Source: Bacillus pumilus
GTDB lineage: Bacteria > Bacillota > Bacilli > Bacillales > Bacillaceae
Assembly: GCF_038738535.1 (NCBI RefSeq)
Contig: NZ_CP046128.1
Coordinates: 3,162,001 to 3,226,000, forward strand
Direction of reading: 5' to 3'
Length of the DNA stretch: 64,000 nt
In this document: in pieces, positions 1 to 64,000 of the stretch
Layout: each line of letters starts with the position of its first letter
Position numbering within the stretch: position 1 is the first letter of the stretch
The notes under the pieces: generated by a model
Database searches by the model: none
What the model was told of the DNA's origin: nothing
The model's input: the letters and a program-made list of their open reading frames with translations, nothing else
Program-made: the position numbers and the translations under genes

Positions 1-14
1 CTGGAGAAAAAGAA

Positions 15-407
15 ATGAAAAAAAACGGCATCTTAAACAGTCATATCGCCAAGGTACTTGCTGACCTTGGTCATACAGATACAATCGTCATCGCAGACTG
101 CGGTCTTCCTATTCCAGAAGGTCCAGTCAAAATCGACCTGGCGTTATCAATCGGCACACCGTCCTTTCAGGAGGTCACCTCCCTCCTTCTTCAGGAAATG
201 GCGGTTGAACACATTACTGTGGCTAGTGAAATCAAAGAAGCCAATGAGCGAGATCATCTATTTCTAAAGAGAGCGTTCTCACAGCCATTACATGATGTAG
301 ACCACGAGACGTTCAAAAACATGACCAAACAGGCAAAAGCAGTCATTCGCACGGGTGAAGCCACCCCATACGCAAACTGCATTCTTCATGCCGGTGTCAT
401 CTTTTAA
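15..407 (+). CDS. rbsD: D-ribose pyranase RbsD
   Basis: 130-aa cytoplasmic enzyme that interconverts the pyranose and furanose forms of ribose so that ribokinase receives its substrate. The family's catalytic His is visible at residue 20 (LGH) and the C-terminal YANCILHAGVIF block is typical. GGAG sits just before the ATG. It is followed 15 bp later by rbsA, as in the rbsRKDACB operon; the regulator and kinase genes must lie left of the window. Length is normal for the family. Confidence 0.96.
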   Translation: MKKNGILNSHIAKVLADLGHTDTIVIADCGLPIPEGPVKIDLALSIGTPSFQEVTSLLLQEMAVEHITVASEIKEANERDHLFLKRAFSQPLHDVDHETFKNMTKQAKAVIRTGEATPYANCILHAGVIF

Positions 408-422
408 AAGGAGGAGCCAGAT

Positions 423-1904
423 ATGAACATTGAGATGCATAACATCCATAAGGCCTTTGGAAAAAACAACGTTCTTTCCGGGGTCTCCTTTGACCTCGTC
501 ACAGGTGAGGTCCACGCGCTCATGGGCGAAAATGGCGCAGGAAAATCAACTTTAATGAACCTGCTCACAGGTCTTTATTCATTAGATCAAGGAACGATTC
601 ATATCGATGGAAAAGAAACCGCTTTCAAAAATCCAAAGGAAGCGGAACAACACGGCATCGCCTTTATTCATCAGGAGCTCAACATATGGCCGGATATGAC
701 CGTCTTGGAAAACCTATTCATCGGGAAAGAAATCTATACGAAGTTTGGATTGCTAGACACAAAGAAAATGAAGGTTCTTGCCCAAAGCCAGCTGGACCGA
801 TTGTCTGTGAACCTCTCGCTTGATCAAGAGGCAGGCAGCTGCTCTGTTGGACAAAAACAGATGATTGAGATTGCAAAGGCATTAATGACTGATGCGAAGG
901 TGATCATCATGGATGAGCCAACAGCAGCTTTAACAGACCGTGAGATTGAAAAGCTCTTTCAGGTCATTGAATCTCTCAAAAAAGAAGGCGTATCCATTGT
1001 CTATATTTCTCACCGTATGGAGGAAATCTTTGCGATCTGTGACCGGATTACCATCATGCGCGATGGGAAAACAGTCGATACGAAAGCCATACCTGAAACG
1101 AATTTCCATGAGGTCGTCAAAAAAATGGTCGGCCGCGAATTAACAGATCGATACCCTGAGAGATCGCCTTCTCTAGGAGATATTGTCCTTGAGGTGAAGC
1201 AAGCGACAAGAAAAGGACAATTTCATGATATCAGTTTCTCAGTCAAAGCTGGAGAAATCGTCGGTGTTGCAGGCTTAATGGGCGCTGGCAGAACCGAAAT
1301 GATGCGGTCGCTGTTTGGTCTTGATCCTCTTGATCAAGGTGAAATCTGGGTCCATGGGAAAAAGGCTGTCATTAAAAAACCAAGTGATGCCGTCAAGCTC
1401 GGCATCGGCTTTATCACAGAGGATCGCAAAGATGAAGGACTCATGCTTGATGCATCCATCCGAGAAAACATTGGTCTGCCAAACTTAGAAAGCTTCTCTC
1501 CAAAAGGACTGATTGATAAGAAAAACGAACAGGATTTTGTCGACCTGCTCATCAAAAGACTGACGATTAAAACGGCTTCCTCTGAAATCTCTGCTCGAAA
1601 TCTCTCTGGTGGAAATCAGCAAAAAGTCGTCATCGCCAAATGGATCGGCATCCAGCCGAAGGTCTTAATTTTAGATGAACCGACAAGAGGTGTCGATGTC
1701 GGAGCGAAACGAGAAATCTACCAGTTAATGAATGAACTGACTGATCGAGGTGTTGCCATTTTAATGGTCTCCTCTGAGCTCCCAGAAATTCTAGGGATGA
1801 GCGATCGAGTGCTTGTCATTCATGAAGGAACCATCAGCGGAGAATTAAATAAAGCAGACGCAACACAAGAACGAATTATGACACTAGCTACAGGAGGGAA
1901 GTAA
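423..1904 (+). CDS. rbsA: Ribose ABC transporter, ATP-binding protein RbsA
   Basis: 493-aa duplicated ATPase with two ABC cassettes in one chain, as usual for sugar importers of the RbsA/MglA type. The first Walker A (GENGAGKST) is at residues 35-43. The N-terminal half has an atypical signature ([12 protein letters not shown]) and the second half a canonical one ([13 protein letters not shown]) followed by [11 protein letters not shown]. The second Walker A is degenerate (GLMGAGRTE), a family trait. It powers ribose uptake through RbsC. SD AGGAGG precedes the ATG; rbsC follows after one base. Confidence 0.97.
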
Positions 1905-1905
1905 C

Positions 1906-2859
1906 ATGAAACCACTTACTTCAAATGGACGATTTGACAACATCATGCAAAAGCTTGGGCCATTCTTAGGACTCATCATCCTTGTCGCCATTGTTTCTAT
2001 TTTAAACCCAGCCTTTTTAGAGCCATTAAACATCTTAAACTTACTGAGACAAATCTCCATTAATGCCCTCATTGCCTTTGGAATGACGTTTGTTATTTTA
2101 ACCGGAGGAATTGATTTGTCTGTCGGTGCCATTTTAGCACTTTCTAGTGCGCTGACTGCCGGATTTATCGTGTCTGGTATGGACCCGATTTTAGCTATTA
2201 TCGTTGGCAGTATCATCGGCGCTATTCTTGGGATGGTCAACGGTCTTTTAATCACAAAAGGAAAAATGGCTCCTTTTATCGCAACACTTGCCACGATGAC
2301 GATTTTTAGAGGGTTAACACTTGTTTATACAGACGGAAACCCGATTACAGGACTCGGTTCTAACTATGCCTTTCAGTTATTCGGCCGCGGGTATTTCTTA
2401 GGCATTCCTGTTCCAGCAATCACGATGCTTCTCACCTTTATCGTACTTTGGGTGCTGCTTCATAAAACACCTTTCGGCAGAAGAACGTATGCCATCGGCG
2501 GAAATGAAAAAGCTGCGTTCATTTCAGGAATCAAAGTACCGCGCGTAAAAATTATGATCTATTCATTGGCAGGTTTCATGTCTGCTTTAGCGGGTGCCAT
2601 TTTGACCTCTCGCCTAAACTCAGCTCAGCCAACAGCTGGCACATCCTATGAGCTTGATGCGATTGCTGCTGTTGTACTTGGCGGGACAAGCCTGTCTGGC
2701 GGAAGAGGGCGAATTGTCGGCACACTGATCGGGGTGCTCATCATCGGTGTCTTGAACAATGGTATGAACTTACTTGGTGTATCATCATTCTATCAATCTG
2801 TTGTGAAAGGGATTGTCATCTTGATTGCAGTCCTACTAGACAGAAAGAAATCTGCTTAA
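1906..2859 (+). CDS. rbsC: Ribose ABC transporter permease RbsC
   Basis: 317-aa integral membrane permease of the BPD_transp_2 family with about eight to ten hydrophobic segments. The conserved central GGIDLSVGA block and the late LGGTSLSGGRG loop that contacts the ATPase are present. SD AGGAGGGA lies at the end of rbsA, so the two genes are nearly contiguous and probably translationally coupled. It forms the ribose channel with RbsA and RbsB. Length matches the family. Confidence 0.97.
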   Translation: MKPLTSNGRFDNIMQKLGPFLGLIILVAIVSILNPAFLEPLNILNLLRQISINALIAFGMTFVILTGGIDLSVGAILALSSALTAGFIVSGMDPILAIIVGSIIGAILGMVNGLLITKGKMAPFIATLATMTIFRGLTLVYTDGNPITGLGSNYAFQLFGRGYFLGIPVPAITMLLTFIVLWVLLHKTPFGRRTYAIGGNEKAAFISGIKVPRVKIMIYSLAGFMSALAGAILTSRLNSAQPTAGTSYELDAIAAVVLGGTSLSGGRGRIVGTLIGVLIIGVLNNGMNLLGVSSFYQSVVKGIVILIAVLLDRKKSA

Positions 2860-2872
2860 GGAGGCAGCTGCT

Positions 2873-3790
2873 ATGAAAAAATATCTCATTCTCATTCTGA
2901 CTCTCTCATTATTCATGCTTTCTGCCTGCTCGCTAGAACCGCCAGAGTGGGCCAAATCAACAAAAGATGGAAAGAAAAAAGACATCAAAATCGGGCTCTC
3001 GATCTCGACCTTAAATAATCCATTTTTCGTTTCTCTCAAAAACGGTGTGACGAAAGAAGCGAAAAAGCTCGGCATCGAAGTGGTCATTGCAGATGCACAA
3101 AATGATTCAGCTAAACAAACCAGTGACGTAGAAGATTTAATTCAGCAAGGGGTCGACGCATTACTCATCAACCCAGCAGATTCGTCTGCTATATCGACTG
3201 CTGTTGAATCAGCAAATGCTTCTGATATTCCTGTCATCACATTAGACCGCTCAGCTGAAAGCGGAAAAGTAGAAGCACTTGTTGCCTCAGATAACGTCAA
3301 AGGCGGCGAAATGGCAGCTAACTTTATCATCGACAAGGTCGGTAAAGGAGCAAAAGTCGCTGAATTAGAAGGTGTACCAGGCGCTTCGGCTACACGTGAG
3401 CGCGGAAAAGGATTCCATCAAATAGCGGATAAAGATCTAAAAGTGACAGCAAAACAAGCGGCTGACTTCGACCGGACAAAAGGACTGAATGTCATGGAAA
3501 ACCTCCTTCAAGGAAACCCTGACATCAAAGCCATTTTTGCCCACAATGATGAAATGGCACTTGGCGCATTAGAGGCGATCCAAAGCTCTGGAAAAGACAT
3601 TCTCGTCGTTGGCTTTGATGGAAACGAAGATGCACTCAACTCGATCAAAGCAGGAAAACTATCTGCCACAGTCGCCCAGCAGCCAGAGCTGATCGGAAAA
3701 CTGGCAGTCGGCGCTGCAAACGACGTCCTAAAAGGGAAAAAAGTAGAAAAGAACATCGCAGCTCCACTGAAACTAGAACAGAAAAAATAA
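2873..3790 (+). CDS. rbsB: Ribose-binding lipoprotein RbsB
   Basis: 305-aa periplasmic-binding-protein family 4 receptor, anchored as a lipoprotein: hydrophobic signal peptide ending in lipobox LSAC with the modified Cys at residue 19. The mature part begins the two-lobed sugar-binding fold (IGLSISTLNNPFF) and carries the ribose-contact segments around NPADS and GFDGNEDA. It is the last gene of the operon and is followed by a strong terminator. SD AAGGAGG precedes the ATG. Confidence 0.96.
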   Translation: MKKYLILILTLSLFMLSACSLEPPEWAKSTKDGKKKDIKIGLSISTLNNPFFVSLKNGVTKEAKKLGIEVVIADAQNDSAKQTSDVEDLIQQGVDALLINPADSSAISTAVESANASDIPVITLDRSAESGKVEALVASDNVKGGEMAANFIIDKVGKGAKVAELEGVPGASATRERGKGFHQIADKDLKVTAKQAADFDRTKGLNVMENLLQGNPDIKAIFAHNDEMALGALEAIQSSGKDILVVGFDGNEDALNSIKAGKLSATVAQQPELIGKLAVGAANDVLKGKKVEKNIAAPLKLEQKK

Positions 3791-3796
3791 ACACAA

Positions 3797-3823
3797 AACC
3801 CCCGATAGCTCTCGGGGGTTTTT
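3797..3823. terminator. Rho-independent terminator between rbsB and ywrF
   Basis: Stem AACCCCCGA/TCGGGGGTT with a short loop and T-run just after the rbsB stop. A and T flanks on both sides let it serve the convergent flavin reductase gene too. Confidence 0.9.
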
Positions 3824-3827
3824 CCTA

Positions 3828-4445
3828 TTATTCTGGTCTTTTCAGCACAAATGACGTCCCTAAATAGGCATAATCATTTCCCGCTAAACGGGCGACTGGC
3901 TTTAGTTCATGAGTCGAAACATATCCTTTTTCTGCATCATACACATCCTCATCTAAATGCGCACACACAACCCGGCCAATGATATGATCGACCGTGATCT
4001 CCCCTTCATCATTTTGAAAGGTCAGATGTTTTTCCAGCTGACATTCAAAGCGAATGCGCGCTTCCTTGATTCCCGGCACTGAGACCACACTGCTCTTCAC
4101 TTGATGAAGACCGGTGCGATTCAGCTCACTCTCTTCCTCTGGCAAAGTAGCAGCTGTTTCATTAATATCTTCAATCATCGCTTCATCACTCACATGGACA
4201 ACAAATTCTTCCCTGTCGATGATATGTTTTGCTGTATCTTTCATCTCTCCTTGACGCCGTCCGATGGAAACTGCGATGAGCGGCGGATGTCCGCTGATGA
4301 CATTAAAGAAACTAAATGGTGCGGCATTGACGACATCGTCTTTAGACAGACTTGTCATAAACGCAATCGGTCTTGGAACAATAGAGCCAGATAATAATTT
4401 ATATGCTTCTTTTCGTGACAGCTGATCCATTTGCAACGTAATCAA
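3828..4445 (-). CDS. ywrF: Flavin reductase family protein (YwrF-like)
   Basis: About 205 aa, flavin-reductase-like FMN-binding split-barrel domain across most of the chain, with the N-terminal SGSIVPRPIAF and NAAPFSFFN blocks typical of the family. Probably reduces or binds FMN; the physiological partner is unknown. Start is uncertain: a GTG at 4454 lies one base after the SD (AAAGGAGG), too close, so the TTG at 4445 is preferred. Synteny with the ywr region supports the name. Confidence 0.75.
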   Translation of the reverse strand: MITLQMDQLSRKEAYKLLSGSIVPRPIAFMTSLSKDDVVNAAPFSFFNVISGHPPLIAVSIGRRQGEMKDTAKHIIDREEFVVHVSDEAMIEDINETAATLPEEESELNRTGLHQVKSSVVSVPGIKEARIRFECQLEKHLTFQNDEGEITVDHIIGRVVCAHLDEDVYDAEKGYVSTHELKPVARLAGNDYAYLGTSFVLKRPE

Positions 4446-4499
4446 TTCAGACACGCCTCCTTTTAGTGTAAGACATCATATCATACCATACCCCTTTTT

Positions 4500-5396
4500 C
4501 TATGCCTCTGATTCCGGCTCGGTGCGATGCAGGATATGGTGGACAAGATGAAATAAAGCAGGATTATGATTCTCTCGTCTATAGGAAATCGTCCATTCCG
4601 CCAGAAGCTGTTCACCTTCAATGGACCGATACACAACATCTAGATTAAATAAACGCCGGGCTGATTTTGGAATGACCGCAATACCGATACCAGCTGTGAC
4701 AAGGCCAATAACCATTTGATATTCCGCTGCTTCCTGCACAATATTCGGAGAAAATCCGTACTTTTCACATAGCAGGACAAAGTGTTGATAAAGGGACGGC
4801 CATGATTCCTTTGATAAAGAAATGATCGGTTCATGACGGATATCTTCGATCGTGACCGCCTCTTTTTTCGCCAGCGGATGATTTTTCGGAATCGCAAAAA
4901 TACATTCACTTTGCTTCATCAAACGGCTGACAAGTTCTTCATGCGGAGATGTAGGATGTAAAAAACCGATATCAATCTCCCCATTTAAAAGCGCCCCTAG
5001 CTGCTGCGGAACAGAAAGCTGCTTCAGCTCAATACTGACAGAGGGATACAGCTCTCTGAATTCGCGTACAACTGGCGGCAGAATATCATACGTCGCTGTT
5101 CCAACAAACCCTATGATGATTTTCCCCAGCTCTCCTCTTGCTGTATGCCGGGCATGATCAACGGCTTTATCAAGCTGATGCAGCACACCACGCACCTCAT
5201 GTAAAAAGACCTTTCCAGCAGCTGTTAACTCCACCACTCGCTTCGACCGGTGAAACAAAGGAAACCCCAATTCTTCTTCAAACTGCTTAATTTGCTGACT
5301 AAGTGGAGGCTGTGTCATATTCAACCGTGCGGCTGCTCTGCCAAAATGCAGCTCCTCCGCTACTGTGACAAAATACTGCAAATGTCTCAGTTCCAT
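4500..5396 (-). CDS. alsR: LysR-family regulator of acetoin genes AlsR
   Basis: 298-aa LysR regulator: N-terminal winged HTH (residues about 1-60, MELRHLQYFVTVAEELHFG) and a C-terminal effector-binding domain. In B. subtilis AlsR activates alsSD in response to acetate and low pH. Divergent from alsS, with 150 bp between. A longer frame reaches 5450, but AGGAG seven bases before the ATG at 5396 and the family length fix this start. Confidence 0.92.
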   Translation of the reverse strand: MELRHLQYFVTVAEELHFGRAAARLNMTQPPLSQQIKQFEEELGFPLFHRSKRVVELTAAGKVFLHEVRGVLHQLDKAVDHARHTARGELGKIIIGFVGTATYDILPPVVREFRELYPSVSIELKQLSVPQQLGALLNGEIDIGFLHPTSPHEELVSRLMKQSECIFAIPKNHPLAKKEAVTIEDIRHEPIISLSKESWPSLYQHFVLLCEKYGFSPNIVQEAAEYQMVIGLVTAGIGIAVIPKSARRLFNLDVVYRSIEGEQLLAEWTISYRRENHNPALFHLVHHILHRTEPESEA

Positions 5397-5453
5397 CCTT
5401 TCACTCCTCGCACACTTATTCGTGAAACATATTAAAACCACGTTAAACATATA

Positions 5454-5483
5454 TTGGAAAATTTTCTTTTTGAAATGTATAGT
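5454..5483 (+). promoter_or_regulatory. Candidate alsS promoter
   Basis: TTGGAA (5454-5459) and TATAGT (5478-5483) with an 18-bp spacer in the alsR-alsS intergenic region. Inferred from consensus only. Confidence 0.5.
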
Positions 5484-5493
5484 AAATCATATC

Positions 5494-5511
5494 ATGAAAA
5501 TATATTTTCAT
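5494..5511. promoter_or_regulatory. 18-bp perfect palindrome upstream of alsS
   Basis: ATGAAAATATATTTTCAT, a perfect palindrome between the candidate promoter and the alsS SD. It could be a regulator-binding site; it does not match the T-N11-A spacing of LysR sites exactly. Confidence 0.4.
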
Positions 5512-5546
5512 AAAAAATTTTACTTGCCGAAAGGAGTGCGGGGTAA

Positions 5547-7247
5547 ATGAATTCTCAAGCACAACCCCTAACAAGACGAGGAGCAGAATTGATTGTCGAT
5601 ACGCTGATTGCTCAAGGTGTGACCCATGTTTTTGCGATTCCAGGTGCAAAAATTGATGCCGTATTTGATGTATTAAAAGACAGAGGTCCAGAACTTGTCC
5701 TATGCAGACACGAACAAAATGCAGCCTTTATGGCAGCCGCTGTCGGCCGCTTAACCGGCAAACCAGGTGTTTGTCTCGTCACATCAGGTCCTGGCGCATC
5801 TAATTTAGCAACAGGTCTATTAACAGCCAATACAGAAGGTGACCCTGTTGTCGCAATCGCTGGAAACGTCATTCGTGCGGATCGGCTGAAACGAACACAT
5901 CAATCACTCGACAATGCGGCATTATTCAAACCAGTCACAAAATACAGTGTTGAAGTACAAGACGTTCATAATATACCTGAAGCCTTAACAAATGCTTTTC
6001 GCGCGGCACAAAAGGGGCAGGCTGGAGCAGCATTTATCAGCTTTCCACAAGATGTCGTGACAGAACACACCACACAAACACCAGTGTCTGCTCACCCTTC
6101 TCCAGAACTAGGTCCTGCACCGGATGCTCTCATCAGTTCGGCCATCGCCAAAATTCAAAATGCACACTTACCTGTTGCGATTGTGGGAATGAAAGCAAGT
6201 CGTCCAGCTGCTGCAAACGCCACTAGAACATTATTGAAAACACTTGGGATTCCATTTGTCGAAACGTACCAAGGAGCCGGCGTTCTCTCAAGAGAGCTTG
6301 AGTCTCAATATGTAGGCAGAATCGGCTTATTCCGGAATCAGCCGGGGGATCTACTCATTGAACAAGCAGATGTCCTTTTGACCATCGGCTTTGATCCAAT
6401 CGAATATGATCCGAAGCATTGGAATATTCAGCCGCAGCAGCGCCAGATCATCCATGTGGATGACATGCAGGCAGATATTGATCATTTTTATGAGCCAGCG
6501 CTTGAGCTTGTAGGCAATATAGCTAAAACCGTTAAACATCTAGCCCATGACAGTGTTCCACTTTCTCTATGCAAAGAACAAATTGATTTAGTCACTGAAT
6601 TACAGGAGCTGTTAAGCGACATTGAAAAAGCACCAGAAAGAGACAGTCATCTATCTCACCCGCTGAATGTCATTCATACATTAAGACGCCTAATTCCTGA
6701 TGACACGAAGGTCACGTGTGATATCGGATCTCACGCGATTTGGATGTCGCGTCACTTCCGCGTCTATGAGCCGAACACATTCCTGGTGAGCAACGGAATG
6801 CAAACATTAGGCGTCGCCTTACCATGGGCAATTGCGGCTTCCATACTAAATCCAGATGAAAAGATCATTTCGGTCTCAGGTGATGGCGGTTTTCTCTTCT
6901 CTGCAATGGAGCTTGAAACAGCCGTCCGCATGAAAACAAATCTCGTTCACCTTGTTTGGAATGACAGCACATACGACATGGTGGCGTTTCAGCAGGAAAT
7001 GAAATATGACCGCACATCCTGCGTTGAATTCGGACAGATCGACTTAGTGAAATATGCGGAAAGCTTTGGAGCGACTGGATTACGGGTTAACTCACCTGAA
7101 GAGCTTTCAACTGTCCTTCAAAAGGGTATAAACATAGAAGGACCCGTTATTATTGATATTCCGATTGACTATCAAGACAACCCAGACCTCGCCAGTCAAA
7201 AATGGCCAGAAGTCTTTCGTGAAAAACACACATTGAACGTCAGATAA
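5547..7247 (+). CDS. alsS: Catabolic acetolactate synthase AlsS
   Basis: 566-aa thiamine-diphosphate enzyme joining two pyruvates to 2-acetolactate for acetoin formation. Three domains: N-terminal pyrimidine-binding part with catalytic Glu56 ([10 protein letters not shown]), a central domain, and the C-terminal diphosphate-binding part with [14 protein letters not shown]...N. As a catabolic form it has no regulatory small-subunit gene beside it. AAAGGAG precedes the ATG; alsD follows in the same operon, 35 bp downstream. Confidence 0.96.
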
Positions 7248-7282
7248 GATGTCCATACATTACATCAAAGGAGTGAGCGGAT

Positions 7283-8053
7283 ATGGGTATGATGCACCCA
7301 ATGAATCAACAGAACGACACAAGACAACATGACAAACAGCAAGAGGTTTATCAAGTATCGACGATGACCTCTTTGCTGGAAGCCGTATATGATGGAGATT
7401 TCTCCCTTGCACATATTCCCAAGCACGGTGATTTCGGCATTGGTACATTCAATCAATTAGATGGAGAGCTGATCGGCTTTGACGGCGCATTTTATCGACT
7501 GCGCTCGGATGGAACAGCGACACCGGTTACCGATCAAGACTATTCACCATTCTGCTCTCTAGCATTCTTTGAAACAGATATCGTTCATCGAATTGATGCA
7601 GCCATGACGTCCAAAGAGCTAGAAGAAGAAATTGACCGCATTTTACCTAGTAAGAATGTTTTTTATGCGATCCGCATTGATGGATCATTCAAAAAGGTTC
7701 AAACACGTACGGTCGAAAAACAGAAAAAACCTTACGTTCCGATGGTGGAAGCAGTCAAGTCACAGCCCATCTTCGATTTCGAGGATATTCAAGGAACGAT
7801 CGCTGGTTTCCGTACACCGCAATACGCACATGGTATTGCGGTGAGTGGATATCATCTTCATTTCATTGATGACGATCGGAGTGTCGGCGGACACGTATTT
7901 GATTACACCGTTGATCAAGTGACCATCCGCATTTCTCAAAAACGTCATATGAATTTACACTTGCCAAATACGCAGGAATTCTTCCAAGCAGACATTGATC
8001 GAGCTGACCTTGCACAACAAATTGCCAGTGCGGAAAGCAGCCCAGATCAATAA
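7283..8053 (+). CDS. alsD: Alpha-acetolactate decarboxylase AlsD
   Basis: 256-aa zinc enzyme converting acetolactate to acetoin. The Zn ligands are visible as HLHF and, about ten residues on, GGHV near residues 190-206. It completes the two-step overflow route started by AlsS. AAAGGAGTGA lies before the ATG. Transcription ends at the hairpin immediately downstream. Confidence 0.96.
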   Translation: MGMMHPMNQQNDTRQHDKQQEVYQVSTMTSLLEAVYDGDFSLAHIPKHGDFGIGTFNQLDGELIGFDGAFYRLRSDGTATPVTDQDYSPFCSLAFFETDIVHRIDAAMTSKELEEEIDRILPSKNVFYAIRIDGSFKKVQTRTVEKQKKPYVPMVEAVKSQPIFDFEDIQGTIAGFRTPQYAHGIAVSGYHLHFIDDDRSVGGHVFDYTVDQVTIRISQKRHMNLHLPNTQEFFQADIDRADLAQQIASAESSPDQ

Positions 8054-8059
8054 AATGAA

Positions 8060-8089
8060 GACACCCCGTTGATTCCGGGGTGTCTTTTT
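8060..8089 (+). terminator. Terminator of alsSD
   Basis: Stem GACACCCCG/CGGGGTGTC followed by five Ts, seven bases after the alsD stop. Confidence 0.92.
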
Positions 8090-8206
8090 ATGCAAAAAGA
8101 TTATTTATCACTCCATGATATTTCATTTCGCTAGTAAATTGAAATTCATTCATTCTATTCGTAATGAAATATGATAAAATACCAACAGAAGAAAGGTGGT
8201 TATACG

Positions 8207-8683
8207 GTGTCAAACGACTATAGCATTCCGAACCTAACATTAGATGAAAGGGATAAACAAATTTTATCTCTATTACACGAGGACGGGCGTATGTCCTATA
8301 CAGATCTCGGGAAACAAGTCGGTCTTTCACGTGTAGCTGTGCAAGCCCGCATTCAGCAGCTGATTGAAACAGGCGTCATTGAACGATTCACCACTGTGAT
8401 TAACCCTGCTAAGATCGGCATTCACGTCTCTGTCTTCTTTAATGTAGAAGTGGAACCGAAATTTTTAGAAGCAGTAGCCCTTCAGCTTGAGCAGGAAACA
8501 GCTGTCACAAGCCTTTATCACATGACAGGGCCAAGCAAGCTGCATATGCATGGCATTTTTCAAAATGAACAGGAAATGGAGGCATTCCTGACAAAAAAGC
8601 TATACCCGCTAGAAGGCGTCGTGAGTGTGGACTGCCAAATGCTCATTAAACGATACAAAAGCCGAATGGGCATGAAATTGTAG
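8207..8683 (+). CDS. ywrC: Lrp/AsnC-family regulator YwrC
   Basis: 158-aa regulator: N-terminal HTH ([26 protein letters not shown], about residues 14-60) and a C-terminal RAM/AsnC ligand domain. In B. subtilis the homologue controls the adjacent chromate transporter genes. Start is the GTG at 8207, seven bases after AAAGGTGG; a longer frame from ATG 8171 has no SD and overlaps an AT-rich promoter-like stretch. Seventeen bases separate it from ywrB, suggesting one transcript. Confidence 0.85.
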
Positions 8684-8699
8684 ACAGGAGTTGAAGCAC

Positions 8700-9281
8700 T
8701 TGCAATCATATATCGAACTCATCATCGCTATGGTGCGAACCGGTATTCTCGGTTTTGGCGGAGGTCCTTCCGTCATACCGCTCATTCGCCATGAGGCGGT
8801 GGTGAAATATCACTGGATCAATGATGACGAGTTTGGAGAAACACTCGCCATTGCCAATGCATTACCAGGTCCGATCGCAACCAAAATGTCGGCATATCTC
8901 GGCTATCAATTGAAGGGCGTATCCGGCGCAATTGTCGCAACAGCTGCTCATATTTTACCAACATGTCTCGCCATGGTGGCACTCGTCACACTTGTCAGCG
9001 TCTTAAGCTCCTCACAAATCATTCAAAATATGATTGGCGCCGTAACACCAGTTATTGCCGTTCTGCTAGGCATCATGGCATATGAGTTTGGACAAAAAAC
9101 GCTGAAAGGCTTCGGAACGATCTTCGGTATCGCTCTATTCCTTCTTGCCTTTATCGGACTGCAGGTGCTGTCCATTCATCCAGGAATCATTGTCATCATC
9201 TTTTTATTCTATGGCGCCTTTCATTTCAAACTGAAACAACGCTGGAATCGAACAAATAAAGAGAAAGGAGTGTCTTCATGA
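8700..9281 (+). CDS. ywrB: Chromate transporter, N-terminal half (YwrB)
   Basis: 193-aa membrane protein, single-domain (short-chain) CHR family member, with the family block FGGGPSVIPLIRHE and the LANALPGPIATKM motif. Works as a heteromeric pair with YwrA to expel chromate; the physiological substrate may be another anion. Start taken as TTG 8700, nine bases after ACAGGAG; TTG 8691 would abut the SD. Overlaps ywrA by 4 bp. Confidence 0.88.
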   Translation: MQSYIELIIAMVRTGILGFGGGPSVIPLIRHEAVVKYHWINDDEFGETLAIANALPGPIATKMSAYLGYQLKGVSGAIVATAAHILPTCLAMVALVTLVSVLSSSQIIQNMIGAVTPVIAVLLGIMAYEFGQKTLKGFGTIFGIALFLLAFIGLQVLSIHPGIIVIIFLFYGAFHFKLKQRWNRTNKEKGVSS

Positions 9282-9814
9282 TGCTGATTCTCTTTTTATT
9301 CTGGGCATTCTTCTTGTCCAATCTATTAGGATATGGCGGAGGACCTGCATCCATCCCGCTCAATTATGAAGAAATCGTCAATCATTTTCATTGGATGACG
9401 AACGAAGGGTTCTCCAATATGCTTGCATTAGCCAATGCACTGCCAGGACCAATTGCTACGAAGATCGCGGCATATGTCGGCTATGACGTCATGGGCTGGC
9501 CGGGCTTTATCGTGGCATTGCTTGCAACTGTACTGCCATCAGCCATTGGATTGATTTTATTGCTCAAGCTGATTGACCGCTTTCGCCAATCCCCTGTCGT
9601 AAAAGGCATGACCTTATCCGTACAGCCCGTCATTGCGATGATGATGCTTTTATTAACATGGGAAATCGGCGGAGATGCAGTGAAAGCCATCGGCTGGACG
9701 CAATCATTCGCCATTGCCGCGATCTCCTTTTTCTTTATGACCAAATTCAAAATGCACCCCGCCTTTCTCATTGTGGCTGCCTTTTTATATGGCGGATTCA
9801 TTCTGCCGCATTAA
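9278..9814 (+). CDS. ywrA: Chromate transporter, C-terminal half (YwrA)
   Basis: 178-aa CHR-family partner of YwrB, with the same GYGGGPASIPL and LANALPGPIATKI motifs, i.e. a paralogous half rather than a repeat of the same gene. About five hydrophobic segments. ATGA overlap with ywrB implies translational coupling and equal amounts. AAAGGAG precedes the ATG. Confidence 0.88.
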   Translation: MMLILFLFWAFFLSNLLGYGGGPASIPLNYEEIVNHFHWMTNEGFSNMLALANALPGPIATKIAAYVGYDVMGWPGFIVALLATVLPSAIGLILLLKLIDRFRQSPVVKGMTLSVQPVIAMMMLLLTWEIGGDAVKAIGWTQSFAIAAISFFFMTKFKMHPAFLIVAAFLYGGFILPH

Positions 9815-9815
9815 A

Positions 9816-9848
9816 AAAACCGATAACATGACCTGTTATCGGTTTTCT
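9816..9848. terminator. Bidirectional terminator between ywrA and ywqF
   Basis: AAAACCGATAACA/TGTTATCGGTTTT stem with a five-base loop, A-rich on one side and T-rich on the other, between two convergent genes. Confidence 0.92.
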
Positions 9849-9849
9849 T

Positions 9850-11169
9850 TTACATATAAATTGGAGAAATTGGTCTGCGCCCAATCGAATGATACTCGAC
9901 CCCTGCTTGTTCTGCCGCTTCAAGCGTGTGACAGTTTCGCCCATCAAAAATAAGCGGCTGTCTCATCCATTCCTTGTAGGACGTGAGCGGAAACGTCTGA
10001 ATCTCCGTCCACTCTGTTAATATACAAACTGCATGGACATCCTTTATCGCTTCTTCAATCGTTTGAGCAAACAAGACTTGATCCGGCAGTTCACGAGGGG
10101 CATGGCGTGCGGCAACAGGATCATAAGCTACAAGCTCCGCACCTAATTGATGGAGTGCATGAGCAATCGGAACCGACGGCGCCTCCCTCATATCGTCTGT
10201 ATTCGGTTTAAAGGCAAGGCCAAGAAGTGCAATTCGCTTCCCTTCAAGATTTGCCCCCAGTCTCTCCTGAATACTTTGGATAAAACCGGCTCGCTGCTCA
10301 TTGTTTACTTTAATCACAGCCTTTAGCAGTTCAAAATCGTGGGACACATGTCCTGCGATTTGGACAAGTGCATTTGTATCTTTTGGAAAACAAGAACCTC
10401 CGTAGCCAATTCCCGCCTTGAGAAACGAAGAACCGATCCGCTGATCGAGCCCCATTCCCCGCGCAACCCATTCAACATCAGCACCTGTTTTTTCACAAAT
10501 GGAAGCAATCTCATTCATAAAGCTGATTTTAGTCGCAAGAAAAGCATTTGATGCATACTTGATCATTTCGGCACTTTTTCGGTCTGTTTTGACCACTGGC
10601 AGGTGGAAATCAGCATACATCTCCTCTAGCTGGTCTAATACGGCTTTTGTTTCAGCCCCAATGACAAGCCGATCTGCCCTCAAAGTATCTGAAATGGCAG
10701 AGCCTTCCCGTAAAAATTCTGGGTTAGATGCAATAGATAACGGCTCATTCCGTCCTAATTCTTGATGTATCATCTGTTCGATTTGATCACCCGTTCCGAC
10801 AGGCACCGTACTTTTCACCACAAGAATCGCACCTGATTTCGCTTTTGTGCCCATCTCCTTTGCAGCCTGAAACACATACTGTAAATCAGCTTGGCCGTCT
10901 GCCTGCTGCGGGGTGCCGACCGCAATCATTAACACATCAGCCCGCGGGTAGGCTGCCGCTCCATTTATGTAAAATTGAATTCGTCCTTGCTCAAGATTGC
11001 GTTTCAGCAGTTCTTTTAATCCTGGCTCATACATTGGTGGATGTCCTTGTTTCAGCTGCATGACCTTTTTCCGGTCAATATCAATACACGCCACATTGTG
11101 CCCTGCCTCCGCTAAACACACACCTGTGACCAGCCCCACATATCCACAGCCTGCAATTGCAATATTCAT
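9850..11169 (-). CDS. ywqF: UDP-glucose 6-dehydrogenase (YwqF/Ugd)
   Basis: 439-aa NAD-dependent enzyme oxidising UDP-glucose to UDP-glucuronate for acidic surface polymers. N-terminal Rossmann motif GCGYVGLVTG, catalytic Cys in GYGGSCFPKDT near residue 260, and a C-terminal UDP-binding domain (LGLAFKPNTDDMREAPS). In B. subtilis ywqF lies with the tyrosine-kinase genes ywqCDE; those are absent here, so it stands alone. TuaD is the other possible name; synteny favours YwqF. Confidence 0.88.
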   Translation of the reverse strand: MNIAIAGCGYVGLVTGVCLAEAGHNVACIDIDRKKVMQLKQGHPPMYEPGLKELLKRNLEQGRIQFYINGAAAYPRADVLMIAVGTPQQADGQADLQYVFQAAKEMGTKAKSGAILVVKSTVPVGTGDQIEQMIHQELGRNEPLSIASNPEFLREGSAISDTLRADRLVIGAETKAVLDQLEEMYADFHLPVVKTDRKSAEMIKYASNAFLATKISFMNEIASICEKTGADVEWVARGMGLDQRIGSSFLKAGIGYGGSCFPKDTNALVQIAGHVSHDFELLKAVIKVNNEQRAGFIQSIQERLGANLEGKRIALLGLAFKPNTDDMREAPSVPIAHALHQLGAELVAYDPVAARHAPRELPDQVLFAQTIEEAIKDVHAVCILTEWTEIQTFPLTSYKEWMRQPLIFDGRNCHTLEAAEQAGVEYHSIGRRPISPIYM

Positions 11170-11250
11170 GACACCATCAGCTCCCCATACGCCTTATGCT
11201 TGTAATGACATCGTATGCCGAGAGCTTTCGTTCCATTCATAAAAGCATAC

Positions 11251-11279
11251 AAAAACCCCCTGCCATCACTAGCAGGGGG
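11251..11279 (-). terminator. Terminator of the 47-aa gene
   Basis: Stem CCCCCTGC/GCAGGGGG with eight-base loop followed on the minus strand by five Ts, seven bases after the small gene's stop. Confidence 0.92.
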
Positions 11280-11285
11280 TCACTT

Positions 11286-11429
11286 TTATGAAACAAGACC
11301 ATTTCGAATATGAGCAATCAGATTTTCAAGCATTTCTTTTGTGGTGACATCATTTGAATTCTCACCAATATCATGAGCGTACATCAAAATTTTTAAAAAC
11401 TCTTCTTGATTTAAACCCTTATTGTCCAT
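11286..11429 (-). CDS. Unrecognised 47-aa protein
   Basis: Not recognised. ATG at 11429 with AAAGGA seven bases upstream, stop at 11286, its own SigmaA-type promoter (11462-11490) and a strong terminator (11251-11279), so it looks like a complete single-gene unit. The product is acidic, soluble and largely helical in appearance (NQEEFLKILMYAHDIG, then EMLENLIAHIRNG). The first helix faintly resembles the SinI/SlrA antirepressor helix (LDxEWxxLIxxAxxxG), which is only a hypothesis. No Cys, no membrane segment. Confidence 0.75.
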   Translation of the reverse strand: MDNKGLNQEEFLKILMYAHDIGENSNDVTTKEMLENLIAHIRNGLVS

Positions 11430-11461
11430 GTCTGTATCCTTTCGATTCCACTAATTTCATT

Positions 11462-11490
11462 ATTATATGCTGTATGGTTGGTTTATGCAA
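11462..11490 (-). promoter_or_regulatory. Promoter of the 47-aa gene
   Basis: Minus strand TTGCAT (11490-11485), 17-bp spacer, perfect TATAAT (11467-11462); start about 25 bases before the ATG. Confidence 0.75.
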
Positions 11491-11615
11491 TACTCTAATA
11501 CATCATTCGACAGCTTTTGAAATTTATGACCATTTTCATGAAAAACTTTTTTATAAATCACCATTGAGCTATAATAAAAGAATTGGAATCTTTTACTTGG
11601 TTAGGAGCGGATCAA

Positions 11616-13223
11616 ATGCTTCAGCACAACATCAACGAAGAAGAAATCAAACAAACAGCCGAACAGATCAAAGAACTTCTTCCTGCAACAGATGAAAACA
11701 AACAACTCATCAAAAAAGCATTGATTACTTATAGACAGGACAGTGTATATCGTCTCAAGCAAGAATCTGATACGGAATGGTCAGCTTATGTACATGATGT
11801 CGTGGCAGCAAGAGTCCACCTTCATGTGCTGTTTCCTGTGAGAAGCAGCTGCTCATGTCCGGCAGATGGACTTTGTAAACACATTCTCGCTGTCTTCTTT
11901 TCGCTATACGCTCAAGTAGAGAGTGTGACCGGATTTACAGAAAATTGGTCAGAAAAGGATGAATTACAACGCAGCAAAGAATTGATTCGCCAGCACTTCC
12001 AAGTGAAGCGCCCAGACGAACAATCACTCCAAAGCTGGATGAATTTTTTCCAAGAGGAATTTAACCTCTGGCTGAAACGGACACCAAAGCACCAGCAAAC
12101 ACCGCAGCATTTGTATTACGGCTATTTATCAATCCTAAAAAAACACGCACCTCATTCACCTGAATTCAAGAGTTTGTATGCGATTCATACCTCAATCGAT
12201 GTGTGGTTAAGGATTCATGAATTGATCGACCTCGGCCGGCTTGATGCCGAGAAGGACTTTTATTCCATGAATCCATATGTAGAACAGCTCATGAACACCA
12301 TTTTCGATTCAGTGGATCACTTGAAGACATACGCTCTTTCCTTTTCCCTCGATCCGTTTCTTGAAAACACACCAACTGCCGTTCGGGCACTTCTTCAAAT
12401 AAACGGACCTTTCCAGCATGAACGAGTAGCGGTCTTTATGGAGATTTGGGGCACCATATTAAATAGAGGGAAATGGGTTAAAAAAGAAACAGAATTACTG
12501 AAGAACGCTCAGCAGCAAGAACAAACGGTTGAACGTACCATCGGGCTGATGCACATGGATTATTTACAGAAAGAAGACGAAAGCCTCTTTCAGCAATTAC
12601 AGCTGCTCAATGCAGATATGCTGCCAAATGTGCTCAATTGGCTGAAGGATCTCACAAACCGCAAGGACTGGAAGCGGCTCAAGCTCTGGTATCATGAGAT
12701 TACCTATATTTTAGAGGAATATTGCCAGCTCGACCTTTCCTATAGAGAACTGCGAGGAGCCGTCAGTGATTTCTTCTTTTATTTAGACGCATACTTTAAG
12801 CAGACGAAGGATCATCATTTATATGAACGCTACCTCCAAATCTGCATGCCCTATGCGTTTACTGAATATAGTCAGCTATTATATGCACAGCAGCGTTATG
12901 CAGAATGGATTGAGATTCACAGCCTTGTTGGTTTCTCCATCAGTGAACTGGAGAAGGATCTGATCAAACAAATTGCAAAAGAGGAGCCTGAAGCGCTCAT
13001 TCCATCGTACCACCGTGAAATCTCACTGCTTCTCGATCAAAAGAATCGAAGTGCTTATCGAGAATCTGTGAAAATGCTAAAAAAACTGCGCACGCTTTAT
13101 CATAAAACGAAAAAAACCGCAATTTGGGAAAGATATGTAAAGCAGCTGCAGGATTCAACGAAACGGCTGCGTGCGTTCCAAGAGGAAATGAAGAAAGGAA
13201 AATTAATTGATGACACGCCATAA
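11616..13223 (+). CDS. ywqB: SWIM zinc-finger protein YwqB
   Basis: 535 aa. A SWIM zinc finger is at residues 79-89 (C79, C81, C87, H89 in SCSCPADGLCKH); the remainder is a long helical region with no other recognised domain. SWIM proteins often partner SNF2 helicases, and here the SNF2 gene follows with a 14-bp overlap. Role unknown, presumably DNA transactions. Start ATG 11616 lies eight bases after AGGAG; a TATAAT at 11570-11575 is a plausible -10. Confidence 0.85.
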   Translation: MLQHNINEEEIKQTAEQIKELLPATDENKQLIKKALITYRQDSVYRLKQESDTEWSAYVHDVVAARVHLHVLFPVRSSCSCPADGLCKHILAVFFSLYAQVESVTGFTENWSEKDELQRSKELIRQHFQVKRPDEQSLQSWMNFFQEEFNLWLKRTPKHQQTPQHLYYGYLSILKKHAPHSPEFKSLYAIHTSIDVWLRIHELIDLGRLDAEKDFYSMNPYVEQLMNTIFDSVDHLKTYALSFSLDPFLENTPTAVRALLQINGPFQHERVAVFMEIWGTILNRGKWVKKETELLKNAQQQEQTVERTIGLMHMDYLQKEDESLFQQLQLLNADMLPNVLNWLKDLTNRKDWKRLKLWYHEITYILEEYCQLDLSYRELRGAVSDFFFYLDAYFKQTKDHHLYERYLQICMPYAFTEYSQLLYAQQRYAEWIEIHSLVGFSISELEKDLIKQIAKEEPEALIPSYHREISLLLDQKNRSAYRESVKMLKKLRTLYHKTKKTAIWERYVKQLQDSTKRLRAFQEEMKKGKLIDDTP

Positions 13224-15987
13224 ACAAATTGTCATTCATGCAGAACAAACAGAAGATTTCTCTTTCACCATTTCAGCGCAAGCAGAGGACGGACACCCTG
13301 TTCCACTTAATGAAATGAAGAGGCAGCTTTTCCAATGGCACGAATCGTCTTTTTACGGAACATTTTTAGAAGATGTGAGCTTTATTGGCACACCTGCCTT
13401 CCTGTTAAGCCCTTGGATGACCGTTGAATTGCTAGGAAAAAATTCATTTAATACCTTTAGTCATGTGACATTAACGGATGAAACGGAACCACTGATGAAG
13501 ACAGCCTCCACCATTTACGAATTCATCGAGGACGAAGATTTCGTTCCCGATTACGAGGCGTGGACAGAAGGTGTGCTTCGGTTTAAAGACAAAGAAGGAC
13601 TATTAGATGGCTATACGGCTGATTGGTTCTCCTTTGCCGTACAAGATTACATTCAATATGATGATGCCTTGCAGCACAAATGGAACCGCATGACAGCACA
13701 ATCGCCTGCGCTCTCATCCTTCCAAGGACATTTTTTAGATGAGCAGGATTTCTTGGAGACGATTGGCTGGATTGATGACGAGACGCCTTTCACTGTCGGC
13801 TTGCGCTTAAATGAACCGGATTTCGACGGAGATGATTGGAAAATCGAATTGTTTTTGCGAGATAAGAAAAACAGCGACCTTCACTTTTTTGAGGGTATCC
13901 GTTCATTGAAAAGGTCTTGGCATCCGTATCAAGATAAAATCTCAAGAGAGCTGGAGCGATTCAGTCAAATTGTACCTTGGCTCTCTTTCACATCTGGCAC
14001 CACGCTCATGTCAGAAGATGAAGCATGGCTCTTCCTGTCTGAAGCAAGTGAAACACTTGTGAATATGGGCATTGAGATCCTGCTCCCATCGTGGTGGCAA
14101 ATCGTCAAAGAAAGCACCATGATGCTAAAAGCAAGGATTTCCTCTACCCCGCGAGGCGAGTCGCATGTCGGAATGGATGCCTTGATGGACTTTAATTGGC
14201 GCTTTGCTACAAACGGCATCGAGCTGACAGAAGATGAGTTCAACGAGCTTGTCCAAAGTAAACGGCGCCTTGTCAACATTCGAGGGCAATGGATCAAAAT
14301 CGATCCAACCTTCATCCAGCAAATGAAAAAATGGATGGAGCGCGCCGAAAATGAAGGGCTGCACATGTCTGATATTTTGTCACGCGAGCTGGCAGATCAA
14401 GAAGCATCCTCTGAATCGATACCAGAACTGCTAGACAGCTCAGCATTTGCACATATTCAATTTGAACTTTCGTCTCAATTAAGAGGGCTTGTCCATCAGT
14501 TAAATGATACGCATGAGCTGCCTTCCTACGAAATGAGTGAGTCCTTCAAAGGCACACTAAGGCCGTATCAGCAGCATGGTGTCAACTGGCTGTTATTTTT
14601 AAGATCTCATGGATTCGGGGCTTGTTTAGCAGATGATATGGGCCTTGGAAAAACGATTCAAATGATTGCGTATTTCACATATCTGAAAGAGCAGAAGCAA
14701 AATGCCGCTCCATCTCTCATCATTGCGCCGACCTCTGTTTTAGGAAACTGGCAGCGAGAGCTTGAAACCTTCGCACCACATTTGAATGTCGCTCTGCATT
14801 ACGGGCCATCGCGCCCTCAAGGGGAACACTTTACAAAGGCATACGAGTCAACAGATATTGTCCTGACGTCTTATGGACTCTCACATTCTGATCGTGATGA
14901 ATTAACGTCAGCAAAGTGGGATACGATTTGTTTAGACGAAGCCCAAAACATCAAAAACGCCCATACGAAACAATCGAGAGCGATCAGACAGCTCAAAGGG
15001 CAGCATCATATTGCCCTTAGCGGGACACCTATGGAAAACCGTTTGACAGAGCTTTGGTCCATTTTCGACTTCGTCAACAAAGGATATCTCGGCAGCCTGA
15101 CGAGCTTTCATAAGAAGTTCGTCCTGCCGATTGAAAAAGACCGCGATGAAAAAAGAATTGAACAGCTGCAGCAGCTGATAAAGCCCTTCCTATTAAGAAG
15201 AACAAAGCAAGATGAAGAGGTCGCCCTGAACCTGCCTGAGAAACTCGAAGAAAAAGAATTCATTCCGCTATCCGCTGAGCAGGCTTCTTTATATGAACAG
15301 CTCGTGAAGGATACATTCGAACACATGGCTTCGTTAACAGGAATGCAGCGGAAAGCCATTATTTTAAGTATGCTTGGCAGACTCAAACAGATTTGCGATC
15401 ACCCGGCTCTCTATTTAAAAGAGAGTGGAACAGATGTGAAACTGCTGAAACGTTCATTAAAAATGGATAAACTCGCAGAGCTGTTAAAAGCAATACATGA
15501 GCAAGGAGAAAGCTGCCTCATCTTTACGCAGTATATTGGAATGGGGAACATGATCAAGCAGCTGGCGGAAAAGATGTTTGGAGAACCAGTTCAATTTTTA
15601 AATGGCAGCCTGTCAAAACAGGAGCGGGATAAAATGGTGGATCGCTTCCAGAAGAAAGAATTCAACATCTTAATTCTCTCTTTAAAAGCAGGAGGAACAG
15701 GACTTAACCTAACTGCCGCAAACCATGTCATTCACTACGACAGATGGTGGAATCCTGCTGTGGAAAACCAAGCGACAGACCGTGCTTATCGGATCGGACA
15801 AAAACGATTTGTTCACGTCCATAAGATGATCACAACGGGCACGATTGAGGAAAAAATCGATCAAATGCTCGAAACAAAACAAACGTTAAATGATCAAATT
15901 ATCCAAAGTGAAAGTTGGATTACTGAGCTATCGACGAACGAACTAGAAGATTTATTCACATTAAGTGCGGCCGCTCAATCATCTTAA
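13210..15987 (+). CDS. ywqA: SNF2-family DNA helicase/translocase YwqA
   Basis: 925 aa. N-terminal half is the bacterial SNF2-associated region; the motor starts near residue 455 with Walker A DDMGLGKTIQ, the DEAQ-type box (CLDEAQNIKN), SGTPMENR, and motifs V-VI (LKAGGTGLNLTAA, DRAYRIGQ) in the C-terminal lobe. ATP-driven DNA translocase of unknown cellular role. Overlaps ywqB by 14 bp; ATG 13210 chosen over the preceding TTG because of the GAAAGGA SD ten bases upstream. Confidence 0.92.
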   Translation: MTRHKQIVIHAEQTEDFSFTISAQAEDGHPVPLNEMKRQLFQWHESSFYGTFLEDVSFIGTPAFLLSPWMTVELLGKNSFNTFSHVTLTDETEPLMKTASTIYEFIEDEDFVPDYEAWTEGVLRFKDKEGLLDGYTADWFSFAVQDYIQYDDALQHKWNRMTAQSPALSSFQGHFLDEQDFLETIGWIDDETPFTVGLRLNEPDFDGDDWKIELFLRDKKNSDLHFFEGIRSLKRSWHPYQDKISRELERFSQIVPWLSFTSGTTLMSEDEAWLFLSEASETLVNMGIEILLPSWWQIVKESTMMLKARISSTPRGESHVGMDALMDFNWRFATNGIELTEDEFNELVQSKRRLVNIRGQWIKIDPTFIQQMKKWMERAENEGLHMSDILSRELADQEASSESIPELLDSSAFAHIQFELSSQLRGLVHQLNDTHELPSYEMSESFKGTLRPYQQHGVNWLLFLRSHGFGACLADDMGLGKTIQMIAYFTYLKEQKQNAAPSLIIAPTSVLGNWQRELETFAPHLNVALHYGPSRPQGEHFTKAYESTDIVLTSYGLSHSDRDELTSAKWDTICLDEAQNIKNAHTKQSRAIRQLKGQHHIALSGTPMENRLTELWSIFDFVNKGYLGSLTSFHKKFVLPIEKDRDEKRIEQLQQLIKPFLLRRTKQDEEVALNLPEKLEEKEFIPLSAEQASLYEQLVKDTFEHMASLTGMQRKAIILSMLGRLKQICDHPALYLKESGTDVKLLKRSLKMDKLAELLKAIHEQGESCLIFTQYIGMGNMIKQLAEKMFGEPVQFLNGSLSKQERDKMVDRFQKKEFNILILSLKAGGTGLNLTAANHVIHYDRWWNPAVENQATDRAYRIGQKRFVHVHKMITTGTIEEKIDQMLETKQTLNDQIIQSESWITELSTNELEDLFTLSAAAQSS

Positions 15988-15994
15988 TCCCAGC

Positions 15995-16038
15995 AAAAAG
16001 AGGACTTTTCTCAAACATGATGAAAAGTCCTCTTTTTT
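15995..16038. terminator. Bidirectional terminator between ywqA and ytvA
   Basis: Thirteen-base stem AAGAGGACTTTTC/GAAAAGTCCTCTT with A- and T-tracts at the two ends, between convergent genes. Confidence 0.92.
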
Positions 16039-16057
16039 CATTTCATATGAACATAGG

Positions 16058-16846
16058 TTAAATGTGCAGCTTTTTCAATGCAGATTTCACGTTCATATAC
16101 GTATTCAATTCACGGAAGTCCTCTCTCATTTCTCCCATTTTCATCGCAAGATTCGGTTTAATTCCTGTCACAATGAGTTCAGTACCAGTCATTAAAATTA
16201 AATCGTTCAGCTTAAAAATTGCATCTGCCACAAATGAATCCACTTCTAATAAACCAGACAGATCGACAATAAAATAATCGTCCTTGGATTGAGAGATATA
16301 GGTGGAGACTGTTGAGATAATTTTATGAAATCTTGGCGCTGTTAACGTACCAATGATCGGTAACACAGAAATACCATCTTTCACAGGAACAATTGGAACA
16401 GAAATATTCAGCACTTCATCAATCGATTGCTCAAGAAGCTCCTGCTGTTCCTTCTCTTTCGTGACATCTTTTTGCAGACCAACGAAATAAAGACGTTTTC
16501 CTTCATTTTCGTCAATCCAAAGAGGAGCCACACTTAACTCATTCCAAAACATCTGTCCAGATTTTTTATAATTTTTCAGCTGAACAGTGACAGCCTCTTT
16601 GTTCTCAATAGCTGTTCTAATTTGATTGAGAGCGATTTGCTCGGTTTCATTTCCTTGAAGGAAACGACAATTCTTCCCCAATACCTCGGGTTCTTGATAG
16701 CCTGTCATATCTAAAAAGCCCTTGTTCACATATATTAAAGGATTATCAGGTAAAGACGGGTCCGTCACCGTCAGGCCAACCTGAGTATAATCTAAGGCTT
16801 CCTTGATTAAATGCAGATTTTCGGACTTATAAGATTCCAGCGCCAT
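16058..16846 (-). CDS. ytvA: Blue-light photoreceptor YtvA (LOV-STAS)
   Basis: 262-aa protein with an N-terminal LOV/PAS domain carrying the flavin-adduct cysteine C60 in GKNCRFLQG, a linker helix, and a C-terminal STAS domain from about residue 148. In B. subtilis it joins RsbR-type stressosomes and activates SigmaB in blue light. Here it sits between ywqA and ywpJ, away from its B. subtilis location. AAGGAGAG precedes the ATG. Key photochemical residues are intact. Confidence 0.94.
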   Translation of the reverse strand: MALESYKSENLHLIKEALDYTQVGLTVTDPSLPDNPLIYVNKGFLDMTGYQEPEVLGKNCRFLQGNETEQIALNQIRTAIENKEAVTVQLKNYKKSGQMFWNELSVAPLWIDENEGKRLYFVGLQKDVTKEKEQQELLEQSIDEVLNISVPIVPVKDGISVLPIIGTLTAPRFHKIISTVSTYISQSKDDYFIVDLSGLLEVDSFVADAIFKLNDLILMTGTELIVTGIKPNLAMKMGEMREDFRELNTYMNVKSALKKLHI

Positions 16847-16894
16847 TCGTTTACTCTCCTTAATTTCTTACAAGCGGGTTATGTTCATAATTAA

Positions 16895-16923
16895 ATTATA
16901 TGATGTTCCACATCAGGTGTAAA
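16895..16923 (-). promoter_or_regulatory. ytvA promoter
   Basis: Minus strand TTTACA (16923-16918), 17-bp spacer, TATAAT (16900-16895): near-consensus SigmaA site. Confidence 0.75.
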
Positions 16924-16998
16924 TAGAAGTAGTTCTGAATTCCTCTTTTGTAGAATGCGCTTTATCCTATGTGATTTATACAACGTCATCCGATTCAT

Positions 16999-17868
16999 CT
17001 ATTTCAAAAGGTGTCGAATCATATGCGCCACACCATGTTCATCATTTGTTAACGTGACATGATCAGCGATTTCCTTCATATCCTGTCTCGCATTGCCCAT
17101 CGCAACCCCAACACCAGCTGCTAGAAGCATCGATTCGTCATTTAAACTGTCTCCTACAGCCGCTGTCTGGCTTAAAGGAATACCAAGTCTTTCTGCCAGC
17201 CTTGTTAATGCCTGCCCTTTAGATGCTTCCTTTGAACCAATTTCAAAGTTATGATCGGCTGAACTAACCATTGTGACATCTGAATCATCACCAAACATAT
17301 CCCATCCTGCCTTCAATCTGTCTTCAAAGAAAGAGAAACCTAAGATATTGTAGAATGAAAGCTTTCGATCCTCACGGAACAATTCTTTATATGTATCAAT
17401 ATAAGAAAAACCTGACTGACTGTATTGAACTTCTGCCGCTTGTTTTAAAATATTTCGATCCGTTTTTGGATTAGCACTTTTTAAGCGGTCCATTTCAATC
17501 GCAAGAAGCTCTCTGCCGCGATTCGGTGTGAAAATGGCTTCGTTTGTAAAAACTTCATAATAATAGTCACGTTCTTCAAGCCATGACAATATATGTTTGG
17601 CCTTTTCTTCGTGTAAAACAGCTGAATGGTACACTTGTCCAGCCGGATCATGAATCACAGCTCCATTGGCACTAATCACCCATGTATTCATACCAAGCTG
17701 ATCAAAAATAGACCTCACATCAAAATACGCTCTTCCTGTTGAAACGACAACTTCCATTCCATTCGCCGCTGCTTCCTTTAATGCCTGCTCATTTTCCCGA
17801 CTCACTTTGTGTTCACTGTTCAATAAAGTTCCGTCTAAATCCGTTGCGATCAATTGAATGTTTGTCAT
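16999..17868 (-). CDS. ywpJ: HAD-superfamily Cof-type phosphatase (YwpJ-like)
   Basis: 289 aa. Catalytic DxD motif at D10/D12 (TDLDGTLL), a C2-type cap, and the C-terminal GDSLNDESML loop: Cof subfamily sugar-phosphate or FMN/PLP phosphatase; substrate unknown. Start ATG 17868 follows AAAGGAGAG; an in-frame extension to 17955 lacks an SD. Name rests on synteny with ywqA and ywpG/F. In B. subtilis glcR and ssbB follow; here they are missing. Confidence 0.85.
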   Translation of the reverse strand: MTNIQLIATDLDGTLLNSEHKVSRENEQALKEAAANGMEVVVSTGRAYFDVRSIFDQLGMNTWVISANGAVIHDPAGQVYHSAVLHEEKAKHILSWLEERDYYYEVFTNEAIFTPNRGRELLAIEMDRLKSANPKTDRNILKQAAEVQYSQSGFSYIDTYKELFREDRKLSFYNILGFSFFEDRLKAGWDMFGDDSDVTMVSSADHNFEIGSKEASKGQALTRLAERLGIPLSQTAAVGDSLNDESMLLAAGVGVAMGNARQDMKEIADHVTLTNDEHGVAHMIRHLLK

Positions 17869-17965
17869 CGTTCTCTCCTTTTTGTCTCCATTTTCGGCTA
17901 TCATACCGCTGATAAAATCCATCATCATTATGAAATGAGTATCCACTATTTGCAAGAGGTGATCG

Positions 17966-17989
17966 GTTTATCAGTGAATAAAAGGGTAC
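17966..17989 (+). promoter_or_regulatory. SigmaB-like promoter facing a gene-free tract
   Basis: GTTTAT (17966-17971), 12-bp spacer, GGGTAC (17984-17989); close to the SigmaB consensus GTTTAA/GGGTAT. No convincing ORF follows. Confidence 0.45.
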
Positions 17990-18260
17990 CCGGCCACGCT
18001 ACATGACCGGATACACACAAGGGGATTTACAGGGGACACATGACCTATACAAAGAAGCTATGGTTCTATTACGCAGTGTTCTTATGCACAAGGCAGCGTC
18101 TATCAGCTTTAGCTAGAGGGGGGCTGTCAGATGCTAGACGTTACCTTTTGTTTCAGACCGTACCTCCTTTCCTTTCAACTGCCCTTAGTCTACTGAGAAA
18201 GGTCGTATGTGACAAAACATGAAAATGACAAAATGATCTCTCAAATTCTCTATTTCCTCT
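17990..18260. other. Gene-free tract, possible non-coding or antisense RNA
   Basis: The 392 bases between ywpJ and ywpG hold no supported CDS. A 60-aa frame at 18040-18222 on the plus strand has a weak SD and no recognisable protein character. Several inverted repeats are present, for example a 7-bp stem at 17991-18011 that pairs fully only as minus-strand RNA (G-U allowed), CGTCTA/TAGACG at 18096-18141, and CCTTTC/GAAAGG at 18171-18202. A transcript from the SigmaB-like promoter would be antisense to ywpG. Confidence 0.35.
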
Positions 18261-18617
18261 TTAATTTCTGTTTTTTACTGCTTGAGTATAAAACATCATC
18301 TTGTTTTGTTTGATGAAAAACTTATTTTTCATAAATTGATAAAAAACGTCTGAATGAATCCAATTACTAGAAGGCATGTGAATATAATCAGAACCGTCCC
18401 ACGCAAACCAATAAAAACAAAGCTGCCCGTCATGAATCGACAATTGAAATTCAAAGCAGTCCATTTGATCCTCGGTGACGTATTGAAACGTGAGTGACTC
18501 GCCTTCTTCCATGTACACATCACAAAATGAAAGAATGTCTCCCCACGAATAAACGCGCATTGTGCTCTTTGCCTTCTCCTCGCCAATATGTATGTTTCGC
18601 AATTGATAGGACTCCAT
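18261..18617 (-). CDS. ywpG: Conserved hypothetical protein (YwpG-like)
   Basis: 118 aa, no signal peptide or membrane segment; rich in aromatic residues and with a beta-strand-like pattern. Function unknown. Name by position beside ywpF-mscL-fabZ and similar length. Start ATG 18617 is seven bases after AGGAG; the longer frame to 18638 begins within the SD region. Confidence 0.65.
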   Translation of the reverse strand: MESYQLRNIHIGEEKAKSTMRVYSWGDILSFCDVYMEEGESLTFQYVTEDQMDCFEFQLSIHDGQLCFYWFAWDGSDYIHMPSSNWIHSDVFYQFMKNKFFIKQNKMMFYTQAVKNRN

Positions 18618-18687
18618 AAAACATCTCCTTTCACTCATATACAGCTCGTTCTAAGCAGGCAGCGGTTTCATTTATACAGATGTTGTA

Positions 18688-18696
18688 TGCTATAAT
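18688..18696 (+). promoter_or_regulatory. Extended -10 element upstream of ywpF
   Basis: TGC followed by TATAAT, about 39 bases before the ywpF ATG; no good -35, typical of extended -10 promoters. Confidence 0.55.
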
Positions 18697-18734
18697 AATA
18701 CTTACGAATAATGAACGCTTGTGAGGTGATAAAT

Positions 18735-19145
18735 ATGAAAACCTTTAGGCTGATTGATTTAAAAATCGAACTTGATCCAAAGCAAGATAAAATGTCCAGC
18801 ATTCCCCTTCGTGACGGTTTAATCATTAATAAAGAAGATGGTGAAAATCACTGGATGATCGAGGCACTCATTCCAAAGAAACATAGACAGGTGTTTGAGG
18901 TGCTTTTTCAGCAGCACACTGAAGTGAAGATTCTTGTGACGATCACAAAAGAAAACAACCGCCCTGTTCATCTATCTGTCCAAGTCAAAAACATTGTTGC
19001 TTTAGAAGAAAACATTTCTGTGCTGCTCGATGGTAAAATGATTACAAACCGTTACAGAACAGAAACCGAAGAAGTACTAAAAGACCTCGTCAAAGAGGGG
19101 CTTTCCGGAGAAAAACTGCTGGATGCATTTAAACAAAACACATAA
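18735..19145 (+). CDS. ywpF: YwpF family protein
   Basis: 136-aa soluble protein of the Bacillus YwpF family, mostly beta-strand pattern followed by a C-terminal helix; function unknown. Start ATG 18735 follows AGGTGA; an upstream in-frame ATG at 18711 lacks an SD. Length equals that of the B. subtilis protein. Followed at once by a terminator shared with mscL. Confidence 0.8.
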   Translation: MKTFRLIDLKIELDPKQDKMSSIPLRDGLIINKEDGENHWMIEALIPKKHRQVFEVLFQQHTEVKILVTITKENNRPVHLSVQVKNIVALEENISVLLDGKMITNRYRTETEEVLKDLVKEGLSGEKLLDAFKQNT

Positions 19146-19174
19146 AAAAGAGCGGGATTAGCCGCTCTTTTTCT
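19146..19174. terminator. Bidirectional terminator ywpF/mscL
   Basis: AAAGAGCGG/CCGCTCTTT stem with A- and T-tracts, between convergent genes. Confidence 0.9.
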
Positions 19175-19568
19175 ATTGCACATCTTTCGATTGGCTTTGA
19201 TTTTTCAATAGATCTCTAATTTCAGTTAGTAAAACTTCCGTTTGACCCGGCGTTTCTACAACCTCTTCTTCCTCTACCTTTTTCCGTTTTAATTTATTCA
19301 AATAACGAATAAAGATAAAAATGGAAAACGAGATAATCAAGAAATCAATCACTGTTTGAATGAAGCTCCCATATAAAATTTGAGCAGATCCAATCTTAAT
19401 AGATAGACTGCTAAAATCATGTCCCCCAATAATAATACCGACGAGCGGCATGATCAAATCATTCACAAGAGAAGTGACAATTTTGCCAAATGCCCCCCCA
19501 ATGATGACACCTACAGCCAAGTCAATGACATTTCCCTTGACTGCAAATTCTCTAAATTCTTTCAGCAT
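19173..19568 (-). CDS. mscL: Large-conductance mechanosensitive channel MscL
   Basis: 131 aa, two transmembrane helices: TM1 with the pore-lining [18 protein letters not shown] block (about residues 14-32) and TM2 near 65-90, then a charged cytoplasmic helix. Pentameric emergency valve opening under hypo-osmotic membrane tension. AAAGGTGA-type SD before the ATG. Full length. Confidence 0.96.
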
Positions 19569-19658
19569 CTTTTATCACCTTCATCTTTTTTTGTCTAATA
19601 TGACGTTTTTTTGTCAAAAATGCAAGTCCTGATCCGTTCAGGCTGGGCGTTTCCATAT

Positions 19659-19686
19659 AAAAAGCGATTCATCCTTGATGAACCGC
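19659..19686 (-). terminator. Terminator of fabZ
   Basis: Minus strand GCGGTTCATC/GATGAATCGC stem (one G-T pair), three-base loop, five Ts. Confidence 0.85.
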
Positions 19687-19694
19687 CAGGCAAA

Positions 19695-20129
19695 TCATGA
19701 TACTTTAGGACCGATAGAAAATGTTAGTTCTGCTTCACATGCAACTTCGCCATCTACTGTAGCTACTGCTTTTCCTTTTGCAACCGGACCTCGGAGACGC
19801 GTCACTTCTACCTCTAAACGAAGCTGATCGCCAGGCTTCACCTGTCTTTTGAAACGGCAGCCGTCAATTCCTGCAAACAAACCAATTTTTCCTTTGTTTT
19901 CTTCTTTACCTAACATAATCACCCCGAACACCTGTGCAAGTGCTTCTACAATAAGCACACCCGGCATGACTGGGTATCCTGGGAAATGACCATTAAAAAA
20001 TTCTTCGTTCACTGTGACATTTTTAATCCCAACCGCTCTTTTCTCTCCCTCAACCTCTAAAATACGGTCGACCAATAAGAATGGATAACGGTGTGGAATA
20101 ATGTCTTGAATTTGCTGAGCATCAAGCAT
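19695..20129 (-). CDS. fabZ: 3-hydroxyacyl-ACP dehydratase FabZ
   Basis: 144-aa hot-dog-fold enzyme that dehydrates beta-hydroxyacyl-ACP in type II fatty-acid synthesis. Catalytic His48 ([12 protein letters not shown]) and Glu62 (VEALAQ) are present. Start ATG 20129 follows AAAGGAGAG and gives family length; an in-frame extension to 20168 would add 13 residues and place the SD inside the gene. Own terminator separates it from mscL. Confidence 0.95.
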
Positions 20130-20288
20130 ATCTTGATCTCTCCTTTTTTCTATATCGATGATCTTCATTTGATTCCTATAGAAGTATATTATGAATGCTC
20201 GTATTTTTCAACGTCCGCTCTGCATATATGGTAAAAAATAGAATATATCATTACCTATTGTCATCAAATATAATCCACACTACACTCA

Positions 20289-20321
20289 TTGTTTTTTCAC
20301 AAATATGGTAATATATATTAC
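20289..20321 (+). promoter_or_regulatory. Candidate promoter of the rap gene with overlapping palindrome
   Basis: TTGTTT (20289-20294), 17-bp spacer, TATATA (20312-20317). The -10 lies inside the perfect palindrome GTAATATATATTAC (20308-20321), which could be an operator. Confidence 0.4.
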
Positions 20322-20347
20322 ATCATTGATTGAATAAGAGGGTAAAA

Positions 20348-21403
20348 ATGAATTTTATGAGTGATAAATCCATTAAAAAACTTCTCCATTCGTGGTATAC
20401 AATGCTGAAGCATCGACATTTTTCGAAGGCTGAAGAAATCAAAACAACTCTATTAAAGCATAAACGTAAAATATCAAAAAAACAGGAACTCTATTTACAT
20501 TATCAGCTGATGCTTTTTCGCCATCAGCTCTGGATGAATCAGACAGAGGACCTAGAAAAAATCAAACATGAACTAATGCAGCACAAAGATGATATGAACG
20601 AAGAACTGGCCTATTACTTTTACTTCTTTCTAGGGCTCTACGAAGCTTTAAACAGCGATCAAAATGATGCGATCTACTATCTCGAAAAGGCGGAAGAACG
20701 CCTGTCATTCCTTAACGATGAGCTGGAGGAAGCAGAGTTCCATTTCCGTACAAGTGGTGTTTATTATAACAACCGCTATTCGTTGTTATCAATTCGTCAT
20801 ATTCAAAAGGCCATGGATATCTTTGCAAAGCATGGGGATGATCATAGCCTCTATCGTTGTAAAATTGTGCTCGGCCTTAATTATAGCGATCAAAAAAAAT
20901 ATGAGGAAGCAGAAGCTATTTTTATTGAGATCATCGAATACGTGAACATCATTGATGATCAAGAATTGCTCGGTATCGTTTATTATGACGCTGGCTTTAT
21001 TCAGTCGAGACAAAATCGTCACAAGAAAGCGCTGGAATACTTTAAAAAAGCACTTCGTCTCCCAGCATACCGGAAGGCAGCACACTCCTATGTATCGTGC
21101 CTCTACGAAACGGTGCGTTCCTGTTATAAAGAAAATTTAACCGATGAAGGAATGAAGTATATTCAAAAAGGATTAAAAGAGGCCGTTGCTTCTCAGTTTG
21201 ATATTTTAAGAATCAAGTTCCAAATCTTATTTCTTCTCTACAGCCAAACGCCAAAGGCAGATGAGCAGATCGCAAGGCTCGTCACATGTCTTGAACGAAA
21301 AGAAGCTTGGATTGATCTTGAGGATCTGCTTGCCGATGTCTCAGATTTTTATAAAAAAAAGGGCGACTTTGAGCGAGCCGCCTTTTTTATCATGAGAGGC
21401 TGA
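20348..21403 (+). CDS. rapD: Rap-family tetratricopeptide regulator (RapD-like, orphan)
   Basis: 351 aa: N-terminal three-helix bundle (about 1-70) and a C-terminal array of tetratricopeptide-like repeats (for example LGIVYYDAGFIQSRQNRHKK, ALEYFKKALRLP). Rap proteins dephosphorylate Spo0F or sequester response regulators and are inhibited by Phr peptides. No phr-type ORF follows: the next gene is convergent 14 bp away. Position next to flhP matches rapD, also an orphan. ATG 20348 follows AGAGGG. Its last codons contain a terminator hairpin. Confidence 0.75.
   Translation: MNFMSDKSIKKLLHSWYTMLKHRHFSKAEEIKTTLLKHKRKISKKQELYLHYQLMLFRHQLWMNQTEDLEKIKHELMQHKDDMNEELAYYFYFFLGLYEALNSDQNDAIYYLEKAEERLSFLNDELEEAEFHFRTSGVYYNNRYSLLSIRHIQKAMDIFAKHGDDHSLYRCKIVLGLNYSDQKKYEEAEAIFIEIIEYVNIIDDQELLGIVYYDAGFIQSRQNRHKKALEYFKKALRLPAYRKAAHSYVSCLYETVRSCYKENLTDEGMKYIQKGLKEAVASQFDILRIKFQILFLLYSQTPKADEQIARLVTCLERKEAWIDLEDLLADVSDFYKKKGDFERAAFFIMRG
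21353..21388. terminator. Terminator hairpin embedded in the 3' end of rapD
   Basis: A8GGGCG/CGCCT6 stem with a 13-base loop. It is the natural minus-strand terminator for flhOP (eight Ts on that strand), yet it lies inside the rap coding sequence, ending 13 bases before the stop codon, and also has six Ts in the plus direction. Confidence 0.8.
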
Positions 21404-21417
21404 TGTCAGCCTGCTCA

Positions 21418-22236
21418 TTATCGAATTGTATTCACTAATCCCAGCATCTGATCACCCATTGTAATCGTTCTTGAGTTCATCTGATAGGAGCGCTGTGTTG
21501 TCATGAGATCTGTTAATTCTTTAGACATGTCCACATTCGACGTTTCAAGTGCACCTTGCTGAAGCTGAATCGCTTGGCGGTTTGCTCCATTTAGTGCCGT
21601 TAATGCGCCTTGATAAGTACCGTCAACTGAGAACAAATTATCTCCTTCAGAGACGAGTGCTGAAGAGTTATTGACTTGTACAACACCTAGATTCACCTGC
21701 TGATTCGGTTGATTATCTCTTGAAATAGCCGTAAGACGTCCATTTTTATCAATTGAAATATCACGGAAATTCGCATTTAAGACGATTTCATTTCCGTTTT
21801 CATCAAGAATCGGATAGCCTTCGCTAGTGACAAGCTGCACTTGGTTACGATTATTGCCTGGCTGTAAGTAAAGAGAACCATCTCTTGTATAACGGATATT
21901 ACCGCCGGCGTTGACCTGCATATACTGAGATGGCGCTCCAAATGCAACATCAAGATCACGTCCTGTTTCTTTAATAGAACCTTGCATCGAGTTAATGGAC
22001 GCATTGACCATAGTACCCGTTCCAAGCCTTAGCCCATCAGGTGTCAGACGACTGTTTGCCACCTGCTCATTTTTTTCATCTACCTGATTGAACTGTTGTC
22101 TGATCAGCTCTGAGAAGCGGGTATTTTTCGCGCGGTACCCTGTTGTTTCACTGTTCGCAATGTTATTGCTGATCATATCAAGCTGCTTTTGCACTTCGTT
22201 CATCGATACAGCTGCATTGATCATCGTTCTAAGCAT
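21418..22236 (-). CDS. flhP: Flagellar hook-basal body protein FlhP (FlgG family)
   Basis: 272-aa rod/hook protein secreted by the flagellar export apparatus, without a cleaved signal. Family N-terminus MLRTMINAAVSMNEVQKQLDMISNNIAN and C-terminal helix (SNVDMSKELTDLMTTQRSYQMNSR) are intact and form the coiled D0 domain. Forms the distal rod with FlhO. AGGAGG precedes the ATG; 30 bp downstream of flhO in a SigmaD operon. Confidence 0.94.
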   Translation of the reverse strand: MLRTMINAAVSMNEVQKQLDMISNNIANSETTGYRAKNTRFSELIRQQFNQVDEKNEQVANSRLTPDGLRLGTGTMVNASINSMQGSIKETGRDLDVAFGAPSQYMQVNAGGNIRYTRDGSLYLQPGNNRNQVQLVTSEGYPILDENGNEIVLNANFRDISIDKNGRLTAISRDNQPNQQVNLGVVQVNNSSALVSEGDNLFSVDGTYQGALTALNGANRQAIQLQQGALETSNVDMSKELTDLMTTQRSYQMNSRTITMGDQMLGLVNTIR

Positions 22237-22266
22237 GAGAATCCTCCTTTCTTTTTCATTCCTTGA

Positions 22267-23106
22267 TTAGTACACTCTGCCAATTTCATTTACTGCTTTT
22301 TCTAAGCTTTTATCATACGCCTGAACCACTTTTTGGTTTGTTTCAAATGCTCGATAGGCAGTTGTCATTTCTGTATATGATTTCGTCACATCCACGTTCG
22401 ACAGCTCCGATACACCTTGACTTAACGTATATGACATTTGACCATTATTGACTGCACTTGGCAGTGGCTGGTTATCAGCTGTACGGTATAAATCATTTCC
22501 TTCTCTCGCTAAGTTCCTTGTATCCATCGCAACACGTACATCGATTTGTCCGAGATTTTGTCCATTTTCACTCACAGTTCCATCTGCATTCACTTTGAAA
22601 TTCTCACTCTGAACCGTAATCGGCTGACCTGTCACGGAAAGAAGGGCACGGCCACCAATGGTCAACTGATTTTGTGCATTCAATGTAATGGAGCTGCTTT
22701 TCGTATAACGAACGCCTTCTGGTGTATTAACCGCATAAAAGAGCGCTGATTTCTGATTGGTCTCCGGGTTGATCGGCACATTATTTTCGACTAGTGCGAC
22801 ATCCGTTGTTTGATCTGTTGTTTTTAAAGTTCCCTGTGTAAATTGAGGGATCAGTTCCTGCATATATGTCCCCGTATTAATGCCGCCAATCGGCGTTTGC
22901 TGCGGAACACTAAAACCTTTGCCTGAGGATGTTTGGAAACGTCCTGATTCCATTCGGCTTAGCAGCATTTCCGGAAATGCCCGCATGGTCCCCTCATCCG
23001 CTTTATAACCTGGCGTATTCGCATTTGCGATATTATTTGAAAGCATTTCTGTCCGCCGCTCTTGAGCGATCATGGCAGATGTTGCGGTGTATAGTCCTTT
23101 TAACAC
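22267..23106 (-). CDS. flhO: Flagellar hook-basal body protein FlhO
   Basis: 279-aa FlgG-type rod protein paralogous to FlhP, with the conserved N-terminal MLKGLYTATSAMIAQERRTEMLSNNIANANTPGYK region (shown in part) and C-terminal ELSNVDVTKSYTEMTTAYRAFE helix. Initiates at GTG 23106 after GAGGTGAG. First gene of the flhOP unit, driven by the SigmaD promoter 56 bases upstream and insulated from mbl by a terminator. Confidence 0.94.
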   Translation of the reverse strand: MLKGLYTATSAMIAQERRTEMLSNNIANANTPGYKADEGTMRAFPEMLLSRMESGRFQTSSGKGFSVPQQTPIGGINTGTYMQELIPQFTQGTLKTTDQTTDVALVENNVPINPETNQKSALFYAVNTPEGVRYTKSSSITLNAQNQLTIGGRALLSVTGQPITVQSENFKVNADGTVSENGQNLGQIDVRVAMDTRNLAREGNDLYRTADNQPLPSAVNNGQMSYTLSQGVSELSNVDVTKSYTEMTTAYRAFETNQKVVQAYDKSLEKAVNEIGRVY

Positions 23107-23161
23107 GTGCTCACCTCATTAAAATTCTTTCACATGACCTAAACACAATCTTCTATGAAAT

Positions 23162-23188
23162 ATATCGGCATATTTGCAGGGTTCTTTA
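23162..23188 (-). promoter_or_regulatory. SigmaD (motility) promoter of flhOP
   Basis: Minus strand TAAA (23188-23185), 15-bp spacer, GCCGATAT (23169-23162): exact consensus. Confidence 0.9.
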
Positions 23189-23225
23189 ATAAAAATCCCC
23201 CATTCTTTCGAAAAAGAATGAGGGA
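23189..23225 (-). terminator. Terminator of mbl
   Basis: Minus strand TCCCTCATTCTTT/AAAGAATGGGGGA stem (one G-T pair) with TTCG loop and five Ts. Confidence 0.92.
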
Positions 23226-23230
23226 CATCA

Positions 23231-24232
23231 TTAGCTGAGTTTACGCTTTGGCAGCTTGTCCATATTATCAAGCATGACGCCAGTACCAACAGCTACACAA
23301 TCCATTGGATTCTCGGCAACGAAAACTGGTACTTTCAGCTCTTCTGCAAGCAATTGATCAAGCCCGTTTAGAAGAGCTCCGCCACCTGTAATAATGACGC
23401 CGCGATCAATAATATCAGCTGATAATTCAGGCGGTGTTCTCTCAAGAACTTGCTTCGCAGCCTGAACAATCGCAGATACAGATTCACGCAATGCTTCTTC
23501 TACTTCTTTGCTTGTGACGGTAATCGTTCTTGGTAATCCTGTCACCATGTCTCGTCCACGAATTGAAATCTCTTCGTGACGTGCGTCTGGGAATACCGTT
23601 GCAACTTGGATCTTAATATCCTCAGCCGTGCGCTCACCGATCAACAGCTTGTACTCTTTTTTAATGTAGTTGAGAATTTCCAGATCAAATTTGTCTCCAG
23701 CCATTTTAATAGAAGAGGCGGTTACAATGTCACCCATTGAGATGACAGCGATATCTGTCGTTCCGCCTCCAATATCTACGACCATGTTTCCACTCGGCTG
23801 AAAAATATCCATACCAGCACCGATAGCTGCTACTTTTGGCTCTTCTTCAAGAAATACATGCTTACCACCGCTTTTTTCAGCAGCTTCTTTGATCGCCTTC
23901 TGCTCAACAGATGTAATGTTTGTCGGGCAGCAGATGAGCATACGCGGCTTAGAGAACAGCCCTTTCACATTTAATGAGTTAATAAAATGCTTGAGCATCG
24001 CTTCAGTTACTTCAAAATCAGCGATTACGCCATCTTTTAATGGACGAATCGCAACAATATTCCCAGGCGTACGTCCAACCATACGTCTAGCCTCTTCTCC
24101 AACAGCCAAAACTTTCCCGCTGTTTTTGTCAAGAGCTACAACAGATGGTTCATTTAACACAATTCCTTTTCCTTTGACATGAATCAGTACATTGGCAGTA
24201 CCAAGATCAATTCCAATATCCCTAGCAAACAT
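23231..24232 (-). CDS. mbl: Actin-like cell-shape protein Mbl
   Basis: 333-aa MreB-family ATPase forming membrane-associated filaments that guide sidewall synthesis. Phosphate-1 loop DIGLGTANVLIH at the N-terminus, phosphate-2 loop DIGGGTTDIAV near residue 160, and the adenosine motif GGGALLNGLD. Flanked by spoIIID and flhO as in B. subtilis. AGGAGG ten bases before the ATG. Full length. Confidence 0.96.
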   Translation of the reverse strand: MFARDIGIDLGTANVLIHVKGKGIVLNEPSVVALDKNSGKVLAVGEEARRMVGRTPGNIVAIRPLKDGVIADFEVTEAMLKHFINSLNVKGLFSKPRMLICCPTNITSVEQKAIKEAAEKSGGKHVFLEEEPKVAAIGAGMDIFQPSGNMVVDIGGGTTDIAVISMGDIVTASSIKMAGDKFDLEILNYIKKEYKLLIGERTAEDIKIQVATVFPDARHEEISIRGRDMVTGLPRTITVTSKEVEEALRESVSAIVQAAKQVLERTPPELSADIIDRGVIITGGGALLNGLDQLLAEELKVPVFVAENPMDCVAVGTGVMLDNMDKLPKRKLS

Positions 24233-24327
24233 CTATATATATCCTCCTTGAAAATCTGTTTCCATAGCAAATACCACATTCTGCCCTAATTATATATTCT
24301 ATCATAATTTGCAGAAAAAAAGATATT

Positions 24328-24351
24328 TCTTTACAAAAGTCTTTACAAAAT
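24328..24351. repeat. Tandem 12-bp repeat upstream of mbl
   Basis: TCTTTACAAAAG followed by TCTTTACAAAAT. On the minus strand this gives two TGTAAA half-sites spaced by six bases, one more than the WalR consensus (five). Confidence 0.6.
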
Positions 24352-24416
24352 TTGTGGTTAGAAACTACCGATAAGAGGAAGATATATATGTCATGTTTAT
24401 GAACAAAGAACTAAGC

Positions 24417-24695
24417 TTACTGTTTCACAGGCTCGCCTTCTAAAATTTCTTCTTTTTTATACTTTAATTTAGTGGCTTCTCCTCCTCGCAAGTGGCGGAT
24501 TGATTTATGATAATCCAGTATCTCCTTCACTTCATTAGCCAGATCTGGATTAATTTCTGGCAGTCTTTCTGTTAGATCCTTGTGTACAGTACTTTTAGAG
24601 ACTCCAAATTCTTTCGCAATTACACGAACGGTTTTCTTTGTCTCCACGATATACTTTCCTATCTTGATTGTTCGCTCTTTGATGTAATCGTGCAC
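24417..24695 (-). CDS. spoIIID: Sporulation transcription factor SpoIIID
   Basis: 92-aa mother-cell DNA-binding regulator acting after SigmaE. HTH around residues 20-45 (VRVIAKEFGVSKSTVHKDL) plus basic C-terminal helix. Initiates at GTG 24695 with GGGAGGT eight bases upstream. A SigmaE promoter and two tiny overlapping ORFs precede it; in B. subtilis translation of spoIIID depends on a small upstream ORF (usd). Confidence 0.96.
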   Translation of the reverse strand: MHDYIKERTIKIGKYIVETKKTVRVIAKEFGVSKSTVHKDLTERLPEINPDLANEVKEILDYHKSIRHLRGGEATKLKYKKEEILEGEPVKQ

Positions 24696-24709
24696 ACCAC
24701 TCGACCTCC

Positions 24710-24760
24710 CTAAAATGGATGTGAGAAGTGTGAAATGAGATCCGTATAAATATTATCCAT
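24710..24760 (-). CDS. spoIIID leader ORF 2 (16 aa)
   Basis: ATG 24760 overlaps the stop of leader ORF 1 (ATGGATAA); its TAG stop touches the spoIIID SD. No independent SD, so initiation would be by coupling to ORF 1. Positioned to control ribosome access to spoIIID. Coding status is inference. Confidence 0.45.
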   Translation of the reverse strand: MDNIYTDLISHFSHPF

Positions 24761-24818
24761 TTTCAGCAGCGCTTGTTCGTCTTAATTTCTCATCCATTAG
24801 GTAGTAAATGCCAAACAC
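24753..24818 (-). CDS. usd: spoIIID leader ORF 1 (21 aa, usd-like)
   Basis: GTG 24818 with AGGTGAGG just upstream, 34 bases after the predicted SigmaE start. Encodes 21 residues and ends inside the start of leader ORF 2. Matches the position and role of B. subtilis usd, whose translation is required for spoIIID translation; sequence identity to usd not checked. Confidence 0.5.
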   Translation of the reverse strand: MFGIYYLMDEKLRRTSAAENG

Positions 24819-24858
24819 GATCCCTCACCTCAAACACTCTCTTTGTCAGGTTTGTAAC

Positions 24859-24887
24859 AGTGTATTAGCATTGCATAGGGAATATGC
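24859..24887 (-). promoter_or_regulatory. SigmaE promoter of spoIIID
   Basis: Minus strand GCATATT (24887-24881), 14-bp spacer, AATACACT (24866-24859), against the consensus (G/T)(A/C)ATATT and CATACA-T. Confidence 0.8.
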
Positions 24888-25033
24888 TAAAAATGAAGAT
24901 GGGACAAGGGATTTATCAGAAAATGCAATCATTTCGAGTGGCGAAAATTTTTACTTTACAAGGATGGGTCAAGCACGTAAAATAGAAAAGGTGATTTTAT
25001 TTACCTAGCTAAATATTTAATAAAGGTGAGCAT

Positions 25034-25447
25034 ATGGATACGTTAAATAGAGAGTGTTTACATCAAATACATCAAGGCGCACGACTGATGTCTAAAAAGG
25101 CGAACGAAGCGCTTGCTGCTTATGACTTGTACATGTCCCAATGGACTGTACTTTTTTGTTTGGATACATTCGGCCCGAAAACCCAAAAAGACATTTGGAC
25201 ATATTTGAACGTCGAAGCCCCAACCATTACCCGAACCGTCACCCGTCTAGAAGCAAATGGCTGGGTGAAACGTGTACAAGGAAAAGATAAACGTGAAAAT
25301 CTGATCGTGATGACAGATGATGCTAAGGCCCGATTTGAAGAAATCAAACGCACGATGGAACAATTTGAAGAAGAATGTCTATCAGATTTCACCTACGAAG
25401 AAAAACAACTCCTCCATACACTTTTACACAAATTATCAACTGAATAG
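25034..25447 (+). CDS. ywoH: MarR-family regulator (YwoH-like)
   Basis: 137-aa MarR winged-helix repressor: dimerisation helices at both ends, recognition helix near residue 60 (LNVEAPTITRTVTRLEANGWV) and wing with KDKREN. Probably represses the MFS exporter gene that follows 15 bp downstream. AAAGGTGAG precedes the ATG. Confidence 0.85.
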   Translation: MDTLNRECLHQIHQGARLMSKKANEALAAYDLYMSQWTVLFCLDTFGPKTQKDIWTYLNVEAPTITRTVTRLEANGWVKRVQGKDKRENLIVMTDDAKARFEEIKRTMEQFEEECLSDFTYEEKQLLHTLLHKLSTE

Positions 25448-25462
25448 GAAGTGACATACATC

Positions 25463-26650
25463 ATGAACGAACGCATTTGGACGAGAGACTTTATCATGAT
25501 TGTCCTGGTGAATTTATTTACGTTCACCTCTTTTTATGCCCTTTTGACATTGCTGCCCATTTACACAATGGATGAACTAAATGGAACAGAATCACAGGGC
25601 GGCCTCCTTGTGACGGTCTTCTTATTGTCTGCTATTGTGACAAGACCGTTTTCTGAAGCCATTATTGAGAAATTCGGCAAAAAACGGATGGCGATTTTCT
25701 CATCAACGGCATTTGCCTTACTCACTTATTTATACATTCCGATTGATCAATTCCATACGCTTCTCATGCTGCGTTTCATGCAGGGAATCTTTTTTAGCAT
25801 TTTGACGACAGTAGCCAGTGCCATTGCGGCGGATATGATCCCGAAACATAAACGCGGGGAAGGACTCGGCTACTTTGTCATGTCGATGAACCTTGCTGTT
25901 GTCATCGGTCCATTTATCGCACTGAATCAAGTAGGAAAAGTAGGATTCCATTCTTTATTCCTTCTCTTTTCCATTATCGTTACCATCGGGGCTGCTTTTA
26001 CGATGCTGATTAGACAGCCGGAGCCTGAAAACGGGGGAAGCGTCGTCTTCCGATTTACTTTTTCTCACCTGTTTGAAAAAGGCGCATTAAAAACAGCGGC
26101 AGTCGGCATCATTATTTCCTTCTGTTATTCGCCGATCATTTCATTTATTTCAGTCTATGCCAATTCCCTTCACTTGATGGGTGCAAGCAGTTATTTCTTT
26201 ATTGTGTTTGCGGCAGCGATGCTTGGATCACGTCCATTTACAGGCAGACTTTTTGACCGAGTAGGACCTCACATTGTGATCTATCCTTCCATTGCTCTTT
26301 TTGCGATTGGTTTATGGATGCTGACAGCTACACATTCAGCGACAATGCTTCTTCTATCAGGTGCTGTCATTGGTCTTGGATATGGATCTCTAGTGCCATG
26401 TTTACAAACACTTGCCATTCAGCACTCACCAGCTCACCGTACAGGCTACGCGACGGCTACTTTCTTTACCCTATATGATACGGGTATTGCTGCTGGCTCA
26501 TTTGTATTTGGTCTTCTTGTCAGCTTCACAGACTTTTCAAATGTATATCTCATTGCAGGTATTGTTGTCTTGCTAAGTATGATTGTTTTTTATTGGAGCG
26601 AACGAAAGCCACAAGAAGCAAAAGCACAGAAGGTCTCCCTATCAGAATAG
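25463..26650 (+). CDS. ywoG: MFS transporter (YwoG-like)
   Basis: 395-aa 12-helix major facilitator of the drug:H+ antiporter type; the loop 2-3 signature region is [20 protein letters not shown] (motif A-like). Substrate unknown. Start ATG 25463 after AGGAAGTGA; a GTG at 25451 overlaps the SD. Expected to be co-transcribed with, and controlled by, the MarR gene upstream. Confidence 0.85.
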
Positions 26651-26754
26651 GATACTATTTTAAACTTCATCGGAAACATGCTAAAATATAGGATATTTCA
26701 AATAGACGATTATTTGAAAAATAGTTGGCATTAAGCGAAGGTATAGGTGATGTT

Positions 26755-27354
26755 TTGAATTACGAATTGTTTAAAGTCATACACGGGATGGCTCATCATT
26801 CTGAGTTTTTAGATCAAGCCATGATTTTCATTACGAAAAAGGCCATTCTTGTGTATGCCCTTGTCTTATTGATTTGCTGGTTTTTAGGTAATCACAAATT
26901 TAAGAAGCATGTCTTCTTTTCCGGTGTAACGGGCATCGCGGCACTCATCGTCAATTTTGCGATTACACTGTTTCATTATGAAGAGCGGCCGTTTGTGGCG
27001 CATAAAGTCGACACACTCATTCCGCACTCAGCAGACGCTTCCTTCCCAAGTGACCATACAACAGGTGCACTGGCTCTTTCACTTGCCATTAGATCTCGTA
27101 ATAAAAAGCTTGGCAACATCTTGCTCGTCTTTGGATTACTCACAGGATTCTCCCGCATTTGGGTCGGTCACCATTATCCATTAGATGTCTTAGGCAGCTT
27201 AGTCGTATCGATCGTGGTTGTCTTTATCATGAATAAATTATGGAAGTTCTTTGACTCTCCAATTGACCGCATTGTCACTTTCTATGAGACAATTGTAGGG
27301 AAAATATTCAGAAGGAAGCAAAAGGATCAGGGCTCTGACCTGTCTAACTCTTAA
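26755..27354 (+). CDS. bcrC: Undecaprenyl-pyrophosphate phosphatase BcrC
   Basis: 199-aa PAP2-superfamily membrane enzyme recycling the peptidoglycan lipid carrier and giving bacitracin resistance. Phosphatase motifs visible: ERP (R78-P79), PSDH (His101) and SRIWVGHHYPLD (Arg134, His140, Asp144). Start TTG 26755 with AGGTGAT at proper spacing; the homologue also begins NYE. An in-frame TTG at 26725 has no SD. ECF-sigma control is known in B. subtilis; no clear ECF site seen here. Confidence 0.92.
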   Translation: MNYELFKVIHGMAHHSEFLDQAMIFITKKAILVYALVLLICWFLGNHKFKKHVFFSGVTGIAALIVNFAITLFHYEERPFVAHKVDTLIPHSADASFPSDHTTGALALSLAIRSRNKKLGNILLVFGLLTGFSRIWVGHHYPLDVLGSLVVSIVVVFIMNKLWKFFDSPIDRIVTFYETIVGKIFRRKQKDQGSDLSNS

Positions 27355-27408
27355 GCGGCTTGCGATAACGTGATGAAGAATCTTCTTCCACTTATCGCGC
27401 CGCTTTTT
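27353..27408 (+). terminator. Terminator of bcrC, overlapping the ywoD 3' end
   Basis: Long stem: AGCGG/CCGCT, GCGATAA/TTATCGC and GTG/CAC with small bulges, then seven Ts. The 3' arm encodes the last codons of the convergent ywoD gene. Confidence 0.9.
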
Positions 27409-28780
27409 TTATTGGCTGTCCTCCTCTGACCTTGTTCGAAAAATAAAGACTGACACCGATGCCGGTAAGGGAAATCATGATCAACGTCCAGCCTAACTGC
27501 TCAAAATGAGGACCAGCAATTTCATCCCCAAACAGCATACCGAGGACAGCAGACGACAGAATGGAACCAAGGTAACGGCATGTTTGAAAAAGCCCGGAGG
27601 ACGTGCCAATCATATGCTGAGGACTTGCCTTGAGCATCGCCGCTTGCAGCGCAACATTCCCAATCCCGTAACTCAGTCCAAGCAGCGCTAGAACCACCCC
27701 TTTTCCCCATAATGGTGCCGGAATAAAAAAGAAGGTCATCGCAGATGCTCCAGCCAGCATCAATACCGCACTGGCTAATACCGGATGGCGTTCATCCCCG
27801 CGGTCCACCCACTTTCCTGTCAGCGGCGACACAATGATGCTCACCCCAGACATGCACAGCATAAAAAGACCCGTCATTTCCACACGCCAGCCTAATTCAT
27901 CCTGGAAATAGCTCGGCAAACCAAAGAAAAGACAATAGAAAAATATATTTAAAATGATAAATTGCACATACACAAGTGACAGCCGCTGCTCCTGTCTGAA
28001 CATTCGAATTTGAATAAACGGTTCATCCACCTGATACTCCCACCAGATAAAAGCGCCTGCACTCACGAGACAAAGAATCCCCTGTACATATTGAATCCCA
28101 TCACCTAGTGATAATAAAAACGAAAGCAGAAGGACAATACAAACTGTAAAAAGAAGCATCCCTGGCAAATCGAGCTTCCGTACCGTTTCACCTATACGAA
28201 GCTTTCTCTTTTTCTGCTCCTTTGGAAACAAAGTTAGTCCAAGAAAGAAGCTGATCAAAATAAAAGGCAGGTTCACTAAAAAGATAGCCGGCCAGCCGCC
28301 GATTGTCATCAAAAAGCCGCCAAGAGTCGGTCCAAGTGCCGTCATCGCCGAAGCAAAAATGGACAATACCGCTAACGCCGAAGCCTGCTTTTCCTTAATA
28401 TGATCCCGAATGAGTCCGACACCAGAAGGATAAATGGCACTGCTCCCAATCGCCTGCAGCAGCCGGATCACAATCAGCACTGCAAACGTTGGGGCAAACG
28501 GCGCACAGATGGCTGAGACCGCCACAAGACCTAGCCCGAATAAAAATAATGTTCTCCGGCTCATCACATGATCCCCAATCCGGCCGCTCACCGGCTGCGT
28601 CACCGCACTGGCTAAATAAAAAGACGAAATAAGCCAAGATACAGTCGTAAATGACAAACCGAATTCATGCTGAATTTGATGCAAGGCCAAAGAAATCATC
28701 GAGGAATTCAGTGGATTTAACATCGTTCCAAAGGCAATAGCAGTTAAAAAAACCTTTCGGCTGTCTCTCCACTTGTTCAT
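27392..28780 (-). CDS. ywoD: EmrB/QacA-type MFS transporter (YwoD-like)
   Basis: 462-aa drug:H+ antiporter of the DHA2 type with about 14 hydrophobic helices. Motif A (GRIGDHVMSRRT) and motif C-like PTLGGFL are present. Substrate unknown. The frame is open to 28957, but ATG 28780 follows GGGGGT and starts the recognisable N-terminus (about 59 residues trimmed). Its stop lies only 37 bp from the bcrC stop, inside that gene's terminator. Confidence 0.85.
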   Translation of the reverse strand: MNKWRDSRKVFLTAIAFGTMLNPLNSSMISLALHQIQHEFGLSFTTVSWLISSFYLASAVTQPVSGRIGDHVMSRRTLFLFGLGLVAVSAICAPFAPTFAVLIVIRLLQAIGSSAIYPSGVGLIRDHIKEKQASALAVLSIFASAMTALGPTLGGFLMTIGGWPAIFLVNLPFILISFFLGLTLFPKEQKKRKLRIGETVRKLDLPGMLLFTVCIVLLLSFLLSLGDGIQYVQGILCLVSAGAFIWWEYQVDEPFIQIRMFRQEQRLSLVYVQFIILNIFFYCLFFGLPSYFQDELGWRVEMTGLFMLCMSGVSIIVSPLTGKWVDRGDERHPVLASAVLMLAGASAMTFFFIPAPLWGKGVVLALLGLSYGIGNVALQAAMLKASPQHMIGTSSGLFQTCRYLGSILSSAVLGMLFGDEIAGPHFEQLGWTLIMISLTGIGVSLYFSNKVRGGQPIKKAAR

Positions 28781-28957
28781 ACACCGACCCCCTTTTTGTG
28801 ATCTGGCATGTTTTTTGCCAATCCTTCCGTTATTATGAGATTGATTTCCCTTTTTTACCCTAATCAATTCAAGTTCTCTCTCAGAAAAGCAAGACATACA
28901 TTTTAAAAAGGGCGAGTGTTGGAAAAACACATATAAAATTGAGAATATGAGGAACAA

Positions 28958-29845
28958 ATGGTAAGATGCTACACATATTTAAAAGCCTACTTTCTCCTTA
29001 TATGGAGAACGGCTGAAAAGGAGGAGAAGCTTATTATTAAAAAAAGACGGTTTTGGGTCCCAGCCCTTTTCTCGGTTGCAGTATTACTTCTGTCTTCGTG
29101 TGGTTCAAATGAAACAAATGGGAACGGAGATAAACGTAATTCTACAGCGAAAGGGTCGCCAATTTTGGAGGATGGAAAATTTATATTTGCAGCATCAGGT
29201 GAATTTCACCCGTTCAGTTATATGGATGGAAATCAGATGTCAGGCTTTGATATCGATGTAGGCAATGCGATTAGTGACAAACTAGGCCTCGAGCCTATAC
29301 AGAAAAAATATAAATTCGCAGGCATCGTCGAAGGTGTGAAAGCAGGAAAATTTGATGCGGCAGTTGCAAGTCATACCATCAATGAGGAACGAAAAAAACA
29401 CGTCCTTTTATCTAAGCCCTATTACTACTCTGGTCCGCAAATTTTCACAAGACCTGGAGCAGACATTCAACATGCTGATGACTTAAAAGACAAAGAAATC
29501 GCTGTATCAAAAGGCTCGTCCTACGCTGATATTGCAAAGGAACATAACGGGCAGGAACCAAAATATTACGACAGTGATGTAGTCGCTTTAGAAGCACTGG
29601 CCAACGGAAAACACGATGCAGTCGTGACGGATTTCGCCACAGGTGCGGAAGCCATGAAGAAAAAATTAAAAATCGAAGCGCAGGAAAGACTCGGACTAAG
29701 TGAGCAGGCAATCGCTGTATCAAAAGAAAATAAACAGCTCATAGAAGAGATCAACGATGCGATTGACGCACTAAAAAAAGACGGAACATTAAGACAAATT
29801 AGCGAGAAATACTTTGACGAAGACATCACGGTCAAACAAAATTAA
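28958..29845 (+). CDS. Amino-acid ABC transporter substrate-binding lipoprotein
   Basis: Up to 295 aa, SBP family 3. Lipobox LSSC, then ligand-binding lobes (FAASGEFHPFSYMD, GFDIDVGNAI). Substrate is a polar amino acid or cystine; not resolvable here. Start is problematic: ATG 28958 has only a weak SD and puts 25 extra residues before the signal peptide. A near-perfect SD (AAAAGGAGG, 29016-29024) is followed eight bases later by ATT (29033), which would give a normal 23-residue lipoprotein signal. Operon with the permease and ATPase genes. Confidence 0.88.
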   Translation: MVRCYTYLKAYFLLIWRTAEKEEKLIIKKRRFWVPALFSVAVLLLSSCGSNETNGNGDKRNSTAKGSPILEDGKFIFAASGEFHPFSYMDGNQMSGFDIDVGNAISDKLGLEPIQKKYKFAGIVEGVKAGKFDAAVASHTINEERKKHVLLSKPYYYSGPQIFTRPGADIQHADDLKDKEIAVSKGSSYADIAKEHNGQEPKYYDSDVVALEALANGKHDAVVTDFATGAEAMKKKLKIEAQERLGLSEQAIAVSKENKQLIEEINDAIDALKKDGTLRQISEKYFDEDITVKQN

Positions 29846-29855
29846 AACCACGATT

Positions 29856-29880
29856 GTGCGCCTTTCTTAGGCGCACTTTC
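29856..29880 (+). terminator. Intra-operonic hairpin after the binding-protein gene
   Basis: GTGCGCC/GGCGCAC stem, seven-base loop, short interrupted T-run. Probably a partial terminator or 3' stabiliser allowing more binding protein than permease. Confidence 0.65.
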
Positions 29881-29900
29881 TTCAAATGGAGATGATTGTT

Positions 29901-30563
29901 TTGCCTACTCTATCACATTTTTTTCAGACGCTGATTGATTCTAGAGGTATTTTTTTAGAAGGAATGCTGCTCACCTTACAGCTCACTGTGATCAGCATCT
30001 TCATCGGCATGTTCATCGGACTCTTCTTTGCTTTATTGAAAATATCACGCGTGGCTGTCTTCGGTTATATCGCCAACGCCTATATCTTCCTTGTACGCGG
30101 AACACCACTGATTGTTCAAATTTTCATCCTATATTTTGGACTGACCGAATTAAATATCCCCGACTTCTGGGCTGCTTCCATTGCGCTCGCCTTTCATAAT
30201 GGAGCATATATAGCAGAAATATTCAGAGGCGCCATCCAATCGATCGATCAGGGGCAAAAAGAGGCAGGACGCTCTCTTGGCATGGGACGTTTCCTAACAA
30301 TGAGACGCATCATTCTCCCGCAAGCAATGCGGCGCGCACTCCCCCCTCTTGGCAACCAGTTCATTATCGGCTTAAAAGATTCATCACTCGCCGCCTTTAT
30401 TAGCGTCAATGAACTATTTAACGTCGCCACGACCCAAGGCTCCAACAGCTTTGACAATATGACCTATTTACTTGTTGTAGCCGTCTATTACTTAGTTCTT
30501 GTCCTGCTGTTAACATTCGCTGTCCAAACCTTTGAGAAGAAACTATCGGTCAGTGACCATTAG
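29901..30563 (+). CDS. Amino-acid ABC transporter permease
   Basis: About 220 aa, HisM/GlnP-type permease with five hydrophobic segments and the EAA loop region [20 protein letters not shown] that docks to the ATPase. Start uncertain: TTG 29901 sits nine bases after GGAG; ATGs at 29886 and 29892 lack an SD. Lies between the binding-protein and ATPase genes. Confidence 0.88.
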
Positions 30564-30573
30564 GAGGAGAAGC

Positions 30574-31314
30574 ATGACAGAATCAAAGGAACTCATTCGT
30601 GTTGAAAAACTCAATAAATACTTCGGAGAGCTGCATGTTTTAAAGGATATCGATCTCACCGTTTATGAAAATGATGTAGTCGTCTTAATTGGTGCCAGTG
30701 GCTCTGGAAAAAGCACCCTGCTCCGCTGTATGAACTTTTTAGAAATAAAAAATGATGGCCAGATCATCATTGATGGGAATCCAGTACATCCAAAACGAGA
30801 TCAATTAAACGAGATGAGGCAAAAAATAGGCATGGTGTTTCAGCATTTTAATCTCTTCCCGCATAAAACTGTGCTTGAAAACATCATCGAAGCGCCTGTC
30901 ATGGTGAGAAAAACAAAAAAGGCTCAAGCTGTATCAGAAGCCAACGTCCTGTTGGAAAAGGTCGGACTTGCGGATAAGGCCAACGTATATCCTTCTAAAT
31001 TATCAGGTGGTCAAAAGCAGCGTGTGGCCATTGCAAGAGCTCTCGCCATGAAGCCAGATGTCATGTTATTTGACGAACCTACGTCGGCCCTCGATCCAGA
31101 GCTTGTAGGCGAGGTACTGCAAACAATGAAAAGTCTCGCAAAAGAAGGCATGACGATGGTCATTGTCACACATGAAATGGGCTTTGCGAAAGAAGTCGCC
31201 GATCGTGTCGTCTATATGCACGAAGGCCGCATCGTCGAAGAAGGCACCCCATCAGAATTGTTCGATTCTCCTCAAGAGGAACGAACCAAGCTGTTTCTCA
31301 GCTCCATTTTATAG
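30574..31314 (+). CDS. Amino-acid ABC transporter ATPase (GlnQ-like)
   Basis: 246 aa, polar-amino-acid importer ATPase: Walker [10 protein letters not shown] near residue 40, Q-loop [10 protein letters not shown], signature [15 protein letters not shown], Walker [12 protein letters not shown] and H-loop VTHEM. ATG 30574 follows TAGGAGGAG; the longer frame starts inside the permease. The position directly upstream of amtB-glnK suggests a nitrogen-related role, by context only. Confidence 0.92.
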
Positions 31315-31334
31315 GTCAAACGCCCTTTATTTTT

Positions 31335-31355
31335 CGTGCTCAATGCACGTTTTTT
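31335..31355 (+). terminator. Terminator of the amino-acid ABC operon
   Basis: CGTGC/GCACG stem, five-base loop, six Ts, 20 bases after the ATPase stop. Confidence 0.8.
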
Positions 31356-31407
31356 CTCTTTTTTTACGAACTTTTCATCCATTTATATTGAATATAACCA
31401 AAAACCA

Positions 31408-31424
31408 TGTAAGATTAACTCACA
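31408..31424 (+). promoter_or_regulatory. TnrA box upstream of amtB
   Basis: TGTAAGATTAACTCACA matches TGTNA-N7-TNACA exactly. Its centre is about 49 bases upstream of the start expected from the -10 at 31453, the placement known for TnrA-activated nrgAB in B. subtilis. Confidence 0.88.
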
Positions 31425-31452
31425 CGGTTATGTTATATATGACTTTTCTCTC

Positions 31453-31458
31453 TATAAT
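31453..31458 (+). promoter_or_regulatory. -10 element of amtB-glnK
   Basis: Perfect TATAAT with a poor -35 (TGTTAT, 31431-31436), as expected for an activator-dependent promoter. Confidence 0.75.
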
Positions 31459-31507
31459 GAAGAATTAAGAAATCAATTAATTCTGAATGATTCAGGGGGA
31501 ATGCAGC

Positions 31508-32716
31508 ATGCAAATGGCTGATACAGTATTTATGTTCTTCTGCGCACTACTCGTGTGGTTAATGACACCGGGTTTAGCCTTATTCTACGGAGGACTCGTG
31601 AGAAGTAAAAACGTCTTAAGTACAACCATGCACAGCTTAACTTCACTAGCAATCGTCTCCATCGTATGGATCATGTTTGGCTATTCCTTGGCTTTTGCGC
31701 CAGGCAATGCATGGATCGGAGGCTTAGACTGGATTGGACTAAAAGGCGTTGGCTTTGAACCTGGTTCCTACAGTGAGACCATTCCACATTCATTGTTCAT
31801 GATGTTCCAAATGACCTTTGCCGTCTTAACAACAGCCATCATCTCAGGTGCCTTTGCTGAACGAATTCGCTACTCAGCGGTCGTCGTGTTTACACTCCTT
31901 TGGGTCACATTTGTATACGCGCCAGTCGCACACTGGGTATGGGGCGGCGGTTGGATTGGCGAAATGGGTGCACTTGACTTTGCTGGAGGAAACGTGGTTC
32001 ACATTTCATCTGGTGTTGCGGGTCTAGTCGTGGCGATTGTGCTCGGGAAGCGTAAAGAAGCAGCAAACTCTTCTCCTCATAATTTGATCTACACCCTTCT
32101 TGGCGGAGCTGTCATTTGGTTTGGATGGTTTGGCTTTAACGTTGGAAGTGCCCTTACATTAGACAGTGTCGCGATGTATGCCTTTATTAACACCAATACA
32201 GCTGCTGCTGCAGGAATCATCGGCTGGCTGTTAGTAGAGTGGATGATCAACAAAAAGCCTACTATGCTCGGCGCGATTTCTGGAGCCATCGCAGGTCTTG
32301 TCGCGATTACACCTGCCGCAGGTTTTGTCACCCCATTTACTTCTATTATCATCGGAATCATCGGCGGGATCGTGTGTTTCTGGGGAGTCTTCTCACTCAA
32401 AGCCAAATTTGGCTATGATGATGCACTGGATGCATTCGGGCTTCACGGAATTGGCGGGACTTGGGGAGGTATTGCAACTGGACTTTTCGCAACAACCTCT
32501 GTCAATGACGGCGGAGCCAATGGCTTATTTTACGGAGATGCCAGCTTACTTTGGAAGCAAGTAGTCGCTATTGTTGCCACCTACGCCTTTGTAGCCGTTG
32601 TGACATACGTGATCATCAAAGTGGTCAATCTCTTCTTCAAGATTCGTGCAACCGAAGAAGAAGAATCAGTGGGCCTTGATTTAACCATGCACGGTGAAAA
32701 AGCCTATCAAGATTAA
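31508..32716 (+). CDS. amtB: Ammonium transporter AmtB (NrgA)
   Basis: 402-aa trimeric ammonium channel with 11 membrane helices. Family blocks: MTPGLALFYGGLVRSKNVLS near the N-terminus, and pore His residues in FAGGNVVHISSG and DDALDAFGLHGIGG. Start ATG 31508 after GGGGGA gives the B. subtilis N-terminus; frame open seven codons further. TnrA box upstream, glnK 18 bp downstream: nitrogen-limitation operon. Confidence 0.96.
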   Translation: MQMADTVFMFFCALLVWLMTPGLALFYGGLVRSKNVLSTTMHSLTSLAIVSIVWIMFGYSLAFAPGNAWIGGLDWIGLKGVGFEPGSYSETIPHSLFMMFQMTFAVLTTAIISGAFAERIRYSAVVVFTLLWVTFVYAPVAHWVWGGGWIGEMGALDFAGGNVVHISSGVAGLVVAIVLGKRKEAANSSPHNLIYTLLGGAVIWFGWFGFNVGSALTLDSVAMYAFINTNTAAAAGIIGWLLVEWMINKKPTMLGAISGAIAGLVAITPAAGFVTPFTSIIIGIIGGIVCFWGVFSLKAKFGYDDALDAFGLHGIGGTWGGIATGLFATTSVNDGGANGLFYGDASLLWKQVVAIVATYAFVAVVTYVIIKVVNLFFKIRATEEEESVGLDLTMHGEKAYQD

Positions 32717-32734
32717 AGAAAAAGGGGTGTCTCG

Positions 32735-33082
32735 ATGAGCAAAATGTATAAAGTGGAGATTGTCACACGTCCAGCCAATTTTGAAACATTAAAGGTGGAG
32801 CTTGGAAAGATTGGTGTCACCTCAATTACCTTTTCGAATGTGCACGGCTGCGGCCTACAAAAGGGACATACAGAGCTATACCGCGGCGTCAAAAAGGAAA
32901 GCAATGTGTACGAACGATTAAAGATTGAAATCGTCCTAAGCAAAGTACCTGTCGAACTGGTCGTTGAAACAGCTCAAAAGGTACTTCGTACAGGCGAACC
33001 AGGGGATGGGAAAATTTTTATATATGAGATAGAAAATACAATCAACATTCGGACAGGTGAAGAAGGGCCTGCCGCCCTATAA
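32735..33082 (+). CDS. glnK: PII-like nitrogen regulator GlnK (NrgB)
   Basis: 115-aa PII family protein; T-loop GLQKGHTELYRGVK and C-terminal P-II pattern (TGEPGDGKIFIYEIENTINI) are present. Binds AmtB and, in B. subtilis, TnrA. AAAGGGGTG precedes the ATG. Ends in a terminator. Confidence 0.95.
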   Translation: MSKMYKVEIVTRPANFETLKVELGKIGVTSITFSNVHGCGLQKGHTELYRGVKKESNVYERLKIEIVLSKVPVELVVETAQKVLRTGEPGDGKIFIYEIENTINIRTGEEGPAAL

Positions 33083-33085
33083 ACC

Positions 33086-33114
33086 ATCCCCCGCCAAGTG
33101 CGGGGGATTTTTTT
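33086..33114 (+). terminator. Terminator of amtB-glnK
   Basis: ATCCCCCGC/GCGGGGGAT stem, five-base loop, seven Ts. Confidence 0.94.
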
Positions 33115-33121
33115 AAGACAG

Positions 33122-33155
33122 AAAAAAACCTCTGCATAATTCATACACAGAGGTT
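33122..33155 (-). terminator. Terminator of spoIIQ
   Basis: Minus strand AACCTCTG/CAGAGGTT stem with 13-base loop, then seven Ts counting the stem end. Confidence 0.85.
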
Positions 33156-33163
33156 GCAAGGCT

Positions 33164-34060
33164 TTAAGATTGTTTTGTTTCTTCAGATTGACTGCTGTCT
33201 TTAGAGGAATCAGAAGACTTTTCTTGATCAGAGGATTTCCCCTTCTCATCAGACTTTTCTTCAGATTTTTCTCCAGCAGGCTCTTTGGTCTTATCTTCAG
33301 CAGCAGGTTCCTTTGTTTTTTCATCAGCTTTTGGCTGAGCAGGTTCTTTTGCTTCTTCCGTCACTTCTTGCGCGGCCTTTTCAATAGTCGAAACAGGCTT
33401 GTCAATGAAGCTAAGTGGATTAAGCGCTAAACCTTCCATACGAATTTCAAAATGCACATGGTTGCCGCTTTCAGCACCATAAAGATTTTTACCAGAAGCA
33501 CCGATGACATCATTCTGCTTAACTTCATCGCCTTCTTTGACACTCACTTGTGACAACGATTGATAAACAGTCGATAATCCATCTTCATGTTCAATTTCAA
33601 CGACGTGACCGAGAACTGGATCTTTTTTCGCTTGAACCACTGTTCCACTAAGAGCAGCTGTGACATCAAACACTTTGCCATCTTTATCTGCAAGATCAAT
33701 ACCTTTGCTCAAGGTATAGGTGTTATTATAGTTTACAAGTGCTGCTTCTTTTTCTTTTTGATCAGCATCTGCTTCATAGAACTTTTTCACGACAGAAACA
33801 TTATCAGAATTCTGGACCGGCATTGCAACATTTTCAATTGGCTTTCCAACTTCAACGGCATCATCACGCTGTTCTTGCCCTGTTTGATTTCCATCAGATA
33901 GTTGGTCTTTCACATCTTTTGATACAGCTTGGTACCAAAGAACGGCTGTTAACACGACCGCTGCGCTGACCAAGTAAATAGCAGGGAATACCCAGCGCTT
34001 ACGGAAAAATTGCTGAACTTTTGTGATTTTGGAAGTACGTTTCTTTTCTTCCTCTCTCAT
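33164..34060 (-). CDS. spoIIQ: Forespore engulfment protein SpoIIQ
   Basis: 298 aa. One N-terminal membrane helix (about 25-45) and a LytM/M23 domain ending near residue 225 with NHVHFEIR. The family's first Zn ligand is missing in SpoIIQ, so it is a structural partner of SpoIIIAH rather than a hydrolase; by position the same applies here. The C-terminal 75 residues are a low-complexity Lys/Glu/Ser tail with KEPA-type repeats, longer than in B. subtilis. AGGTGAT precedes the ATG. Confidence 0.94.
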   Translation of the reverse strand: MREEEKKRTSKITKVQQFFRKRWVFPAIYLVSAAVVLTAVLWYQAVSKDVKDQLSDGNQTGQEQRDDAVEVGKPIENVAMPVQNSDNVSVVKKFYEADADQKEKEAALVNYNNTYTLSKGIDLADKDGKVFDVTAALSGTVVQAKKDPVLGHVVEIEHEDGLSTVYQSLSQVSVKEGDEVKQNDVIGASGKNLYGAESGNHVHFEIRMEGLALNPLSFIDKPVSTIEKAAQEVTEEAKEPAQPKADEKTKEPAAEDKTKEPAGEKSEEKSDEKGKSSDQEKSSDSSKDSSQSEETKQS

Positions 34061-34079
34061 TTTTCATCACCTCAGCAAC

Positions 34080-34108
34080 ATTCTGAACACTTTTCAAAAA
34101 ATATATAC
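34080..34108 (-). promoter_or_regulatory. Candidate SigmaF promoter of spoIIQ
   Basis: Minus strand GTATA (34108-34104), 15-bp spacer, GTTCAGAAT (34088-34080); partial match to the SigmaF -10 GGNRANANT. Confidence 0.45.
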
Positions 34109-34191
34109 ACACGAAATCATTTTTCTTTTTATTTTGCGCAATCGCACCAATAATATGTATGATGAATGAAAAAAAGATGGGGGACTTTATT

Positions 34192-34686
34192 GTGAAAACT
34201 TTCAACCGCATAGCAACAGAAGATGATCTCAAAGCGATCGTTGATATTTACAATTCAACCATTGCTTCAAGAGAAGTAACCGCCGACACAGAACCAGTTT
34301 CAGTTGAAGACCGCCGGCAATGGTTTTTGAATCATTCAGAGAAAAGACCTCTCTATGTGAAAACAGATGAGGATGGACATATCTACGGCTGGCTCAGCTT
34401 TGAAACGTTTTACGGAAGACCTGCATACAACGGGACCGTTGAAATGAGTATTTACTTAAACCAAGACGATCGAGGGAAAGGCTTAGGGTCACTTTTCTTA
34501 CAAGAGGCCATTGAGTTGGCACCTTCATTAGGCATTCGAACGTTACTTGCCTTTATTTTCGGGCACAACGAAGCCAGCATTCGATTATTTAAAAAGCACG
34601 GCTTTGAGACATGGGGTCACCTGCCACGTATCGCAGAAATGGACGGCAGCAGGTACGATTTAGATATTCTAGGAAAAGAATTATAA
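34192..34686 (+). CDS. ywnH: GNAT acetyltransferase YwnH (phosphinothricin/methionine sulfoximine type)
   Basis: 164-aa GCN5-related N-acetyltransferase with acetyl-CoA motif A DDRGKGLGSLFLQEA and the family-typical start VDIYNSTIASREVTADTEPV and SFETFYGRPAYNGT. The family acetylates methionine sulfoximine/sulfone and phosphinothricin. Start is GTG 34192, seven bases after GGGGGA; upstream ATGs lack an SD. Neighbouring spoIIQ is syntenic with B. subtilis. Confidence 0.92.
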   Translation: MKTFNRIATEDDLKAIVDIYNSTIASREVTADTEPVSVEDRRQWFLNHSEKRPLYVKTDEDGHIYGWLSFETFYGRPAYNGTVEMSIYLNQDDRGKGLGSLFLQEAIELAPSLGIRTLLAFIFGHNEASIRLFKKHGFETWGHLPRIAEMDGSRYDLDILGKEL

Positions 34687-34690
34687 AACG

Positions 34691-34720
34691 AGCGTCTCTC
34701 CAACAAAGAGACGCTTTTTT
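34691..34720. terminator. Terminator between ywnH and the thioredoxin-like gene
   Basis: GCGTCTCT/AGAGACGC stem, seven-base loop, six Ts on plus; modest T content on minus. Confidence 0.9.
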
Positions 34721-35249
34721 ATGAAGCATGTAACAGCTGTTCAAACTGTTTCGCATTTTGAAGAGATTTTCTTTGCAGGATGATCCCATGTTCATCCATC
34801 AGAATCGCTTGCGGAACAACAGTTACCCCATACAGCTCCATGATTTGCGAAGAGCGCACATACACAGCTTGATCAGGCAGCAATTGAAGAAGCGACGCAT
34901 CATCTCCTTGTTCATCTCCATTGATCAAAATGAATTGAGTATCGTCGCTAGAGATGTGCTGCTTCATATCAGACAAAATGCTTTTGCATGTCATACAAGT
35001 AGAGTTCACAAATAACAGCATCACGGCTCTTCCGCTCTGCAAATATTCCTTTAAAATGACCTTATCCCCTAAATGTGTATAGCTTCGAAATAACGGCGCC
35101 GCATCACCAACATCCGCTTCCTTTAATTCAATCCCATCAAGGGTTTTGATTTTATTCATAAATTTTCCGATAAAGCGGGCAAGCAAAAACACCACAGCCA
35201 GCTGAGCAATGACAATGAATAACACAATAATCAGTAGAATATCTGTCAT
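34719..35249 (-). CDS. Membrane-anchored thioredoxin-like protein (MauD/TlpA type)
   Basis: 176 aa. N-terminal membrane helix (about 3-25), then an extracytoplasmic thioredoxin fold with redox pair C85-M-T-C88 and a cis-Pro turn (TVVPQAIL). Likely handles disulfides of an exported substrate. Its ATG overlaps the upstream MauE-like gene by 4 bp, and that gene is one base from the ABC exporter, so the three are one translationally coupled operon. MauD and MauE work together to mature a disulfide-rich subunit in methylamine utilisation, a functional precedent. Last gene before the terminator. Confidence 0.85.
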   Translation of the reverse strand: MTDILLIIVLFIVIAQLAVVFLLARFIGKFMNKIKTLDGIELKEADVGDAAPLFRSYTHLGDKVILKEYLQSGRAVMLLFVNSTCMTCKSILSDMKQHISSDDTQFILINGDEQGDDASLLQLLPDQAVYVRSSQIMELYGVTVVPQAILMDEHGIILQRKSLQNAKQFEQLLHAS

Positions 35250-35800
35250 TTCACTTGGTCTCCTTCTATAAATGATTCAAATTGATTCCACTTTCTTTTG
35301 AACATCATGATGTCTTTTCCCACCGCTATAATGAAACAGACAGCCACTGCAATCAGAAAACAAATAATGTGAAATTGCCATGGAATTGTTTCTACATAGG
35401 AATGCACATAAAACAAGCCAATCACAAGAGCCAGCATCGACACATTACGAATCACAATTCCCCAGTGAAGACGGTCATTTTCAAGTAAACCTCCACAGCC
35501 GCATGAAATGTTACGATGTCCTCTCAATAAATTGAAAGTGACCGCTCCAGTATAGGTAAATAAAAGTGCTGTAAGACCAATCGCAGGTACAAGAGACATG
35601 TTCCATACGAACAATAGACCAGTACAAGCCAATTCAATAGTCAAAAACAAATAAAACATTGGCGCCGTGAGCGCAGAAGGCAGCAGCCGATAAGCATTCA
35701 TCTGTTGCATATGCGCCGTTTGTTTTCTCACTTTATCAAGCCATGCACCTGCAAAGATGATTCCTAAGAAATAGACACCTATAAAATAAAAGACACTCAC
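35246..35800 (-). CDS. MauE/DoxX-type membrane redox protein
   Basis: 184 aa with four to five hydrophobic helices and the loop cysteines C100-G-C102 in NISCGCGG, typical of MauE-like proteins that pass electrons to a partner thioredoxin. Start taken as GTG 35800, directly after the ABC gene stop, with AAGGAG ten bases upstream; the first membrane helix begins immediately. The open frame to 35866 would overlap the exporter. ATGA overlap with the thioredoxin gene. Confidence 0.82.
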   Translation of the reverse strand: MSVFYFIGVYFLGIIFAGAWLDKVRKQTAHMQQMNAYRLLPSALTAPMFYLFLTIELACTGLLFVWNMSLVPAIGLTALLFTYTGAVTFNLLRGHRNISCGCGGLLENDRLHWGIVIRNVSMLALVIGLFYVHSYVETIPWQFHIICFLIAVAVCFIIAVGKDIMMFKRKWNQFESFIEGDQVK

Positions 35801-35801
35801 C

Positions 35802-37601
35802 TTACGCCATCTCCTTTTGTTGAAATAGTTGAGATTGTGCCTCATAAAGCCTTTTGTACTCTCCACCTAGCGCCATCAGCTCTTCATGGTTCCCCTCTTC
35901 AACGAAAGCACCATCTTTCATCACGATAATGCGGTCTGCTAAGCGGGCCGCTCCCATACGGTGTGTGATAAACAAGACCCCTTGATCCTGCGTATGATCG
36001 AATAGCTTTCGAATGAGTGAAATCTCCGATAGCGGATCAAGAGCAGAAGTCGGTTCATCTAAAATGATAAAATCACTTTCTCTAAAGAAGGTTCTCGCCA
36101 TCGCAAGCTTTTGCCATTGTCCACCAGACAGTTCATGACCTTCTTCAAAAAACCGGCCAAGCTGCGCATCGTATGTTTCTTCCATTTGATGAATTCTTTT
36201 CTCTATGCCTGCTTGCCGCGCAGCTGTCACCATGCGCTCTTCCTCATCTATTTCGTCGATACCGCCAAATCCAATGTTTTCTTTCACAGTGAATTCGTAC
36301 TTCATAAAATCTTGAAAAAGGACAGCCATTCTCGCATGATATGATTTTTTATAAATGGTCGAAATAGACTCACCATTGACCTTTTGCATATTCGGCTTGT
36401 CTGGATCATATAAACCGGTCAAACATTTAATCAAGGTCGTCTTACCTGATCCGTTATCCCCCACCAATGCAATGCGTTCACCTTTATTGATATGAAAATG
36501 TATATGCTCAATAGCAGGCGTTTTCATATTCGGATAGGTAAAAGAGAGGTTTTCTAGCGTAATGGACCGAATACACTCAATCCTCCGAAGCGATGCCCCT
36601 TTCTCTGTCTGTTCATCAATTTCTTCTTCTCTCTTTTGAAAAGTTCTCATTTCATCAATATAGAGACTCGTTTCATATAAACTAGAACATTCCCTCGTTA
36701 AGTCTTGAAAACCACTTTGAATATTTTGCACAGCTTGGAGCACAGCGACAAACGTACCCGCTGCTAATTTCTTTTGAAAGATAAGAAAGACAATAAAAAG
36801 ACCGCAACACACATAGGCAAATGTCATAAGCAATCCGCCTGCCATCTCCCAGCGAACCTGACGTTTTAGTAATTTATATTTTTCATCAGCACTTTTTACA
36901 TAATGACCTTTCCATTTTTGAAGAAGATAATGTCCTATTCCATATAAACGGATTTCCTTCAATGAATCTCGCTGTGCAACAAGGTCGGACACATACATTT
37001 CTCTTCGATCATTGGCCGTTAACATACGGTTTAATTGATACCGCGCGCCTCCAAAGAAGAGCTCAATCCACAAGACAGGCAGGGTAAATAAGATCAGAAT
37101 GACCGCCAAACCCCAATGGATACCGATCATATAAATGAGAAGTGATACAACAGTAATCAATGCGCTCATGATTGTAAAAATACTTCTAACCATACTCAGA
37201 ACATGCTGATGACTGTTCATCACACGTTGACTTTCATTATAAAAAGACGGATGTTCAAATGTAATATATGGCAGCCTGATTGCCTTTTGAAGCAATTCAC
37301 CCTTCAAATGCAAACCAATCATATTTGTCGCTTTTTGCTGACTAAGTTGAAGAATGAATTGAAGCCCATATCCTAAAACCACAATGACCATTTGCAACCC
37401 AAATAACCTTAAGACCTTTTGAATGTCTCCTGAAGAAGTCATGAATAAAATAATTTCATTAATCAATGTTTGAATAATCCAGACACTAGCCAAAGGCATA
37501 AAACCAACGATCACTTGGATCAATAGAGTTAACAGCAGATATGATCGACTTCTTTTCCAAGTATAGGAGATTGCATATAAACAATGGTTCACTGTACTCA
37601 T
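35802..37601 (-). CDS. ABC exporter (membrane plus ATPase domains)
   Basis: 599 aa: six-helix exporter domain (about 1-320), then ATPase with Walker A GDNGSGKTT, signature LSGGQWQKLAMART and Walker [10 protein letters not shown]. No C39 peptidase domain, so it does not cut double-Gly leaders itself. Start ATG 37601 is six bases after AAGGTGGAG. First gene of the exporter-MauE-thioredoxin operon; the divergent second thioredoxin lies 97 bp away. Context implies export of the six-Cys peptide at 38692-38886. ATPase chain is intact. Confidence 0.88.
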   Translation of the reverse strand: MSTVNHCLYAISYTWKRSRSYLLLTLLIQVIVGFMPLASVWIIQTLINEIILFMTSSGDIQKVLRLFGLQMVIVVLGYGLQFILQLSQQKATNMIGLHLKGELLQKAIRLPYITFEHPSFYNESQRVMNSHQHVLSMVRSIFTIMSALITVVSLLIYMIGIHWGLAVILILFTLPVLWIELFFGGARYQLNRMLTANDRREMYVSDLVAQRDSLKEIRLYGIGHYLLQKWKGHYVKSADEKYKLLKRQVRWEMAGGLLMTFAYVCCGLFIVFLIFQKKLAAGTFVAVLQAVQNIQSGFQDLTRECSSLYETSLYIDEMRTFQKREEEIDEQTEKGASLRRIECIRSITLENLSFTYPNMKTPAIEHIHFHINKGERIALVGDNGSGKTTLIKCLTGLYDPDKPNMQKVNGESISTIYKKSYHARMAVLFQDFMKYEFTVKENIGFGGIDEIDEEERMVTAARQAGIEKRIHQMEETYDAQLGRFFEEGHELSGGQWQKLAMARTFFRESDFIILDEPTSALDPLSEISLIRKLFDHTQDQGVLFITHRMGAARLADRIIVMKDGAFVEEGNHEELMALGGEYKRLYEAQSQLFQQKEMA

Positions 37602-37632
37602 CAAACGCTCCACCTTACACCATTTAGTATAA

Positions 37633-37662
37633 TTGACATATTTTTGATATTTATATTATGAT
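37633..37662 (+). promoter_or_regulatory. Promoter of the divergent thioredoxin gene
   Basis: TTGACA (37633-37638), 18-bp spacer, TATGAT (37657-37662). A minus-strand TATACT (37631-37626) for the exporter operon abuts it, so the two promoters may interfere. Confidence 0.7.
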
Positions 37663-37698
37663 AGCTCTGCGTAACTTCATTCTGAGAGGACGATAACG

Positions 37699-38208
37699 AT
37701 GAATTCAATCTTACTTTTACAGCTCACTCTTATTCTTTGCAGTCTTTTATTGACGATCGGAATCATCATCTATTTAAAACACCAGATGGAATTAATCATC
37801 TTACCGATCCAGCATGTCGGACAAAAACTTGTTCATCCGCTAATTGAAAAACCATCACCTATTCAAATGAATGATTTGCTGCAAACCAATCACAAGCAAC
37901 AGCTGCTTATATTCACTGACACAGCATGTCCGCACTGCATCCCATCACTGGAACAATTCCTAGAAACGAAAAGGCAGCGTCAATTAGACATTTCTTTTAG
38001 TATTTTGCTAAAGAATGGGCAAGAAGAGGATCAAGAATTATATCGTGATAACCAAACCAACATGCAAATTATCTCAGTGGACGAACAAATGATAGGCGCC
38101 TTTCATATTGAAGAGTTTCCATATTACATCTTGGTAGAAGAAGATGAAACAATCTCATATGCAGCCCCTTTTCCGGATGGTCTTTATTCAAGGATTTCTG
38201 CAAAATAA
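37699..38208 (+). CDS. Second membrane-anchored thioredoxin-like protein
   Basis: 169 aa. N-terminal membrane helix (about 3-27), then a thioredoxin-like domain with the DsbA/PDI-style pair C77-P-H-C80 (TDTACPHC) and cis-Pro segment EEFPYYIL. CPHC is the oxidising-type dipeptide of DsbA, whereas the other thioredoxin here has CMTC; the two may oxidise and isomerise respectively (inference). SD AGAGGA before ATG. Own terminator. Confidence 0.82.
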   Translation: MNSILLLQLTLILCSLLLTIGIIIYLKHQMELIILPIQHVGQKLVHPLIEKPSPIQMNDLLQTNHKQQLLIFTDTACPHCIPSLEQFLETKRQRQLDISFSILLKNGQEEDQELYRDNQTNMQIISVDEQMIGAFHIEEFPYYILVEEDETISYAAPFPDGLYSRISAK

Positions 38209-38216
38209 ACATAAAT

Positions 38217-38255
38217 GAGGCATGTGAAGACAACAAACACACGCCTCGTTTTTTT
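38217..38255 (+). terminator. Terminator of the divergent thioredoxin gene
   Basis: GAGGC/GCCTC outer stem plus TGTG/CACA inner pairs, then seven Ts; ends at the stop of the convergent 134-aa gene. Confidence 0.85.
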
Positions 38256-38658
38256 ATTGGTGTGGATCTGCCTGAACATCCTGATCCTTTTCCCTTGCTG
38301 CGATTTCACTCGCTCCACTTGAAGCTGTCGCTTGTTCCTCAGCTTGTTCAAACTCACTGCGAGCCTCATTTGAAATGTCTACTTGGTCACCATGCTGATT
38401 CACAGTAACAGACGAAGAAGACGATTCTTTTTGAACCTCTTTCTCTAGTTCCTTTAATTTAGACACATGAAGCTCTAAATCTTTTCCTTGCTGAACTAGA
38501 GTCAGTTGTTGAAATAATGCCTTTCTCTCTTCTGGAGAATGGTCGCCTTGAACAATTTTCGCAGCTTGGTTTAAAAAAGAATTTGATGTTTGACCCGCTT
38601 GACGACTGTTTGACGTCTGCACAGCATTTGTTAAAAATGAAATTGAAGATATGCTCAT
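38254..38658 (-). CDS. Uncharacterised 134-aa acidic protein beside the Cys-rich peptide
   Basis: Not recognised. 134 aa, no signal peptide, no membrane helix, no Cys. N-terminal Ser-rich segment (MSISSISFLTNAVQTSNS), a predicted coiled helix around residues 45-80 (KLKELEKEVQKE), then a Gln/Glu/Ala-rich acidic tail. AGGATGTG precedes the ATG. It starts 33 bp after the Cys-rich peptide gene with no terminator between, so the two are probably co-transcribed; it could be an immunity factor or a chaperone for the precursor, but nothing in the sequence proves this. Confidence 0.7.
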   Translation of the reverse strand: MSISSISFLTNAVQTSNSRQAGQTSNSFLNQAAKIVQGDHSPEERKALFQQLTLVQQGKDLELHVSKLKELEKEVQKESSSSSVTVNQHGDQVDISNEARSEFEQAEEQATASSGASEIAAREKDQDVQADPHQ

Positions 38659-38691
38659 GCGTTCACATCCTATTAAATAAAATCCTTGAAT

Positions 38692-38886
38692 TTAGCAGCC
38701 ACATCTAACGCGTTCTTGGCTAGTACATATCTCACCTGTATCACGATCCACGTAGTAACGGAAAGTTCCAACACCTTGAAGGAAACAAGTTGGCGCTGAT
38801 TTACATGAAGTGACTAATTTTTGTAAAATACATCTTGAAGCTGCAGGTTGAACATTGGTCATTTTGTTTAAGAAACGATCTAACAT
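38692..38886 (-). CDS. Small six-cysteine peptide, candidate secreted bacteriocin-like precursor
   Basis: 64 aa; Cys at 19, 28, 34, 54, 62 and 64 (C-x8-C-x5-C-x19-C-x7-C-x-C), ending CGC. The first 18 residues (MLDRFLNKMTNVQPAASR) form an amphipathic leader-like segment without a Sec signal or double-Gly site. Six Cys fit three disulfides. ATG 38886 lies seven bases after AAGGTGG; a TTG at 38904 overlaps the SD. Strong promoter upstream. The nearby exporter and two thiol-redox proteins make a disulfide-stabilised exported peptide the best reading; activity is unknown. Confidence 0.75.
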   Translation of the reverse strand: MLDRFLNKMTNVQPAASRCILQKLVTSCKSAPTCFLQGVGTFRYYVDRDTGEICTSQERVRCGC

Positions 38887-38925
38887 ATGAATTCCACCTT
38901 CCAATTTTTAAGGTAATACAACACA

Positions 38926-38954
38926 ATAATAACCAATTAAAAGACAACTAACAA
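38926..38954 (-). promoter_or_regulatory. Promoter of the six-cysteine peptide gene
   Basis: Minus strand TTGTTA (38954-38949), 17-bp spacer, TATTAT (38931-38926); start about 33 bases before the ATG. Surrounding 38905-39170 is very AT-rich with no other gene. Confidence 0.7.
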
Positions 38955-39185
38955 CATATTTTGATAAATTTACTAATTATTTTTAACTACTAATCTTATT
39001 TATGACATAAACTGTCGTTAAAATTTATAGTAAATGTTACTTTTTTCTTATTTGAAGATAATTTATTTATCCATAAATAGTAAAGTGAAGATAGAAATAT
39101 TTTTTAATTGCTCTACATTCACTCTTCCTAAAGTACTACTTGCTCAAGTATGATAAAGAGTGAATACATAAAGGAGTGAACACCA

Positions 39186-39608
39186 TTGCAACAAACTGAG
39201 AAAATCATTCAATCTCTTCATTCGATCACAAAGTGGGGAAAAGTTGGTAGTATATTTCTCTATATTTCAGGCGGCCTAGCTATTCTTATTGGTTTTTGGC
39301 TTGTTCTTCCTGCTGCCCTTGGCGTCTTCCTCATTATGATGGGAATCCATGTACAAAAATCTGTAAACGCAGCTGAACAATTAATTCAAGCTCCTGATAC
39401 TTCTTATGAAGAGTTATTAGAACAATATGCTAAGATGATGAAAATGCAGACGCTATTTGCCATATCAAGTATTGTCACAGTCATTCTCTCATTCATCGCC
39501 ATTATCTTGATGCTGATATTAGGTGGCCTAGCCTTTCTTCAAGAAATTCCTAGTGACGTCCAGCAATACGAAGGTGAATACGAACAAGAGCTTGGTGACT
39601 TTTATTAA
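39186..39608 (+). CDS. DUF5362-like four-helix membrane protein
   Basis: 140 aa. Two closely spaced hydrophobic segments near residues 20-55 and one or two near 90-120, with an acidic C-terminal tail (YEGEYEQELGDFY). Function unknown; resembles the small DUF5362 membrane family. It could be an immunity-type protein for the neighbouring peptide locus, on position alone. Starts at TTG 39186 after AAAGGAGTGA. Own terminator. Confidence 0.7.
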   Translation: MQQTEKIIQSLHSITKWGKVGSIFLYISGGLAILIGFWLVLPAALGVFLIMMGIHVQKSVNAAEQLIQAPDTSYEELLEQYAKMMKMQTLFAISSIVTVILSFIAIILMLILGGLAFLQEIPSDVQQYEGEYEQELGDFY

Positions 39609-39614
39609 TGGAGA

Positions 39615-39645
39615 GGGGTATCAATGAACATTCGATACCCCTTTT
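39615..39645 (+). terminator. Terminator of the DUF5362-like gene
   Basis: GGGGTATC/GATACCCC stem, 11-base loop, four Ts. Confidence 0.82.
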
Positions 39646-39710
39646 GTTTGATCATTTGGCATTATTCATCCTACTAAGCTTGACATTCCGCCTTGATCAT
39701 TTTAAAATAC

Positions 39711-39731
39711 AAATCGTAACCATTACGAATT
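39711..39731. promoter_or_regulatory. Zur box 1 (rpmGC)
   Basis: AAATCGTAA and TTACGAATT around CCA: near-perfect match to the B. subtilis Zur operator AAATCGTAAT-N-ATTACGATTT, 20 bases before the rpmGC start. Confidence 0.9.
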
Positions 39732-39751
39732 AAAGGAGGATCCTATTACTG

Positions 39752-39901
39752 ATGCGCGTAAAAATTACCTTAGCCTGTACTGAAACGGGTGACAGAAACT
39801 ATATCACAACAAAGAATAAAAGAACGAACCCGGACCGACTGGAGTTAAAAAAATATTCTCCTCGGCTAAAGAAATATACCCTTCATAGAGAAACAAAATG
39901 A
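39752..39901 (+). CDS. rpmGC: Zinc-independent ribosomal protein L33 (C- form)
   Basis: 49 aa L33 lacking the two CxxC zinc-ribbon pairs (only one Cys, in LACTETG). Such C- paralogues replace zinc-loaded L33 during zinc starvation and release zinc. AAAGGAGG is spaced 12 bases from the ATG. Zur box directly upstream; zagA and a C- S14 gene follow, confirming a zinc-sparing cassette. Confidence 0.92.
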
Positions 39902-39915
39902 ATTTTTTAGGCATT

Positions 39916-39936
39916 AAATCGTAATCATTACTTTTT
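39916..39936. promoter_or_regulatory. Zur box 2 (zagA)
   Basis: AAATCGTAATCATTAC followed by TTTTT: left half perfect, right half GTAAT-core matched, between rpmGC and zagA. Confidence 0.85.
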
Positions 39937-39955
39937 AAGTGAGGCGGAGATCAAA

Positions 39956-39991
39956 ATGAGTATTGTCAAAAGGACAGAAAGAAATGAATAA
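39956..39991 (+). CDS. Leader ORF overlapping the zagA start (11 aa)
   Basis: ATG 39956 with a strong SD (AGGCGGAG) six bases upstream, encoding [11 protein letters not shown], stop TAA at 39989-39991, which overlaps the zagA ATG at 39984 (AATGAATAA). Better SD than zagA itself, so zagA translation is probably coupled to it. Confidence 0.5.
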
Positions 39992-41180
39992 GCGAATACC
40001 TGTTACAGTATTAAGCGGTTTTTTAGGAGCAGGAAAAACAACAATATTAAATCATGTCCTACAAAATCGTAAAGGGTTAAAAGTAGCTGTAATTGTCAAT
40101 GACATGAGCGAAATTAATATTGATGCAGAACTAGTCAAACAAGGCGGTGAGCTCTCTCGATCAGATGAGAAACTAGTTGAATTGTCTAATGGTTGTATTT
40201 GCTGCACATTAAGAGAAGATTTGTTAATCGAAGTAGAACGCCTGTGTAAAACTGGTCATATTGATTATATTGTCATTGAGTCAACAGGTATTAGTGAACC
40301 AATTCCAGTCGCGCAAACTTTCTCTTATATTGATGAAGAAATGGGAATAGATTTGACACGCTTTTGCCGGTTAGACACGATGGTCACTGTTGTAGATGCG
40401 AACCGTTTCTGGACCGACTTCCAGTCAGGAGAAAGTTTATTAGACCGTAAACAAGCCGTTTCCGATGATGACGAACGAGAAATTTCCGATTTACTTATTG
40501 ATCAAATTGAATTTTGTGACGTGCTGATTATAAATAAGTGTGATCTAGTATCAAACTCAGAATTAGATCGACTTGAGCGCGTGCTGACCACACTTCAACC
40601 AGAAGCATCTATCATCAGAACCTCAAAAGGGCAAGTAAAGCCAAGTGACATTTTAAATACTGGTTTATTCGACTTTGAAAAATCCAGTGCTTCTGCTGGC
40701 TGGATCAAAGAAATCAACGCCGGGCATTCTCAGCATACGCCGGAAACAGAAGAATACCAAATCTCATCCTTTGTTTATGAAAGAAGACTCCCCTTTCATA
40801 CCGGCAGGTTAAATAATTGGTTAGATCAGATGCCGGAGCAAATAGTTCGCGCTAAAGGATTTACATGGCTTGCCACACATCATGATTTAACCATTTTAAT
40901 TTCACAGGCCGGAAAATCTGTTGCGATTGAACCAATTGCATACTGGATTGCTGCCTTGCCTGAGCAAGATAAGGCACGGATATTAAAGCAAGAACCAGAG
41001 CTTCTTGACGAGTGGGACGCAGAATTTGGTGATCGGCATACAAAACTTGTGTTTATCGGCGTAGATTTGCCTAAAGCAGATATCATTCGCACACTAGATC
41101 AATGCTTACTCACACCTGAAGAATTTGATCAAGATTGGACTACATTTGAAGACCCCTTTCAATGGAAAATCCAACATTAA
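39984..41180 (+). CDS. zagA: Zinc-responsive COG0523 GTPase ZagA (YciC)
   Basis: 398-aa G3E GTPase and putative zinc metallochaperone. Walker [10 protein letters not shown] near residue 13, metal motif CICC (NGCICCTL) near residue 66, NKCD guanine motif, and a C-terminal CobW domain. In B. subtilis Zur-repressed and activated by ZTP to support folate synthesis in zinc limitation. ATG 39984; a TTG at 39963 is too far from the SD. rpsN2 follows 16 bp later. Confidence 0.92.
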
Positions 41181-41196
41181 AAAAGGAGGGTTTTAA

Positions 41197-41466
41197 GTGG
41201 CAAAGAAATCTAAGATTGCTAAAGAAAAAAAGCGGCAGCAGCTTGTATTGAAATATGCAGAATTAAGAAAAGAGTTAAAAGAAAAAGGTGACTATGAAGC
41301 TTTACGGAAATTACCTAGAGACTCTTCCCCTACCCGCTTAAAAAACCGCTGTGAATTAACCGGCCGCCCTAGAGGTTACTTACGAAAATTTAAAATGTCT
41401 AGAATTGCTTTTCGTGAGCTTGCCTATAAGGGCCACATCCCAGGAGTAAAAAAATCGAGCTGGTAA
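41197..41466 (+). CDS. rpsNB: Zinc-independent ribosomal protein S14 (C- form)
   Basis: 89-aa S14 of the long, Cys-poor type (YhzA); the zinc-binding C+ form is 61 aa with four Cys. Conserved [18 protein letters not shown] region present. Allows ribosome assembly without zinc. GTG start at 41197 after AAAGGAGGG. Part of the Zur-controlled unit with rpmGC and zagA. Confidence 0.93.
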
Positions 41467-41580
41467 AGATTGAGTTGATCTTATCACAGCTCTCATAAAA
41501 GTAAAGTAGCAAAAAATGTTTAAAATTCTATTTTCCAGGCATATCTAAACCTTTTTGAGCTACAAAATAACATTTTAAAA

Positions 41581-41606
41581 ACCAGCAGAGTTTCTGCTGG
41601 TTTTTT
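41581..41606 (+). terminator. Terminator of the zinc cassette
   Basis: ACCAGCAGA/TCTGCTGGT stem with GTT loop, flanked by A- and T-tracts; lies 115 bases after the rpsNB stop. Confidence 0.88.
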
Positions 41607-41719
41607 ATAATGACTGGATTCATAAGATGAATAGACCTATTTCAAAAAAAGATTGTCAACAATGATTATGACTTTTTCTCTTCTTTTCAAAAATACATGA
41701 TCATGATACTTTGTTGTCA

Positions 41720-42727
41720 CTACCCACCGATGTATGACATTTCAACTTTTTTCTGATCTTTCTTCTGTTCTCTCTCGGCTGAATATTGATCATGTCTATT
41801 CGACCATAGTTCCTTCAATATATTCTTTATATCTTCATTATCTTTAGCCGAGCGAATCACCCGTTTCAGATCAAAACCCGACGAGGCAAAAAGACATGTA
41901 AACAATTCACCGCGAGCAGAAAGCCTCGCTCTGTTACATGTTCCACAAAAAGCATCTGAAACAGAAGAAATAATGCCTATCTCTCCTGAACCATCTTTAT
42001 AAAAGAATCGGTTGGCTACTTCACCTGGATATTGAGGAGGTTCTGGTTTGATAGGAAATGTTGAATCAATTAGACCAATGATCTCTTTCTTTGTCATGAC
42101 ATGCTCTAGATTCCATTTGTTCGTATTTCCAACATCCATAAACTCGATAAATCTGAGAACATGTCCTTCTTTTTTAAAGTAAGCTGCCATTGGTAAAACA
42201 TCCTGATCATTCACACCTTTTTGAACAACCATATTGATCTTAATAGCAAGTCCAGCTTTTTTTGCAGCCTCAATCCCATCAAACACTTTTTGGATAGAAA
42301 TATTCCTTCCGTTCATTTGCATAAAACGGTCAGGATTTAATGAATCCAAACTAATGGTGACTCTCTGAAGACCTGCTTTCTTTAACTTATCAGCATATAA
42401 AGGTAAAAGCGTTCCATTGGTTGTCATAGCAATGTCTTCGATTCCTGGAATTTTTGAGAGCTTTTCTATTAAGATAGGCAAATCTTTTCGCATTAAAGGT
42501 TCACCACCCGTGATGCGTATTTTCACCACACCTAAGTCCTTTGCAAAAAGGGTAGCAAGCTGTTCAATTTCTTCGAAACTAAGCAGTTCTTCTTTATTCA
42601 AAAAAGGATAATCTGGTCCAAAAATTTCAGCAGGCATACAGTACGTACATCTAAAGTTACAGCGATCTGTTACTGATATTCTTAAATCGCGCAATGGTCG
42701 ATGTCTCTTATCCAATATACTGTCCAT
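41720..42727 (-). CDS. moaA: GTP 3',8-cyclase MoaA
   Basis: 335-aa radical-SAM enzyme for the first step of molybdopterin synthesis. N-terminal cluster C23, C27, C30 (CNFRCTYC) and C-terminal cluster CGTC with the later LFTC Cys. The usual C-terminal GG is present as YIGG. AGGAGG precedes ATG 42727; the longer frame to 42799 overlaps fdhD. Ten bases after fdhD: one operon. Confidence 0.93.
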
Positions 42728-42737
42728 ACTTTGCCTC

Positions 42738-43526
42738 CTATTCTGTAATACGCTGATGGTGAGTGTAGATATTAAAAGATTTTCCTCTGACGAATCCAAC
42801 TGTCGTGATATTTAATTCTTCTGCCATATTAAGCGCCAGCTCAGTAGGTGCTGATTTTGAGATGACGATCGACACTCCTAGTTTGGCTGCCTTCAATAAA
42901 ACTTCTGACGATATCCGGCCGCTAAACACAAGGATTTTATCTCTAAGTGGAATTCGATGAAGTAAACAGTAACCATAGATTTTATCTAAAGCATTATGTC
43001 TTCCTATATCAGTTCTAGTGATGAATAGCTTCTCTGTGTCACACAGTCCAGCATTATGCACACCACCAGTATGTTGAAATAATTGGCTTTCTTCTTGTAA
43101 ACACTTCATTAGATGCATACAGGTTTCAGCAGAAATGTTGATTCGATCAATGGCTGTTTTTGCTGTTTTCACATCTTGGAGAAAATAAAAGTGTCTCCCT
43201 TTCCCACAACAAGAACCAATCACTCGCTTTGTAAAATCTGATGACTGAAATCCGCTTGGGTGAACTAAATCAACATATGCAAAGCCCATACTTTCATCTA
43301 TTGTAAACCTTTTAATCTCATTTTCAAATCGAATGACTCCTTCTGAAGCTAAAAAACCGATAACCAATTCTTTCAAATGATCTGGTGAACAAACAAGTGT
43401 CACAAATTCCTCTCCATTCACGATCACAGTTAAAGGGAATTCTTCTACAACTTCATCTGTTTTGCAAGTAAATTGGCCTTCACTGTATTGGTGTATGACT
43501 CGTTTCTTTTTAACAGAAGGATTCAT
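42738..43526 (-). CDS. fdhD: Formate dehydrogenase accessory sulfurtransferase FdhD
   Basis: 262-aa protein that transfers sulfur to the bis-MGD cofactor of formate-dehydrogenase-type enzymes. Firmicute-type Cys pair in GSCCGKGR near residue 105 and conserved [19 protein letters not shown] and [10 protein letters not shown] blocks. Client is presumably the FdhF/YdeP-like enzyme at 45009. AAAGGAAG before ATG. Confidence 0.93.
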
Positions 43527-43660
43527 TGTATGATCTTCCTTTCAGCACAAATTTAGTTATATGATCCAATCAAATTATGATATTATTTTAAAAAGTCATA
43601 AAATTGTAACATATTCCTATCTTATCAAACTTTTTGATTGCTTTATATGGGGGGAACAAA

Positions 43661-44926
43661 ATGAACAAATCGAAAAATCGCTGGCTCATTGCAACAAGTG
43701 CTGTAGGAATTCATTTATCTATTGGGTCTGTTTATGCTTGGAGTGTTTTTACGAATCCTTTACATCAAGCTTTTCAGTGGTCATTGACAGAAATAAGCTT
43801 GACCTTCAGTATTGCTATTTTATTTTTAGGATTATCTGCTGCTTTCATGGGGCATTTCGTTGAAAGGTATGGTCCAAGAGCATCGGGGCTTTTCTCAGCC
43901 ATTTTCTTCGGTATCGGAATGACAGGATCAGGGTTCGCTGTCCACATGTCCTCACTCCCTCTCCTCTATTTATTTTATGGTGTACTCGCTGGGATAGGAT
44001 TAGGGGTAGGTTACATTGCACCTGTATCAACTTTAGTGAAATGGTTTCCGGACCGAAGAGGACTTGCAACCGGCTTAGCTATTATGGGTTTTGGATTTGC
44101 TTCTCTTATTTGCAGCCCAATTATCCAATATCTCATTGAAAAAGTGGACATCGCAAATACCTTTTACATTCTTGGAATTTCCTATTTTATGATCATGGTG
44201 ATCTCATCTCTTTATTTATCACCACCAACATCTGAAGACGTCAAACAGTTTGACGTGTTAAAAACAAATCAAAGAAAAATCCCTCAGGATTTATCACAGC
44301 TTACAGCAAATGAAGCGATCAAAACAAGACGTTTTTATTATTTGTGGCTCATGCTCTTTATTAATATCACATGCGGAATTGCCATTATTTCAGTTGCATC
44401 GCCTCTTGCTCAAGAAAGTGTTGGATTCACTGCAGGTGCTGCAGCTACCCTTGTTGGTATTTTAGGTGCTTTTAATGGTTTAGGGCGGATTGGCTGGGCA
44501 TCCTTCTCAGATTATATCGGAAGGCCGAATACGTATACAATCTTCTTTAGTATCCAGCTCATTGCCTTTCCTTTACTCCCCTATTTAAAAGAACCGTTCG
44601 TCTTTTCAATCGTGATGGCGATCATTTATACGTGCTATGGAGGAGGGTTTGCTTCAATTCCAGCCTATATTGGGGATTTATTTGGCACGAAACAACTTGG
44701 TGCCATACACGGTTATATTCTGACTGCCTGGGCCGCTGCTGGTTTAGCTGGACCTTTATTTTCATCCTTTATTCGAGATATAACAGGTAACTACACGCAA
44801 AGTCTGATGGTGTTCTCTGGCTTATTTTTCATTGCTTTTATCATATCTCTTCTCATACGGAAAGATATTCAACAGCTTAGAGAAACAAACCTTACTGCTA
44901 CTTCTTCTGTCTCAGCCCGACCTTAA
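43661..44926 (+). CDS. OFA-type MFS transporter (oxalate/formate antiporter family)
   Basis: 421 aa, 12 hydrophobic helices, with family blocks SIGSVYAWSVF and WFPDRRGLATGLAIMGFG. OFA members move small carboxylates such as oxalate and formate; the neighbouring formate-dehydrogenase genes fit formate. ATG 43661 after GGGGGGA; divergent from fdhD across 134 bp of AT-rich DNA. Confidence 0.85.
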   Translation: MNKSKNRWLIATSAVGIHLSIGSVYAWSVFTNPLHQAFQWSLTEISLTFSIAILFLGLSAAFMGHFVERYGPRASGLFSAIFFGIGMTGSGFAVHMSSLPLLYLFYGVLAGIGLGVGYIAPVSTLVKWFPDRRGLATGLAIMGFGFASLICSPIIQYLIEKVDIANTFYILGISYFMIMVISSLYLSPPTSEDVKQFDVLKTNQRKIPQDLSQLTANEAIKTRRFYYLWLMLFINITCGIAIISVASPLAQESVGFTAGAAATLVGILGAFNGLGRIGWASFSDYIGRPNTYTIFFSIQLIAFPLLPYLKEPFVFSIVMAIIYTCYGGGFASIPAYIGDLFGTKQLGAIHGYILTAWAAAGLAGPLFSSFIRDITGNYTQSLMVFSGLFFIAFIISLLIRKDIQQLRETNLTATSSVSARP

Positions 44927-44969
44927 TTTGAATTTGACAGAATCACAATCTAAAGGTAATTTTTAGATA

Positions 44970-44983
44970 TGAAAACGCTTTAT
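44970..44983 (+). promoter_or_regulatory. Candidate cre (CcpA) site before the FdhF/YdeP gene
   Basis: TGAAAACGCTTTAT matches WTGNAANCGNWNNCW except one position. It lies between a TTGACA (44936-44941) and the SD. Confidence 0.35.
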
Positions 44984-45008
44984 AAAGTAATAGGAGGGTG
45001 ATGATATC

Positions 45009-47357
45009 ATGGGGAGAACAAAACATAAGGGGCCTATTAAGCTTAATAAAAAACCCTCACCAAAGCTATGGGCCTCTTTTGCGCCTATGGGGCTTGGAAA
45101 AGTAAAACCGAAACACATTCGAGATACGATGAAAGTGGCATGGGAAAACAAGGATAATCTCCCCTATGCATATCGTATTTTAACGCAGGGCGTGTGTGAT
45201 GGCTGTGCCCTGGGTGTTTCAGGGTTATATGACCAAACGCTCGCAGGACCTCATATATGCACCACAAGACTAAATGTACTTCGTCTTAATACAATGCCAG
45301 CTATTGATCCAAAATGGTTCGAAGATATTCAACAGCTCAAACAAATGGACAGCACCTCTCTTCGCAAACTTGGCCGTATTCCTTATCCACTGATTCGAAA
45401 AAAAGGTGACAATGCCTTTACGCGTATTTCCTGGGATGATGCATTAGATCAAATCGCAGCTAAAATCAAATCAATTGATAAACGGCAGCTCGCTTTCTAT
45501 TTAACGGCTAGAGGAATTACAAATGAAGTCTATTATACCGCTGCGAAGGCAGCTCGCTTTATCGGGACAAATCATATTGATAATGCGTCTCGCATATGTC
45601 ATTCACCGAGCAAAACCGCTCTTAAACGATCCCTTGGTATAGGAGCCTCCAGCTGTAATTACAACGATTGGATCGGAACGGATGTCTTAATTTTTTGGGG
45701 ATCTGTCGCAGCAAACAATCAGCCCGTTTCCACTAAATATATGTATGCGGCGAAAAAGAAAGGAACCAAAATTATTGTCATCAATCCGTACAAAGAGCCT
45801 GCCATGGAAAAGTACTGGGTTCCCTCTATTCCAGAAAGTGCTCTATTCGGCACAAAAATCGCGGATGATTTCTATCAAGTCAATATAGGCGGCGATATTG
45901 CGTTTATGAACGGCGTCATCAAACATTGGTTTGACATGGAGCAGCATGCTCCCCATTCCGCTCTTGATCATGAATTTATTCAAGCCCATACTACCGGCAT
46001 ACAGGATTTAAAGCAGCATGTCGCACAGTTGAAGTGGGGGGACCTAGAAGCATCATCAGGCTTATCAAAAGAAAGAATGAAGGAATTTGCGAACCTCCTT
46101 GCCAATGCCAATTCAGGCGTTTTTATTTGGAGTATGGGTCTTACCCAGCACCGCTTTGCAACTGATAATATATCACAGGTCGCCAACCTTGCTATGTTAC
46201 GTGGATTTATTGGCAGGAAACATTGTGGTGTCATGCCAATTCGGGGGCATAGCGGCGTTCAAGGTTCTGGTGAAATGGGTGCTGATCCATTCGTTTTGCC
46301 GGGCAGTGATTTTGATGAAGAGAATATTGAAAGAATCGAAAAAATTTGGGGGTTTGACATTCCGAAATGGCATGGTGACACCATTGGGCAATCCTTTGAG
46401 AAAATGGCTCTCCCAAAAGAACATCCGCAAAAACTCAAAATGCTGTTTACGAGCGGCGGAAACTTTTTAGAAACGATGCCAAATCCAGATGCGATCGAAA
46501 AAGCTTTATCTGAGCTTGAACTCCGTGTCCATCAAGATATCATTTTGAATACCTCTACACTTGTAGAGGCAGAAGAGACGGTAATTGTTCTGCCTGCTAT
46601 GACAAGATATGAACAGCCAGGCGGCGGTACATCAACTAGTACGGAACGCATGGTATATTTCAGTCCAGAAATTGAAGGACCTCGTATTGAGGAAGCCAGA
46701 GCAGAATGGGACATTTATATTGATCTTGCAAAAAGAGTCCGGCCAGAAGATGCTGAGCTGATTCATTTCGAAACAGCTGAAGACATTCGCCGTGAGATTG
46801 CGGTCGCAAATCGAAACTATGACGGCATCCAGCATTTGCGTCATAAAGGAGACGTTTTTCAATGGGGTGGCGCATGGCTATGTGAAGACGGGGAGTGTCC
46901 AACACCAGACGGCAAAGGACATCTTCTTCCTGCCCAGCTGCCTCAATACCGAAAAACCGAGGGACATTTTAATATCACGACAAGAAGAGGAAAGCAATTC
47001 AACTCCATGATCTATAGTGAAAAGGATGCCTTTAATGGTGGGAAGCGTCATTCTATCTTGATGAATAACGAAGATGCAAAAGAACTTTATGTCCAAGAAG
47101 GTGATCCAGTTGTCTTGTTTAATCAATATGGGTCCTATCAAGGAGTGGCTCAATTCGGGGATTTGAAACGTGGCAATATCGCTGTTTATTGGCCTGAAGG
47201 GAACGTTTTAATTCCAAAGGGTGTGTATGAGAGCTACTCACAGATTCCCGAGTATAATACGGCGGCAATATTAGAAAAAGCCGAAACTTTTCATGCAAGA
47301 AAAGATCAGCACTACGTGGAGAAACGAATTGATGAATTAGAAACCACTTTGAATTGA
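45009..47357 (+). CDS. FdhF/YdeP-family molybdopterin oxidoreductase
   Basis: 782-aa molybdopterin oxidoreductase. N-terminal Cys motif CDGCALG (about residues 62-68), then the large molybdopterin domain with SRICHSPSKTAL and HCGVMPIRGHSGVQG, and a C-terminal dinucleotide-binding domain from about residue 645 (FNITTRRGKQFNSM). Family includes E. coli YdeP and Bacillus YrhE-like enzymes; probable formate dehydrogenase activity, not proven. AGGAGG before ATG. fdhD and moaA nearby supply cofactor functions. Confidence 0.85.
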   Translation: MGRTKHKGPIKLNKKPSPKLWASFAPMGLGKVKPKHIRDTMKVAWENKDNLPYAYRILTQGVCDGCALGVSGLYDQTLAGPHICTTRLNVLRLNTMPAIDPKWFEDIQQLKQMDSTSLRKLGRIPYPLIRKKGDNAFTRISWDDALDQIAAKIKSIDKRQLAFYLTARGITNEVYYTAAKAARFIGTNHIDNASRICHSPSKTALKRSLGIGASSCNYNDWIGTDVLIFWGSVAANNQPVSTKYMYAAKKKGTKIIVINPYKEPAMEKYWVPSIPESALFGTKIADDFYQVNIGGDIAFMNGVIKHWFDMEQHAPHSALDHEFIQAHTTGIQDLKQHVAQLKWGDLEASSGLSKERMKEFANLLANANSGVFIWSMGLTQHRFATDNISQVANLAMLRGFIGRKHCGVMPIRGHSGVQGSGEMGADPFVLPGSDFDEENIERIEKIWGFDIPKWHGDTIGQSFEKMALPKEHPQKLKMLFTSGGNFLETMPNPDAIEKALSELELRVHQDIILNTSTLVEAEETVIVLPAMTRYEQPGGGTSTSTERMVYFSPEIEGPRIEEARAEWDIYIDLAKRVRPEDAELIHFETAEDIRREIAVANRNYDGIQHLRHKGDVFQWGGAWLCEDGECPTPDGKGHLLPAQLPQYRKTEGHFNITTRRGKQFNSMIYSEKDAFNGGKRHSILMNNEDAKELYVQEGDPVVLFNQYGSYQGVAQFGDLKRGNIAVYWPEGNVLIPKGVYESYSQIPEYNTAAILEKAETFHARKDQHYVEKRIDELETTLN

Positions 47358-47366
47358 TCTTCAACT

Positions 47367-47397
47367 AAAAAACAGCTGGGGAAAACAATCCCCAGCT
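47367..47397. terminator. Terminator between the oxidoreductase and ywmD
   Basis: AGCTGGGG/CCCCAGCT stem, eight-base loop; T6 on the minus strand, so mainly for ywmD. Confidence 0.85.
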
Positions 47398-47409
47398 CCC
47401 ATTCACATC

Positions 47410-48084
47410 CTACTGACCAAAAGCGCTCGCTTCATTTTGTAGAATGTGATTCAATTCTTCGGCATTCGCAGCCGGTTGATATTGTCCACCACCCGCTTTG
47501 GCAACAGACTTTAGACTTTTTGCTTCTTTTTCATTCACGTCAAAGCCGATGATATTGACGATGGTGTCAATTCCGTCTTCATGTAATTCCTTTGCTGCTT
47601 GTGAAGGGCTTCCTCCACAAGTTTCTTTACCATCACTGACGACATAGACAATATTTTTTCCTTCAGCCTGGTGATCTTCAAAATCTTGTTTCGTATCTGT
47701 TAATGCTTTTGCAAGTGGTGTCCAGCCGGTCGGCTTATACACATTCAGTGCTTGCTGAAATGTTGATGGCTCATATGATCCAAATCCGTAAACGGCTTCA
47801 GAGCTTCCACAAGAAACTGCTTTTCCTGCATTTTTATTGGTTCCTTCATGACCAAACACACGTAGCAGGACTTGTGTATCTTCTGATAAAATACTTGCGA
47901 AGCTTTGAATAGAACGTTTGGCGATATCGATTTTCTTTTCGCCTTCAACTGATTGTGCCATGCTGCCGCTTAAATCAAGTAATATCACCACATGAGCAGG
48001 CTCCTGTTTTGTCACAGCATGAGCTGGTGAAGAAAGAAGCAGGACAAGACTAGCCAAAATGGTTAATACAATATTTCGTTTCAT
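47410..48084 (-). CDS. ywmD: Secreted von Willebrand factor A protein YwmD
   Basis: 224 aa. Sec signal peptide (cut likely after AHA near residue 23), then a VWA domain with an intact MIDAS site: DLSGS near residue 37, Thr in TGWTP and Asp in VSDGKET. Two Cys (in VSCGSS and TCGGS) may form a disulfide. Paralogue of the adjacent YwmC. Function unknown. SD AGGGAGG precedes the ATG. Confidence 0.88.
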   Translation of the reverse strand: MKRNIVLTILASLVLLLSSPAHAVTKQEPAHVVILLDLSGSMAQSVEGEKKIDIAKRSIQSFASILSEDTQVLLRVFGHEGTNKNAGKAVSCGSSEAVYGFGSYEPSTFQQALNVYKPTGWTPLAKALTDTKQDFEDHQAEGKNIVYVVSDGKETCGGSPSQAAKELHEDGIDTIVNIIGFDVNEKEAKSLKSVAKAGGGQYQPAANAEELNHILQNEASAFGQ

Positions 48085-48116
48085 TCATAAAAACCTCCCT
48101 TTTTACATTTGTACAG

Positions 48117-48150
48117 AAAAAGAGAAACGATAGCATACATCAATCGTTTC
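48117..48150 (-). terminator. Terminator of ywmC
   Basis: Minus strand GAAACGAT/ATCGTTTC stem, 11-base loop, then CTCTTTTT. Separates the two paralogues. Confidence 0.8.
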
Positions 48151-48166
48151 CCTTTTGTTCAGCAAG

Positions 48167-48868
48167 TTATTCGTGTAGTTTTAATGATTCTGCCGACAAG
48201 ATAGAACCCATTTCTTTACCAGTGCTTGCTTGGTAGTATTGGCCTTTACCCGCTTTGGCTACTTGCTTCAATTGACCTTCATAGCCATCGTTAAAGTCTA
48301 ATCCGATCACATTAACAACAGTCGATCCTTTTGAGTTATGCAATTCTTTTGCTACTTTTACTGGATCTCCGCCACAAGTTTCTTCACCATCAGTGATTAG
48401 GTACACAATATGTTTTGTTCCACCATTAAGCTGTTCATCCGTTTGCTTTGCATTTTCAAGAGCACGAGCAATCGGTGTCCAGCCATTTGGTCCAAGTCCG
48501 TTTAAAGAGTTTTCAAAGCTTTCTTTTTCGTAAGGCTGTACGCCATAAACGCCTCTAATGACTTCACATGATTGAGCTTTACCTGAATTTTTGTTGTTAC
48601 CTTCAGAGCCAAACAAGCTCATACGAATTTTAGCGTCTTTTGGAAGTGACTGAGCAAATTTAAATACCTCTTGTTTTGCGAGGTCAAATTTGCGTTCTCC
48701 CTCTACTTTTCTTGCCATGCTTCCACTTGCATCAAGTAAGATAGTAACTCTTACATCTTTGTTATGTTTTTTGACTGTAGATGCTTTTGCAAATACTGGT
48801 GAAGAGATTGACATAGATAATGTCAATACAGCTAAGGTTACGAGTGTAAATACTTTTTTCAACATCAT
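48167..48868 (-). CDS. ywmC: Secreted von Willebrand factor A protein YwmC
   Basis: 233 aa. Signal peptide (VFAKA region near residue 28), VWA domain with MIDAS DASGS, TPI and TDGEET. Shares the paired Cys pattern and overall plan of YwmD, so the pair arose by tandem duplication, an old one since B. subtilis has both. GGAGGAAGG before ATG. The 285 bp upstream to spoIID carry no gene. Confidence 0.88.
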   Translation of the reverse strand: MMLKKVFTLVTLAVLTLSMSISSPVFAKASTVKKHNKDVRVTILLDASGSMARKVEGERKFDLAKQEVFKFAQSLPKDAKIRMSLFGSEGNNKNSGKAQSCEVIRGVYGVQPYEKESFENSLNGLGPNGWTPIARALENAKQTDEQLNGGTKHIVYLITDGEETCGGDPVKVAKELHNSKGSTVVNVIGLDFNDGYEGQLKQVAKAGKGQYYQASTGKEMGSILSAESLKLHE

Positions 48869-49153
48869 TTTTCCTTCCTCCTTATGTATTTAATTGAAAC
48901 ATCTTAATCGTAAAATATTCTGTCTTGGAATGGTATAGGACTCGGTCCCTTTTTCTCTTTCATCAAAATCACTAAAAATCTGTCAGTTGTCTAGATATAT
49001 TCACCTAACACATCATTTTTTCTTTTGTTTTCTCCTTCTTTCGAGGGGCTTTGTATCGGCCATCGGTTCTTGTCGGGACGTAAATGTTTAAGATTTCCTG
49101 AGGTGCGTCTTAAGTCGCAAATTGACACATTCTGTTCAAACCTCTTGGAACAC

Positions 49154-49180
49154 AAAAAAAGATGCCCCATTTCTGAGGCA
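49154..49180 (-). terminator. Terminator of spoIID
   Basis: Minus strand TGCCTCA/TGGGGCA stem (one T-G pair), GAAA loop, seven Ts. Confidence 0.85.
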
Positions 49181-49188
49181 ACTTTGCT

Positions 49189-50214
49189 TTATTTTTTAGC
49201 CATATACGTGTTGAGAAAACGTTCAGCTGATTCAATTTGAATCCCTTTATAATAATGTTTCACGATAGCCTCTACTTTTTTGCCTGACTGTGCCATATAG
49301 TGCGCACCATACTGACTCATTCCAACCCCATGGCCATACCCTTTTGTCGTAATGATAATTTGCTGGCCCTGTCGTTCCCATGTAAAGTCCGCTGAATGAA
49401 GTCCTAGTGACTCTCGAATGTCTCTGCCTGTCAATGTTTTACCGTTTATTACGGCTTTCGCTACTTGATTTCCTGGCGTCCGTTCTACTATCTGTCCTAC
49501 CTGAGCCTGCTGAGTGAGCGTCACACCTAATTTTTGCTGAAATTCACTAACTGTGATGGTTTTCTTATTTTGAAATTTTGGCGATTTTTCGTCCCATTTA
49601 CTTGAGACACTTTTCAAATATGGGATTTCGTTTTTCCAATAAGCTTCGGCATTTTCCGTTTTTCCGTTACTTGTTGAAAAGAATGAGGCATCAATTGGTT
49701 TCTCATCATAAGTCAGCACTTTTCCTTGTGTGCTGGCGACAGCTTCTGTGACTTTTTTTAACTTCCAATTGTACGCTTTCCCCCAAATTTTCTTGAGTTC
49801 CTGCTTGTTTTTATAAACTTGGAACATTTGGGTGTCATCTACAAGAGAGCCCTTTGGTGATTTGACAGTCTTATCGATGATCATTTGTCTGACGATATAC
49901 GTTCTTGCAGCGAGTGCCTGTGCCTTGAGTGCTTCCATTTCAAAATCAGCTGGCATTTCAGACGCTACGACACCGATCACATACTCTTCTAAGGGGATGT
50001 TTTCTACCTGCTGATGAGCTGAACGATAGACGGGGATAGCGACGGGTGATTGCTTCAATTTGACTGTACCCTTCACTTCTTTTTTAACTGATGGCTCCGC
50101 TGATACATGCTGGCTTACCTCCGGTTTCCCTTGAAACGTCGGCAACACAAGTAAAGTTGGAATCATTAAAATAATGATGCATATTCCTGCGATTGTCCAT
50201 ATCATTGGTTTCAT
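49189..50214 (-). CDS. spoIID: Stage II sporulation protein D (lytic transglycosylase)
   Basis: 341 aa. N-terminal membrane anchor (about 5-25) and the SpoIID catalytic domain, including the conserved LEEYVIGVVASEMPADFEMEALKAQALAARTY region (catalytic Glu in ASEMP) and the Zn-linked C-terminal part GYGHGVGMSQYGA. Cleaves glycan strands during engulfment with SpoIIP and SpoIIM. SigmaE promoter immediately upstream. Confidence 0.95.
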   Translation of the reverse strand: MKPMIWTIAGICIIILMIPTLLVLPTFQGKPEVSQHVSAEPSVKKEVKGTVKLKQSPVAIPVYRSAHQQVENIPLEEYVIGVVASEMPADFEMEALKAQALAARTYIVRQMIIDKTVKSPKGSLVDDTQMFQVYKNKQELKKIWGKAYNWKLKKVTEAVASTQGKVLTYDEKPIDASFFSTSNGKTENAEAYWKNEIPYLKSVSSKWDEKSPKFQNKKTITVSEFQQKLGVTLTQQAQVGQIVERTPGNQVAKAVINGKTLTGRDIRESLGLHSADFTWERQGQQIIITTKGYGHGVGMSQYGAHYMAQSGKKVEAIVKHYYKGIQIESAERFLNTYMAKK

Positions 50215-50249
50215 ATTTGGCTGCCCCCATTTGTCATTGAATCTCTTTT

Positions 50250-50278
50250 ATCCTATGGGCGGGGACAAGCTAATATGA
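50250..50278 (-). promoter_or_regulatory. SigmaE promoter of spoIID
   Basis: Minus strand TCATATT (50278-50272), 14-bp spacer, CATAGGAT (50257-50250): good SigmaE match. Confidence 0.82.
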
Positions 50279-50424
50279 CAGCTTCTTTCATTCAGTGGAC
50301 AAGTCTTTTGATGAAGATATGAGGCTGTTTATCAACTGATTTTACTGTTCGTCTTTATGAATAAAATTTAAGATGGTTGGATACACTAATGATAAGCTTT
50401 AAAAATAAAGCATTCTATGATTCT

Positions 50425-50460
50425 AAAAAAAATCAGCATGCCCCATGGACACACTGATTT
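50425..50460 (-). terminator. Terminator of murAA
   Basis: Minus strand AATCAGTGTG/CATGCTGATT stem with two G-T pairs, nine-base loop, eight Ts. Confidence 0.85.
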
Positions 50461-50468
50461 CTTTATGA

Positions 50469-51776
50469 TTACGCGTTCAGATCTGATACAACTTGTTCTT
50501 GTGTCACATCTGCTGTTTCATCGTTTACTCTTTCAATATCTGCACCGATTGCTGCAAGCTTCTGGTGGAAGTTCACATAACCACGATCGATATGCTTCAA
50601 CTCAGTGACACGTGTATGACCTTCTGCTACTAATCCAGCAAGTACAAGTGCTGCTCCTGCTCTTAAATCAGTCGCTGATACTTCAGCACCTTGAAGTTGA
50701 ACCGGCCCGTTGATAATCACAGAGCGACCCTCAATTTTAATATCGCCATTCATGCGGCGGAATTCTTCAGCATGCATAAAGCGGTTTTCAAACACCGTTT
50801 CTGTAATCATGCTTGTTCCGTTCGCACGAAGCAATAGCGCCATCATCTGAGATTGCATATCCGTTGGGAAACCAGGATGTGGCATTGTTTTTAGATCGAT
50901 TGGCTTGAGCTCAGATGGTCCAATGACTCTTAAACCTTCTTCTTCTTCAATGATCTGAATACCCATTTCTTCCATTTTTGCTACAAGTGATGTCATGTGC
51001 TCTGGCACTGCGCCCTTTACAAGAACATTTCCTTCTGTAATAGCTGCTGCCACCATGAAAGTACCTGCTTCAATTCTGTCAGGGATGATGTTGTGTTTTG
51101 CACCGTGAAGTGTTTCCACACCTTCGATTTTGATTGTACCAGTACCAGCTCCGCGAACCTTACCGCCCATGGCATTGATGTAGTTTGCCAAATCAACAAT
51201 TTCAGGTTCTTTTGCTACGTTTTCTAAAATCGTTGTTCCTTCAGCTAATGCTGCTGCCATGATGATGTTTTCAGTTGCACCGACACTTGGGAAATCCAAA
51301 TAGATTTTCGCACCTTTTAAACGGCCTTTTACTTCAGCCTCGATGAAACCATTTCCTACTTGAATTTTAGCTCCCATTGCTTCAAAGCCTTTTAAATGCT
51401 GGTCAATTGGTCTTGAACCAATCGCACAGCCTCCAGGTAATGCAACTCTTGCATGACCTGTTCTTGCTAAAAGTGGTCCCATGACGAGCACAGACGCTCG
51501 CATTTTACGGACATACTCAAACGGAGCCTCAGTTTCTAGTGCATGAGATGCATCCACTGATACTTCGTTATTTTCAAAATGTACTTCTGCTCCTAAATGA
51601 CGTAACACTTCATTGATTGTATATACATCGGAGAGCGTAGGTACATCACAAATTACGCTTTTTTCTGTACTTGCTAACAAAGATGCAGCGATAACTGGTA
51701 AAACGGCATTTTTTGCGCCTTCTACTTTAACTGTGCCGTTTAACTTTTGACCGCCGCGGACGATGATTTTTTCCAA
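50469..51776 (-). CDS. murAA: UDP-GlcNAc 1-carboxyvinyltransferase MurAA
   Basis: 435-aa enzyme for the committed step of peptidoglycan precursor synthesis. Lys22-Asn23 and the catalytic, fosfomycin-target Cys117 ([11 protein letters not shown]) are in place. Essential paralogue of the pair murAA/murAB; synteny with ywmB and spoIID identifies murAA. SD weak (GGAAGAC). 32 bp after ywmB. Confidence 0.95.
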
Positions 51777-51808
51777 GGTCTTCCCCTCCGCGTCCCAAAT
51801 TCTCTATA

Positions 51809-52543
51809 TTAATATTCAGTCGTTACGATTGGTGTGCCAACCGTAATCGTATGATTTTCGTTCATTTCCGAACTTCTGATGGCAATTTGAACATTCATTT
51901 TATCATTTGAAGTCATAATGAACTGTTCCCACTTATCTGTGTAAGCGGAAAGCGACACAAAATTAGACTCAACGAGATACTCAACTGGTTTTGCTTGAAA
52001 TTCATTTGCTAACGTTTCAGCTTTTTTTTGCAAAACAACATCCATCATACCATTTACATGACCATCGAGACAAGTAAAAATTACAAATTTCTCTTGTAAT
52101 ATGCTTTTTGCATGACGTACGAACTGATCATATGTATGCTCCCAGGTATTCAGTGGGCGAGCACCTTTTTGCTCATATAATAAATACGACTTTTGATTGG
52201 ATTTTGTGTCGGTCTTCACGAGTAAAATTTTCGATAAAGTATCATTTTTTTCATCTTTGTAAATTCCTGTGACTTTGGTGACATGTTTCTCTTCTTTTTC
52301 GGTCCACTCATACTGTCGTAGTTCGTCTTTCAAACGTTGCACTTTTTTTGAAAATTGTTCGGATGAAATGTCTACATTTGTTTTGGCGTGAAGGGACCAT
52401 CCATCTACTTCAATTTGCTGGTTTTTCAGACCTTCTGCTATTTGGGCGAGCGGAGAAGATTCTTCCGCACGAACACCTTGAATCATCAGAACAAAAAAAA
52501 GAATAAACGCAAATAATGGCCAACCTTTTACATACTTTCTCAC
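51809..52543 (-). CDS. ywmB: YwmB family protein (exported, function unknown)
   Basis: 244 aa. Signal peptide or N-terminal anchor (residues about 5-26, ending VRAEE). Mature part is a conserved Bacillaceae YwmB (DUF1779) domain with two-lobed alpha/beta pattern. Function unknown; always upstream of murAA. GTG start 52543 after AAGGGGG. Confidence 0.85.
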   Translation of the reverse strand: MRKYVKGWPLFAFILFFVLMIQGVRAEESSPLAQIAEGLKNQQIEVDGWSLHAKTNVDISSEQFSKKVQRLKDELRQYEWTEKEEKHVTKVTGIYKDEKNDTLSKILLVKTDTKSNQKSYLLYEQKGARPLNTWEHTYDQFVRHAKSILQEKFVIFTCLDGHVNGMMDVVLQKKAETLANEFQAKPVEYLVESNFVSLSAYTDKWEQFIMTSNDKMNVQIAIRSSEMNENHTITVGTPIVTTEY

Positions 52544-52671
52544 TTGTCATTCCCCCTTGCTACAAGTGTTGCCGCAAGGAGGTCTATGCATACGTGGAAA
52601 AGTCATCAAAGACCATACTTTTGACGCTTCTTTTTACGTTCCCGCATAAGGCAGTGACCAAACCTTTTATG

Positions 52672-52902
52672 TTAGAACATATAAGGAATTTGTCTAGAGA
52701 AATTTAAGTAATCAAGGAAGAAATTGCTGACTGCAGATGCGATGGCAATGGTAATGAGCATCATCAGCAATCTTGCCTGAACGATTTTCCCTTTTTTAAT
52801 CAGTGGATCAATATTTACGGCAAGCAATGCCCACCATGTTACCGCAATAAAAAACAGGTGGATCACAATACTCACGATGGCTTGTTGTCCTACGTCTTCC
52901 AT
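52672..52902 (-). CDS. ywzB: DUF1146 membrane protein YwzB
   Basis: 76 aa, two membrane helices (about 8-30 and 42-62) separated by a basic loop (IKKGKIVQARLL), the DUF1146 pattern. Function unknown. AGGAGG precedes the ATG. The 128 bp to ywmB contain no gene and no terminator, so read-through to ywmB is likely. Confidence 0.85.
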   Translation of the reverse strand: MEDVGQQAIVSIVIHLFFIAVTWWALLAVNIDPLIKKGKIVQARLLMMLITIAIASAVSNFFLDYLNFSRQIPYMF

Positions 52903-53072
52903 ACAGTTGAATCCTCCTTTTATTTATTTCTGTAAAGGAAAACTCCCTTTCATTATATCCTCGAAAATCGGAAAGATGAATCATTTGGAAAAAAGAGCTA
53001 TATTTAGAGTGAATCCCCTCTTATCCTGGTGCCAGGGAGATGATATACTGCGTGTGGAAGGAGCTGAACACA

Positions 53073-53546
53073 TTGAAAGATTCTTTTCCTGACTTTGTTG
53101 ATTTGTACGGAGAACTGGTTCCCTCATTTGATCATGAATGGGAGGCCATTGCTTTCTACTTTGATTATAGACAGACACAGCTAGAAGAATTAGCGCAATT
53201 GTGTCATTTTCATAACATTTCTTTGGATTATTCTGAGGAAAGCCTGTATCAGTTAGAATCACTATACTTTGATGCATTTACCAAGCAGCTGTTTGCTGAG
53301 TGGAAAATGCCAATAGATGCATTAGAAGCGATGATGAGTGTGTATATGGGAGAGGTTGTCCTCCGTCATCATTCAGATGCTGACTGGGTAGTACGGCCTT
53401 ATATGGACTCTCCGCATCAATATACGCTTGGTTTGCGCCGGCACAATAAAACGTGGCATAGTACGCAGTTTTGCGAGCACTTATATCTTGAAAAACAGGA
53501 TTCTCACCCGTATGTGTCGATGTACCAATCTCTCATGTCATTCTAA
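53073..53546 (+). CDS. ywmA: YwmA-like hypothetical protein
   Basis: 157 aa, acidic, aromatic-rich, soluble. No domain recognised; position between atpC and ywzB and similar size suggest ywmA. Start TTG 53073 lies nine bases after AAGGAG; the frame is open from 53040 but the upstream ATG lacks an SD. Convergent with atpC. Confidence 0.7.
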   Translation: MKDSFPDFVDLYGELVPSFDHEWEAIAFYFDYRQTQLEELAQLCHFHNISLDYSEESLYQLESLYFDAFTKQLFAEWKMPIDALEAMMSVYMGEVVLRHHSDADWVVRPYMDSPHQYTLGLRRHNKTWHSTQFCEHLYLEKQDSHPYVSMYQSLMSF

Positions 53547-53549
53547 AAA

Positions 53550-53580
53550 AATCCTTCTTATCACAATGATAAGAAGGATT
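53550..53580. terminator. Bidirectional terminator: ywmA and the atp operon
   Basis: Fourteen-base perfect stem AATCCTTCTTATCA/TGATAAGAAGGATT with CAA loop, A7 before and T4 after; ends the ATP synthase operon on the minus strand. Confidence 0.94.
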
Positions 53581-53587
53581 TTCTGTT

Positions 53588-53995
<408 letters not shown>

Positions 53996-54007
53996 CTAAG
54001 GACCAGA

Positions 54008-55447
<1,440 letters not shown>

Positions 55448-55453
55448 TTATTT

Positions 55454-56338
<885 letters not shown>

Positions 56339-56367
56339 TCAGGAATCCGTGTTCATTTACGTGAAAA

Positions 56368-56394
56368 GAGAGAAAAAGAGAATCTTTTTCTCTC
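56368..56394 (-). terminator. Terminator-like hairpin between atpA and atpG
   Basis: Minus strand GAGAGAAAAAGA/TCTTTTTCTCTC, perfect 12-bp stem with TTC loop, followed by four Ts. Inside the operon, so likely attenuating or stabilising rather than fully terminating. Confidence 0.7.
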
Positions 56395-56408
56395 GGAAAG
56401 ATTACTAA

Positions 56409-58475
<2,067 letters not shown>

Positions 58476-58479
<4 letters not shown>

Positions 58480-58997
58480 CGGCTTTCGCCTGCCTCTTTA
58501 AGATACTCTTGAATCAATTTCTCTTGTGCTTGCTCATCAAGTTCTCTTTCAATCACTTTAGATGCAATGAGTACAGATAGTGATGCAACCTGCTCGCGCA
58601 GTGCAGCCACAGCTTGTTCTTTTTCTTTCACGATTTCAGTTCTAGCAGACTCTTTCAAGCGCTCTGACTCTTGACGTGCTGCTTGAATGATCTCTTCTTT
58701 TTGTTTCTCACCAATCTTTTTCGCATTTTCGATGAGTGTATGTGATTCTTCGCGTGCTTCTTTCAATAAGACACGTTGTTCTTCAAGAAGCTTTTCAGCT
58801 TGAACGTGCTTTTGTTCAGCACTTGAAATTTCATTTCCTATATAATCTTCACGCTGCTTCATAATACCTAATAAAGGTTTAAGCGCAAATTTCTTTAAAA
58901 GTGCAAGCAGGATGAGCATAGCGATAAGCTGGAATAACATATCCCCGGCGTTGAAACTTAAGCCACCTGCTCCTAAAACCACTGGTAACTGAGACAT
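58476..58997 (-). CDS. atpF: ATP synthase b subunit AtpF
   Basis: 173-aa peripheral stalk: one N-terminal membrane helix (about 18-38) and a long charged coiled coil. AAGGGAG precedes ATG. Lies 120 bp after atpE, a spacer carrying a 10-bp hairpin. Confidence 0.95.
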
Positions 58998-59051
58998 TTA
59001 GTACGGCAACTCCCTTCTTTAAATAATATGTTAAGAAACAAAACATAAAGG

Positions 59052-59088
59052 AATGGCGAAGTTTCGAACTAATCTGATCTTCGCCATT
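59052..59088 (-). other. Intercistronic hairpin between atpE and atpF
   Basis: Minus strand AATGGCGAAG/CTTCGCCATT, perfect 10-bp stem with a 17-base loop and no T-run. Looks like an mRNA 3' stabiliser or processing site behind the c-subunit cistron. Confidence 0.65.
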
Positions 59089-59117
59089 AAAATTCATATT
59101 AGAACGCTTCTCACATA

Positions 59118-59345
<228 letters not shown>

Positions 59346-59378
59346 TTAAAATAACGTCCTTTTTGGACTCTCAATTTT

Positions 59379-60500
<1,122 letters not shown>

Positions 60501-60504
<4 letters not shown>

Positions 60505-60629
60505 TCATCTGACTCCCGATGAAAAATATTGTAAAAAAGGTGATAAATGGTGATGAAAACTGCGTAGAAGACGCTTATGATAAGCAGTCCTGTTCGAAAA
60601 AAATCAATCACCCATCGGTCTAATTGCAC
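60501..60629 (-). CDS. Candidate 42-aa small membrane protein upstream of atpI
   Basis: GTG 60629 to TGA 60501, ATGA overlap with atpI. Encodes one hydrophobic helix (about residues 10-36: TGLLIISVFYAVFITIYHLF) with charged ends. Lies inside the atp transcript, about 130 bases after the predicted start. No clear SD before the GTG, so expression is uncertain. Not obviously AtpZ, which has two helices. Confidence 0.4.
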
Positions 60630-60955
60630 AATCAGACTTGAAATCTAAAGATCTATGGGATGCTGCTTCATTCGCTGATACAAACCCTGATAATTAAAGG
60701 GTTCACAATGAGGATTAGTAGAGTGCTATAGGCTATGAAAACCTTACCATAATACCCTCGTTTAGCATACAATAGCGTCTATGATGTGTCAATCCGTTGA
60801 AAGTTAAAAAACTTTTCTATAGTGATAGAGCACACAAAATGTTCACAATTTCATCAAACTTTAGGAGACACGTGACATTCATTCAAAAAAACAGCTAATG
60901 TTCAGTATACATTGATTTTTCTAAGAACGATATCAACCGTTTGTCATATATTTCA
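60630..60955. other. Gene-free atp operon leader and upp downstream region
   Basis: Contains the atp promoter (60764-60792) and a roughly 130-nt leader with a small AACCCT/AGGGTT hairpin near 60689-60712. No CDS: an open plus-strand frame at about 60590-60699 has no start codon with an SD. Left of the upp terminator nothing else is seen. Confidence 0.6.
60764..60792 (-). promoter_or_regulatory. Promoter of the ATP synthase operon
   Basis: Minus strand TTGACA (60792-60787), 17-bp spacer, TATGCT (60769-60764): strong SigmaA site about 260 bases before atpI. Confidence 0.8.
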
Positions 60956-60989
60956 AAAAGCCCACATGCACGTTTGCATGTGGGCTTTT
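60956..60989. terminator. Terminator of upp
   Basis: Fifteen-base perfect stem AAAAGCCCACATGCA/TGCATGTGGGCTTTT with CGTT loop; T-run on the minus strand. Confidence 0.94.
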
Positions 60990-61000
60990 ATTAAAACATG

Positions 61001-61630
61001 TTATTTCGTTCCATACATGCGGTCACCAGCATCACCAAGACCTGGGATAATGTAGCCTTTTTCGTTCAATTTCTCATCTAATGCTGCAATGTAGATATCA
61101 ACGTCAGGATGATGCTTTTGCATTTCTTCTACACCTTCAGGGGCAGCAATCAGACACATGAAGCGAATGTTTTTCGCCCCGCGTTTTTTCAAGCTGTTCA
61201 ATGCTTCGACTGCTGAACCGCCAGTTGCAAGCATTGGATCTACTACGATAAATTCACGCTCTTCCACATCAGATGGAAGCTTCACATAATATTCAACAGG
61301 CTTTAATGTTTTCGGATCACGGTATAAACCGACATGTCCCACTTTAGCAGCTGGAATGAGTTTCAAAATCCCGTCCACCATTCCAAGACCTGCTCTTAAA
61401 ATTGGCACAACACCGAGTTTCTTCCCAGAGATCACGTTTGATTTCGCTACTTGTACAGGTGTTTCTACATCCACCTCTTCAAGCGGTAAGTCTCTTGTGA
61501 TTTCAAATGCCATTAATGTTGCGACTTCATCCACTAGCTCTCTAAATTCTTTTGTTCCTGTATGAACGTCACGAATATATGTAAGTTTGTGCTGAATAAG
61601 CGGGTGATCAAATACATAAACCTTTGCCAT
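61001..61630 (-). CDS. upp: Uracil phosphoribosyltransferase
   Basis: 209-aa salvage enzyme making UMP from uracil and PRPP. PRPP-binding loop [16 protein letters not shown] near residues 128-143 and uracil loop [16 protein letters not shown] at the C-terminus. Between glyA and atpI as in B. subtilis. Full length. Confidence 0.97.
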
Positions 61631-61734
61631 TGCTTGCTACAACTCCTTTTCTGTCATCTTCCGGTGAACTTTGCACACTTCCTACAATTCTACATAAAAA
61701 GACGTCATCTTTCAATATGATTCGCAAATCCTAC

Positions 61735-61771
61735 AAAAAAAAACCCACATGCCAATAATAGGCAAATGGGT
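61735..61771 (-). terminator. Terminator of glyA
   Basis: Minus strand ACCCATTTGCC/GGCATGTGGGT stem (one mismatch, one G-T), seven-base loop, nine Ts. Confidence 0.9.
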
Positions 61772-61778
61772 CTGCTTT

Positions 61779-63026
61779 TTAATAATCTAATTCGTTATAT
61801 AGAGGGAAGCGGGCAGTTAGATCAGATACACGCTTTTTCGCTTCTTCTAATTTCGCTTCATCTTCATGATGTTTTAGAGCAAGCGCAATAATGGAACCGA
61901 CTTCTTTCATCGCCTCTTGATCGAAACCGCGGCTTGTCACTGCTGCTGTACCAACACGTACACCACTTGTGACAAAAGGTTTTTCTGGATCATAAGGAAT
62001 CGCATTTTTGTTCACTGTAATACCGATTTCATCAAGAACATTTTCTGCAATTTTTCCTGTGATGCCAAGAGAACGCAAGTCGATGAGAACAAGATGGTTA
62101 TCCGTTCCACCAGATACAAGCTGAATATTTTCAGATAACAGAGTTTCAGCTAGCTGCTTTGCATTATCAATAACGTTTTGTGCATAAGTTTTGAAATCTC
62201 CGTTCAATACTTCACCGAAAGAAACAGCTTTTGCAGAGATGACATGCATCAGTGGTCCACCTTGAATACCAGGGAAGATCGATTTGTCGATCTTTTTACC
62301 AAACTCTTCACGGCATAGGATCATTCCGCCGCGAGGTCCACGCAATGTTTTGTGAGTTGTCGTTGTCACAAAATCTGCATAAGGAACTGGATTTGGATGA
62401 AGACCTACTGCAACAAGACCCGCAATGTGAGCCATGTCGACCATAAAGTAAGCACCGACTTCATCCGCAATCTCACGGAACTTTTTGAAATCAATTTGAC
62501 GTGGGTATGCACTTGCACCCGCTACAATTAGCTTTGGCTTATGTTCACGTGCTTTTTCAAGTACATCTTGGTAGTCGATATGCTGCGTTTCTTTATCGAC
62601 ACCATATTCTACAAAGTTGTACTGTACACCACTAAAGTTGACAGGGCTTCCATGCGTTAAATGCCCGCCATGTGATAAGTTCATGCCTAGCACTGTATCG
62701 CCATGCTCAAGAATGGTAAAGTATACGGCCATATTCGCTTGAGCACCTGAGTGAGGCTGTACGTTCACATACTCAGCGCCAAAAATTTCTTTTGCGCGGT
62801 CACGTGCGATATCTTCTACAACGTCTACATGTTCACAGCCGCCATAGTAGCGTTTACCAGGGTAGCCCTCTGCATATTTGTTTGTTAATACAGAGCCCTG
62901 TGCTTCCATGACTGCTTCGCTTACAAAGTTTTCTGATGCAATTAATTCGATTTTGTCCTGCTGGCGTTTCCGCTCTAGTTGAATTGCCTTGAATACTTGT
63001 GCGTCTTGCTCAGGTAAATGTTTCAT
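61779..63026 (-). CDS. glyA: Serine hydroxymethyltransferase GlyA
   Basis: 415-aa PLP enzyme converting serine to glycine with transfer of a one-carbon unit to tetrahydrofolate. PLP lysine in [18 protein letters not shown] 63026 follows GGAGAGG and gives family length; the frame is open to 63182 but that extension is basic, non-conserved and lacks an SD. Confidence 0.97.
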
Positions 63027-63203
63027 CAGCGAAATCCTCTCCAATCTATTTCCATTCGATGTTTTCACCATCTCATTGTACACGGTTTTTGAGTGAAATG
63101 TAAAAGTTTTTTTGGGAAATCGACTTCTTTTTTTACGAAAAACCGAATATTCAAGCGGTGAAGCGTCTTCATCATTCAACATTATATTAGAAATATGTCT
63201 AAG

Positions 63204-63743
63204 CTATGATCTTGTATAAACCGCTCGTTCTCCGCCAATCAGCTTCGGACGCGTTTTCGCAAAAGTCACATGTGCATGTCCTAATTGATGACGACTGAGG
63301 CGAACAGGTACAGCGACTCTCTTTAGATGCATCCCAATTAATGTATCACCGATATCGATTCCAGCATGCGCCTTGATGGATTCAACTAACACAGGATGTT
63401 CCATGTGCTGATACGCATGAGCCGCCATCGAACCACCCGCCTTTCGGACAGGTACTGCCGCTACAATCTCTAGGTTAAGCCGGAAAGCCACTTCTTCTTC
63501 CACAACAAGAGCACGATTCAGATGCTCACAGCACTGGAAAGCGAGCTCAATGCCAGTCTCTCGTCTTAGCTGATCCAATTCTTGATAGATAGACGCAGCT
63601 ATTTGCTCACTTCCTGCTGTCCCAATATGCTCACCAGCCACTTCTGATGTACTGCAGCCGATCACTAAGATTTGCCCAGCACGCAGTTCGACCATTTGAT
63701 GAAACTCTTTTAACATTTCAAGCCAATCTTGACCAATGTTCAT
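63204..63743 (-). CDS. ywlG: YwlG family protein (UPF0340)
   Basis: 179-aa conserved Firmicute protein of the UPF0340/TIGR01440 family: [27 protein letters not shown] and KRVAVPVR blocks. Function unknown. Twelve bases after rpiB, apparently in one transcript with it, as in B. subtilis. The first ATG has a usable SD (GGAGCG). Confidence 0.9.
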
Positions 63744-63755
63744 GTTAAGCGCTCC

Positions 63756-64000
63756 TTATAGGTGCTTTTCTTCGTAATCAGCGATCTTACCAATCCGTAC
63801 AGCATGTCGTCCTGCCGTAAATTCTGTTGTCAGCCAAATGTGCGCAATCTCACGTGCTAATCCAGGGCCAATGACTCGCTCTCCCATCGCAAGGACGTTT
63901 GTATCATTATGTTCTCTAGTCGCTTTCGCACTAAATGTATCATGCACCAGCGCACAGCGAATTCCTTTCACTTTGTTTGCTGAGATGCTCATACCGATGC
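63756..64000 (-). CDS. rpiB: Ribose 5-phosphate isomerase B, 3' part
   Basis: C-terminal 81 residues of an RpiB-type sugar isomerase (YwlF); the frame runs unbroken through the right edge, so the start and catalytic N-terminal part lie outside. Visible block: IGMSISANKVKGIRCALVHD...REHNDTNVLAMG, typical of RpiB/LacAB. Interconverts ribulose- and ribose-5-phosphate. Confidence 0.92.
   Translation of the reverse strand, partial: IGMSISANKVKGIRCALVHDTFSAKATREHNDTNVLAMGERVIGPGLAREIAHIWLTTEFTAGRHAVRIGKIADYEEKHL

Follow-up and report, generated by a model that had tools for sequence, protein, structure and literature searches.

The window, the whole 64,000-nucleotide stretch of Bacillus pumilus DNA analysed here, carries a 4.2-kb block (34719-38886) in which every part named by an earlier sequence-only reading was found in its place. 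At its right end lies pep64 (38692..38886, minus strand). It encodes a peptide of 64 aa with six Cys at positions 19, 28, 34, 54, 62 and 64 (C-x8-C-x5-C-x19-C-x7-C-x-C, with 18 residues ahead of the first Cys) and, with three disulfides, has a calculated mass of 7205 Da and a net charge of about +3.4. The gene is conserved in 11 pumilus-group genomes at 94-98% identity with a mean dN/dS of 0.081, a sign of strong purifying selection, which argues that it is more than a chance ORF. Judged from its residues, the N-terminus appears to hold neither a classical signal peptide nor a double-glycine leader. Searches of Pfam and NCBIfam gave no match at E≤1, and sequence search gave no convincing PDB relative. 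The AlphaFold2 model (three strands; core 21-64 with pLDDT of about 86) found no clear match in structure search, so that a defensin or laterosporulin fold would be neither supported nor contradicted by the model searches. Upstream, a sigma-A-like site on the minus strand (TTGTTA-17-TATTAT, 38926..38954) is almost invariant across the 11 genomes; as such sites were no commoner than chance in the scan, all promoter calls given here are candidates.

Downstream of pep64 lies p134 (38254..38658, minus strand), a 134-aa orphan protein with no known domain in Pfam or NCBIfam and no membrane segment. Its model is soluble and helical (mean pLDDT 65.9, confident only at about residues 30-70). Among the 44 genus genomes searched, p134 occurs only in the 11 that bear the block and has no relative elsewhere.

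The remaining genes combine export with thiol redox chemistry. The ABC exporter (35802..37613, minus strand; 603 aa, membrane domain plus ATPase) matches TIGR01193, a model of peptide-cleavage exporters, but the alignment starts no earlier than position 153 of its 708. This indicates that the N-terminal peptidase part is missing, and no C39 family stands among the 25 of its 26 Pfam matches that are listed. One base away is a MauE-type membrane protein with a CGCGG motif (Pfam MauE, 2.3e-20; minus strand), whose ORF is listed as 35246-35866; its homologues and the one-base gap suggest that it probably starts near 35800 rather than 35866 (35246..35800). It overlaps by 4 bp the gene of a TlpA/MauD-like membrane-anchored thioredoxin-fold protein with CMTC (34719..35249, minus strand; Thioredoxin_2, 2.7e-8), which scores 1.6e-16 against the MauD model TIGR02661, below that model's cut-off. 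A second membrane-anchored thioredoxin-fold protein, TrxB, carries CPHC (37699..38208, plus strand). Alone it gives a weak Thioredoxin_2 match (0.0011, below cut-off); its family profile, by which it was identified, matches the structures of ResA (1e-7) and StoA (3.3e-6), and C77, C80 and P141 are invariant in the 18 rows of the family. In the alignments of the redox protein families, the CxxC/cis-Pro and CxC residues are likewise invariant. A promoter-like site, TTGACA-18-TATGAT, lies by trxB (37633-37662, no strand assigned), and a bidirectional terminator-like hairpin (34690..34716) marks the left edge of the block. In the flanks, we take the M23 gene to be spoIIQ-like and the GNAT gene to be ywnH-like. 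About 1 kb from pep64 stands zigA, zinc metallochaperone-like (ZigA model, 1.1e-155, below the curated cut-off), and in the interval are a gene for a DUF5362 protein and a short ORF resembling a ribosomal protein.

Inheritance and loss within the pumilus group

The block, hereafter the cassette, is complete in 11 of 17 pumilus-group genomes and absent from six; none of the 17 has an intact part-set at the site, and in none has the peptide been lost while exporter and redox genes stayed intact there. Universal presence in the group was rejected once the flanking DUF5362 and SpoIIQ-like genes had revealed the six members without it. In these six, pep64, MauE and p134 were not found genome-wide and no intact exporter was found at the site, to which the exporter search was confined; some retain deletion scars. 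The tree of the group needs five changes to explain presence and absence, and the cassette and flank trees agree in their main groups. The ancestor of the pumilus group already had the cassette, which deletions have since removed on several occasions, and its genes are passed on or lost together, as a unit. The earlier proposal of an insertion in a conserved backbone thus stands only as an extra block relative to an outside genome (L200), where the ywnH-like gene is followed directly by a DUF5362-like gene; a recent insertion it is not. The count of pep64 in the genus is 11 of 44 rather than 12, because a match in G038 (L012; E 0.0015), on the strand opposite a transporter-like ORF, is due to chance. 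DUF5362 was considered as an immunity gene, an unlikely role since it persists in five of the six genomes that lost the cassette (none was found in G013).

Related loci in other Bacilli

A profile of the pep64 family (A4), counted at E≤1e-5, matched 16 genomes over two Bacilli samples, and in all 16 an exporter, MauE and two thioredoxin-fold genes lie beside the peptide (with an apparent break in the exporter frame of G120). Four of these genomes, from the second sample (397 genomes of the order), were new to the profile, and in each TrxB, ABC, MauE and TlpA genes adjoin. Weaker matches in G289 and G202 (E 0.004-0.007) were not counted; no exporter, MauE or Cys-rich peptide was recognised in their 3-kb loci. 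The family has six near-invariant Cys, whose spacing varies in relatives; most members have a D ahead of the fourth. The Cys positions of the peptide of L124 are identical to those of pep64, which itself has the six Cys and the exporter, MauE and thioredoxin neighbours of the family definition. For the peptide of G036, sequence search gave no convincing PDB relative (best E 0.3).

When MauE loci were compared, a small ORF with at least six Cys was found at 25 of 37 that have the exporter and at 5 of 23 that lack it (p=0.0012 by Fisher's test), counts that retain a 95-aa ORF at L083 that looks spurious, treat L115 as an exporter locus by exception (a 282-aa piece at a contig end) and include, among the five, at least three apparent composition artefacts (L093, L096, L100). 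The expectation that the redox genes come with a Cys-rich peptide therefore holds for most loci where MauE adjoins the exporter and fails for most where it does not. At six of the 37 no ORF with at least four Cys was called, and one of these, L078, has a peptide by profile. That some MauE-exporter loci are without a called peptide is an observation against a production cassette.

At other MauE-exporter pairs the Cys-rich peptides are unrelated and include laterosporulin, which, with a second PF17861 member, sits in MauE/Trx/ABC loci (L112, L114). A TrxB-type domain is fused to the exporter in L102, and L119 holds a MauE-TlpA-like fusion, its TlpA part recognised by eye. Peptide copies stand in tandem in L083, L095, L106, L120 and L124, and several loci have an ABC/FtsX-type neighbour, both of which would fit a toxin with immunity. 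Exporter and MauE relatives also occur on Priestia and Exiguobacterium plasmids; pep64 was absent from the plasmid collection searched.

Many Cys-rich peptides of MauE-exporter loci share a short amphipathic N-terminus and differ in their cores. Scored with a matrix built from rows of the pep64 family alone, 9 of 24, near-copies among them, exceeded the 99th percentile of a background of 789 N-termini. On the exporter tree the trait, with labels set by the analyst and partly by eye, needs 4 changes against 12.6 when shuffled (0 of 500 as low). This sharing across unrelated cores, and its clustering on the exporter tree, led us to a broader proposal, to which we give an even chance. Bacilli may share a common and modular platform, made up of a protease-less ABC exporter, MauE and dedicated thioredoxin-fold proteins, for a large and mostly unannotated set of disulfide-rich peptides. 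Cores would be swapped like cartridges, and the N-terminus (approximately M-x-x-K-[LIF]-x-K-[LM]-[LIF]-G) kept as an address for export or folding. Laterosporulin would lie at the edge of the set, lacking the address, and pep64 would be its conserved chromosomal representative in the pumilus group.

Relation to laterosporulin and other systems

The sequence-only reading had found no matching bacteriocin system, a claim overturned by the laterosporulin gene, whose neighbours are MauE, a thioredoxin-like protein and an exporter of this kind. Laterosporulin (PF17861 / NF033806), which Brevibacillus produces as a defensin-like bacteriocin of class IId, is likewise a small six-Cys peptide without a classical leader, and at L112 and L114 the exporter is peptidase-less, as in the pep64 cassette; this neighbourhood is a feature found in the present analysis, outside the family definition. 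The available text of the original laterosporulin paper reports no significant N-terminal protease domain in the exporter, speculates on Met removal alone and contains neither "thioredoxin" nor "MauE". By sequence, pep64 falls outside the laterosporulins: there is no sequence or profile similarity to PF17861 / NF033806 (hhalign probability 0.6%), 18 residues precede its first Cys, and the Cys spacing differs. One TRX was called at L112 against two in the pep64 cassette, and the exporters fall on separate tree branches. The lack of both a detectable sequence relation and a clear structural match is an observation against a laterosporulin-like reading.

The Mau cluster shares MauE and a MauD-like protein with the pep64 cassette (MauD model below cut-off). 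It has methylamine dehydrogenase subunits, none of which is among the matches listed for the nine block and flank proteins here, where MauE is instead linked with an ABC exporter and with a peptide. In the parts available of PMC7794033, a role for MauE in making the disulfides of a subunit is put forward as speculation, and mauE occurs in three decRiPPter candidate families, one also with mauD, for which the authors suggest a modification role; these families are from Streptomyces, and those parts do not mention the Bacilli cassette of exporter and dual thioredoxins.

In the passages available on them, the clusters of sublancin and other glycocins encode thiol-disulfide proteins (bdbA/bdbB) alongside a small Cys peptide, and that of bactofencin pairs such a peptide with a thioredoxin-domain protein, much as here. 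By the same passages, the bactofencin exporter removes the leader with a protease domain, whereas the pep64 exporter lacks a peptidase, and sublancin is glycosylated and has a 19-residue leader, unlike pep64 with its lack of a double-glycine leader. Glycocin clusters include a glycosyltransferase, and none is among the matches listed for the nine proteins. The sublancin exporter has a peptidase domain.

In the titles and abstract starts of open PMC papers, no combination of MauE, exporter and Cys peptide in Bacilli was found, and a prior description elsewhere is possible. PMC11869030, a candidate for a paper joining laterosporulin and MauE, matched by surname only, and the thioredoxin passages in the available parts of PMC9867215 and PMC7616364 do not concern laterosporulin.

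Discussion

These analyses support the view of the block as one unit, with a wider reach than first thought. We consider it probable that the block serves specifically to produce a secreted three-disulfide peptide, which it would export and fold oxidatively and which is most likely antibacterial. Good evidence supports both the unit and its redox logic; the disulfides and killing activity of pep64 we infer. The peptide carries neither a double-glycine leader nor a signal peptide of the classical type, and its first ~10 residues, a short amphipathic segment, may serve as a docking signal for the exporter. By homology, the peptidase-less exporter would move reduced pep64 out of the cell. There, as their families suggest, TrxB and the TlpA/MauE pair would form three disulfide bonds and rearrange them, MauE carrying electrons across the membrane. 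A disulfide-rich subunit has been proposed as a substrate of MauE. The product would most likely be a bacteriocin working like laterosporulin, by analogy with the same machinery beside that proven bacteriocin.

A secreted disulfide peptide could also act as a signal or public good, such as a pheromone or extracellular structural peptide, which we regard as unlikely, though not negligibly so. The low dN/dS, the near-invariance of pep64 between species, its strongly conserved promoter region, the vertical inheritance of the cassette and the lack of an obvious immunity gene would agree with such a role. It fits poorly with the machinery common to antibacterial laterosporulin, the loss of the cassette from 6 of 17 genomes, and the very diverse cores and tandem copies of related loci; moreover, no receptor or two-component protein is among the matches listed for the nine block and flank proteins. 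Bacteriocins are often patchy and variable, and the 94-98% identity of pep64 between species is an observation against one, as is the absence of an evident immunity gene from the pumilus cassette.

Six Cys, a CxC ending and the nearby zigA might point to a metal-binding peptide, metallothionein-like or a metallophore, with the exporter moving the peptide or a metal-thiol compound. We find this highly improbable: dedicated extracytoplasmic thioredoxin-fold proteins suggest disulfides rather than free thiols, zigA is untied from the cassette (matched at the site in five of six cassette-free genomes, with only fragments in G013, and unmatched at L020 of cassette-bearing G019), and no gene in four annotated plasmid loci is named as zinc-related. 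Equally small is the chance of a general oxidative-stress or cytochrome-maturation module with pep64 as an unrelated neighbour: 18 of the 23 exporter-less MauE loci have no ORF with at least six Cys, and pep64 and p134 stand under their own promoter-like site, opposite in direction to trxB, but this explanation is already disfavoured by the joint presence or absence of peptide and machinery in 17 of 17 pumilus-group genomes and their co-occurrence in all 16 peptide-profile genomes, the four new ones included.

The same cassette with other Cys-rich peptides occurs in related soil bacteria, and the disulfide-rich peptides of MauE-exporter loci are not listed in the available parts of two genome-mining studies. 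If the proposal holds, MauE beside a protease-less exporter would provide a simple genomic handle for many unannotated disulfide-rich bacterial peptides. It would also make two questions testable: how a three-disulfide peptide folds outside cells with a Gram-positive envelope, and whether a short N-terminal address takes the place of the leader that is usually cleaved off.

Layout of the cassette

The cassette (window positions 34719-38886) lies on a pumilus-group chromosome (window G000:C1:3162001-3226000), between a SpoIIQ-like gene on one side and a DUF5362 gene and zigA on the other. All genes named by the sequence-only reading were found within it: a peptidase-less ABC exporter, the membrane protein MauE with its CxC motif, the MauD-like membrane-anchored thioredoxin-fold protein TlpA (CMTC), a second such protein, TrxB (CPHC), the 134-aa orphan protein p134 and the 64-aa six-cysteine peptide pep64. 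The coupling it proposed is borne out, exporter, MauE and TlpA lying in a single run on the minus strand, in which one base separates the first two and the last two overlap by 4 bp. TrxB is oriented divergently from the exporter, p134 and pep64 occupy the minus strand in the right-hand part, and the left end is marked by a bidirectional terminator-like hairpin. Upstream of pep64 lies a sigma-A-like site (TTGTTA-17-TATTAT); since this region has no excess of promoter-like sites over shuffled sequences, its support comes from conservation in 11 genomes. Adjoining zigA, a 49-aa ORF (39752-39901), which we take to resemble short ribosomal protein L33, is 96-100% identical at the site in 17 pumilus-group genomes.

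Ancestry and repeated loss in the pumilus group

The pumilus group comprises 17 genomes whose SpoIIQ-like flank is at least 95% identical, the other 27 being at 70% or below. After removal of one chance match, pep64 is present in 11 of the 44 genus genomes; these 11 also carry MauE, as does the distant G036. Gene order is identical at 10 other cassette-bearing loci, and pep64 is 94-97% identical in B. australimaris, B. safensis, B. pumilus, B. zhangzhouensis and B. xiamenensis. Averaged over genome pairs, dN/dS comes to 0.081 (pep64), 0.064 (exporter), 0.115-0.168 (redox proteins) and 0.198 (p134). The suspected tie between peptide and machinery holds at this site, where none of the 17 pumilus-group genomes has intact machinery without the peptide, or the reverse.

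The cassette is missing from six of these 17 genomes. Their left match to the window stops at different points (34699, 34717, 34740, 34823, 34904 and 35161), and the right match begins within 39041-39091, but at 39679 in G013. Remnants persist in two of them: a broken tlpA in G034, and pieces of tlpA and the exporter gene in G043. On the flank tree the presence pattern takes five changes, of which starred branches force four; the main groups recur in the cassette tree. The cassette is therefore ancestral to the pumilus group and has been lost repeatedly. Outside the block, zigA is unmatched at L020, the locus of cassette-bearing G019; in cassette-free G013 it survives as diverged fragments only (L193:7778-8253), and DUF5362 is missing as well.

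The pep64 family and its genomic partners

Peptides from eight loci (L118, L124, L077, L080, L091, L109, L120 and L122) share 18-30% identity with pep64, all six cysteines being invariant; with three rows added to the alignment, five remain invariant, and C19 and D47 stand at 90% or more. The L124 peptide has 64 residues with its cysteines exactly as in pep64, and its exporter is the nearest to that of the window among the loci compared (E 7.2e-169; 43% identity). E-values of sequences inside the profile alignment are circular and were not counted as evidence. Against 398 Bacilli genomes the profile matched 11 at E<=1e-5, all MauE-bearing, with two matches from outside its own rows: L141 (G463) and L151 (inside MauE locus L078). 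The out-of-sample test, on an order sample of 397 genomes, gave eight, four previously unseen, and in all four TrxB, exporter, MauE and TlpA adjoin the peptide. Across both samples, exporter, MauE, TlpA-type and second thioredoxin-fold genes occur in 16/16 matched genomes, the last resting, in G196 and G461, on gene calls of the MauE-locus survey. The G463 cassette is split by contig ends, with parts on both pieces. The G120 exporter (L091:5814-7602) gives several matched pieces, its longest called ORF being 352 aa, and may be interrupted.

MauE loci with diverse cysteine-rich peptides

Pfam MauE occurs in 91 of the 398 genomes. We analysed 60 strong loci with genes from our own caller, leaving out six strong f37/g50 matches taken as near-duplicates (G288 twice, G261, G305, G419, G230:C13), two pumilus-group matches and weak partial MauE matches. 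An exporter of this type lies near MauE in 37 of the 60 (L115 counted by exception). A small ORF with at least six cysteines lies within 5 kb in 25/37 loci with the exporter versus 5/23 without (Fisher p=0.0012); at a cut-off of at least four cysteines the counts are 31/37 and 9/23. Such six-cysteine ORFs number 43 in 575 kb near MauE and 8 in 288 kb farther away.

The peptides of MauE-exporter loci have many, apparently unrelated cores. Laterosporulin lies in L112 (PF17861, 1.8e-41), with a second PF17861 member in L114 (1.6e-20). G036 belongs to the genus but not to the pumilus group; its variant of the cassette (L041:6354-9539) comprises MauE, TlpA, a 7-Cys peptide (54-57 aa, GTG start) and a peptidase-less exporter, presumably between gabD- and glcU-like genes. 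At L095:5506-6276 and L106:5743-6508, three 8-Cys peptides starting MGCP accompany MauE, two thioredoxins and an exporter; they have an R-x-x-Y/F-x-x-C-like stretch in common with laterosporulin, whose Pfam model did not match the two L095 peptides scanned. MauE genes also stand with cysteine-containing small ORFs at L110:3926-9764, L129:4093-7519 and L130:4499-8093, with asparagine-synthetase-type proteins in the two loci scanned for families, L110 and L130. We take these ORFs to resemble lasso precursors, and a lasso-type cluster with a disulfide is possible.

A proposed N-terminal address

Similar N-termini are frequent among peptides with different cores. Scored with a matrix built from pep64-family N-termini alone, 9/24 other-core peptides exceeded the 99th percentile of a background of 789 proteins; near-copies are among the nine (three peptides from L083 and two plasmid homologues). 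A regular expression, written after the test peptides were known, matched 14/24 against 25/789 background proteins. On a quick exporter tree with some long branches (44 rows, 39 labelled by the author, L081 positive despite a low matrix score), the trait takes four changes versus a shuffled mean of 12.6, with 0/500 shuffles as low. It is absent from laterosporulin, L041, L095 and others.

Redox machinery and proposed function

In MauE, the CxC motif, R140, N141, K45 and E78 are kept in 14/14 aligned sequences, that of laterosporulin included. CxxC and a proline at the cis-Pro place are present in 14 TlpA and 18 TrxB sequences; the TrxB profile matches ResA and StoA structures, and CPHC is also the active site of DsbA. 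Two fusions link the redox proteins both with one another and with export: a 795-aa TrxB-type thioredoxin (CGLC) with an ABC exporter (L102:7815-10202, minus strand), in a cassette holding two N-terminally similar cysteine peptides, and a 390-aa MauE part with a TlpA-like domain (CPYC; second half by eye) at L119:2632-3804 (plus strand), near which exporter and cysteine-rich peptide were absent among the genes called. AlphaFold2 predicts a three-stranded core for pep64 (residues 21-64, pLDDT about 86), the N-terminus being poorly defined; a structural search with this model gave no clear match.

The pep64 cassette probably works like the laterosporulin system; by sequence, pep64 falls outside that family. 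In the part available, the laterosporulin paper describes an exporter without a significant protease domain and speculates on removal of Met. The available portion of a B. safensis mining study (BAGEL4, antiSMASH) lists 12 clusters, none named for thioredoxin, MauE or a cysteine peptide; the word thioredoxin is absent from its main text and from that of the Bacillales survey PMC5100339. The decRiPPter account, as far as accessible, places mauE in three Streptomyces candidate families. Among the open-access papers searched, none turned up that describes this cassette.

Two points argue against a bacteriocin: pep64 is nearly invariant, and no immunity gene is evident. Diversified cores, tandem copies and an ABC ATPase paired with a very large permease (FtsX) beside several cassettes fit one. 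This pair adjoins pep64-family or MauE-exporter cassettes at L080:9146-14036, L210:2006-5921 and L212:868-4789, the L080 permease also having a peptidase M1 domain, and is a candidate for immunity or detoxification. In the proposed mechanism, the peptide would be exported reduced, then oxidised and its disulfides reshuffled outside the cell, and the end product would be antibacterial.
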